Positions 1 to 34,045 of a stretch of 34,045 bases of DNA are shown piece after piece; positions within the stretch are counted from its first letter, which is position 1; the number at the start of each line of letters is the position of its first letter. The notes below the pieces were generated by a model, which was not told the origin of the DNA, did not search any database, and saw nothing but the letters and a program-made list of their open reading frames with translations. Origin of the DNA: a virus; the IMG/VR virus record IMGVR_UViG_3300032050_000460, positions 1 to 34,045 of that record; one strand, written 5' to 3'. A program made the position numbers and the translations under genes.

Positions 1-96
1 TATGCTAAAGAGGCTGACGAAGTTCGCTTCGTATCTGAATTCAAGATGGGTGTGAATGTCGCATTCTTGGATGAGGTTGCTTCTTTCATCATCTAA
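1..96 (+). CDS. Major capsid protein, 3' end (partial copy created by the window boundary)
   Basis: The first 31 codons are open in frame 1 and stop with TAA at 94-96. They encode the same C-terminus (…FLDEVASFII) as the complete capsid gene at 33073-34014, and the DNA is identical to 33919-34014. This is therefore not a second gene but the end of the same gene, cut by linearising a circular molecule. It joins the capsid gene to the structural genes that follow. Confidence 0.95.
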   Translation, partial: YAKEADEVRFVSEFKMGVNVAFLDEVASFII

Positions 97-127
97 TCAT
101 AAGGGGGAGGTAACTCTCCCCCATTTT
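1..127. repeat. 127-bp direct terminal overlap, left copy
   Basis: Bases 1-127 are identical to 33919-34045. The repeat begins inside the capsid codons and ends inside the T-run of its terminator, so it has no natural boundary. A length of 127 is a common assembler k-mer, which fits closure of a circular or circularly permuted genome better than genuine phage terminal repeats. Confidence 0.9.
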
Positions 128-130
128 TTT
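103..130 (+). terminator. Rho-independent terminator after the major capsid gene
   Basis: GGGGGAG (103-109) pairs with CTCCCCC (116-122) around a six-base loop and is followed by a run of seven T (124-130). It begins 6 nt after the capsid stop codon. It should end or attenuate the transcript after the highly expressed capsid gene. The right-hand copy at 34021-34045 is cut by the window end. Confidence 0.9.
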
Positions 131-151
131 AACTAACTCAATTAATAACAA

Positions 152-664
152 ATGGCTTGTGCATTAACTCAAGGATACACTCTCGATTGTAAGGAGTCGC
201 TCGGTGGTATCAAAGCAGTATGGCTGATTGCTCACGCAAATGTGAGTTCAGTTACAGAGGCTTCTGGTATCGTTTCTGCGATTACTAAAGGTGCAGGGAA
301 GGTATTCTACAAATATGAGTTGGTTAAGAACACAGGTGCTTTGACTGAGACGATTACTGCTTCCGTAGAAAACGGAACTGTATTCTATGCTCAAGAGATG
401 AGCATCGTGCTTAACAAACTCCAAGCGAATACTCGTAATGAGATTCTGCTTCTCGCAAAGAACACTTTGATGGCGGTAGTTCAAGATGCTAACGATAAGT
501 ATTGGCTCGTTGGTCGCTATCAAGGTTTGGACATTACAGGTGGTACTGCTGCTACCGGTACTGCTCAAGGAGATCGTAGCGGTTATACTTTGACTTTCAC
601 AGGTGGCGAGAAAGAACTCGCTCCTGAGGTTACAAGTGGTATCATCGCAGGTCTTACTTCCTAA
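152..664 (+). CDS. Putative virion structural protein (tail tube or head-associated)
   Basis: This 170-aa protein begins MACALTQGYT and follows the major capsid gene directly. It has no signal peptide or membrane segment. Its composition is typical of a beta-rich virion protein, with Gly/Thr-rich strands such as GYTLTFTGGEKELAPEV near the C-terminus and a central helical stretch, KLQANTRNEILLLAKN. It is isolated between two strong terminators (103-130 and 698-725), an arrangement suited to a separately tuned, abundant product. The start follows the A-rich leader AATAACAAATG. I associate this type with Bacteroidota phages, where it is annotated only as structural; tail tube versus head decoration cannot be decided from sequence alone. 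Confidence 0.6.
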   Translation: MACALTQGYTLDCKESLGGIKAVWLIAHANVSSVTEASGIVSAITKGAGKVFYKYELVKNTGALTETITASVENGTVFYAQEMSIVLNKLQANTRNEILLLAKNTLMAVVQDANDKYWLVGRYQGLDITGGTAATGTAQGDRSGYTLTFTGGEKELAPEVTSGIIAGLTS

Positions 665-697
665 GCTTTCGTGGCTCGTTATAGGTAGGTAGAGAAG

Positions 698-725
698 CCG
701 TCCCTTCGGGGGCGGTTTTTTCTTT
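698..725 (+). terminator. Rho-independent terminator with UUCG tetraloop
   Basis: CCGTCCC (698-704), loop TTCG (705-708), GGGGCGG (709-715) and then TTTTTT (716-721). The seven-pair stem has one G-U pair and is closed by the very stable UUCG tetraloop. It ends the transcript of the gene at 152-664. Confidence 0.93.
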
Positions 726-746
726 TTGGGAAAAAATCAAACTTTT

Positions 747-754
747 TCTATTTA
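747..754 (+). promoter_or_regulatory. TCTATTTA box, 5 nt before a gene start
   Basis: TCTATTTA followed by TAGGT and then ATG at 760. It lies immediately after a terminator, so a new transcript must begin about here, which makes this the strongest promoter candidate among the six boxes. A TTTG at 725-728 is 20 nt from the TATTTA, similar to Bacteroidota -33/-7 spacing, but the other boxes lack it. Confidence 0.5.
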
Positions 755-759
755 TAGGT

Positions 760-1272
760 ATGATTCACTTCACTAAGAGTTCGACTTCTACGATTGTGCT
801 TACGTTGACTGAGAAGCAGACTCTCACGAATCCCAATTATTTGTTTTGGTTTAAGAGTCGTGGTACTAATCAAGAGGTCAAGTTCGTGGTATTAAATGCT
901 GCGGATTTGTCTCCTCATAAGGACAGATACAACGAATTCGATATTGTAGTTAATACAAATTTTGGTAGTTCACCCGAAGGAGATTGGGAGTACAAAATTT
1001 ACGAACAGGCTTCCACTACGAATCTTGATCCTGCGTTAGCTACTACTCTTTTAGAAAGGGGTATTATGCGTTTGTTGGATTCTGGTAATCTCTTGGAGGT
1101 GAATGTATATAGCGAAGATTATGAAACGCAGGTTCAGTCTGCTCTTGAAGTTAGCGATGAGGAGTTTAGCGGTTATCTCGTTAACAATCCCGATAATACT
1201 GTTATCGTTCCTGATGCACCTGATAACTCGTTTATTTCGAATAATCCTGATAATGAATTTATAGTTTTATGA
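760..1272 (+). CDS. Hypothetical structural-region protein with C-terminal PDN repeats
   Basis: A 170-aa protein of unknown function lying between the capsid-proximal gene and the portal. The first 110 residues look like a globular beta-rich domain (IVLTLTEKQTL, YLFWFKSRG, WEYKIYEQ). The last 30 residues contain three short repeats ending in PDN followed by a hydrophobic strand (NNPDNTVIV, DAPDNSFIS, NNPDNEFIVL). It overlaps the portal start by 4 nt, so translation is probably coupled. Its position suggests a head or neck component, but no family was recognised with certainty. Confidence 0.6.
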   Translation: MIHFTKSSTSTIVLTLTEKQTLTNPNYLFWFKSRGTNQEVKFVVLNAADLSPHKDRYNEFDIVVNTNFGSSPEGDWEYKIYEQASTTNLDPALATTLLERGIMRLLDSGNLLEVNVYSEDYETQVQSALEVSDEEFSGYLVNNPDNTVIVPDAPDNSFISNNPDNEFIVL

Positions 1273-3263
1273 TGGATAACATAGTTATATTGAAATTCGC
1301 AGAAGCGAAGCAGCCTGAGTATCGTGAGAGAAGGGGTGTAGGGTATATAGAGTTCGGTGATAAGAACGACTATCCTACCTACTTGCTTTCTATGTACAAT
1401 AAGAGTGCAAAGCACAATGCGATTGTACGTGGTAAGGTAAACTACATTACAGGAAACGGATGGGCTTCTAAGGAGGTTGATCCGAATGCTGAGTTATTCA
1501 TTAAGAGTCCGAATGCTTACGAGAGTTTGGCTGATTTGACTCGTAAAGTTAGTATCGACATCGAGGTCTTCGGTGGTGCTTATCTCGAAGTTATTTGGTC
1601 TAAGGTAGGCGGTTTACTTACTGAGGTATGCCATTTGGACTATACTAAGATTCGCTCTAATAAAGATAATACGCAGTTTTGGTATAAGAATGATTGGACA
1701 GATCGTAAGGAAGAGCCTAAGATTATCCCTGCTTACAATACTCAGAACAGAGTCGGTAAGCAGATTCTGTACATTAAGGAGTATCGTCCCGGCTTGGATA
1801 CCTATTCTCTGCCCGGTTATATCGGTGCGATTAACTATATCGAGAGCGACATCGAGGTAAGTAAGCACGTTTTGGGTAACGCACAAACAGGGTTTTCTGC
1901 GAGTAAACTTATTACTCTTCCCAATGGTGAGCCTTCACCCGATGAGAAGCGGAATATTGAACGTAGGTTTACTGAGAGATTTAGCGGTTCAGATGGCAAG
2001 AAGTTTATTTTGTCATTTGTTCAAGATGCTGCTCGTAAGCCTGTGGTAGAGGATTTAGGTGCTTCTGATTTGACTAAGGAGGATTTCGGTAGAGTTGATG
2101 AGATGATTCAGCAGAACATTTTTGCAGGTCATCAAATTACCTCTCCTGATTTGTTTGGTATCTCTACTCCTGGCTCATTGGGTTCTCGCTCTCAGATTCG
2201 CGATTCTTACGAGGTGTTTAAGAATACATACGTAAACGATAAGCAGCAATTTGTAGAGAGTATCTTCAATCAGTTGGCAAAGCAACGTGGAGTAACTTCT
2301 GAACTTTACATCAAGCCCGTAGAGCCTATTAGCTACGAATTCAGCGAAGCTATTATCAGCCAATTTGCACCCAAAGAATGGATTTTGGAGAAGATTGGGG
2401 TAGATATGACTCAGTACGAAAATAAGCCAGCAGAAGGCTCTGTAATCGCTCCTGAGGCTACTCAGGCTATGGTTAACGAGCATCTGAAGGGAATGAAGGG
2501 TAGAGAGTGGCAGAACTTTCAACGGATTATTCGAGAATATAACAAAGGGAAGATAACTCGTGAGCAGGCTTCGCAGATGCTGAAGAGTGCTTACGGATTA
2601 GGAGAGGAAGAGTTGGCTACTTGGTTGGGTGCTGATGAGTTTAGTAACGATATGGATGCGGTTCTGCAAGTATTCAGCGAATACGGAGAATCTACTCAAA
2701 ACTACAAGGCTCTCGCTACTCGCCAAGTGTTCAGCGGTGATTTGGAAGAGCAAGAATTGAAGTTCCGAGATGAGGTAATCGATGATACGTTAGATAAGAA
2801 AATCTTGGATGTGATTGCTAAGAACAAAGGAATCAACTACGAGGATATTGCTAAAGCGGTTAAGGAGGATGTAGCGGTAATTACAGAGCGGATTAATAAG
2901 CTGAAAGAGTTGGATGTTATTAAGGTAAGCGATGCAGGTATCCCTAAACTTACAAAGCCTCTCGCTGAAATCATAGATAAGCCGGTAAAGACTACCTTTT
3001 TAGTTCGCTATTCTTACGAGTGGAAATCAATCGTACCGACTACCGAAAGGAATACTCCTGCCCATCCTTCTCGTCCTTTCTGTGCGAAGCTGATGCAGTT
3101 GGATAGGTTGTATACTCGTGCGGATATCGAGTCTATTTCTCGCAGATTAGGATACTCAGTATTCGATAGAGGCGGTGGATGGTGGAATATGGGAGATGGA
3201 GTTAACTCTCCTTCTTGCAGACATCAATGGACTTCAAAGGTTGTAATCCGTAAAAATAAGTGA
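1269..3263 (+). CDS. Portal protein with C-terminal MuF-like extension
   Basis: A 664-aa protein. The first ~390 residues read as a phage portal, the dodecameric ring at the head vertex: NAIVRGKVNYITGNGW, VFGGAYLEVIW, HLDYTKIRSN, and DLFGISTPGSLGSRSQI near 300. Beyond ~400 there is an extra segment: a helical linker, a winged-helix-like stretch (DIAKAVKEDVAVITERINKL) and a Cys/His-rich end. H599, C605, C650 and H652 (HPSRPFC…SPSCRHQW) resemble the terminal motif of Mu gpF-like minor head proteins. No separate MuF gene follows, so this looks like a portal-MuF fusion. It is longer than usual portals of ~450-550 aa. A 4-nt overlap couples it to the upstream gene. Confidence 0.85.
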   Translation: MMDNIVILKFAEAKQPEYRERRGVGYIEFGDKNDYPTYLLSMYNKSAKHNAIVRGKVNYITGNGWASKEVDPNAELFIKSPNAYESLADLTRKVSIDIEVFGGAYLEVIWSKVGGLLTEVCHLDYTKIRSNKDNTQFWYKNDWTDRKEEPKIIPAYNTQNRVGKQILYIKEYRPGLDTYSLPGYIGAINYIESDIEVSKHVLGNAQTGFSASKLITLPNGEPSPDEKRNIERRFTERFSGSDGKKFILSFVQDAARKPVVEDLGASDLTKEDFGRVDEMIQQNIFAGHQITSPDLFGISTPGSLGSRSQIRDSYEVFKNTYVNDKQQFVESIFNQLAKQRGVTSELYIKPVEPISYEFSEAIISQFAPKEWILEKIGVDMTQYENKPAEGSVIAPEATQAMVNEHLKGMKGREWQNFQRIIREYNKGKITREQASQMLKSAYGLGEEELATWLGADEFSNDMDAVLQVFSEYGESTQNYKALATRQVFSGDLEEQELKFRDEVIDDTLDKKILDVIAKNKGINYEDIAKAVKEDVAVITERINKLKELDVIKVSDAGIPKLTKPLAEIIDKPVKTTFLVRYSYEWKSIVPTTERNTPAHPSRPFCAKLMQLDRLYTRADIESISRRLGYSVFDRGGGWWNMGDGVNSPSCRHQWTSKVVIRKNK

Positions 3264-3264
3264 G

Positions 3265-3855
3265 ATGAGTAGGAATATACTTTTCATATCAGTACAGACA
3301 ATTAAAGACAGAACAGGTCTTCATAATAACGTAGATGATAAGCTAATCAATCCTGAGATTCTAACGGCTCAGGATATGTTTATCCTTCCTGCTCTCGGTT
3401 CTGCTTTGTACGATAGGCTGCAAGATGGTATAATGAATCAAGATTTGACCAATGATGAGTCGGCTCTTCTTGATACTTACATTACTCCTTGTCTTGTTTA
3501 TTATGTTATTTCAGAACTACCTATGGGTTTGTCCTATCAGTTTTATAACAAAGGATTGATTCGCAAGAGCGGAGAAGGGCAAGAGAATCCATCAGCTTCT
3601 GATATGATAGATGTAGCCGACAGATATAAGAGTCGTGCTGAGTTCTATAAGCAGAGATTGGTTAAATATCTGATGGAGAAGAGCGGACAGAATCTGTTCC
3701 CTGAGTACAACAATCCAGGTCAAGGGGTTGATACGATTATTCCCGATAACGAAGCCTATACGACTTCTATTTGGTTAGGTGATGATGATTGTTGTGCAGG
3801 TAAAACATTTGAAGAAAAGTATCAAGGTAACCTAAACAGATGCTGTGGCAAATAA
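3265..3855 (+). CDS. Putative head-tail connector (neck adaptor)
   Basis: 196 aa, starting 1 nt after the portal stop. The N-terminal two thirds are helical (TAQDMFILPALGSALYDRLQDGI, ALLDTYITPCLVYYVISELP, YKSRAEFYKQRLVKYLMEKSG), as in gp6-type adaptor rings that dock on the portal. The C-terminus carries a small Cys-rich tail (DDDCCAG…NRCCGK) of unknown role. Its place between portal and tail-terminator-like protein supports a head-completion role. I associate the type with Bacteroidota phage proteins annotated under DUF6712, from memory and not checked. Confidence 0.65.
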   Translation: MSRNILFISVQTIKDRTGLHNNVDDKLINPEILTAQDMFILPALGSALYDRLQDGIMNQDLTNDESALLDTYITPCLVYYVISELPMGLSYQFYNKGLIRKSGEGQENPSASDMIDVADRYKSRAEFYKQRLVKYLMEKSGQNLFPEYNNPGQGVDTIIPDNEAYTTSIWLGDDDCCAGKTFEEKYQGNLNRCCGK

Positions 3856-3885
3856 AACGTACTCGCTAAAAAATCAAAAGAAGCT

Positions 3886-3898
3886 TAAAATCTATTTA
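3886..3898 (+). promoter_or_regulatory. TAAAATCTATTTA box, 7 nt before a gene start
   Basis: The 13-mer TAAAATCTATTTA recurs exactly at 24790-24802 and 31440-31452. Here it lies in a 50-nt gap and is followed by GAGAAGT and ATG at 3906. It is one of six TCTATTTA boxes before structural genes. Confidence 0.5.
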
Positions 3899-3905
3899 GA
3901 GAAGT

Positions 3906-4346
3906 ATGACACTCAACAATATCGTGCAGACAATAACGAATCTCGCGAACGCACACCAACAGATAAAGAGCGTATACTTCGGAGATTTAGCGGACTACCT
4001 AAGTCGGGGAAGTGATAATGTCTATCCTTCTTTGTACTTTGATTTAACAGGCGGTAACATTGCAGAAAGAAGCTTAGTGCTAAATTTCTCTTTGTATTTC
4101 TTCGATAGAATGCTTCACGAAGAGACTAACGAAACGGAGGTTCTTAGTGATATGTTAGAGGTGTGTCAGGATATTATTGCTCAGTTGCGTTCACAGAGTT
4201 TTGAGTTCGATGAGGGTTTGAGTGCTACTCTGAATTTCTTTACTGAGGATACTCCCGATTTGTTGGCAGGTGTTCGTGCTGACATTACTTTAGATTTACC
4301 ATTCTTGGCGAATAGGTGTGTCGTTCCTTCAACTTATCAATTTTAA
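3906..4346 (+). CDS. Putative tail terminator / tail completion protein
   Basis: A 146-aa protein with the outline of small tail-terminator proteins. An N-terminal helix (NNIVQTITNLANAHQQIKSVYFGD) is followed by a strand (YPSLYFDLTGG), an antiparallel core (LVLNFSLYFFDRM), a long helix (TEVLSDMLEVCQDIIAQLR) and final strands (LLAGVRADITLDLPFLANRC). The position after the connector and before the fibre fits a ring that closes the tail tube. The assignment rests on predicted fold outline and order, not on a diagnostic motif. Confidence 0.6.
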   Translation: MTLNNIVQTITNLANAHQQIKSVYFGDLADYLSRGSDNVYPSLYFDLTGGNIAERSLVLNFSLYFFDRMLHEETNETEVLSDMLEVCQDIIAQLRSQSFEFDEGLSATLNFFTEDTPDLLAGVRADITLDLPFLANRCVVPSTYQF

Positions 4347-4351
4347 TAATA

Positions 4352-7000
4352 ATGGCGAATAGAAAAATAAACGAACTAAGTCCGAGGACTCCGAGTCTGA
4401 CAGACTTAATGATTGTAGGAGACCCAAGTACCGGCTATTCTTTCAAGGCTACTCTTGCTGCTTTGAATACGTTAATCGATAGTTCTACTTCGATTGGCGA
4501 TTTGAATGGTGTGGTAATTACAAGTCCTACCAATGGTCAGGCTTTAGTTTACGATGGAACGAATTGGGTGAATCAATCTATCTCTGTACCTGTTACTTCT
4601 GTTTTTGGCAGAACAGGTGCGGTAGTAGCTACTGAAGGAGATTATACTTTGACTCAGTTAGGAGATGTCACTTTAACGAGTCCTTCGAGTAATCAGGTTT
4701 TGCAATACAACGGAACGGCTTGGGTTAATGCTACTTTAACTGATAACGGAATAACTTCTCTTAACGGATTAACGGCTCTTAGTCAGACCTTCGCCACAGG
4801 ATCAAGCGGAACAGATTTCTCTATTACTTCTACTACTTCTACGCATACTTTCAATCTACCTACTGCTTCTGCGGTTAATCGTGGTGCTTTAAGTTCTGCG
4901 GATTGGTCTACGTTTAATTCTAAGGTAGGAGGCTCTGGCACCTCTGGTCAGGTAGCCTATTGGACAGGAACAAGCAGTCAATCGGGAAGCAATAATTTGT
5001 TTTGGGATAATACCAATGGTAGGTTGGGAATTGGGACTAATGCACCGAGTTATAGATTACATAACGTAGGTTCTTCGGGTTTTGACAATGGGAATAGCAA
5101 TGATGCAATTACTATTTTGAATAGCGGATTTATTCAAATGGCATCAACAAGGCTAAGAGGTTTTGCTTCAGCATTTCAATTTCAAGATAATTCATTTAAC
5201 ACCAAAGTGGTGTTGTCAATGAGTGGAAGTATTTCCTATTTCAATACAGGAGGTAACTACCATTTCGGAGGAACCACCGATGGCGGTCAGCGTCTTCAAG
5301 TCACAGGAGATGTTTTATTCAAGGGAAGTGGCAACACAAGTGGAACAACTGCTTTGACTGTTCAGAATAGTGATGGAACAAGTGTGTTGAGAGTAAGAAA
5401 TGATAATAGGGTTTTTGTTACTCAGTTGGCATTTGGAACTGATTATCCTGAGATATATTCAACGGCAACTGGTGCTTATGATGTTAGCGGTGGTTCTTTA
5501 TCATTTAACGCATCACAAACAAACTATGGTGTAGCATCATATAATTTTTATTTTAGACACGTTTATAGCGGCAAAGTAAATACATCAGGTACAAGCGGGG
5601 GAATTTTACAAACATTAGGATTTTCGCCAACAAGCGGAACAGGGATATTTAATCAAGTTGCATTAGCCGGAGCCATCAACCAAACAGGCGGTGCTAATGG
5701 TATCACACGAGGCTTGTATGTCAATCCTACTTTAACTGCTGCTGCTGATTGGAGGTCAATAGAATGGAGTAACAATAGCGGATGGGGATTGTATGGTACG
5801 GGAACTGCTAACAACTATCTTGCGGGTAGTTTAGGAATTGGGACGATAAGTTTGAACAATTCAAATATAAGAATTGCTAAAACAATAACAGGTGCAACAA
5901 GTGTCAACTCAATCATAAGTGAATCGCCAATTACATCAACCGTTACAAACACTGCAAGTATTTTTGCTAGCACATCAACTACTCAAAACGCAACATTTAC
6001 ACTTACAAATCTCAGACATTTTATTGCAGCACCTGATGCAAAAGGTGCATCTTCAACAATAACAAATGAGTATGGTTTTGTTGCTGCATCTTCCCTTACT
6101 AATGGAACCAACAACTACGGATTTTATGGAGACATCCCAAGTGCCACAGGTCGTTGGAATCTCTATATGAACGGAACTGCAGCCAACTATATGAATGGCA
6201 ATCTACTTTTGGGAAGCACGGTAGATGGAGGGCAGAAACTTCAGGTAACGGGAAATGCTATTGTAACGGGAAGTGGGAATACATCAGCGACAACTGCTTT
6301 TTCCGTAAGGAATAGCACACCTTCGACAATGATGTCTATTTCAAACGATGCAGCAAATGCTACTTTGAATATCACAGGAAGCAATTACGGAATGCTTCAA
6401 GTAAACCAAACTACGGCAAATCGAAACGCATACTTTGCGAGTGTTTCAACAGGTGCTGAGTTCAACGTAGGTAGTGCGATAACAAACTATACTTTTTTGA
6501 ATACAGGTGGAAATGGTTTAATGAAAATTAATACTGCACCTTTCCCAACTACTGGTGGTGATGTTGTAGAGATTCCAAGAATAGGGACTTCATTTGCACC
6601 TACATCAGGTTCGGCAGGAGCGACAATGCTTTTAGTTAGACCAACAATTAATCAAACAGGAGGTGCGAATGGCATAACGATTGGAATAAATGTCAATCCT
6701 ATTTTAACTGCTGCTGCTGATTGGCGAAGTATTCAATGGTCAAACAATACAGGATTTGGACTATACGGTTCGGGAACGGCTACCAACTATCTTGGTGGAA
6801 CATTAGGCATTGGCACGACTTCCCCTAACGCATCCGCAATCCTTCAGGCTGATTCTACTACGAAGGGAATGTTACCTCCTCGGATGACCAATGCTCAGAT
6901 GGTTGCTATCGGAACTCCTGCTTCTGGTCTTATGGTTTACGATACTACTAACAACAAACTAAACGTATACGATGGCACTAATTGGGTCGCAGTACACTAA
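4352..7000 (+). CDS. Tail fibre / receptor-binding protein with duplicated modules
   Basis: 882 aa. I chose ATG 4352 (MANRKINELS) because it starts just after the upstream stop at 4344-4346; an ATG at 4316 would overlap that gene by 31 nt. The N-terminus (SPRTPSLTDLMIVGDPSTG) resembles virion-attachment ends of Bacteroidota phage fibres. The rest is a long Gly/Ser/Thr/Asn-rich beta repeat protein with GIGT turns. Two 57-residue blocks (5675-5845 and 6647-6817) and two 30-residue blocks are internal duplications. The C-terminus (KGMLPPRMTNAQMVAI, then YDGTNW) is a common fibre ending. No chaperone or peptidase domain is visible. The central part is more AT-rich than the flanks, suggesting recombination in the host-range region. 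Confidence 0.8.
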   Translation: MANRKINELSPRTPSLTDLMIVGDPSTGYSFKATLAALNTLIDSSTSIGDLNGVVITSPTNGQALVYDGTNWVNQSISVPVTSVFGRTGAVVATEGDYTLTQLGDVTLTSPSSNQVLQYNGTAWVNATLTDNGITSLNGLTALSQTFATGSSGTDFSITSTTSTHTFNLPTASAVNRGALSSADWSTFNSKVGGSGTSGQVAYWTGTSSQSGSNNLFWDNTNGRLGIGTNAPSYRLHNVGSSGFDNGNSNDAITILNSGFIQMASTRLRGFASAFQFQDNSFNTKVVLSMSGSISYFNTGGNYHFGGTTDGGQRLQVTGDVLFKGSGNTSGTTALTVQNSDGTSVLRVRNDNRVFVTQLAFGTDYPEIYSTATGAYDVSGGSLSFNASQTNYGVASYNFYFRHVYSGKVNTSGTSGGILQTLGFSPTSGTGIFNQVALAGAINQTGGANGITRGLYVNPTLTAAADWRSIEWSNNSGWGLYGTGTANNYLAGSLGIGTISLNNSNIRIAKTITGATSVNSIISESPITSTVTNTASIFASTSTTQNATFTLTNLRHFIAAPDAKGASSTITNEYGFVAASSLTNGTNNYGFYGDIPSATGRWNLYMNGTAANYMNGNLLLGSTVDGGQKLQVTGNAIVTGSGNTSATTAFSVRNSTPSTMMSISNDAANATLNITGSNYGMLQVNQTTANRNAYFASVSTGAEFNVGSAITNYTFLNTGGNGLMKINTAPFPTTGGDVVEIPRIGTSFAPTSGSAGATMLLVRPTINQTGGANGITIGINVNPILTAAADWRSIQWSNNTGFGLYGSGTATNYLGGTLGIGTTSPNASAILQADSTTKGMLPPRMTNAQMVAIGTPASGLMVYDTTNNKLNVYDGTNWVAVH
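5675..5845 (+). repeat. Tail-fibre module A, copy 1 (171 bp)
   Basis: Encodes INQTGGANGITRGLYVNP…LGIGT. It matches 6647-6817 at protein level over 57 residues with no length change, indicating an in-frame internal duplication. Confidence 0.85.
6647..6817 (+). repeat. Tail-fibre module A, copy 2 (171 bp)
   Basis: Encodes INQTGGANGITIGINVNP…LGIGT, the second copy of the module at 5675-5845. The DNA has drifted more than the protein, so the duplication is not recent. A shorter pair of related 30-codon blocks lies at 5282-5371 and 6227-6316 (GGQ[RK]LQVTG…GSGNTS). Confidence 0.85.
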
Positions 7001-7017
7001 CTCTTAAATAAATAAAA

Positions 7018-7290
7018 ATGAAAACAATTCAAGCAGTAAACGTATGGCAGAACGGACAAGTAAAATCTGCTACCAAGTTCAATATGAACTCTATCTTCGA
7101 TAACCTTGAAGATTCCGCTACTTTCTACTACGAACTCTTGGCAGTAAACGTAGATCAAGAAGGTAACGAAACTACTGAGCAAGTCGCTCAAGGTAACCTG
7201 ACTCTGTCTGCTGATTACGATTCTTGGGATGGCTCTAACGATTGGGCTTATTCTTGGGGTGCAGGTCAGTTGAGCCTGACAATTATCTAA
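7018..7290 (+). CDS. Small hypothetical protein after the tail fibre
   Basis: A 90-aa soluble protein with no recognised domain. It has two parts: a mixed strand/helix region (AVNVWQNGQVKSATKF, YYELLAVNVDQEGN) and a Trp/Asp-rich end (YDSWDGSNDWAYSWGAGQL). It starts in the A-rich context AAATAAAAATG, 17 nt after the fibre stop, and uses the same high-expression-like codons as the structural genes. It may be a fibre-associated or virion protein; the function is unknown. Confidence 0.6.
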   Translation: MKTIQAVNVWQNGQVKSATKFNMNSIFDNLEDSATFYYELLAVNVDQEGNETTEQVAQGNLTLSADYDSWDGSNDWAYSWGAGQLSLTII

Positions 7291-7295
7291 GTTTT

Positions 7296-7303
7296 TCTAT
7301 TTA
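7296..7303 (+). promoter_or_regulatory. TCTATTTA box, 16 nt before a gene start
   Basis: TTTTTCTATTTA in the 29-nt gap before the gene at 7320. The distance from box to ATG is 16 nt, the same as for the box at 32435-32442. Confidence 0.45.
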
Positions 7304-7319
7304 CTAAAAATACCTAAAA

Positions 7320-7730
7320 ATGAAACTACACGAAATCATCAATCTTTACTACGAACTGAACGGAGTCACAAAGCAAACAAAAGATGGAGACGAGGTAATC
7401 AGCCTCGGTATTCTGAAGCAAAAGATGAGCCTTAAAAATAAGGTCTATCTGCAACGATTGAATAAGGTCGTATCGGAAGAGGTAAAACTCTACGAAGAGG
7501 CTAAGAAGGAACTATTCGAAAAGTACACCGAAAAGGATGGCGAGAATGTAATCGTACCTGCGGACAAAATCGAGCCGTTCAATCAAGAGCATTTAGACTT
7601 ATTAACCGCTGAGAAGGATATCAACGTATCTACTCTGTGGGGTTCTGACTTGACTCTGGAATCTTTGGAATCAATCGAGACTGACGAATTCTATCCGCAA
7701 TTATTTGAACTCATAGACTCTAAAAAATGA
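7320..7730 (+). CDS. Hypothetical protein upstream of the lysis genes
   Basis: A 136-aa helical, charged protein (LKQKMSLKNKVYLQRLNKVVSEEVKLYEEAKKELFEKY) with an acidic C-terminus and no membrane segment. The helix pair followed by KDGENVIVPADKIEPFNQEHLDLL recalls DUF1617-type phage proteins encoded between tail fibre and holin in other phages; this is a weak resemblance only. It overlaps the next gene by 4 nt (ATGA), tying it to the lysis cassette. Confidence 0.6.
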   Translation: MKLHEIINLYYELNGVTKQTKDGDEVISLGILKQKMSLKNKVYLQRLNKVVSEEVKLYEEAKKELFEKYTEKDGENVIVPADKIEPFNQEHLDLLTAEKDINVSTLWGSDLTLESLESIETDEFYPQLFELIDSKK

Positions 7731-7945
7731 ACGAAGTAGTTGTTTTTCTCGTTGGTCAAGCAGTTGCTATCTTAATAGGACTGATTACTATCTACACTAA
7801 AATAACTCTAAAGATTAAAGAGTTAGAGATCAGAGTAGAGATGATTGAAAAGGAGGATGATTATATGATGCAGAAGCTTGACAAAATCGAGAAGGCTATC
7901 AATAATCTCGCTATCGAATTACAGAATAAAAAAGACAGGGAATGA
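7727..7945 (+). CDS. Membrane-anchored coiled-coil protein, holin-accessory-like
   Basis: 72 aa with one N-terminal transmembrane helix (about residues 3-23, VVVFLVGQAVAILIGLITIY) and then a charged amphipathic coiled coil to the end. This layout resembles XhlA-type or other lysis-accessory proteins. It is joined by 4-nt overlaps to both neighbours, and the next gene is holin-like and the one after an endolysin. A direct pore-forming role is less likely, because only one membrane helix is seen. Confidence 0.6.
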   Translation: MNEVVVFLVGQAVAILIGLITIYTKITLKIKELEIRVEMIEKEDDYMMQKLDKIEKAINNLAIELQNKKDRE

Positions 7946-8148
7946 AATTTTCTTGGAAGTCCTACTTCGAGCCTACTCCTAAACGGATGAGAATCTTCGG
8001 TGATTCGTTGGCTGCTGCCGGTACATTTGGAGCAGGTATCGTAGTACTGAATGGACATCCTGTTATGGGAACGATTATTATGGGAATAGCGGTGATTGGT
8101 AAATTCATATCAAACTTCTTTTCCGATGACATCGAGCCAGGCACTTAA
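7942..8148 (+). CDS. Putative holin
   Basis: 68 aa with two hydrophobic segments, about residues 22-37 (SLAAAGTFGAGIVVLN) and 40-58 (PVMGTIIMGIAVIGKF). They are separated by a short GHP turn, with a basic N-terminus and an acidic C-terminus. The size, two-helix hairpin and position directly before the endolysin (23-nt overlap) support a holin that opens the inner membrane to time lysis. Holins lack conserved sequence motifs, so the call rests on topology and context. Confidence 0.7.
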   Translation: MKFSWKSYFEPTPKRMRIFGDSLAAAGTFGAGIVVLNGHPVMGTIIMGIAVIGKFISNFFSDDIEPGT

Positions 8149-8536
8149 GAAATACGGAGAGCCATCTCCGAGTAATCCTAATATGACTTTGTGGGATGTA
8201 CCTACTGAGTTAGAAATCGGTGTAATCCCGAAACGGATTTATTGTAACAAAGATTTAGTCGAGCCTCTGAAGAAGGCTTTTCAAGCTTTGATAAGCACAG
8301 GTCACGTTAAGGAATTAAAGACGTGGGATGGTTGCTTTAACATCCGCAAGAAGCGAGGCTTGAGTTCTATGAGTCTGCATAGTTGGGGAGTTGCAGTAGA
8401 TGTGAATGCTTTTGAAAATGGTTTAGGTCAAGAGCCTAAACTCTCTCAAGGCTTCGTTAAATGCTTTACCGATAACGGCTTCGAATGGGGTGGAGTTTGG
8501 AAGCGGAAGGATGGGATGCACTTCGAATTAAAGTAA
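8126..8536 (+). CDS. Endolysin, M15-family D-Ala-D-Ala carboxypeptidase-like peptidase
   Basis: 136 aa from ATG 8126; an ATG at 8096 would add ten residues inside the holin gene. It has the zinc-ligand pattern of peptidase family M15: H85 and D92 in SLHSWGVAVDVN and H132 in GMHFELK, with the conserved GFEWGGVW before the last histidine. It should cleave peptide bonds in peptidoglycan stems or cross-links after holin release. There is no signal peptide, as expected for a holin-dependent lysin. It lies between the holin and a spanin-like gene, completing a lysis cassette. Confidence 0.9.
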   Translation: MTSSQALKKYGEPSPSNPNMTLWDVPTELEIGVIPKRIYCNKDLVEPLKKAFQALISTGHVKELKTWDGCFNIRKKRGLSSMSLHSWGVAVDVNAFENGLGQEPKLSQGFVKCFTDNGFEWGGVWKRKDGMHFELK

Positions 8537-8537
8537 T

Positions 8538-9044
8538 ATGAAACCTATCTATACTCTTTTACTTGCGTATGTATTGATCCTATTAGCGGTATTGCTAATG
8601 GCTTGTAATCCTGTTAAGCAGGTTCTAAAGGATAAGAAGAAGTTTGAGCAAGTAGCGGAAGTAGTTGTAGCTTCTGGTTATTGTGCTAACGATACTACGA
8701 TAATTACGAAAAGCGACACGACTATCGTACACGATACAACCTACGAGACAGATACTGTTATCGATGTCAAAACTCTAAAAGATACCCAATATGTTACCCT
8801 CCCGAAAAAAGTTATTACTCGAACTATCACTATTCGTGATACGATTACGAACGTGGTGGTGGATGGTGCGAGAGTATTACTTCTCGAAAAAAGATTGGTG
8901 AAATCGGAAGAAAGCCGATTAAAGTACGAGAAACTCGCAAAGCAAAGATGGTGGAATTTGTTTTGGTTAATACTGATATTCTCTATCTACATACTACGCA
9001 AACCGATTCTTAAATTCATAAGATGGCAGTTTGTTAAATTCTAA
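8538..9044 (+). CDS. Putative unimolecular spanin (lipoprotein signal plus C-terminal membrane helix)
   Basis: 168 aa. The N-terminus is a hydrophobic signal ending in a lipobox, LMAC, with C23 as the lipidation site. The middle (about 50-110) is Thr/Asp-rich with repeated DT pairs, probably beta strands, followed by a charged helix. The C-terminus has one transmembrane segment (about 139-153, NLFWLILIFSIYI) and a basic tail. An outer-membrane lipid anchor plus an inner-membrane helix in one chain is the plan of u-spanins such as T1 gp11. The position right after the endolysin supports a role in outer-membrane disruption. It could instead be an unrelated membrane lipoprotein. Confidence 0.65.
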   Translation: MKPIYTLLLAYVLILLAVLLMACNPVKQVLKDKKKFEQVAEVVVASGYCANDTTIITKSDTTIVHDTTYETDTVIDVKTLKDTQYVTLPKKVITRTITIRDTITNVVVDGARVLLLEKRLVKSEESRLKYEKLAKQRWWNLFWLILIFSIYILRKPILKFIRWQFVKF

Positions 9045-9046
9045 CT

Positions 9047-9781
9047 ATGCTAATAACGAAACGGAAGCGACTGTATTTTGATATAGAAACGAGTCCGAAC
9101 ATAGGTCTATTCTGGTCAGCAGGATACAAACAGAATATCGACTATTCTAATATCATCAAAGAGAGAGCCATCATTTGTATCTGTTACAAGTGGGAAGATG
9201 ACAGAAAGGTTTACGGCTTAACGTGGGATGAGAATCAAGATGATAAGACTCTGCTCGAAGAGTTCATTAAGATAGCAAACCAAGCCGATGAGTTGGTAGG
9301 TCATAACGGAGATAGGTTTGACTTGGCTTGGATTCGTACTCGGTGCTTGTTTCACAAAATAGATATGTTCCCAAATTATGTAACCATTGATACGTTAAAG
9401 GTTGCACGTTCTAAGTTTAGGTTCAATTCTAACCGGCTCGATTACATAGCTAAGTTCTTAGGTATAGGACACAAGATCAAGACAGACTTCAATCTGTGGA
9501 AGGATGTTTTCTTGAATAAGGATAAGAAGGCTCTGGATTATATGGTCAAGTATTGCAAGATGGATGTAAGCTTACTTGAGCAGGTGCATAAAAAGTTATC
9601 GGTACATATTGCTCCTAAGACTCACTATGGAGTTATCTTTGGTCAAGACAGAGGGAGTTGTCCTGAATGTGGTAGTGATGAGTTGATAGTACACAAGAGA
9701 AGGACTTCTGCTTCTGGATTAAAAAAGATTCAGTACCAATGTAAAGTATGCCACCAATTCCATCAAAAGACAGACAAATGA
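9047..9781 (+). CDS. DEDDy 3'-5' exonuclease (RNase H-like) with C-terminal zinc ribbon
   Basis: 244 aa. All three exonuclease motifs of the DnaQ/RNase H-like superfamily are visible: D12 and E14 in YFDIETSP, D92 in GHNGDRFD, and Y169/D173 in YCKMD, making it a DEDDy enzyme. Residues 205-235 hold a CPEC…CKVC zinc ribbon that may bind nucleic acid. No polymerase domain is present, so this is a stand-alone nuclease that may serve proofreading, recombination or host DNA degradation. It follows the lysis genes at the distal end of the rightward block. The next gene starts by ATGA overlap. Confidence 0.85.
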   Translation: MLITKRKRLYFDIETSPNIGLFWSAGYKQNIDYSNIIKERAIICICYKWEDDRKVYGLTWDENQDDKTLLEEFIKIANQADELVGHNGDRFDLAWIRTRCLFHKIDMFPNYVTIDTLKVARSKFRFNSNRLDYIAKFLGIGHKIKTDFNLWKDVFLNKDKKALDYMVKYCKMDVSLLEQVHKKLSVHIAPKTHYGVIFGQDRGSCPECGSDELIVHKRRTSASGLKKIQYQCKVCHQFHQKTDK

Positions 9782-10002
9782 GTAAGATAGTAGACCAAGT
9801 TATAGAAGACTTCAAGGCGAGAGAGAATAGAGGATTTATGAAGTACGGAGTTACTATGGATCGTGAGGATTTGCTTTCGCACGAATGGATTCAGCATATG
9901 CTCGAAGAGTTAATGGATGCAATTATTTACCTAAAAAAAATACAGAATGGGTCACAAAGACACACCGATACTAAAGAAACAAATCAGGGAGATGCTAAAT
10001 AA
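9778..10002 (+). CDS. MazG-like small protein
   Basis: 74 aa from ATG 9778 (MSKIVDQVIED), which overlaps the upstream stop as ATGA; an in-frame ATG at 9748 is less likely. The segment KYGVTMDREDLLSHEWIQHMLEELMDAIIYLKKI matches the compact MazG-like all-alpha NTP pyrophosphohydrolase layout, with an EExxD metal-binding motif in LEELMDA. Such phage proteins may hydrolyse nucleotides or signalling molecules. Only about half of a full MazG domain is present, so activity is uncertain. The last ~18 residues are polar and overlap the next gene. Confidence 0.6.
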   Translation: MSKIVDQVIEDFKARENRGFMKYGVTMDREDLLSHEWIQHMLEELMDAIIYLKKIQNGSQRHTDTKETNQGDAK

Positions 10003-10141
10003 CTTACCTCCTGTAGAAAGGTTGGCAATCTTAGAGCCTCTCTGCGACTTATACCGAAAGGAAAGCCGTAAGGATGTAGAGAAAGATATCCAAGAATTCA
10101 AGCGGAGTAAAGGAATCCCTCGCATCAAAACAGATTACTAA
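9947..10141 (+). CDS. Small hypothetical helical protein
   Basis: 64 aa if started at ATG 9947, overlapping the previous gene by 56 nt. A second in-frame ATG at 9992 (MLNNLPPVERL, 49 aa), preceded by AGGGAG, would cut the overlap to 11 nt and is equally plausible. The sequence is helical and charged (LPPVERLAILEPLCDLYRKES, DVEKDIQEFKRSKG) with no recognised motif. The next gene begins on its stop codon (TAATG), consistent with an operon. Confidence 0.5.
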   Translation: MGHKDTPILKKQIREMLNNLPPVERLAILEPLCDLYRKESRKDVEKDIQEFKRSKGIPRIKTDY

Positions 10142-10368
10142 TGGCAGAGGTAGAAGATATATCGCCATTATCAGTTACTCCTCACGAGGATATCGGTGCT
10201 GCGTTTAATGCTATCAATGCTATTAACGAGTGGGATTCTGCGTTATGCGATGATGAGGAGAAGAGGATTCTGAAAGAGATTAAGCTAATGAGTCTCTACA
10301 TTATCCATATCGGTATATCTGAAATCTATAACTCTAATTTCTATGACGCAGAAAAAGAATCCTCATAA
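10141..10368 (+). CDS. Small hypothetical acidic protein
   Basis: 75 aa, acidic, mostly helical (GAAFNAINAINEW, DEEKRILKEIKLMSLYIIHIGISEIYN). It has no membrane segment or metal motif. Its start overlaps the previous stop by one base, and its end overlaps the next gene by 26 nt. The function is unknown. Confidence 0.5.
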   Translation: MAEVEDISPLSVTPHEDIGAAFNAINAINEWDSALCDDEEKRILKEIKLMSLYIIHIGISEIYNSNFYDAEKESS

Positions 10369-10600
10369 GGTCATACATAGAAAGTTAGGAAAGGAGAGAG
10401 CCTACGGACTCGCTCTAATGGAAGACAATACCATCGAATTAGACACAAGATTAACCGGCTATCGGTATATGCTCTACGCACTTCACGAACATTTCCACCT
10501 AAAGCATCCCGATTGGTCAGAGACTAAAGTCCGAAAAGAATCCTCTAAGACTGCTCGTTTTATGTGGCAGATGGGTTTCCGTTTAACTGAATTGCATTAG
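10343..10600 (+). CDS. Mini zinc-metalloprotease-like protein (HExxH)
   Basis: 85 aa with the zincin motif HEHFH (H48, E49, H52) in LYALHEHFHLKHPDWSE. The pattern HExxH, then PD(L/W)SE, then a helix ending in W..GFR recurs in small phage proteins of unknown function. A third metal ligand might be E67, but this is a guess. It could be a minimal metallopeptidase or a structural zinc-binding protein. It is the last gene of the rightward block before the convergent junction. Confidence 0.6.
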   Translation: MTQKKNPHKVIHRKLGKERAYGLALMEDNTIELDTRLTGYRYMLYALHEHFHLKHPDWSETKVRKESSKTARFMWQMGFRLTELH

Positions 10601-10683
10601 AAGGCGATTTTAGCCGTTTCTTTGGCTTTTAATTAAAGAGTAGTATCAAGACCTACCTAAAAAGATAGGCGAAATTTAAGCCT
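10601..10683. other. Convergent junction between rightward and leftward transcription units
   Basis: An 83-nt AT-rich gap where both blocks end. I see only weak hairpins: AGCC…GGCT followed by TTTTAATT for the rightward transcript, and CCTA…TAGG with A/T runs for the leftward one. No strong terminator or gene is evident. Confidence 0.5.
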
Positions 10684-11067
10684 CTAAATGCGTCTTAGAA
10701 GGTGCGATAAATCCTCCGCCTGAGAGATGGTCAGCATTCCGACTATCTTCGGAATCTTATTCCTGTTATAGAATTCGGTTTCTTTCGGTAGGACATATTC
10801 GTACCAAGTTGGCTCTTCTATCTTTTTAAGGTCGAAGGAGAATATACCTATCGGAGTTGAGTTTATATATCGTACTCGATTATGCTTTATGAGTTTGTCG
10901 TATTTAATCTTTTCGATTAATAGGAAGTCATAATGCTTCTGTCTGCACTTTAGTTCGATGGTTAGGTCGTACTTAGGAGAGTAGGCATCTCGATATGAAT
11001 ATTGATCCATAGACTGAAGGTCAGGGATTACTGACTTAATCAAGTCGAATAGTTGTTGCTCGTTCAT
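10684..11067 (-). CDS. Putative PD-(D/E)XK-type nuclease-like protein
   Basis: 127 aa from the ATG at 11067, which forms an ATGA overlap with the upstream gene; a longer start at 11118 would overlap it by 55 nt. The stretch YDLTIELKCRQKHYDFLLIEKIKYDKLI contains D-x3-E-x-K, the core of PD-(D/E)XK phosphodiesterases, followed by a helix and then strands (YINSTPIGIFSFDL). The size fits a minimal nuclease fold. The family is highly diverse, so this is a tentative motif-based call. It closes the leftward replication/recombination block. Confidence 0.5.
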   Translation of the reverse strand: MNEQQLFDLIKSVIPDLQSMDQYSYRDAYSPKYDLTIELKCRQKHYDFLLIEKIKYDKLIKHNRVRYINSTPIGIFSFDLKKIEEPTWYEYVLPKETEFYNRNKIPKIVGMLTISQAEDLSHLLRRI

Positions 11068-11255
11068 AGTAGGTAGTGTTTCATCCATTCTCCCTCTCCG
11101 CAGAATAAGAAAATCCAATCATCTGGGTTTAGCTTTTTTGTTTTGTACTCTGATGAACATTTAATGCAGTAGGACTGTCTCGTAGTTAGCTTCTGGTAGA
11201 AGTTATCGATAGTCTTTTGTTGTTTGCATTTAGAGCATTGGTAGGTTCTTTCCAT
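11064..11255 (-). CDS. Small zinc-finger protein with two CxxC pairs
   Basis: 63 aa with CSKC near residue 7 and CIKC near residue 30 (YQCSKCKQQKTIDNFYQ…SYCIKCSSEYKTK). This is a four-cysteine zinc knuckle like those of short phage proteins related to HNH-type nucleases, but there is no HNH catalytic histidine. It probably binds DNA or RNA. The start has the recurring AACTATG context, and its stop overlaps the next start by 4 nt. Confidence 0.6.
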   Translation of the reverse strand: MERTYQCSKCKQQKTIDNFYQKLTTRQSYCIKCSSEYKTKKLNPDDWIFLFCGEGEWMKHYLL

Positions 11256-11257
11256 AG

Positions 11258-11449
11258 TTATTTTTTATAGGTTTCGTGGTAATGTTGGTATCCGCTGACT
11301 CCGTTATTGTCATATCCGCTATCGTATCCTTTCTCAAAGAATTCTATCAGTTGTTCTGCTTCTACTTTGAGCAGTTCTTCTGCTTTCTGTTTGATTCCTG
11401 AATGGATAGGATCAAGATGCTCGATTAATTGTTGTAGTGCTGTTTTCAT
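11258..11449 (-). CDS. Small hypothetical protein
   Basis: 63 aa, helical N-terminus (ALQQLIEHLDPIHSGIKQKAEELLKVEAEQLIEFFEKGYD) and a Tyr/His-rich tail (GYDNNGVSGYQHYHETYKK). No motif was recognised. It lies 2 nt upstream of the zinc-finger gene and overlaps the previous gene by 4 nt, so it is part of the same operon. Confidence 0.6.
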   Translation of the reverse strand: MKTALQQLIEHLDPIHSGIKQKAEELLKVEAEQLIEFFEKGYDSGYDNNGVSGYQHYHETYKK

Positions 11450-11730
11450 TTGATTATATTATAGATGATTAAAAGCATATCGGCTAATATCTCAGCCTGT
11501 CTTCCTTTGAAGTATTTCTCTGCGTAAGGTCGAAAGTCTTTCTCTTTAGAACATTCTTCGTATGCTCCTATTCTCTTGTAGGTTGAGACTATCATCTCGC
11601 AAGATGAACGAACTGAATCGAACTTACGATAAGAACTAAGGAATGCTCTGCCATCTCGCTTATATGAGTGAGCATACTCGATACTCAGATTAACAAAGTC
11701 CTGGTCAATGATTGCGGATATTGATTTCAT
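11446..11730 (-). CDS. Hypothetical protein
   Basis: 94 aa, mostly helical (AIIDQDFVNLSIEYAHSYK, QAEILADMLLIIYNIIK), soluble, no recognised family. It overlaps both neighbours by 4 nt in the leftward operon. It starts at an AACTATG-type context. Confidence 0.55.
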   Translation of the reverse strand: MKSISAIIDQDFVNLSIEYAHSYKRDGRAFLSSYRKFDSVRSSCEMIVSTYKRIGAYEECSKEKDFRPYAEKYFKGRQAEILADMLLIIYNIIK

Positions 11731-12305
11731 AGTTGATAGATTTTATCGTGACCTTGCTCTCTATGGTAATTAAAATAGACCTCAATGCTTTTATGCTTTC
11801 CTCTTCTAATGTCTATTCCGACTGATTCATATTGACCATCTTTGTACATAGTCTGAGCATCAGAACTCATATACTTTATGAAATCCGAATGATGTATTTT
11901 GTTATCCATTACCAATCTATCGTAAACGTGTGGATGGAAATACTCTGGTTTTACTCCTTTGAGGTAAGAGTTATAGCATTTGTTTACTTCTTGATTCCAT
12001 TCTCTGATTCCTGTCGGGTATCTGACATCGGTAATATGAATAGAAGGATCAAGTAATCCCGAATCGAGGTAGTGCTTTTGTGAGCCTTGATTACGCATAA
12101 AGTCTTCTACCCATCCGAGAATAGTTTGAACATCCATCGCATAGACTTTACCATAGTCTCCGCTAATTCCTTTCTCAAAGATGTCTGTCAGTTGCTCGAT
12201 AGTCAGGTTAGGAAATTTCTTTTTAAGATTCTTGGTTACGAGTTCTTCGGTTACTTCAGAGACTTGCTTAAACTGTCTCAAGAATTCAAATGCAGGGTTT
12301 CTCAT
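11727..12305 (-). CDS. Hypothetical replication-region protein
   Basis: 192 aa, no P-loop or nuclease motif. The N-terminus (FEFLRQFKQVSEVTEELVTKNLKKKFPNLTIEQLTDIFEKGISGDYG) is helical, as in small primosome-associated or helicase-loader-like phage proteins. The C-terminal half is mixed (HPHVYDRLVMDNKIHHSDF, DIRRGKHKSIEVYF). It sits directly after the primosome-like gene with a 4-nt overlap, suggesting a related role in replication, which is inferred from position only. Confidence 0.55.
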   Translation of the reverse strand: MRNPAFEFLRQFKQVSEVTEELVTKNLKKKFPNLTIEQLTDIFEKGISGDYGKVYAMDVQTILGWVEDFMRNQGSQKHYLDSGLLDPSIHITDVRYPTGIREWNQEVNKCYNSYLKGVKPEYFHPHVYDRLVMDNKIHHSDFIKYMSSDAQTMYKDGQYESVGIDIRRGKHKSIEVYFNYHREQGHDKIYQL

Positions 12306-12928
12306 AGTTCGCTTAGTTTTCTGTTGGCTATTTGTTTTAATGATTTCTTTATCTCGTTGGTATCGATTTGTTTCTTCTCAGGTCGGCTCCTGTTGATCCA
12401 ACCGGCTACTGCACTCCGCCAATTCTTCATCTTATTCTTTCCTACCATCCAACCATTTGAATCGTAGTAGGTAAAGAATCTTTCCGATTGTATCTTGGCA
12501 TTGTACTCATCTGTTCTTTTCAGCATCTCATCGAAGACATCTTCTATCTTAGGTATGGCGAAGTTGCTCTTCTGCACTACTTGCTTAAGGTCAAACTTCA
12601 GTTCGTACTTCTTGAGTATCTCGATTATCTTATTATGAATAGGACTATTCGGATTAAGACTCGTTCCGTATTGAAAGTCTATAAAGCCTGTGCAATAGAT
12701 TTTGCCATCTGAAAGTAACTCGAACTGCTTACCTCCATCGATTGCTAATATTTCCTCTTGAGTTACTTTATCTCCGATGTAAACAGAAGCGAGAATGTAA
12801 TTCGGTGACCATATACCTGCGAGATCGCACTTATCTCTAACGTACTTGACAAAGCATTTATGCTTAGGAGATAGTTGCATAAACCATTCTTTATCCCATA
12901 GTTCGGTATCTGTAAATCGCTTAGGCAT
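12302..12928 (-). CDS. Replisome organiser / primosome-like protein
   Basis: 208 aa from ATG 12928 (MPKRFTDTELWDKEWF); starting at 12970 would add 14 residues and overlap the upstream gene by 50 nt. The start FTDTELWDKEWFMQLSPKHKCFVKYVRDKCD matches the winged-helix beginning of many phage replication organisers. The C-terminal WMVGKNKMKNWRSAVAGWINR resembles the primosomal DnaT/phage O-like tail that contacts helicase or ssDNA. It likely loads helicase at the phage origin. The neighbouring DnaA-like, SSB-like and NinG genes support a replication module. Confidence 0.7.
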   Translation of the reverse strand: MPKRFTDTELWDKEWFMQLSPKHKCFVKYVRDKCDLAGIWSPNYILASVYIGDKVTQEEILAIDGGKQFELLSDGKIYCTGFIDFQYGTSLNPNSPIHNKIIEILKKYELKFDLKQVVQKSNFAIPKIEDVFDEMLKRTDEYNAKIQSERFFTYYDSNGWMVGKNKMKNWRSAVAGWINRSRPEKKQIDTNEIKKSLKQIANRKLSEL

Positions 12929-13304
12929 AGATATAGTTTTGGCGGAAGCGGTGGAATTTAACTGGCTCATATTCTGCTCCTATTGTTTCTAATAATTTGT
13001 AATGCTGCATAAAGAACGGATCATTATTCTTTATGTAGAAGTAGATGCGTTGATTGTTATAGCTAATCGTAGAGTGGTCATTGTAACCAATTACTAAAGC
13101 TATCTCTGTAAGTGTTGCAGGGAAGTTATTCGATAGATAATATCCGAGAGCCATACGGAGAGTAGATATGTTTACTCCGTTGTAAACCTTTCTTTTCTTT
13201 GCGTTCTTGATTTTGTTAGTACGAAATAAGTCCTGTCGAGTGATTCCGTAGAGTGAGCAGTATCTGTCTGCAATCTCTACCATTTTGTCGTGTGTTGTTA
13301 GCAT
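12921..13304 (-). CDS. Stand-alone DnaA domain IV-like DNA-binding protein
   Basis: 127 aa. Residues 49-85 (LRMALGYYLSNNFPATLTEIALVIGYNDHSTISYNNQ) match the helix-turn-helix and signature of DnaA domain IV, the part that reads DnaA boxes; DHSTISY corresponds to DH(T/S)T(V/I). The N-terminal ~45 residues are basic and there is no ATPase domain. It may bind the phage origin and recruit replication proteins or act as a regulator. It starts after an AAACTAAACAATG leader, preceded by TATTTTTG (13312-13319 on the minus strand), a match to the Bacteroidota -7 box, so a secondary promoter is possible. Confidence 0.8.
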   Translation of the reverse strand: MLTTHDKMVEIADRYCSLYGITRQDLFRTNKIKNAKKRKVYNGVNISTLRMALGYYLSNNFPATLTEIALVIGYNDHSTISYNNQRIYFYIKNNDPFFMQHYKLLETIGAEYEPVKFHRFRQNYIYA

Positions 13305-13331
13305 TGTTTAGTTTTTTCAAAAATACATTTT

Positions 13332-13691
13332 CTATTTGTAAGTCTGGATTATTTCTTCGAGTTCTGCTCTACTCCACTTCTTTAGTCTATTAGTATTCGC
13401 TTTCTCTTCCAAGTCAAGTACTGACTGCTCTCCGTACTTTCTTACTAATCCCTGCCGATACTTAATAAGATTCCCTGAGAGAAACATATTGCATCTGCGA
13501 CATTGACCATTCGTATTAATAGGATCATATCGAAGAGCAGAGTGATGCCCTTGAGAGTGATAGTGTCCTGCCTGTTCTACTTCTGCTCCACAAGAAATAC
13601 ATCCTAATTCTTTATCTCTTGCTCGTATAAAAGCATTAAAGACCTTCTGCGTTTTCTCTAATAGCTTAGGAAGTGGAGTAAGCTTTCTCAT
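13332..13691 (-). CDS. ninG: NinG/Rap-like recombination protein
   Basis: 119 aa, close to a minimal NinG. It begins LTPLPKLLEKTQKVFNAFIRARD, contains CISCG and the characteristic AGHYHSQGHHSALRYDP followed by GQCRRCNMFLSGNL, the zinc-binding HNH-like core. NinG (lambda Rap) is a structure-specific nuclease that resolves recombination intermediates. It lies with ERF and the SSB-like protein, forming a phage recombination set. Its start shares one base with the upstream stop. Confidence 0.88.
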   Translation of the reverse strand: MRKLTPLPKLLEKTQKVFNAFIRARDKELGCISCGAEVEQAGHYHSQGHHSALRYDPINTNGQCRRCNMFLSGNLIKYRQGLVRKYGEQSVLDLEEKANTNRLKKWSRAELEEIIQTYK

Positions 13692-13924
13692 TAGAATGGT
13701 AAATCGTTTTCGACTTTCTTAGGCTCGAATGTGTCTACCGATACCTGGACATCCTTACCGAACTTATCCGGCTCATTGAGTAGATTGATGTTCAACTTGA
13801 TGAATTTGCTTCCGTTGTATTCTTTGATATGATCTTTGAACTTCTCGGGATTGATAGTAATCTGAAGCCAAGTGTCTGATTTTTTCTTACCGCTACCGCA
13901 GTAGATTTTTGTTTGTTTTTGCAT
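13691..13924 (-). CDS. Small putative single-stranded DNA-binding protein
   Basis: 77 aa, beta-rich (KIYCGSGKKKSDTWLQITINPEKF, FIKLNINLLNEPDKFGKDVQVSVDTF), ending in ENDLPF. The acidic-hydrophobic DLPF tip resembles the DIPF C-terminus by which bacterial SSBs recruit replication and repair partners. It is shorter than a full OB-fold SSB of ~110 aa or more. Placement between the IbrAB-like pair and NinG fits a recombination module. The SSB identity is an inference from the tip, size and context. Confidence 0.55.
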   Translation of the reverse strand: MQKQTKIYCGSGKKKSDTWLQITINPEKFKDHIKEYNGSKFIKLNINLLNEPDKFGKDVQVSVDTFEPKKVENDLPF

Positions 13925-13927
13925 TTG

Positions 13928-15148
13928 TTAAATATTAATGGTTAATGATTCCTCTATTTTTCTTTTCTTTTTTATTTCCTTGAACTTTCCATATGCATCT
14001 GAAAATGGTTGTGTTTGTCCTAACCCTTTACACCAATAATCATTTCTTAAAATTACTTTGCACATTCTCCTCCAAGACGGTACCCAGCATTTTGATTCTA
14101 AATCTTCTGGAGCCTCGTCAGGTATTTTTAAGTATCCCCTATCTTGCCAACCTTTTATAAATTTAATAAATCTTTCTCTATAATGTTCACTTGTTTTTTT
14201 AGGCATAGTTGATAGAAGTAAATTGCAGAAACTTTGCCAAGTATGCCCTTCTGGTTTTGTAATTTTATTATATCCTGTTATGTTGCCATTTTCTTGTATA
14301 TATAAGGCTCCGCTATTAACTCCGTTTACTCTTGCTACTAATTTATACCACGTTTCAGGTTCTAATATATGATAAAGCCATAAGCCTTTTCGCTGATCAT
14401 CTCCATATGGTTGACACAATCTTTGCTGACTAATCTTAACTCCTGCCATCATCATTTTATCATACACCTTATTGTGTGGCAGGTAATTATATTTACCGTG
14501 AAATATCCAAATATCCTCAGTTTTCCAATCATATATTGGGTATATATTATAAAGTTTTGATGATACTTTTGTTGTCCATTTCCAATTATTATACATTAAG
14601 CCATCTTTCCTGCTAACTATCGCCCTATATCGATGTAGGCTTTCATCTGCACGTATTCCAATAAATGCAGCGGTTGTAACATCTTTTGCATACCATTCTC
14701 CAAATATCACCATAAATTCCTCAAACTCCATCTTTGGGACATAGAAATCATATTTAGATAAATCTGCTGCCAATGTTGGTTTTTCCCTAACCCATACGTC
14801 TTTTTTTGATTCATCCCAACATACCCATCTCGGCTCATAATTGCTAACTGCATTTCTAAGTAATAATTCAGCACATACCCAATGAAGGTCTATATAATCT
14901 TTATAGATTTCAATCATATGCTCGATATGAATTATAGTGTCATTATATTGAGCTTCCAAATCAATAATTAAAAAACCAACTTTGCGATTTCTTTTTTTAG
15001 CTTCTTGCAATACAAGGTGAGACATCACCGATGAATCCTTTCCGCCAGAGAATGATATATATATTTTTTCGAAATTATCAAATACATCTGAAATCCTTTC
15101 CCGGCTCGCTTGCAAAACTGTTTTGCTATTATATACTTTTGTAGCCAT
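13928..15148 (-). CDS. IbrA-like PAPS-reductase-family (PP-loop) protein
   Basis: 406 aa. Residues 34-40 (SGGKDSS) form the PP-loop of the adenine-nucleotide alpha-hydrolase fold used by PAPS reductases and DndC. The overall length and the segments FIGIRADESLHRYRAI and PIYDWKTEDIW match the IbrA/DUF3440 group. The biochemical role is not established; relatives occur in mobile elements and resemble DndC of DNA phosphorothioation. It is 1 nt from the IbrB-like partner. The pair is visibly more AT-rich in codon choice than the surrounding replication genes, suggesting separate acquisition. Confidence 0.8.
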   Translation of the reverse strand: MATKVYNSKTVLQASRERISDVFDNFEKIYISFSGGKDSSVMSHLVLQEAKKRNRKVGFLIIDLEAQYNDTIIHIEHMIEIYKDYIDLHWVCAELLLRNAVSNYEPRWVCWDESKKDVWVREKPTLAADLSKYDFYVPKMEFEEFMVIFGEWYAKDVTTAAFIGIRADESLHRYRAIVSRKDGLMYNNWKWTTKVSSKLYNIYPIYDWKTEDIWIFHGKYNYLPHNKVYDKMMMAGVKISQQRLCQPYGDDQRKGLWLYHILEPETWYKLVARVNGVNSGALYIQENGNITGYNKITKPEGHTWQSFCNLLLSTMPKKTSEHYRERFIKFIKGWQDRGYLKIPDEAPEDLESKCWVPSWRRMCKVILRNDYWCKGLGQTQPFSDAYGKFKEIKKKRKIEESLTINI

Positions 15149-15149
15149 A

Positions 15150-16277
15150 TCAATATATATTTACTTGTCTTCCAATAGATAAAGCCTCTTCCATAGTCAC
15201 ATTATTCCTACGATATTTATCCATCCATTTATTTAAATATTTAAGTGCCACATCATTAGCTTCATCTTGCTGACTTTGAGTGAGCCGATTGAATCCAGCA
15301 CAATACTTAGATGGTATTCCAGTGGCATAGCACATAGCAGCTTGACCAAGCCAAGCTATTCTATTCATAGCCTTATTTGTCAAATAATGTTCACAGCTAT
15401 TTATCCATTCAGATAGCACACCATCTAAAGCATCTGCAAATTTTTGGCTATCAGATAGAAAATCTGCATAGGCTTGTTCGCATTGTTCTTGAGTTTTCCC
15501 CTCAAACTTTGAAGAATAAAATCCAGCTTTATGGCACTCCCATTTATCAAAGGTGTGAAATATTCTATCTGGATCGCTTGTGTTTACAGTCCTATAATGC
15601 TCTATTTCTTCCTCAGTCAAATCATCCGTAAGTGGATCAAATAATGTTACCGAATCACTTGATTCCCAAGATTTACTAAAATCATCATCCTTAAAAATAT
15701 CTTGTAACCCAGTTATCTGACATAGCCTTAAAATTTCCTCTTGATCCATTCCAAGCTCTCTCGCTATACGTTCGTTCTTCCAATTCCTATTTTTTAATTC
15801 TAAAACTATTTCAGACATAGCATCTACCTGGTGTTTGCCTCTCGCCCTATTATGTCTAATTGTTGATGCAATTCTGTCATTTTTATCTGATTGATCCTTT
15901 CTGATAATTACAGTAGGTAAAAATCCAAATACTCTATTTCTAACTATTTTAGATTCTTTACATACTCTCGTTCTATGAAAACCATCTACTACTTCTATTT
16001 TATCGTTTAATGGAAATGTAACTACAGGTTGAGTATATCCATCATTCATTATAGAAATCTCAAGTAATTCCATTTCTGGTGGAGCAACCTTATTTGGATT
16101 GTAATCATTAGCAGTTACTAAATCTGATTTAACCCATTTTACAAAATCTATAGGCTCATTTTTGAAAGGTGAATATTGATGTATGTGAAATCTAATTTCA
16201 TTTATTAATTCAATTTTATCTTCTTCATTGCATCCTAAAAATAAGTTTGATATATTATCTTTTATTTCCTGTAACAT
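15150..16277 (-). CDS. IbrB-like ParB-domain protein
   Basis: 375 aa. An N-terminal ParB/sulfiredoxin-like domain spans about residues 50-130: ANDYNPNKVAPPEM, VVDGFHRTRV. It is followed by a helix-turn-helix-like stretch (NWKNERIARELGMDQEEILRL) and a long helical C-terminal half (TNKAMNRIAWLGQAAMCYATGIP). ParB-like folds can bind DNA and hydrolyse NTPs, and related DndB-like proteins pair with PP-loop enzymes. IbrB/IbrA gene pairs are known from E. coli and phages. It is AT-rich, like IbrA, and flanked downstream by the pair partner and upstream by a hairpin. Confidence 0.78.
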   Translation of the reverse strand: MLQEIKDNISNLFLGCNEEDKIELINEIRFHIHQYSPFKNEPIDFVKWVKSDLVTANDYNPNKVAPPEMELLEISIMNDGYTQPVVTFPLNDKIEVVDGFHRTRVCKESKIVRNRVFGFLPTVIIRKDQSDKNDRIASTIRHNRARGKHQVDAMSEIVLELKNRNWKNERIARELGMDQEEILRLCQITGLQDIFKDDDFSKSWESSDSVTLFDPLTDDLTEEEIEHYRTVNTSDPDRIFHTFDKWECHKAGFYSSKFEGKTQEQCEQAYADFLSDSQKFADALDGVLSEWINSCEHYLTNKAMNRIAWLGQAAMCYATGIPSKYCAGFNRLTQSQQDEANDVALKYLNKWMDKYRRNNVTMEEALSIGRQVNIY

Positions 16278-16303
16278 AGTTGTTAATTTAATTTAGAAAA
16301 GTT

Positions 16304-16326
16304 GGGGAGATTGCTCTCCCCTTTTT
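16304..16326. terminator. Bidirectional-looking hairpin between the AP2-like gene and the IbrB-like gene
   Basis: GGGGAGA (16304-16310), loop TTGC, TCTCCCC (16315-16321): a perfect 7-bp stem. The plus strand has TTTTT directly after it; on the minus strand, where the genes run, the following AACTTTTC is a poor T-tract. It probably attenuates leftward transcription into the IbrB/A pair, or insulates that cassette from antisense reading. Confidence 0.65.
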
Positions 16327-16481
16327 CAAATGTACTTAGCTCGGAATTCGAGAGCAGCTTTCTTAGTGGCGAAGTTTTTAGAAATCTGCTTTCCTTTTAC
16401 TTTCAAGCGAACTCGATAGGAGTTAGATTCCTTCGAGATGTTCGTGGCTACTCGTTTGTAGCTTGTGGTTGTTGTTGCCAT
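16326..16481 (-). CDS. 51-aa AP2-like DNA-binding protein
   Basis: A short gene starting MATTTTSYKRVATNIS at 16481 and ending with TGA at 16326-16328. Residues 20-50 (NSYRVRLKVKGKQISKNF, then TKKAALEFRAKY) have three strands plus an amphipathic helix, as in AP2-like or integrase arm-type DNA-binding domains. It is basic. The start has the AACAAATG context typical of this genome, and it fills an otherwise empty gap. It may be a regulator or a nucleic-acid-binding accessory protein. No catalytic domain follows, so it is not an integrase fragment of obvious origin. Confidence 0.7.
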   Translation of the reverse strand: MATTTTSYKRVATNISKESNSYRVRLKVKGKQISKNFATKKAALEFRAKYI

Positions 16482-16511
16482 TTGTTAGGCTTTAGGGGTT
16501 AAGAAAAAAGG

Positions 16512-16796
16512 TTAGTCTGCAAAGTCTTCATCCATTTCGATATAGTAATCATCCTCATCTGAATCGGATAGTATGTCTTCCAAAACATCTGGCAGTTGAT
16601 AATCTATCATCTTCTTTAGTTCATCGGTCGCTCCTTCTGGATACTCAAGAACCTCGATAGTTTTATCTCCTGCGATGTAACGACCTTCGTCAGTATGTCC
16701 GTAGTCGTGTTCGTAGTAGACTTTGATTCGGTAGATAGTTGGCTCATCTTCATCGTGCCATATCTTTACTTCTGCCCATTGTGTACCTCGGATCAT
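16512..16796 (-). CDS. Highly acidic hypothetical protein
   Basis: 94 aa with roughly 30 Asp/Glu and about eight Lys/Arg. The N-terminal part looks like beta strands (WAEVKIWHDEDEPTIYRIKVYY), the C-terminal part is a helix followed by a very acidic tail (ILSDSDEDDYYIEMDEDFAD). The charge suggests an interaction with a basic protein or mimicry of DNA, as in some anti-restriction proteins, but no known family was recognised. It overlaps the erf gene end by 4 nt and is presumably co-expressed early. Confidence 0.6.
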   Translation of the reverse strand: MIRGTQWAEVKIWHDEDEPTIYRIKVYYEHDYGHTDEGRYIAGDKTIEVLEYPEGATDELKKMIDYQLPDVLEDILSDSDEDDYYIEMDEDFAD

Positions 16797-17392
16797 TTCA
16801 GTTTCTTTATATGGTTAGTAATATCCTTCTGAGTCGGATTAGTAATCCTGTCCAAAGGTAACTGCCTATCTTCTAAGCGGTGCTGAAGTTTCTGATAAGT
16901 TTCGTAGCTATCGCATTTCTCGATAAGTTCGAAAGCTTTCTCTCGCTCGGAGTCTGTCATATCAGTACCATATACTAAGTTAGTTAAGATTCGCTTTTCG
17001 TCAGATGTTGGTTCATCCTTTCCGACATTGGTAGCATCCGAATCCTTTGTATCATCGATTGCAAAGAGTCCGTTAAGAGCATACTTACGAGCATAGGAAG
17101 AGGAGGCTCCGGTAACCTGGCTACCATCCATTCCCTTTTTGGTTTCCTCTTCCCTTGCGTATGCTACTACTGAAAATGTCTCAGTTCCGTTGCTGATAGT
17201 GGCAGTCGCTTTAATGTAGAATCGATTCCCGATGTTTACGATTTCATCGGACAAAGTAAGATAGTATCCAAGTTGATTGATTACAGGCTTTACTGCTTCT
17301 ACGATATCCTCGCAGGAGCGGTACTTGTACTTACCGAAGGAGTTGAATTGTCCTTTCGGTGCTTTGATTAGTGATTGAATTTTTGCTAACAT
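16793..17392 (-). CDS. erf: ERF-family single-strand annealing protein
   Basis: 199 aa. The N-terminal ~115 residues match ERF (P22 essential recombination function-like): FGKYKYRSCEDIVEAVKPVINQLGYYLTLSDEI, ATISNGTETFSVVAYAREEE, then GMDGSQVTGASSSYARKYALNGLF and the conserved DTKDSD. ERF proteins anneal complementary single strands during phage recombination and circularisation. The C-terminal part is variable and helical. A structured leader precedes it at 17420-17484. It is part of a recombination set with the SSB-like and NinG proteins. Confidence 0.92.
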   Translation of the reverse strand: MLAKIQSLIKAPKGQFNSFGKYKYRSCEDIVEAVKPVINQLGYYLTLSDEIVNIGNRFYIKATATISNGTETFSVVAYAREEETKKGMDGSQVTGASSSYARKYALNGLFAIDDTKDSDATNVGKDEPTSDEKRILTNLVYGTDMTDSEREKAFELIEKCDSYETYQKLQHRLEDRQLPLDRITNPTQKDITNHIKKLK

Positions 17393-17419
17393 ATAGTGTA
17401 GATTGATTTTGAAAAATAA

Positions 17420-17484
17420 GGAAGAGATAGCAGGTCACCGAAACCCATTGGTTAACCCCTTTTTTAAGGGAAGCTATCTCCTCC
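17420..17484 (-). ncRNA. Structured RNA element in the erf leader
   Basis: In the 115-nt gap before erf, a 12-pair stem closes a ~41-nt loop (arms 17473-17484 and 17420-17431, read leftward). All 12 pairs form on the leftward RNA through one G-U, but the plus strand has an A-C mismatch at that position, so the structure favours leftward RNA. Inside the loop are CCCTT-AAAA-AAGGG and AACC-AATG-GGTT hairpins, giving a branched fold. A T-rich tract (TTATTTTTC) follows. It could be an attenuator, a processing site or a protein-binding leader. Confidence 0.5.
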
Positions 17485-17507
17485 TGTCTCGCCTCAGATT
17501 AAAGACC

Positions 17508-17672
17508 TCAGCGAGATGGTCTATTTCTTTGTTGCTGAATGTAGATAAGCCATTCTTGGAAATCTTTCGGCTCTGTTATTTGTTTCTGTGGCTTAATCTT
17601 TTTCAGTTTGTCTCGATGGATGTACTGCATCCACTTATTGAACTTAACGCACTCGGCTTGGCTCGTTGTCAT
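17508..17672 (-). CDS. Small hypothetical basic protein
   Basis: 54 aa from ATG 17672 (MTTSQAECVKFNKWMQ); an upstream in-frame ATG at 17732 would overlap the preceding gene by 89 nt instead of 29. It is basic and Lys/Gln-rich (RDKLKKIKPQKQITEPKDFQEW). No family was recognised. Its stop lies within the loop of a TCTCGC/GCGAGA hairpin (17487-17492 with 17511-17516) just upstream of the erf leader structure. Confidence 0.5.
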   Translation of the reverse strand: MTTSQAECVKFNKWMQYIHRDKLKKIKPQKQITEPKDFQEWLIYIQQQRNRPSR

Positions 17673-17898
17673 AGGAAGAGTATTTAAGATCAAGTCCGTA
17701 TGTAATCCCTGCTGAGAATAATTGTTGAGCAACTAATGATGCATCAGCATAATTTCTAAATTCTAAAACGACATCCCAGAAGTCACCATTTTTGAAATCT
17801 TTGTCTCGCTTAGTTGCTGAGATAACATCCCCCGAAAGGAAGTTATAGGATTTTAGAAACTCGGCTTGTTTCTCGCTTGTAATGAGTGTGATTTGCAT
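17644..17898 (-). CDS. Small hypothetical protein
   Basis: 84 aa, mixed alpha/beta (QITLITSEKQAEFLKSYNF, DFWDVVLEFRNYADASLVAQQLFSAGI), soluble. The start follows AATAAACAACTATG, the recurring leftward initiation context. It is an early-region gene of unknown function. Confidence 0.6.
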   Translation of the reverse strand: MQITLITSEKQAEFLKSYNFLSGDVISATKRDKDFKNGDFWDVVLEFRNYADASLVAQQLFSAGITYGLDLKYSSYDNEPSRVR

Positions 17899-17915
17899 AG
17901 TTGTTTATTTTAAGG

Positions 17916-18062
17916 TTAAAGATACTTGTTTTTTTCGAAGACTTCATCCCAATATTGATTCCATTCGTCTTTCTCTTCTTTATATTCTTTGACTACGATA
18001 GCAAGAGCGAATACCCAAATGATTAGGATAAAGGCTAATAGTGCGTAGGCTATTGTTACCAT
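17916..18062 (-). CDS. Small single-pass membrane protein
   Basis: 48 aa from ATG 18062, MVTIAYALLAFILIIWVFALAI then a charged tail (KEYKEEKDEWNQYWDEVF). One transmembrane helix, residues ~3-24. I prefer this start over 18119 because it overlaps the upstream mini-gene stop as ATGGTAA, a tight coupling. Small early membrane proteins of this kind can act in superinfection exclusion or host takeover, but no function can be assigned. Confidence 0.6.
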   Translation of the reverse strand: MVTIAYALLAFILIIWVFALAIVVKEYKEEKDEWNQYWDEVFEKNKYL

Positions 18063-18145
18063 TGCTCGAGAATTTGAGTTAGGTAAAGGATTACGATTGT
18101 AATGGCTAAGAACTGCCATCCTTTTAGGTCTTTTTGCTTTTTCAT
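18056..18145 (-). CDS. 29-aa membrane mini-protein
   Basis: MKKQKDLKGWQFLAITIVIL followed by YLTQILEQW: a basic N-terminus and one hydrophobic helix (about residues 12-23). The start at 18145 follows AAAAACTAAACCAATG, almost the same leader as at 18416. Its stop overlaps the next start (ATGGTAA). Leader, coupling and topology together support a real gene despite its size. Confidence 0.6.
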   Translation of the reverse strand: MKKQKDLKGWQFLAITIVILYLTQILEQW

Positions 18146-18194
18146 TGGTTTAGTTTTTATGGTGTGCGTTATGGAGTCGCACCCCTCCGATTTA

Positions 18195-18416
18195 TTATCC
18201 GCATTTAACGATTTCCATCTTCTCACATTCTTTTAAGGAGTTAGACATTTCAGATGTTTCTCCAAATTGCTGATAAAAGCAAACAAAGAATCTTCCTTTA
18301 ATATCCTCATCCTTGCAAGTGATACGAGTAATAGGCTTCATTTGTCCGAAGCAGTTAGGTACTAAATCTCCTACTTTAAGAGATTCAAGATGTTGGCGAG
18401 TGAATTGTGAAGTCAT
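18195..18416 (-). CDS. First gene of the leftward early operon, hypothetical
   Basis: 73 aa from ATG 18416 (MTSQFTRQHLESLKVGDLVP), chosen over 18461 because 18416 has the AACCAACTATG context and the longer form would start inside the promoter. It reads as a small beta-barrel-like fold (LKVGDLVPNCFGQMKPITRITC, GRFFVCFYQQFG). No family was recognised. As the promoter-proximal gene it is probably transcribed first. Confidence 0.6.
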   Translation of the reverse strand: MTSQFTRQHLESLKVGDLVPNCFGQMKPITRITCKDEDIKGRFFVCFYQQFGETSEMSNSLKECEKMEIVKCG

Positions 18417-18451
18417 AGTTGGTTTAGTTTTTAGTGCCTTTCGGCTTGTTT

Positions 18452-18491
18452 GATAAATCAAATATACAACCTCTTATCAACACAAACCAAA
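18452..18491 (-). promoter_or_regulatory. Leftward early promoter, Bacteroidota type
   Basis: On the minus strand TATATTTG (18459-18466) exactly matches the Bacteroidota -7 box TAnnTTTG. TTTG at 18488-18491 lies 21 nt upstream, with another at 18483-18486 at 16 nt. Transcription would start near 18452, giving a ~36-nt leader with a GCC-GAAA-GGC hairpin (18436-18445) before ATG 18416. TTATCAACA, one mismatch from a DnaA box, lies in the spacer at 18474-18482. Confidence 0.7.
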
Positions 18492-18537
18492 TATTTCAGG
18501 CACTTTTTTTCAAAAATCTTGAATATTTTTCTTAACC

Positions 18538-18562
18538 ATTGAAAATCAATTACTTATATTTT
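18538..18562 (+). promoter_or_regulatory. Possible rightward promoter core before the sigma-like gene
   Basis: TATATTTT (18555-18562) is one base from TAnnTTTG and lies just before the operator. No well-spaced -33 TTTG is visible. A small palindrome, ATTGA-AAA-TCAAT (18538-18550), lies upstream. A protein bound to the operator would cover the transcription start. Confidence 0.4.
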
Positions 18563-18565
18563 ACC

Positions 18566-18588
18566 TGTAGGGTATCTAATACCCTATA
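18566..18588. promoter_or_regulatory. Palindromic operator O1 (before the sigma-like gene)
   Basis: Half-sites around spacer CTA; the perfect core is TAGGGTATCTAATACCCTA at 18568-18586. The whole 23 bp is the exact reverse complement of 23460-23482. It lies between a -7-like box and the sigma-like gene. Confidence 0.75.
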
Positions 18589-18589
18589 A

Positions 18590-18625
18590 GTAATGGAGTA
18601 ATTAATGGTAATGGAGTAATTAATG
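18590..18625 (+). repeat. Tandem 18-bp repeat creating in-frame mini-ORFs
   Basis: GTAATGGAGTAATTAATG occurs twice without gap (18590-18607, 18608-18625). In the frame of the downstream gene it encodes Met-Glu-stop, Met-Val-Met-Glu-stop and, with the following bases, Met-Glu-Glu-stop, ending in TAGATG where the real start (18635) follows directly. Confidence 0.9.
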
Positions 18626-18634
18626 GAAGAATAG

Positions 18635-19186
18635 ATGGAAGAAGATAGGATATGGAGATGGAAGAATATATATAGCACGACCTATATTCGGTATGTGAAT
18701 CGTGAGCAAATCATCCACGACCTGTATATATCGAAGGACATAAACGAAGCCATCGGTAAGATGCAGCCCTATGAATTACAAGAAGACCTCAAGCAAGAGG
18801 TCTTTCTCGTTTTATGCGAAATGAACGAAGAGCGACTCTTTCAGATGTACAACGATGGTTATCTGAAGTACTTCATAGTCCGAACGATTCTGAATATGGC
18901 TAAGAGTGACAGAAGCAATTTCGCACGAACATTCCGCAGGGTATACGAGCCGATAGAGGATATAGGATCAACAGAGCCATACGATGAGAGCCTAACGACT
19001 AAGCTATACGCATCGATGGAGATACTGCATTGGTACGAAAAAGAGATATTCCGGCTATTTAGTGAGACAGGGAATCTTTTACAAGTAAGCAGGGATACGA
19101 ACATACCTTACCGCTCTCTGTTAAAAACGATTAAGAAGGTCAGATTATTACTCAAGTATAAAATACGAAACTATGCACACGATTAG
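18635..19186 (+). CDS. Sigma-70-family-like transcription factor
   Basis: 183 aa. Residues ~45-105 look like sigma region 2 (ELQEDLKQEVFLVLCEMNEERLFQM, YLKYFIVRTILNMAKSDRSNF), and ~125-172 like region 4 with a helix-turn-helix (HWYEKEIFRLFSETGNLLQVSRDTNIPYRSLLKTIKKVRL). The size fits an ECF-type sigma. It would redirect host RNA polymerase, perhaps to the TCTATTTA boxes before late genes (inference). It is the first gene of the rightward block, behind operator O1 and the mini-ORF repeat, so its expression seems tightly controlled. Its end overlaps the next gene by 14 nt. Confidence 0.7.
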   Translation: MEEDRIWRWKNIYSTTYIRYVNREQIIHDLYISKDINEAIGKMQPYELQEDLKQEVFLVLCEMNEERLFQMYNDGYLKYFIVRTILNMAKSDRSNFARTFRRVYEPIEDIGSTEPYDESLTTKLYASMEILHWYEKEIFRLFSETGNLLQVSRDTNIPYRSLLKTIKKVRLLLKYKIRNYAHD

Positions 19187-19427
19187 CATTATCCTGGCAG
19201 CTAACCTATTTACATTCTATGCGATTACGCAGTCTCGTTTATTCGAGAAATGGGGATGGAACTTCAAGCCTTTTACCTGTCCGCTTTGTCTTACTGCGTG
19301 GATAGGTTTAGCATTGTTTCTACTACCGCACGTTGTAACTTACGGAGTGCTTGCGATGTTTGGTTCTGGAGTATTCGCTCCGTACTTCAAAAACTTTCTG
19401 ATAAACATCTACAATAAATTCCAATGA
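19173..19427 (+). CDS. Small membrane protein with CPLC motif
   Basis: 84 aa, with hydrophobic segments at about 4-20 and 40-62 (LTAWIGLALFLLPHVVTYGVLAMF) and possibly a third weak one. PFTCPLCLTAW sits between them. I associate such CPxC…W membrane proteins with Bacteroidota phages; the role is unknown. A 4-nt overlap links it to the next gene. Confidence 0.55.
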   Translation: MHTISIILAANLFTFYAITQSRLFEKWGWNFKPFTCPLCLTAWIGLALFLLPHVVTYGVLAMFGSGVFAPYFKNFLINIYNKFQ

Positions 19428-19726
19428 CAAGAGAAGAGATAGACTTTCTATTAGCCAACAGAATAAACTTCGATTCTGTTAAACTCGGATTCACTCGTAA
19501 TATTCCTTTCGATGTTCTTGGCAAGTACGAGCAGTTGTATCGCAAGTATCAAGACCCTCAGTTCGTTCTTACGTATTGGTGCGGTAACTGTGTCTTCGAT
19601 ATGTTAGAGCGACTGATAAGATTCTGCGAGTCAGATAAAGAATGTTGGATGGCTTTCAATGGAATGGAAGAAACAATTATCAAAGAGGAAGTAATCAAAC
19701 CAAAAAGAGGGAGACCTAAGAAATGA
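19424..19726 (+). CDS. Hypothetical protein with C-terminal AT-hook
   Basis: 100 aa. The body is helical with WCGNCVFDMLERLIRFCES in the centre. The C-terminus EEVIKPKRGRPKK contains the canonical AT-hook core RGRP flanked by lysines, which binds the minor groove of AT-rich DNA. Located in the early rightward operon, it might be one of the DNA-binding regulators of this phage. It overlaps the glycosyltransferase start by 4 nt. Confidence 0.6.
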   Translation: MTREEIDFLLANRINFDSVKLGFTRNIPFDVLGKYEQLYRKYQDPQFVLTYWCGNCVFDMLERLIRFCESDKECWMAFNGMEETIIKEEVIKPKRGRPKK

Positions 19727-20724
19727 GAATACTTGTAGTAACTAAAGAGAATAGCGGAGTTGGCTACCACCGATTGATGCTGCCTATTTACTTTATGCCG
19801 AAGACCTATGCGATGTTCACCGATACATTGACAGAGGAAGTCTTAAAAGATGGCTACGATATTCTTTTGATTAATCGATTCATACCTGAGGTACATATCG
19901 ATACACTAAAAGAGTACAAAGAAAAATACGGCTTCAAGTTAGTAGTAGACATAGATGATTACTGGCACTTGGACTCCTGGCATATCTTAGGTTCTGTTTA
20001 TCCTACCGAAGCAATTATCGAGCATATAAAAATAGCGGACTTAGTTACTTGCACCAATGAGTTACTATGGAATGAGATACGAGAGTTCAATACAAACGTA
20101 GCTATTTTACCGAATGCTCTACCTTTCGGAGAGGATCAATTTACCGATGTACGTACAGATTCAGATAAGGTTCGCTTTGTTTACGTTGGTTCTATTACTC
20201 ACGAAAAGGACTTAAAGATTTTGCAATTCCCTTTTAAGAAAGTGTTATCCGATGCAGAGTTAAAGAGCAAAGTCAATATGACTATCTGCGGTCTTGATGA
20301 CCCGAATGCTTATTCTCGGATGATTTGGCACAAGATGATTCACTGCTTTACCGCAGGTCTGAAGCTTGGAGATGTTAAACGTGCGTTACCGGTTAGAGAA
20401 TATATGAACTTTTACAACGAAGCAGACTGCTCTATTGTTCCTTTGGTTCATTCGAGATTCAATTCAATGAAGAGTAATCTCAAAGTCTTGGAAGCAGCCT
20501 GTAAGAAAATACCTGTTATAGTTTCAAACGTACCTCCTTACGATACTTCCCCTGAAGCAATTAAGATTAACTCTCAATCTGATTGGTATCGTGAGGTTAA
20601 AAAAGTAGCGACAGATTCTATTTATAGACAGGAGAAAGGACTCGCTAACTTTGAATGGTGTAACGAGCATTTCAATCTCCACAAGGTTAACGAAATAAGG
20701 AAGCAACTTTATCAATCAGTCTAA
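19723..20724 (+). CDS. Glycosyltransferase, GT-B fold (GT4-like)
   Basis: 333 aa. The N-terminal Rossmann half begins MRILVVTKENSGVGYHRLMLP and includes VVDIDDYWHL. The C-terminal nucleotide-sugar half has VRFVYVGSITHEKDL, then NSMKSNLKVLEAACKKIPVIVSN, where the Glu-containing K.LEA motif corresponds to the sugar-nucleotide-binding E of GT4 enzymes. It probably transfers a sugar to a phage or host surface glycan. It heads a cassette with an acyltransferase, a methyltransferase and a second glycosyltransferase. Confidence 0.8.
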   Translation: MRILVVTKENSGVGYHRLMLPIYFMPKTYAMFTDTLTEEVLKDGYDILLINRFIPEVHIDTLKEYKEKYGFKLVVDIDDYWHLDSWHILGSVYPTEAIIEHIKIADLVTCTNELLWNEIREFNTNVAILPNALPFGEDQFTDVRTDSDKVRFVYVGSITHEKDLKILQFPFKKVLSDAELKSKVNMTICGLDDPNAYSRMIWHKMIHCFTAGLKLGDVKRALPVREYMNFYNEADCSIVPLVHSRFNSMKSNLKVLEAACKKIPVIVSNVPPYDTSPEAIKINSQSDWYREVKKVATDSIYRQEKGLANFEWCNEHFNLHKVNEIRKQLYQSV

Positions 20725-20843
20725 TGGCAAAGGTAACAGGACAGAACAAAGTGACATTCGGAAAGAGGAAGGGTGGCAAGTCTCACAAGAGCAGAAACAA
20801 AAACAATCGTAAAGAACGAAACTATCGAGGACAGGGAAGATGA
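20724..20843 (+). CDS. 39-aa very basic protein
   Basis: MAKVTGQNKVTFGKRKGGKS followed by HKSRNKNNRKERNYRGQGR. It starts on the last base of the glycosyltransferase stop (TAATG) and ends with an ATGA overlap on the acyltransferase start, filling the gap exactly. About a third of residues are Lys/Arg, suggesting nucleic-acid binding. I recall similar short proteins in Bacteroidota phages, without a known role. Confidence 0.75.
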   Translation: MAKVTGQNKVTFGKRKGGKSHKSRNKNNRKERNYRGQGR

Positions 20844-21316
20844 TACATCCAACAGCTTTAATACATCCGAAGGTTATCATTGAGGGCGGTGTTCATATCG
20901 GTCCTTATTGTGTTATCGGCTTTCCTGCTGAGTGGAAAGGGAAAGAGGATAACGAAGGTAAAGTCATTATCAAATCGGGAACACGTATAACAGGACTTGT
21001 GACGATTGATAGCGGAACAGATAAACCAACAATCATCGGTAGGAATTGTTACCTGATGAAACACTCGCACGTAGGACACGATGCTGAATTAAAAGATGGA
21101 GTTACGTTAAGTTGCGGAGCGAAAATCGGAGGTCATTCGATAATCGGAGAGAATACTAACATCGGATTAAATGCGGTTATCCATCAGAAGGTAGAAGTAC
21201 CCGAAGGATGTATGATAGGTGCATCTGGGTTTGTAGGAAAGAAATCTGTATTGAAACCACACACTAAATACGCAGGAGTACCTGTAAAAGAAATCGGAGA
21301 AAATAAAATAAAATGA
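20840..21316 (+). CDS. LpxA-like left-handed beta-helix acyltransferase
   Basis: 158 aa made of hexapeptide repeats: IHPTALIHPKVIIEGGVHIGPYCVIG, IIGRNCYLMKHSHVGHDAELKDGVTLS, IGGHSIIGENTNIGLNAVIH. The His-rich KHSHVGHD resembles the catalytic loop region of LpxA/UDP-sugar acyltransferases. It lacks the C-terminal helical domain of full LpxA (~260 aa). It may acylate or acetylate a nucleotide sugar used by the neighbouring glycosyltransferases. It overlaps both neighbours by 4 nt. Confidence 0.8.
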   Translation: MIHPTALIHPKVIIEGGVHIGPYCVIGFPAEWKGKEDNEGKVIIKSGTRITGLVTIDSGTDKPTIIGRNCYLMKHSHVGHDAELKDGVTLSCGAKIGGHSIIGENTNIGLNAVIHQKVEVPEGCMIGASGFVGKKSVLKPHTKYAGVPVKEIGENKIK

Positions 21317-21900
21317 TACAAAATTTTAACGATTGGAGAAATAGATATGATTCTTTGACATTCCAAGAGCAGGTAGAATATCATAATCATTTAGAAAGTT
21401 TATATCCAAATCAAGCTCATTATGACTTAAATGCTTTTCAAAAAGTTTTAGAAATATCTAAACCTAAAACAATTATAGAAGCAGGAGTATGGAAAGCCAA
21501 CTTAGCCGATATAATTCTAAGAGAAAATAAAGATATTGAATCGTGGAGGGGAATTGAAATATCAAGTTCTGCAATAGAAAAAACTGCTTGTAAAGATTTT
21601 AGATTTACTTACGCAGAAATAAACAGTTTTGATTGGTGGAAGAAATTAGATTTATCGAGTGATTTGTTCTTTGCTACTCATTTTATTGAACACATAAGTA
21701 ACAAACATTTTGAACAATTAGTAAATGCTATTAAAAGTCCTTATGTTTATTTTGAAGCACCTCTATCAGATCAAGGAGATGAATGGGATGATTTTTTAGG
21801 TACTCATAAATTAAATATAGGATGGGATGGAGTAAAAAAGATAATGAAAAATTATCAAGAAATAGAAATAACTCCTATCTGTAAACTATATTACAAATGA
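21313..21900 (+). CDS. Putative SAM-dependent methyltransferase
   Basis: 195 aa. TIIEAGVWKANLADIILREN is a class I methyltransferase motif I variant (E.G…), WRGIEIS gives motif II with an acidic residue, and DLFFATHFIEHISNKHFEQLV resembles motif IV/V. Codon use is clearly more AT-rich than its neighbours (many AAT, TTA, ATA), suggesting recent transfer. The substrate is unknown; in this context a sugar or glycan is likely. Confidence 0.65.
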   Translation: MIQNFNDWRNRYDSLTFQEQVEYHNHLESLYPNQAHYDLNAFQKVLEISKPKTIIEAGVWKANLADIILRENKDIESWRGIEISSSAIEKTACKDFRFTYAEINSFDWWKKLDLSSDLFFATHFIEHISNKHFEQLVNAIKSPYVYFEAPLSDQGDEWDDFLGTHKLNIGWDGVKKIMKNYQEIEITPICKLYYK

Positions 21901-22520
21901 ACGTACAAATAATTCTCTTAGATTACGATAGACACGACTATACCCAAAGGGTTAAAGATGTCAACTTTAATAACGCAGGGTATCCTTTCGACTATGTTAT
22001 AGTTGATATGAAAGGTATAGCCAATGCAATCAATCACGGAATATTTCAATCAAGAACATACGATGCGGTAGTCACAATGGCTAACGATATCTTGATGCCT
22101 AATGATTGGCTCAAGAGAATGGTAGATGCTGCAATAACTATTCCTAACTCAGGGATGATAGGAATTCATACAGTTGAAAGCATTAACGAGCCTCAGACAA
22201 TTAACGGAGTCCAGGTTCACGTTCAAGATGCAGTCTTCGGGAATGTACTTATCCCAATGAAAGCCATCGATAAGATAGGATACTTTAACGAAGCATACGA
22301 TCCATACGGAATGCAGGACAGAGATTACTCCTATCGTTTACAGATGACAGGACATCTGAACTACTATCTCAACGGACTAAGAGCAGAGCATATCGGTCAC
22401 GATGTTGGTCAAGATACTCCTTACAGAAAAATGAAAGACGAAGGACTTAGCCGGTGCGATTTCTTATGGAGTCAAGAAACAGGTAAATACCTTGAAAATA
22501 ATAACTACACTATAAAATGA
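21897..22520 (+). CDS. Glycosyltransferase, GT-A fold (GT2-like)
   Basis: 207 aa. The core has DYVIVDMKGIANAINHGI, VVTMANDILMPNDWLKRMV (metal/nucleotide-binding region, ND in place of a strict DxD), and GYFNEAYDPYGMQDRDYSYRLQ, the (E/Q)DxD acceptor-side motif with the catalytic acidic residue. It is shorter than typical GT2 enzymes but with the key segments present. It completes the glycan cassette and overlaps its neighbours by 4 nt on each side. Confidence 0.7.
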   Translation: MNVQIILLDYDRHDYTQRVKDVNFNNAGYPFDYVIVDMKGIANAINHGIFQSRTYDAVVTMANDILMPNDWLKRMVDAAITIPNSGMIGIHTVESINEPQTINGVQVHVQDAVFGNVLIPMKAIDKIGYFNEAYDPYGMQDRDYSYRLQMTGHLNYYLNGLRAEHIGHDVGQDTPYRKMKDEGLSRCDFLWSQETGKYLENNNYTIK

Positions 22521-22867
22521 TTCTACTACCTGCACAAGTCGAGTCCATTACCACACGAAAGGATAAGACAGTAAAGATTACTATCGGAACTCAAGAACTA
22601 ACTCCTGCGGATGCTGCTAAGATATTCTATCTCAATCAGCAGTTCTGCTATATGGCTATGAAGCCTGAGCCATTTATCAAAGAAGAGGTAGAGACAATCG
22701 ACTCACTCAAAGCTGATCTATCTACTGCTAAGACTCCAAGCCAGAGACTAAGAGGGATTCTCTATCTTAACTTCCAACAGGATAACAAAGGATTCACAGA
22801 CTTTACTACCTACTATGCTTCCGAGTTAGAGAAGATTTGCGAACACTATAAAAATAAACTCGACTAA
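22517..22867 (+). CDS. Hypothetical protein upstream of the terminase
   Basis: 116 aa, beginning LLPAQVESITTRKDKTVKITIGTQELTPADAAKIFYLNQQFCY (a strand pair then helix) and ending in a charged helix (SELEKICEHYKNKLD). I associate this type with the gene just before the terminase in Bacteroidota siphophages, but no function is known to me. It may be a DNA-packaging or regulatory accessory protein. Confidence 0.6.
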   Translation: MILLPAQVESITTRKDKTVKITIGTQELTPADAAKIFYLNQQFCYMAMKPEPFIKEEVETIDSLKADLSTAKTPSQRLRGILYLNFQQDNKGFTDFTTYYASELEKICEHYKNKLD

Positions 22868-22904
22868 TTGGGTTACCCTCTAAAAAACAACCGATTAACA
22901 ACCG

Positions 22905-23279
22905 ATGTCTAAGTTAGATAATTTGCAAAAGGGTAATGGATTCGATGCATATCCAGAAAGAATAAACAGGGAAGGAAGACCTCGTAAGTATGTATCTCAA
23001 CTGAAAGAGCAAGGATATAAGTTAAGCGAGGTAAACGATGCTATACAGGCTTTGATGTCTATGGATGCTGAAGAACTGAAAGCGGTATTAGATAATCCGA
23101 AGGCTACGATATTAGAACTGACGATTGCAGCTGCAATGATTAAGAGCCTCAAGAATGGATCATTATATTCAATGGAAACATTGCTAACGCGTGTGTACGG
23201 ACGTCCTAAAGAAACGCAACAGGTGCAGTCTGATAGCAGAATAGAGGTAGTGTTCGTTAATGGAAAGACGATACTCTGA
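22905..23279 (+). CDS. Putative terminase small subunit
   Basis: 124 aa. The N-terminal half has NREGRPRKYVSQLKEQGYKLSEVNDAIQALM, a helix-turn-helix-like region. The C-terminal part has ATILELTIAAAMIKSLKNGSLYSMETLLTRVYGRPKE, the helix and 'R.YG.P.E' tail common to small terminases. It should recognise the packaging site and present DNA to the large subunit. The preceding leader contains a direct repeat CAACCGAT (twice in 22887-22902). A 361-nt noncoding region separates it from the large subunit, unusual for terminase pairs. Confidence 0.7.
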   Translation: MSKLDNLQKGNGFDAYPERINREGRPRKYVSQLKEQGYKLSEVNDAIQALMSMDAEELKAVLDNPKATILELTIAAAMIKSLKNGSLYSMETLLTRVYGRPKETQQVQSDSRIEVVFVNGKTIL

Positions 23280-23428
23280 TTCAGAATCGCATTAGACGCA
23301 TTCTTAGGTGGGTAGGTTCGATTATCTTTTTCTTTTGGTATCTTGATATGGTTAAAAAAATAGAGCCTTAAATCGCCTTAAAATGAGTCAAAAAGGTTTT
23401 CTCTCTCATACTCTCTCTTTCCAAAATA

Positions 23429-23445
23429 ATACTCTTAAAGAGTAT
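23429..23445. promoter_or_regulatory. 17-bp perfect palindrome
   Basis: ATACTCTT-A-AAGAGTAT, eight-base arms. Its halves (AGAGTAT) recur as the left half of operator O3 at 23568-23577, but in the opposite relative orientation, so it may bind the same or a related protein. Confidence 0.65.
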
Positions 23446-23459
23446 ATAGTCTTCTTCCA

Positions 23460-23482
23460 TATAGGGTATTAGATACCCTACA
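23460..23482. promoter_or_regulatory. Palindromic operator O2
   Basis: Core TAGGGTATTAGATACCCTA (23462-23480); exact reverse complement of O1 over 23 bp. Contains the 10-mer ATACCCTACA at 23473. Confidence 0.75.
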
Positions 23483-23567
23483 CAAGGGTAATTAAATATT
23501 TAATATTCAATGAGTTACGAAAATATTTTGGAATGATGGTTAAAATGACTGCAAAAATGATGTCGTT

Positions 23568-23613
23568 TGTAGAGTATGCCATACCCTACACGATAGGTAG
23601 CAGATACCCTACA
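23568..23613. promoter_or_regulatory. Tandem operator-like sites O3 and O4 before the large terminase
   Basis: O3 (23568-23590): TGTAGAGTAT-GCC-ATACCCTACA, one mismatch from a perfect palindrome. O4 (23591-23613) abuts it, with a degenerate left half and a perfect right half ATACCCTACA (23604-23613). They end 27 nt before the terminase ATG. Confidence 0.65.
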
Positions 23614-23640
23614 AAATAGTATCACATAAATCGTTGATAA

Positions 23641-24792
23641 ATGAGAATTGAATTACCCAATCCGCACATAAACCAACAGAAGATATTAGACTCTGTTAGT
23701 CGATTTAGAGTTGTTATGGCAGGTCGAAGATTTGGTAAGTCCGAGTTGAGCCAAATAGAAATAATAATCAACTCACTACAAGGGAAGAAAGTAGCCTACA
23801 TAACTCCTACCTATCAACTCGCCAGGGTATTCTTTGAGCAGCTTACAAAGGTCGTTCCGTTTGAGAATAACAAATCAGAACTATCTATTAAATTCCCTAA
23901 CGATGGATCAGTAGAGTTCTTTACAGGGGAGAGATTAGATAACTTGCGTGGTAGAAAGTTTCACCTCGTTGTAATCGATGAGGCTTCCTTTATTCCTAAC
24001 CTCGAGGATGGATGGCTTAACTCTATACGACCTACTCTAACAGACTATAAAGGTCGAGCCTTATTCATATCTACTCCGAAGGGTAAGAATTTCTTCTACT
24101 CGCTCTATCTTAAATCTGGCGAACCGGATTGGGAGTCCTTCAAGTTCAGCACCTACGATAATCCTTATATCGATAAGACAGAGATAGACGATGCACGTAT
24201 GCAACTTCCCGAAGTAGTCTTCGAGCAGGAGTATATGGCTAACCCATCAGAGAATGCAGCGAATCCTTTCGGTTCTCAATACATAAAACAATGTACCTAC
24301 CCACTATCGACAGAGCCTCCGATAGTCTTCGGTATTGACTTAGCCAAGTCAGTCGACTTTACTTGTATTATCGGACTCGATAAGAATGGATCAGTAAGTT
24401 ACTTCGAGAGGTTTCAAAAGGATTGGCGAAACACTAAGCAGATAATAGCTAATCTACCGAGAATGCCTATCCTAATCGATTCGACAGGAGTAGGAGACCC
24501 AATCTTTGAAGATTTGTATCGGGAGGGTGTGAACGTAACCGGCTTTAAGTTTACCTCGAACTCTAAGCAGCAACTAATGGAAGGTCTGTCTTCTGCTATC
24601 CAACAAAGAAAGATAACATTTCCCGAAGGTGCGATAGTAAACGAACTTGAGGTATTCGAGTATCAGTATACTGCAACAGGGGTAAAGTATTCTGCACCTC
24701 AAGGGTTTCACGATGACTGTGTTATGAGCCTGGCTCTCGCTTGGAGTCACTACACGAAGAACGGTCAAGCAGGTAGGTATAGTTTCGCTTAA
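23641..24792 (+). CDS. terL: Terminase large subunit
   Basis: 383 aa, a compact large terminase. ATPase: Walker A AGRRFGKS (27-34), Walker B LVVIDEA (109-115, D113/E114), coupling-like STPKG near 144-148. Nuclease: D233 in FGIDLAKS, D280 in LIDSTGVG and D358/D359 in GFHDDCVMSLALAW, the three acidic positions of the RNase H-like fold. It drives DNA into the procapsid and cuts it. It is 10 nt upstream of the tail chaperone gene and directly downstream of the noncoding operator region. Confidence 0.95.
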   Translation: MRIELPNPHINQQKILDSVSRFRVVMAGRRFGKSELSQIEIIINSLQGKKVAYITPTYQLARVFFEQLTKVVPFENNKSELSIKFPNDGSVEFFTGERLDNLRGRKFHLVVIDEASFIPNLEDGWLNSIRPTLTDYKGRALFISTPKGKNFFYSLYLKSGEPDWESFKFSTYDNPYIDKTEIDDARMQLPEVVFEQEYMANPSENAANPFGSQYIKQCTYPLSTEPPIVFGIDLAKSVDFTCIIGLDKNGSVSYFERFQKDWRNTKQIIANLPRMPILIDSTGVGDPIFEDLYREGVNVTGFKFTSNSKQQLMEGLSSAIQQRKITFPEGAIVNELEVFEYQYTATGVKYSAPQGFHDDCVMSLALAWSHYTKNGQAGRYSFA

Positions 24793-24802
24793 AATCTATT
24801 TA
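24790..24802 (+). promoter_or_regulatory. TAAAATCTATTTA box, 5 nt before a gene start
   Basis: Starts on the terminase stop codon and is followed by TGAGT then ATG 24808. It is identical to 3886-3898 and 31440-31452. Confidence 0.5.
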
Positions 24803-24807
24803 TGAGT

Positions 24808-25545
24808 ATGACTTGGAAAGATGTAAACGTATTTCAATGGCAGCAGATTGTTAATCTGTTCACTAAAGAAAAAGACCTTACCGAATTAGACTTAGCGGTT
24901 AAGTCTGTCGCTATCGTCAAGAATATGACTGAGCATCAGATAGACTCTATGCCTATCGGTGAACTCAACCCTCTGCTTAAGTCCATAGCTTTCATTCACG
25001 AGGAGATAAAGCCTCAGCCTGTCAAGTATATCCAAGTAGGAAAGAAACGATACAAGTGTATCTATGACATCCGTAAGATGCCTGCTGCGAGATATATCGA
25101 GTCCAAGTACTTTAGTCAAGATGTGAACGGAAACCTGCATAGGATCGGAGCTTGTATGGTAATGCCTATGAAGAAAACTCTCTTAGGTTGGAAGGTAGAT
25201 AAGTACGATGCGAGTAAGCACGAAGAGTATGCACAGGATTTATTAGAAGCACCGATTACCGCAGTCTTGGGTAGTGTGGTTTTTTTTTGTCTCGTATATC
25301 GGAACTGGATAAAGGCTTCGAAGGATTATTTGGTTTCGGAGATGATGAGCAAGAGTCTGACGAAGTATCAAGCCGAAGTCCTGTATCAAACTTTATGCGA
25401 GACTTTGGATGGATTTATCAGGCCGCATTGGTGGCTGAGTTCGAAAGAATCCCGATGGAGCAGGTGTACGAAATTCCTACTCTACAATTCCTTAATGACC
25501 TCTCTTATCTCAAAGCGAAAAACGAATACGAAGCAGAGCAGTTAA
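24808..25545 (+). CDS. Putative tail assembly chaperone, zero-frame product
   Basis: 245 aa from ATG 24808 (MTWKDVNVFQWQQIV); ATG 24802 is also in frame but overlaps the TCTATTTA box, and 24808 restores the 5-nt spacing seen elsewhere. The first ~155 residues are a clear domain (ELDLAVKSVAIVKNMTEHQI, CIYDIRKMPAARYIESKYF, ACMVMPMKKTLLGW, ITAVLGSVVFF). After a run of nine T the zero frame continues as a plausible helical segment (YRNWIKASKDYLVSEMM, YQAEVLYQTLCETLDGF), then a Ser/Arg/Lys-rich end that looks non-native. The lengths and the overlapping reading frame recall G/GT-type chaperones. Confidence 0.6.
   Translation: MTWKDVNVFQWQQIVNLFTKEKDLTELDLAVKSVAIVKNMTEHQIDSMPIGELNPLLKSIAFIHEEIKPQPVKYIQVGKKRYKCIYDIRKMPAARYIESKYFSQDVNGNLHRIGACMVMPMKKTLLGWKVDKYDASKHEEYAQDLLEAPITAVLGSVVFFCLVYRNWIKASKDYLVSEMMSKSLTKYQAEVLYQTLCETLDGFIRPHWWLSSKESRWSRCTKFLLYNSLMTSLISKRKTNTKQSS
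25279..25290 (+). promoter_or_regulatory. Slippery T-run, candidate -1 frameshift site
   Basis: GTT TTT TTT TGT in the zero frame (nine T, 25280-25288) contains T TTT TTT, an ideal -1 slip heptamer. Slipping joins the 24808 frame to the overlapping 25287-25571 frame. A one-base error in the homopolymer would look the same. Confidence 0.6.
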
Positions 25546-25571
25546 AAAAGGCTTATGGCAAAGTCCGTTAA
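25287..25571 (+). CDS. Tail assembly chaperone, -1 frame extension
   Basis: A 94-aa open frame beginning at a TTG inside the slippery run, overlapping the zero frame by 259 nt. It encodes GFGDDEQESDEVSSRSP, then FMRDFGWIYQAALVAEFERI and EQVYEIPTLQFLNDLSYLKAK, a well-formed helical domain with the phage's usual codons. It is most likely made as a fusion to the upstream ~160 residues by -1 frameshift, giving about 255 aa, as in lambda gpGT. Independent TTG initiation is less likely. It overlaps the next gene by 17 nt. Confidence 0.65.
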   Translation: MSRISELDKGFEGLFGFGDDEQESDEVSSRSPVSNFMRDFGWIYQAALVAEFERIPMEQVYEIPTLQFLNDLSYLKAKNEYEAEQLKKAYGKVR

Positions 25572-26226
25572 ACAATTGCAAGATGAGGTTCTTGGATTCT
25601 TGGAGTCAAAAGGACAGAGCAAGGATCAATTCCAAGAGGTTACCGATTTACCGGCTATTAAGCAGCTAATGATTCTTAGTGCTGCTAATTTCATTATTCA
25701 AGTCCAAGATAATCTAAACAAAACAGGGAAGGTAGACACAGGTGCATTGTCTACGGATATAACCGCAGGAGAAATAATTGAGACAGGTTCGGGATATGAG
25801 ATAAGCATAGGATATCCTGCAGGTTCTAAGTCTGCTAAGTACTACGACTTTGTCAATAAGGGAGTAAGAGGTTTAGTAAGCGGAGAGCCATCGGACTCTC
25901 CTTATGCGTTTAGAAAGCCTACCGCAGGAGGTGCTATGGTCGATGCATTGGCTCGATGGTATCGCAGAAATGCTGCATCTGGAAAGAGAGAAGATCAAAA
26001 AAAGAACTTATCAGCAGTACAAAGGAAGCGAAAAAAACTATCTAAGATGGTAAGTGCGGAGAAGAAGCTGAAATCTTTAGCCTATGCAACCGCAGTAAGC
26101 ATAAAACGTAAAGGAATAAAAAAGACAGGCTTTTTTGATAACGCAGTAAAAACATCATTCGGAAAAGAGTTCGTTCAAGCGGTAGCGAAAATAGCAGGTA
26201 GAGAAATAGCAATTAATATCAGATAA
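25555..26226 (+). CDS. Putative HK97 gp10-like tail completion protein
   Basis: 223 aa. The central part (TGKVDTGALSTDITAGEI, YEISIGYPAGSKSAKYYDFVNKGVRG) matches the pattern of gp10-type neck/tail proteins, in which a helix precedes 'DTGAL' and strands end at a Y…F…G motif. The C-terminal half is very basic and helical (KKNLSAVQRKRKKLSKMVSAEKKLK), longer than the usual ~140-aa family. It is likely a minor tail or joining protein. Confidence 0.55.
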   Translation: MAKSVKQLQDEVLGFLESKGQSKDQFQEVTDLPAIKQLMILSAANFIIQVQDNLNKTGKVDTGALSTDITAGEIIETGSGYEISIGYPAGSKSAKYYDFVNKGVRGLVSGEPSDSPYAFRKPTAGGAMVDALARWYRRNAASGKREDQKKNLSAVQRKRKKLSKMVSAEKKLKSLAYATAVSIKRKGIKKTGFFDNAVKTSFGKEFVQAVAKIAGREIAINIR

Positions 26227-26227
26227 G

Positions 26228-27418
26228 ATGGCAATAACAATAGATAACAGTCCAAGCGAATACCAATCCTTCCACGAGGATTTGTGGTATGTGGTAAGTT
26301 CTACGAACACAGCACAGAGTAACTTCAAGTATGTGTTTGATGTGTACATTAACTCCGTATTGGTAGCAAGGGTTAAAAGCTTCCCTCAACCTACAACAAA
26401 TAAAGGCTTATTTAACGTTGCGACCATTATCCGTAACTATGCAGCGAGTTACTTTCAACCGGCTACCGCTCAGACTGCGTTTAACTATATCGGTTCTGGT
26501 AATCGGATCAACTACGAGGTAAAGTTTGGAGAAGAGTACGGAGGTACTACTTATACTAACCTAACGACAGATACGAACGATGCTCTGAATTACTATCCAT
26601 CGACATTAACAGGTGGTACTGCTTATACGGGTAGTTGGTATCAGACCTACTATATGGGTAACGTAATCAGCACTCGTTACAATCAAGCATTCACGACTAA
26701 GCTAAGTGGTAACAGAGTATTCCTTACGATACAGAATAATCAGTTAAATACTCCAAGAGATTGGAAGTTATCTGTTGTAAGAAACAACGGAGGAACTACA
26801 ACTACCTCTACTCCTACTGCTTTTACTTCGATAAGTGATGTAGCGGTTCTTGACATCTCTCCTTCTGCGATTAACACTTACTTAGGTACTACATTTATTA
26901 CCTCTGCAACAGATAGCTATGTAGTGGATATTAACGAAGACATCGCAGGTACTGTCTACCTCGCGACTGTCACTATCCTTTGCGATTCACGATACGAGAA
27001 TATCCCTTTGCACTTCCTTAATTCATTTGGCGGTTACGATACTATGAACTTCAATATGGTTAATAGGCAAACGAGAAACGCAGAGAAGAAATCCTACGAG
27101 GAGATAGAGTGGCAGTATCGAAGCGGAGATATGCATAGATTCAATGCAAACAATGTCTATTACGGAGGATCAAAGCAGTTCTATACTCAGCAGACTATAT
27201 CGTACCGGCTTATCTCGGATTGGGTTAATCACACCGATTATACGTGGCTTCGTGATTTGATAATGAGTCCTGAAGTCTATATGGAGTACAATGGATATTT
27301 CATTCCTGTAACGATAGGTACTTCAAGTTGGACAGAGAAAAAGAGATTCGCTGATAAGACTTATAATCTTGAGTTAGATATTACATTAGGTACAAAAGAA
27401 TTCAGTCAGTTCCGATGA
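26228..27418 (+). CDS. Putative tail tip / distal tail structural protein
   Basis: 396 aa, beta-rich, with no membrane segment. Segments such as FKYVFDVYINSVLVARVKSFPQP, GLFNVATIIRNYAASYF and PLHFLNSFGGYDTMNF, and a C-terminus YTWLRDLIMSPEVYMEYNGYFIPVTI, are typical of a protein found before the tail-lysin-like gene in Bacteroidota siphophages. It starts 1 nt after the previous stop, and its end overlaps the next gene by 4 nt. The exact tail position is uncertain. Confidence 0.6.
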   Translation: MAITIDNSPSEYQSFHEDLWYVVSSTNTAQSNFKYVFDVYINSVLVARVKSFPQPTTNKGLFNVATIIRNYAASYFQPATAQTAFNYIGSGNRINYEVKFGEEYGGTTYTNLTTDTNDALNYYPSTLTGGTAYTGSWYQTYYMGNVISTRYNQAFTTKLSGNRVFLTIQNNQLNTPRDWKLSVVRNNGGTTTTSTPTAFTSISDVAVLDISPSAINTYLGTTFITSATDSYVVDINEDIAGTVYLATVTILCDSRYENIPLHFLNSFGGYDTMNFNMVNRQTRNAEKKSYEEIEWQYRSGDMHRFNANNVYYGGSKQFYTQQTISYRLISDWVNHTDYTWLRDLIMSPEVYMEYNGYFIPVTIGTSSWTEKKRFADKTYNLELDITLGTKEFSQFR

Positions 27419-29466
27419 AGACAGAAATCTACATAGAGAATCATAGGCTCGACCTTTATAAGGATATCTCCGCAGAGTTTACCTATAACATTGACGATGT
27501 TAAGGATTTCTCTGCTCGTAATACTAACTTCTCCAAGACTATCGTAATACCTGGCAATGCAACAAATAACAAACTATTCGGACATATTTTCGAATTCGGC
27601 TCTGCAAACTTCTATAACCCTAACTCGGATAACGTGGGTTACAACTTCAACGCATCCAAGTCCGCAGCTTGTGTTGTATATGTAGACAAAATACAGATGT
27701 TCAAAGGAGTTCTGAGACTATTAGAAATCGTCTTAGATAACGGATCAATAGAATACGAGTGTGCAGTCTTCGGTGAGTTAGGCGGTTTTGTTTCTGCTTT
27801 GGGGAATAAGAAAATAGAAGAGTTAGATTTCTCTGCGTATAACTTCGCTTGGACTTTTACCAATATCACGAACTCTTGGAATGGTGTAGATGGTAGCGGT
27901 TATTTCTGTCCGCTTATTGACTATGGTCAAGTGAGTGTAGGTAAACACGATTGGCAGTATAAGGCTTTCAGACCTGCTTTATTTGTTCGTGAGTACGTTA
28001 AAAAGATTATTGAGGGTGCAGGGTATACGTGGGAGAGTTCGTTCTTCAATACGGCTCTATTCAAGCGGTTAGTTATTCCTAACAATCAAAAAGACCTCAG
28101 TATTGCTACGACTCTGCAATTCAGAGGATATGATGATTTACTATCTTACAATTTTGCTACTGCTTCAGGGAATACGAGTGTAGGTTACTTAGCTTCTAAG
28201 TTGGGGCAGTTTACTTACTTAGGTAGCTATCAGTATCAGTACACAGGAGCCGGATTAACAGCAGTCGCTAAGATTACGTTAGCAGGTTCTTCGGTGGTAG
28301 GTACAGGACAGACAGGCTCTGTAGATGTAGGATGGTATAAGAACGGAGTATTGCAGTCTCAGTTATTCTTAACTTCTGGTAGGGCTAACTTTGATAAGAC
28401 TTTAGAATTCAATATCACGTTAGCAACGAATGATACTTTAGAATTCAGGTTTATTTGGACTACTGTCTCTGCTACGATGCAAGTAGATTTCTTTAACAAT
28501 GATATTGAAATCAATACTTCGGTAGCTTCATTAGTTCCGTATTCATTGGGAGAAACTATCGACATTAACGAAACAATCCCTAAAGGGGTATTTCAAAAGG
28601 ATTTCTTTTCCTCTATTGTCAAGATGTTCAATCTCTATGTAACCGAAGACATAGACAAAGAGAAGCATCTTTTAATTGAGCCTTATATCGACTATTATGA
28701 TTTCTCTACTTTGTTAGATTGGACTAATAAGATAGACAGGTCAAAGCCTTTCCGCTTGAAGCCTATGTCGGAACTGAACGGAAGGTATTTCGAGTACAAG
28801 TACAAGAACGATACTGATTACTATGGGCAGAACTATCGTGAGAAGTACAATGAGAATTACGGAGACTTCATCGAGGATACAGGTTTTGAGTTTGCAAACG
28901 ACAAACAGACTGCTGAATTAATCTTTGCTCCTACTCCTTTGATACTTCACGCAAGTAACGATAAGGTACATAGTGTTATTCTGAAGCTTAGTAATACACA
29001 GAACGCACAATCCGAAGACAAGATGGATAGTGTTATACGAATCTTACAGGCTAAAAAGATTACAGGAAGAAGCAGTTACAAGATAGAAAACGGAACGGCT
29101 AACCTCGGTTCTTTAACTACTTACGGATATGCAGGACATCTTGATGATCCTTATTCTCCTGCTGCCGATTTGAACTTCGGTGCACCTCGCGAGATTTACT
29201 TCACTCTCTCAGGTACTTACCCATCAGCTAATCTGTATAATGGATATTGGTCTGAGTATGTAGCGGAGATAACTGACAAAGATTCTAAGCTACTGACTTG
29301 TAATGTAAGGCTAACTGACTTGGATATCTACAATCTTGATTTCTCTACTCCTATCTGGATTGATGGCTCTCTATGGCGGTTGAATAAAGTAATCGACTAT
29401 AACCCTATGAACGAGGATACCACGAAATGCGAATTCCTTAAAGTAATAGAAAAAACATACGTATAA
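27415..29466 (+). CDS. Putative baseplate / tail-associated protein
   Basis: 683 aa. It begins KTEIYIENHRLDLYKDISAEFTYNIDDVKDFSARNTNFSKTIVIPG, a start I associate with a Bacteroidota phage tail protein resembling baseplate hub N-termini. The middle holds beta-sandwich-like segments (28130-28540, strands with FRF, VDVGWYKNGVL), possibly an inserted carbohydrate-binding module. The C-terminus has a further beta region with DLDIYNLDFSTPIWIDGSLWRLN. No enzymatic motif is visible. Its start and end each overlap neighbours. Confidence 0.6.
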   Translation: MKTEIYIENHRLDLYKDISAEFTYNIDDVKDFSARNTNFSKTIVIPGNATNNKLFGHIFEFGSANFYNPNSDNVGYNFNASKSAACVVYVDKIQMFKGVLRLLEIVLDNGSIEYECAVFGELGGFVSALGNKKIEELDFSAYNFAWTFTNITNSWNGVDGSGYFCPLIDYGQVSVGKHDWQYKAFRPALFVREYVKKIIEGAGYTWESSFFNTALFKRLVIPNNQKDLSIATTLQFRGYDDLLSYNFATASGNTSVGYLASKLGQFTYLGSYQYQYTGAGLTAVAKITLAGSSVVGTGQTGSVDVGWYKNGVLQSQLFLTSGRANFDKTLEFNITLATNDTLEFRFIWTTVSATMQVDFFNNDIEINTSVASLVPYSLGETIDINETIPKGVFQKDFFSSIVKMFNLYVTEDIDKEKHLLIEPYIDYYDFSTLLDWTNKIDRSKPFRLKPMSELNGRYFEYKYKNDTDYYGQNYREKYNENYGDFIEDTGFEFANDKQTAELIFAPTPLILHASNDKVHSVILKLSNTQNAQSEDKMDSVIRILQAKKITGRSSYKIENGTANLGSLTTYGYAGHLDDPYSPAADLNFGAPREIYFTLSGTYPSANLYNGYWSEYVAEITDKDSKLLTCNVRLTDLDIYNLDFSTPIWIDGSLWRLNKVIDYNPMNEDTTKCEFLKVIEKTYV

Positions 29467-31442
29467 TGGCAGAGGTAGTAGGTTTCAAACTCGTATTAGA
29501 TGGTAAGGAAAAAGTAGTTTCTTCCATAGGAGAAATGAAGAAACTTCTGAAGGAAGCAAACTTCGAACTCGTAGCTGCTCAACAGAATTTCGGTGAGTAT
29601 TCTCAAGAGGCTATTAATGCAGCAAAAAGAGTAGCTACCTTAAAAGATACTATTCAAGAAGCTAAAGAGACATCAGACCTATTCGATCCCGGTAAGAAGT
29701 TTCAAGCCTTTGCAGGTGCTATCTCAGCAGTTGCAGGTGGATTCTCTGCCGTACAAGGTGCGTTAGGATTGGTAGGAGTAGAATCTGAGAATGTAGAAAA
29801 GACTCTATTAAAAGTTCAGTCTGCACTCGCCTTATCTCAAGGATTGAGTACGATTGCTGATGCTGCTAAAGACTTTCAGCGGTTAAATGCTATTATTCAA
29901 CAGACGACTATTTTCCAACGTGCTAACAATATCACTACTGCTACTGCGGTAGCGGTTCAACGTGCTTTTGGTGTAGCGACTGTGCAAACTTCGGTAGCTT
30001 TTCGAGTATTGAAAACTGCCATCGCTGCGACAGGTATCGGACTGCTCGTTGTAGGGTTAACGGCTCTAATTGGTAAGATTCAAGATTGGACATCAGCAAG
30101 TGATAAAGCAGCAGAGGCTCAGAAGAAACTCGCAAAGGATACTGACTTTCTGAATGCTAAGATCAATAACGAAATAGCCATTCTTACTTCTGTCGGGAAC
30201 AAAGAGGATGAGATATATCGTAAGCGAGTACAGATAGCAAATAACGAATTAAATGTTCTTCGTAGTGCTGCTAAACAAAAGGGAGAATTAACTCAAGAGG
30301 AGATTAAGAAGTTCGGAGAGTTAAAGACTCAGCTTGTTACTTTAGAAATTGATGAGAAGAATCGTATCAAGAAAGTAAACGAGGATGCTCAGAAGGAGAA
30401 GGATAAGAAAGACAAAGAAGCAGCAGATAAGGCTAAAGCAGTAGCACAAGAAAGAATAAATGCTAATAAAGAGGCTGAAGACCAACTTAGGAAACTGCGT
30501 CAAGATGCTGAGTTAAATGCTATTGAGGATCAGAATAAACGAGCAATTCGACAGGCTGAGATAGACTTCGAGAATCGTAAAATAGAGATCAATGCCCTTA
30601 AAGCATCTGAGCAGTTAAAGACTCAGCTAATAACAGAAGAACAAAAGAAGCGAGATGCAACTGTCGCTCAGTTAAAACAAGAAGCAGCACAGGCTGAATT
30701 AGATGCTATTTTTGCTCAGTTTGAAGCTCAAGATGCGGCAGATAAAGCAGAGGAAGAAAGAAGGAAGGCTGCACAAGATAGGGAAGTAGAAGCAAGGCAA
30801 ATAAGAAGAAATAGAGAATTAGCAGAACTTGAGGAAAGGAAAAAAACAAGGGAAGAATTTCAACAAGCTGAATTAGAAGCAGAGAGATATTTGCAAGATC
30901 AAAAGAATGCACTTCTCGATGCAGGTATTAATTTTGCTTTGGCATTAGCAGGTAGAAATGAGAAATTAGCAAATGCAATTTTTGCAGTACAGAAGGCTAT
31001 TGAAATAGGTAGGATCATTACAACAACTACTGCATCGATTACTAAGATTAAAGCTGATACATTTGCTATTCCTGCTTTTGTTGGACCTGGTCTACCTAAC
31101 CCACTTTTTGTTAAGGCTCTTGCGGTAATGGGTACTAAAATAGCAGGGTTAAAGATTGGTGCTGCTGCGAGTATCGCATCTATTGCTGCATCATCTATAT
31201 CTAAATTCAAAGGTGGAGGAGGAGGTAGTGTAGGAGGTACTCAGGATACAGGTGCTGCGGGTGGTGGAGGTTCTGCTCCGTTAACTCCTAATGCTCCTAT
31301 TCAGAATACAGTTACACAACTTGACCAAGCTACTATCAATCGGTTAGGCTCTGCTTCTAATCGTGCTTATGTTGTAGAATCAGACATAACAAACTCTCAA
31401 GAACGAATCACTCGTATTAATCGTGCTGCAAGATTAGGATAA
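29466..31442 (+). CDS. Tape measure protein
   Basis: 658 aa. An N-terminal helical region (GEMKKLLKEANFELVAAQQNF), hydrophobic stretches (AFAGAISAVAGGFSAVQGALG, AIAATGIGLLVVGLTALIG near 185), a very long Ala/Glu/Lys-rich coiled coil (about 230-480), then hydrophobic helices and a Gly-rich linker (GGGGGSVGG) before the C-terminus. This is the layout of tape measures that set tail length and span the tail tube. At ~1.5 A per residue the tail would be roughly 100 nm. Its position after two tail proteins and before head genes is slightly unusual: head genes normally precede tail genes, but the order is circular. Confidence 0.85.
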   Translation: MAEVVGFKLVLDGKEKVVSSIGEMKKLLKEANFELVAAQQNFGEYSQEAINAAKRVATLKDTIQEAKETSDLFDPGKKFQAFAGAISAVAGGFSAVQGALGLVGVESENVEKTLLKVQSALALSQGLSTIADAAKDFQRLNAIIQQTTIFQRANNITTATAVAVQRAFGVATVQTSVAFRVLKTAIAATGIGLLVVGLTALIGKIQDWTSASDKAAEAQKKLAKDTDFLNAKINNEIAILTSVGNKEDEIYRKRVQIANNELNVLRSAAKQKGELTQEEIKKFGELKTQLVTLEIDEKNRIKKVNEDAQKEKDKKDKEAADKAKAVAQERINANKEAEDQLRKLRQDAELNAIEDQNKRAIRQAEIDFENRKIEINALKASEQLKTQLITEEQKKRDATVAQLKQEAAQAELDAIFAQFEAQDAADKAEEERRKAAQDREVEARQIRRNRELAELEERKKTREEFQQAELEAERYLQDQKNALLDAGINFALALAGRNEKLANAIFAVQKAIEIGRIITTTTASITKIKADTFAIPAFVGPGLPNPLFVKALAVMGTKIAGLKIGAAASIASIAASSISKFKGGGGGSVGGTQDTGAAGGGGSAPLTPNAPIQNTVTQLDQATINRLGSASNRAYVVESDITNSQERITRINRAARLG

Positions 31443-31452
31443 AATCTATTTA
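31440..31452 (+). promoter_or_regulatory. TAAAATCTATTTA box, 5 nt before the protease gene
   Basis: Begins on the tape measure stop and is followed by AGTAT then ATG 31458. Third exact copy of the 13-mer. Confidence 0.5.
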
Positions 31453-31457
31453 AGTAT

Positions 31458-32351
31458 ATGGAAAAAGAATTACCAATTTATCGACTCGACATAAGCGAAG
31501 ACGAAGACTCTAACGTAGAAGTGGATTTCGTGGCTCTTGTAGACAGACCGGCTATCGAGCGGAGTTTCTTAGCATTCGCTGACTCTTATAGCGACTATCC
31601 CGAATCAGTAAAGAATAACGCAAAGGCTGCTCTCAAATGGGCAGAAGAGAACGGATGGGGGTCTTGCGGTACTCCTGTCGGTAAACTCCGAGCCAATCAG
31701 TTAGCCAACGGAGAGGCTATCTCGTTAGAAACTGTCAAGCGGATGTATTCATTTTTGAGTAGACACGAAGAGAATGCCAAGAAATCTAAAGGCTACGGAG
31801 ATGGATGCGGTCAGTTGATGTACGATGCTTGGGGCGGTAAGTCAGCTTTGAGTTGGGCGGAGTCTAAGATTCGCCAATCTGAGAAGATGAGTTTCGAGAT
31901 TCAAGACGAAGAGGAAAGGATCATATCTGGACCTTTGATGTTGGCAGATACTCCTATCTATCGGTATGACTCAAGCGGAGAATATTACGTTGTATTCACC
32001 GCACCTACCATTAAGAAGATTGCTCAGAAGTATTTCAAGAAAGGCTATCAGTCGAATGTAAACTTGATGCACGATAACGGAAGTGTAGTCGATGGGGTTA
32101 CTATGTTCGAGAGTTGGATAGTAGATGAGAAGCGAGGTATCAAACCTATGGCAGGTTACGAGGATGTCAAGGATGGCTCTTGGTTTGGTTCGTTCAAAGT
32201 AGAGAACGATGGTGTATGGGAACTCGTAAAGGAAGGAAAGGTTAAAGGATTCTCAGTAGAGGGTATATTCAATTACAACAGAGCGGAAATAAGTAATCCA
32301 CAGAAGATGATGCAGCAGATAATTGACATCCTGCAACAGGTATCTTTGTAG
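31458..32351 (+). CDS. Prohead serine protease (XkdF-like) with inserted helical domain
   Basis: 297 aa. The N-terminal strand (YRLDISEDEDSNVEVDFVALVDRPAIERSF) and the C-terminal half (FTAPTIKKIAQKYFKKGYQSNVNLMHDNG, GSWFGSFKVEN, VKGFSVEGIF) form a herpes-protease-like phage prohead protease, with H205 and S266 as probable catalytic residues. Between them, residues ~50-138 form an insert (KAALKWAEENGWGSCGTPVG, then VKRMYSFLSRHEENAKK and LMYDAWGGKSALSWAES) seen in other phage proteases, probably an interaction domain. It cleaves scaffold and capsid N-termini during head maturation. It is followed by a terminator, then the scaffold-like and capsid genes. Confidence 0.82.
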   Translation: MEKELPIYRLDISEDEDSNVEVDFVALVDRPAIERSFLAFADSYSDYPESVKNNAKAALKWAEENGWGSCGTPVGKLRANQLANGEAISLETVKRMYSFLSRHEENAKKSKGYGDGCGQLMYDAWGGKSALSWAESKIRQSEKMSFEIQDEEERIISGPLMLADTPIYRYDSSGEYYVVFTAPTIKKIAQKYFKKGYQSNVNLMHDNGSVVDGVTMFESWIVDEKRGIKPMAGYEDVKDGSWFGSFKVENDGVWELVKEGKVKGFSVEGIFNYNRAEISNPQKMMQQIIDILQQVSL

Positions 32352-32380
32352 TCTCATAGTTGTTTAGTTTATTTGGTTAC

Positions 32381-32410
32381 GGAGGGGTGTTTCTACACTC
32401 CTCCTTTTTT
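32381..32410 (+). terminator. Rho-independent terminator after the protease gene
   Basis: GGAGGGGTGT (32381-32390), loop TTCT, ACACTCCTCC (32395-32404), then TTTTTT. Ten pairs with one G-U. It should separate protease from scaffold/capsid expression. Confidence 0.93.
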
Positions 32411-32434
32411 ATGTGGTCACTTAGTTGATTAGCT

Positions 32435-32442
32435 TCTATTTA
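32435..32442 (+). promoter_or_regulatory. TCTATTTA box, 16 nt before the scaffold-like gene
   Basis: The box follows a terminator, supporting a new transcription start. The ATG beginning on its last base opens a 6-codon mini-ORF (32442-32462) whose stop overlaps the next start as ATGA at 32459. Confidence 0.5.
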
Positions 32443-32458
32443 TGGTTAAAATCATTTT

Positions 32459-33046
32459 ATGACCCCATTAGAAGCACTCTTGCAGATTAAGCAGATGTTC
32501 GCAGAGATGCCTCAGCAACCTGTCCAAGCACAGGAAGTAGAGGTAACTATCGAGCCTGCTGAAGTCGAGTACAAAGAATATGTACTCAAGAGTGGAGCGA
32601 AGGTCAAGATTGATAAGCTTGAAGTTGGCGGTAAGGTTATGTTGGTAGACGATGCAGGGAATGTTACTCCTGCTCCTGCCGGTGAACACGAACTCGCTGA
32701 TGGAATGGTTATCGTACTTGATGAAGCCTCCACTATTGTAGAAATCAAGCAACCAGAAGTAGAGGAAGTAGTTCCTGCTATCGAAGAAGAACTCAAAAAG
32801 AAGATTGCTGAGATGCAGTCTGAACTTGAGAATCTGAAAAGTGGTAAGAAAAAAGACGAAGAGAAGATGGCTGAAGTAGAAGCTAAATTCTCTAAGGCTA
32901 TTTCTGAACTTACTGATGTAGTGGTAGGATTGATTCAGACTCCTTCTGTTGATCCCACAGAAAGCAACAAACAAAATTTCAACAAGGCTGTGCCAAGTCG
33001 TGACTCTAAGATTAGCACATTTCTTGCTAAATATGCTCGTAACTAA
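32459..33046 (+). CDS. Putative scaffolding protein
   Basis: 195 aa between protease and major capsid, the usual scaffold position. The N-terminal half has a small beta domain (EYKEYVLKSGAKVKIDKLEVGGKVMLVDD, DGMVIVLDEAST) rich in Glu/Val. The C-terminal half is a strong coiled coil (EEELKKKIAEMQSELENLKS, KKDEEKMAEVEAKFSKAI) with a basic end (SRDSKISTFLAKYARN) that might contact the capsid shell. It could alternatively be a head-stabilising protein; the scaffold role is inferred from coiled coil and order. Confidence 0.65.
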   Translation: MTPLEALLQIKQMFAEMPQQPVQAQEVEVTIEPAEVEYKEYVLKSGAKVKIDKLEVGGKVMLVDDAGNVTPAPAGEHELADGMVIVLDEASTIVEIKQPEVEEVVPAIEEELKKKIAEMQSELENLKSGKKKDEEKMAEVEAKFSKAISELTDVVVGLIQTPSVDPTESNKQNFNKAVPSRDSKISTFLAKYARN

Positions 33047-33072
33047 ATCTTAAAAATTAAAAATCAATAACA

Positions 33073-34014
33073 ATGGCATTTGACGTTTCAGCACTTGCAA
33101 ACTATACCAAAGAGAATGAAGCCCTCTTGGTAACGAGTTCCGTACTCGGTGCAAAAACCGCTTCTCTGATTAAGGCTCAAGGTAACGTAATGGTTGGAGT
33201 TAAATCTTCCGAGAAGATCAACATTATGGATACCGATGCTATCTTCCAAGCAGGTGGTACTTGCGGATTCAACGCGTCTGGTTCTACGACCTTCACTCAA
33301 CGTACCGTTACAATCGGTAAAGTAAAGGTTAATGAGTCTCTGTGTCCTAAAGCTCTCGAAGCTAAGTATCTGCAAAAGGCTCTTCCTGAAGGAAGCCGTT
33401 ACGATACTATCGCTTTCGCTGCTGAGTATACCGACAAGAAGGCTGCTCGTATCGCTGCTCAACTTGAGACTGCTTTGTGGCAAGGTGATACTACTTCAGT
33501 TAACGTAAACCTGAATAAGTTTGATGGTTTGGTTAAGCTGATTGGTACTTCTGCGATTGAAGCTAATAACTCAACTTACTACGGAACTCCTGCTACTTCT
33601 ATCACTTCTTCTAACGTGGTAGCTATCGTAGATGCTCTGTATCGTGCAATCCCTGCTACTGTTGTAGCTGCTGACGATATGACCATCTTTATGAGTCAGG
33701 ATGTTTTCCGTCTGTACACTATCGCTCTGAAGAATTCAAACCTGTTCGCTTATACCTTCGATGGTAAGGCTGATAGCGAGTTCTTCCTGCCCGGTACTTC
33801 TGTGAAGGTTGTAGCTACTCCTGGCTTGAACAATATCACTAAACTGTATGCTTCTCGCTTGAGCAATATGTTCCTTGGAACTGACTTGCTGAATGAGGAA
33901 GAGCGTTTCGAGTTGTTTTATGCTAAAGAGGCTGACGAAGTTCGCTTCGTATCTGAATTCAAGATGGGTGTGAATGTCGCATTCTTGGATGAGGTTGCTT
34001 CTTTCATCATCTAA
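33073..34014 (+). CDS. Major capsid protein
   Basis: 313 aa. The order (protease, scaffold-like, this) and sequence pattern fit an HK97-fold major capsid: N-terminal arm (AFDVSALANYTKENEALL), a long helix-containing P-domain (YDTIAFAAEYTDKKAARIAAQLETALWQGD), A-domain strands (DDMTIFMSQDVFRLYTIAL) and C-terminal strands (EVRFVSEFKMGVNVAFLDEVASFI). Codons are the most biased in the window, as expected for the most abundant virion protein. The start is in AATAACAATG. A strong terminator follows. Its 3' end is repeated at 1-96. Confidence 0.88.
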   Translation: MAFDVSALANYTKENEALLVTSSVLGAKTASLIKAQGNVMVGVKSSEKINIMDTDAIFQAGGTCGFNASGSTTFTQRTVTIGKVKVNESLCPKALEAKYLQKALPEGSRYDTIAFAAEYTDKKAARIAAQLETALWQGDTTSVNVNLNKFDGLVKLIGTSAIEANNSTYYGTPATSITSSNVVAIVDALYRAIPATVVAADDMTIFMSQDVFRLYTIALKNSNLFAYTFDGKADSEFFLPGTSVKVVATPGLNNITKLYASRLSNMFLGTDLLNEEERFELFYAKEADEVRFVSEFKMGVNVAFLDEVASFII

Positions 34015-34045
34015 TCATAAGGGGGAGGTAACTCTCCCCCATTTT
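33919..34045. repeat. 127-bp direct terminal overlap, right copy
   Basis: Identical to bases 1-127; closing the circle here restores the capsid gene and its terminator followed by the gene at 152. Confidence 0.9.
34021..34045 (+). terminator. Capsid-gene terminator, copy truncated by window end
   Basis: Same hairpin as 103-130, with the T-run cut at the window end. Confidence 0.88.

Follow-up and report, generated by a model that had tools for sequence, protein, structure and literature searches.

The palindromic site O1 of this viral genome is read here as the origin of phage replication, moved out of the initiator gene, with the sites O2 to O4 belonging to a second, inverted origin-like cassette; from comparison of sequences we put the probability of this reading at about 0.7. 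It draws on the anatomy of the sites, their conservation, their co-occurrence with the gene for a putative replisome organizer and the domain architecture of that protein. Iterons for replication, mentioned in the initial annotation as an alternative, proved to be the best reading of the sites. The literature searched reports no origin for these phages.

The window analysed was the whole virus record IMGVR_UViG_3300032050_000460 of 34,045 nt. The presence of a 127-bp direct terminal repeat (1-127 and 33919-34045) indicates that the record is complete or circular, and O1-O4 are therefore the full set of copies. The genes form an early leftward block (18461 to 10684) and a second, rightward one, which opens with a sigma-like gene and goes on to terS, terL and the structural genes; the divergent gap separating the two contains O1. 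GC skew at 18.5 kb showed no sharp signal of an origin other than the effect of gene orientation, the promoter-like matches found in the promoter and terminator scan were not above shuffles, and the Rfam scan of the window and of the inserts described below matched no family. The nearest cellular records were a Chitinophagaceae MAG and Pollutibacter soli, so the hosts are presumably Bacteroidota of the Chitinophagaceae type, known by kinship only. The loci in Pollutibacter and in the MAG gave the host family, and the half-site cluster was not found in them. In the cultured-phage collection the sigma-like protein was unmatched and TerL found matches of only approximately 34 % identity or less, so no helpful cultured relative was available.

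The palindromic sites and their conserved module

O1 (18566-18588, TGTAGGGTATCTAATACCCTATA) consists of two TAGGGTAT half-sites separated by a 3-bp spacer. O2 (23460-23482, TATAGGGTATTAGATACCCTACA), 4.9 kb away, is its exact reverse complement over 23 bp, where the exact identity ends; the similarity reaches approximately 45 bp further, giving an inverted match of 79 % over 72 bp between 23460-23527 and 18588-18522, that is, O1 with its upstream flank. O3 (23568-23590) deviates from the symmetric consensus at one position and is abutted by O4 (23591-23613), whose left half is degenerate and right half good. The end-to-end arrangement of O3 and O4 and the exact relation of O1 to O2 were thus confirmed as first described, together with the three copies of the 10-mer ATACCCTACA in 141 bp (23473-23613); one more copy is present in O1 and a lone half-site ATACCCTACA lies at 1337 within a coding region. 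A scan of the whole window for TGTAGGGTAT-N3-ATACCCTACA, allowing up to three mismatches, returned exactly O1, O2 and O3, with no further copies at random positions, and the same scan of 100 dinucleotide shuffles gave 0.00 matches. The convergent pairing of half-sites across N3 fits the dimeric DNA-binding protein proposed initially.

A genome has about one palindrome, which lies at the module; the window has three and G006 two, and none were found in the sister phages searched. A scan of viral_contigs found the palindrome only in this phage group, except for the 61.6-kb viral contig L203, outside the group, which carries an exact TAGGGTAT-N3-ATACCCTATA at 7667-7689.

The module consists, in this order, of an IHF-like site, TAGG[G/A]TAT half-sites paired at 3 bp and a C-less purine-rich tract. 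The first gene past it is the sigma-like gene (18695..19186, +), of weak similarity to sigma-70 (E 0.014-0.025), which likely starts at GTG 18695 and not at ATG 18635. Relatives of its product were encoded at 60 loci, 58 of them with readable upstream DNA, and the half-site cluster was found in the 300 bp before the gene at 44 of these 58 loci as well as in the window. The layouts vary from one palindrome (window, L084) through two (L086, L087) to as many as five half-sites (L127, L128), with the 3-bp spacer of the pairs held across them. The 14 loci without a called cluster include L097 and L117, where single palindromes were missed by the rule, L101 with just one half-site left, and L119, where the contig ends. 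At L102 and L142 the half-sites lie approximately 0.5 kb off, behind a gene which by eye is of the GIY-YIG homing endonuclease type (L102 5535-6005, L142 5501-6004) and which separates the iterons from the sigma-like gene. Eight loci (L134, L136-L141 and L143) have the sigma-like gene without sites, the module being replaced by a gene judged by eye to be VRR-NUC-like.

The IHF-like site of the window, AATCAATTACTTA (WATCAANNNNTTR), is located at 18544..18556 (+). Of 45 sequences, 35 had a perfect WATCAANNNNTTR ahead of the half-sites, against a background of 0.012 per 100 bp, and its core is constant while the four N spacer bases vary. Further upstream, 94 bp before the first half-site, a DnaA-box-like TTATCAACA at 18474..18482 (+) differs in one position from TTATNCACA. 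Of 36 distinct leaders, 27 have a match to TTATNCACA with at most one mismatch within the 150 bp ahead of the half-sites, and 8 have an exact one, compared with 7.7 % and 1.0 % of random stretches; in the window the site overlaps the spacer of a putative leftward promoter, and part of its conservation may stem from the promoter. This element, TTTG-N21-TATATTTG at 18459..18491 (-), is by consensus a putative promoter of the Bacteroidota type; it would drive the early/replication operon and points away from the O1 module.

The C-less purine-rich tract (18585..18675, +; 91 nt), the proposed unwinding element, is the longest C-less run in the genome of the window, the maximum in 200 mononucleotide shuffles being 74. 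Among 33 distinct tracts the autocorrelation of A at lags 3, 6 and 9 was 0.454, 0.408 and 0.407, with -0.017 ± 0.023 for lag 3 in shuffles. This 3-nt periodicity does not come from coding, since most tracts have stops in two or three frames. The tract of the window is among the less periodic ones (best-frame A 0.50). Leaving the half-sites, the purine strand reads 5'->3'.

The proposed initiator and other candidate binding proteins

The strongest candidate for the protein binding the sites appears to be a putative replisome organizer of 222 aa encoded at 12302..12970 (-), absent from the list of candidates drawn up in the initial annotation. It comprises an N-terminal domain (residues about 15-125), placed by homology and fold matches only, and a DnaD-like C-terminal domain (about 128-208). 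Full-length homologues of 54-99 % identity were found in 25 records including the window, and all 25 hold half-sites before the sigma-like gene (in G032 only a lone one); two further records gave N-terminal or partial matches. The module thus tracks this protein and not the sigma-like or the AT-hook gene, with the provision that records within one clade are not independent and co-occurrence is confounded by shared descent.

TerL relatives without the module match it mainly at residues 130-216, and the initiators of these sister phages carry other N-terminal domains (HTH_36, Lin1244_N, DUF1376). The initiator of G016 matches the PHROG families 'replication initiation O-like' and 'DnaD-like helicase loader', and its C-terminal families phrog_15768 and phrog_28809 are also found in the initiator of the window, which itself matched a DnaD-like loader with E 8.7e-5 in the C-terminal part. 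Matches of its fold among viral structures include replisome organizers, DnaD-domain proteins and replication initiators; the PDB fold search returned nothing significant, and the pTM of the model was 0.49.

In the sister phages the linker DNA of the initiator gene contains repeats followed by a C-less run of 51-76 nt (G016, G025, G027, G028 and G029), and in G044, from the group with the VRR-NUC-like gene, the initiator likewise combines repeats of its own with a C-less tract of 55 nt. Runs of such length were matched by few synonymous shuffles of G016 (1/300), G025 (2/300), G027 (0/300) and G029 (5/300) and by more of G028 (26/300), and the initiator gene of G019 had no unusual C-less run by the same comparison. 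The repeats in the sister linkers were mostly non-significant by the 9-mer test (best G027, 6/100). The G028 protein, 40 % identical to that of the window, has a homologous N-terminal domain and a 28-aa linker with a C-less tract; the initiators of the window clade are without this linker, and no such tract was present within the initiator gene of the window.

From these features we infer how the origin could fire. Dimers of the organizer, supplied by the leftward early operon, would bind the TAGGGTAT half-sites through the N-terminal domain, and a host protein of the HU/IHF type would bend the DNA at 18544-18556. The adjacent C-less purine-rich tract would melt and the DnaD-like C-terminal domain would then recruit the helicase. 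Since the origin would lie in the divergent intergenic region and not in the initiator gene, the bound initiator may in addition influence how the sigma-like gene is transcribed.

Three other binders had been proposed on first inspection. The AT-hook protein does not track the sites, as it is present in 31 of 31 records tested, with the module or without it, and it was ruled out. The AP2-like protein does track them; its absence from G006, which has the module, speaks against it. The DnaA domain IV-like HTH protein (12921..13304, -; PF08299 at E 6.6e-5, short of the curated threshold), whose gene adjoins that of the initiator, follows the sites too, and it also occurs weakly in three siteless records; it is a possible second origin-binding protein. 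The latter two track the module almost as well as the organizer, and both are kept as candidate accessory or even main binders.

The insert between terS and terL and the alternative explanations

O2-O4 lie in a 361-bp insert without a gene of its own (23280..23640, -) between the terS-like gene (22905..23279, +) and terL, encoding the large terminase (23641..24792, +). An IHF-like TATTAAATATTTA with one mismatch (23493..23505, -) falls inside the 72-bp match and holds the same relative place as at O1. The double palindrome that L127/L028 carry where the window has O1 is in turn matched by O3-O4 in inverted orientation (81 % over 47 bp). Similar gene-free inserts, always in the same orientation, were present in L014, L110 (=L133) and L113, and by alignment the tail of the cassette (approximately 110 bp, 23288..23396, -) is conserved in all three, where it carries the motif AAAAGATAATC[G/A]AA...AATGCGT. 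In their dialect the half-sites of each insert resemble O1 of the same genome: TAGGGTAT in the window and L014, TAGGTAT/TAGAGTAT in L110 and L113. The L014 insert has a full 83-nt tract and that of L113 is purine-rich. The tract of the window insert is C-poor and interrupted by a few C, so the cassette may be partly decayed. The inserts in these genomes and in the window thus look like inverted origin-like copies, and for O2-O4 we infer a role as, probably, a late origin or else a fork barrier starting concatemer synthesis for packaging.

The initial annotation had proposed a single regulon in which one protein controls both the sigma-like gene and the packaging genes. The underlying observation of a small set of genuine, conserved and non-random sites stood; the single regulon did not. 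Both ends of the terS/terL junction could be placed in 61 of the 80 TerL relatives retrieved, most of which have the two genes overlapping or abutting (gap of up to 20 nt in 39 of the 61), and L004, with a TerL 94 % identical, is without the insert. The expected conservation of the sites beside the conserved terS and terL was therefore not borne out, and the packaging half of the regulon is refuted by the absence of the insert from most relatives. On the sigma-like side, the gene occurs without sites at eight loci, and homing endonuclease genes intervene in L102 and L142.

A narrower version, in which a dimeric regulator of the DnaA-IV-like or AP2-like kind acts at O1 on the sigma-like gene and the divergent early promoter while the terS-terL copy is a leftward promoter/operator yielding an antisense transcript, is considered unlikely. 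The location of O1 between the divergent promoter and the first rightward gene, which was the basis of the earlier regulon idea, suits it well, and the module does occupy the place expected for a promoter and operator, which counts against an origin; genes for both regulators also co-occur with the sites. The cassette copies, however, retain half-sites and the purine-rich tract with no gene behind them, the sigma-like gene is found without sites and the module beside a homing endonuclease gene, and the AP2-like protein is missing from G006 despite the two modules there. The sites were not conserved upstream of the genes supposed to be regulated, as operators of a regulon should be. An operator also leaves unexplained the 3-nt periodic tract, the IHF-like and DnaA-box-like sites and the equivalents inside the initiator genes of sister phages. 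The position of O2-O4 beside terS and terL could alternatively mark a packaging signal (pac) or binding sites of the terminase, but this is very unlikely in view of the conserved copy O1 4.9 kb away and of the many relatives that lack the insert and have conserved terS and terL.

A hairpin in the transcripts, acting as a terminator, attenuator or processing site, is still less probable. O1-O3 can be read as 9-10-bp hairpins with a 3-nt loop, but what is conserved is the half-site sequence and the fixed 3-bp spacer rather than the pairing, across layouts that vary from single to double to five half-sites. On this ground the hairpin was rejected. In addition, O4 lacks self-complementarity, the copy is inverted, no Rfam family was matched and no relative was seen in which compensatory changes in the arms destroy TAGGGTAT and keep the pairing. 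Palindromic sites and a ParB-like gene (15150-16277) in one genome could also suggest a centromere-like parS partition site. This can be practically discounted: among the 31 records the ParB-like gene was found only in the window, 0 of the 30 others having it, most of them with sites. Its absence from these relatives indicates that it is probably a recent import, and its PAPS-reductase-like neighbour (the two genes occupying 13928-16277, -) suggests a different pair, presumably similar to IbrA/IbrB.

Related replication origins and the terminase junction

Origins of iteron plasmids of the RK2, pSC101 and P1 type combine iterons for the initiator, an IHF/HU site, a DnaA box and an AT-rich unwinding element. 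The module of the window has iterons, an IHF-like site, a DnaA-box-like site and the tract. It differs in having palindromic pairs where those plasmids have direct repeats, and its putative initiator is a phage organizer carrying a DnaD-like domain, not a Rep protein.

The lambda origin has O-protein iterons and an AT-rich tract inside gene O (PMC7466680). At O1 repeated dyad-symmetric sites for a putative dimeric initiator are likewise followed by an AT-rich, strand-asymmetric tract of putative unwinding function, and in the sister phages the initiator gene apparently contains such a layout. In the window clade, in contrast, the sites are found between the divergent gene blocks, at a distance of 5.6 kb from the initiator gene, the half-site layouts are variable and the tract is C-less with a 3-nt period.

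In Bacillus phage SPP1 gp38 binds both oriL and oriR, the latter among late genes, and gp38 at oriR was proposed to stall the fork and so trigger concatemer synthesis (PMC6316719, PMC3485210). Two distant arrays of the same sites, one of them among late genes, are present in the window, with the AT-rich tract at O1 and the interrupted one at the second array, and two arrays are also present in L014, L110 and L113; by this analogy the terS-terL cassette may be described as resembling the late origin oriR. There are differences: oriL of SPP1 is inside gene 38 whereas neither array of the window is in the initiator gene, SPP1 has a separate helicase loader (gp39), and the second array of the window is inverted, placed exactly between terS and terL and absent from most relatives.

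DnaA-trios run 3'->5' away from the DnaA boxes (PMC10201434). The tract shares with DnaA-trios and the DnaD recognition element (DRE) a 3-nt periodic purine strand with a TnnT complement, situated by the initiator sites (PMC10201434), and the initiator of the window has a DnaD-like domain. Its purine strand has the opposite polarity relative to the protein sites, leading away from them 5'->3', which rules out membership of the DnaA-trio system.

A bolder proposal can be derived from these comparisons: a fixed origin would be accompanied by an optional inverted cassette between the terminase genes that couples late replication to packaging, and the 3-nt purine/TnnT element, as a phage counterpart of DnaA-trio/DRE with opposite polarity, would be read by the DnaD-like domain of the initiator. 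We regard it as doubtful. If the reading of O1 and O2-O4 given at the outset is right, the rule of TAGG[G/A]TAT pairs, an IHF-like site and a C-less triplet tract would find origins in uncultured phages of the Chitinophagaceae type, the origin would have departed from the initiator gene while the DNA-binding domain of the initiator remained, and the two-origin idea from SPP1 could be tested in close relatives with and without the cassette, such as the window and L004.

The junction of terS and terL is seemingly a hotspot of non-coding insertions. In L113 a tRNA-like gene with an apparent CCA anticodon (5250-5335) directly follows terS. A candidate structured RNA of approximately 430 nt, not present in the window, was seen between terS and terL in eight relatives (L010:807-1225, L013:2070-2495, L017:9569-9997, L023:265-691, L048:3900-4340, L102:10103-10512, L113:5335-5755 and L118:10746-11170). 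It had no Rfam match among those loci of its set that were scanned. Changes on both sides were found in 31 of its 62 predicted pairs, and 93.9 % of cells pair, compared to 80.3 % in shuffles and 40-52 % when slid.
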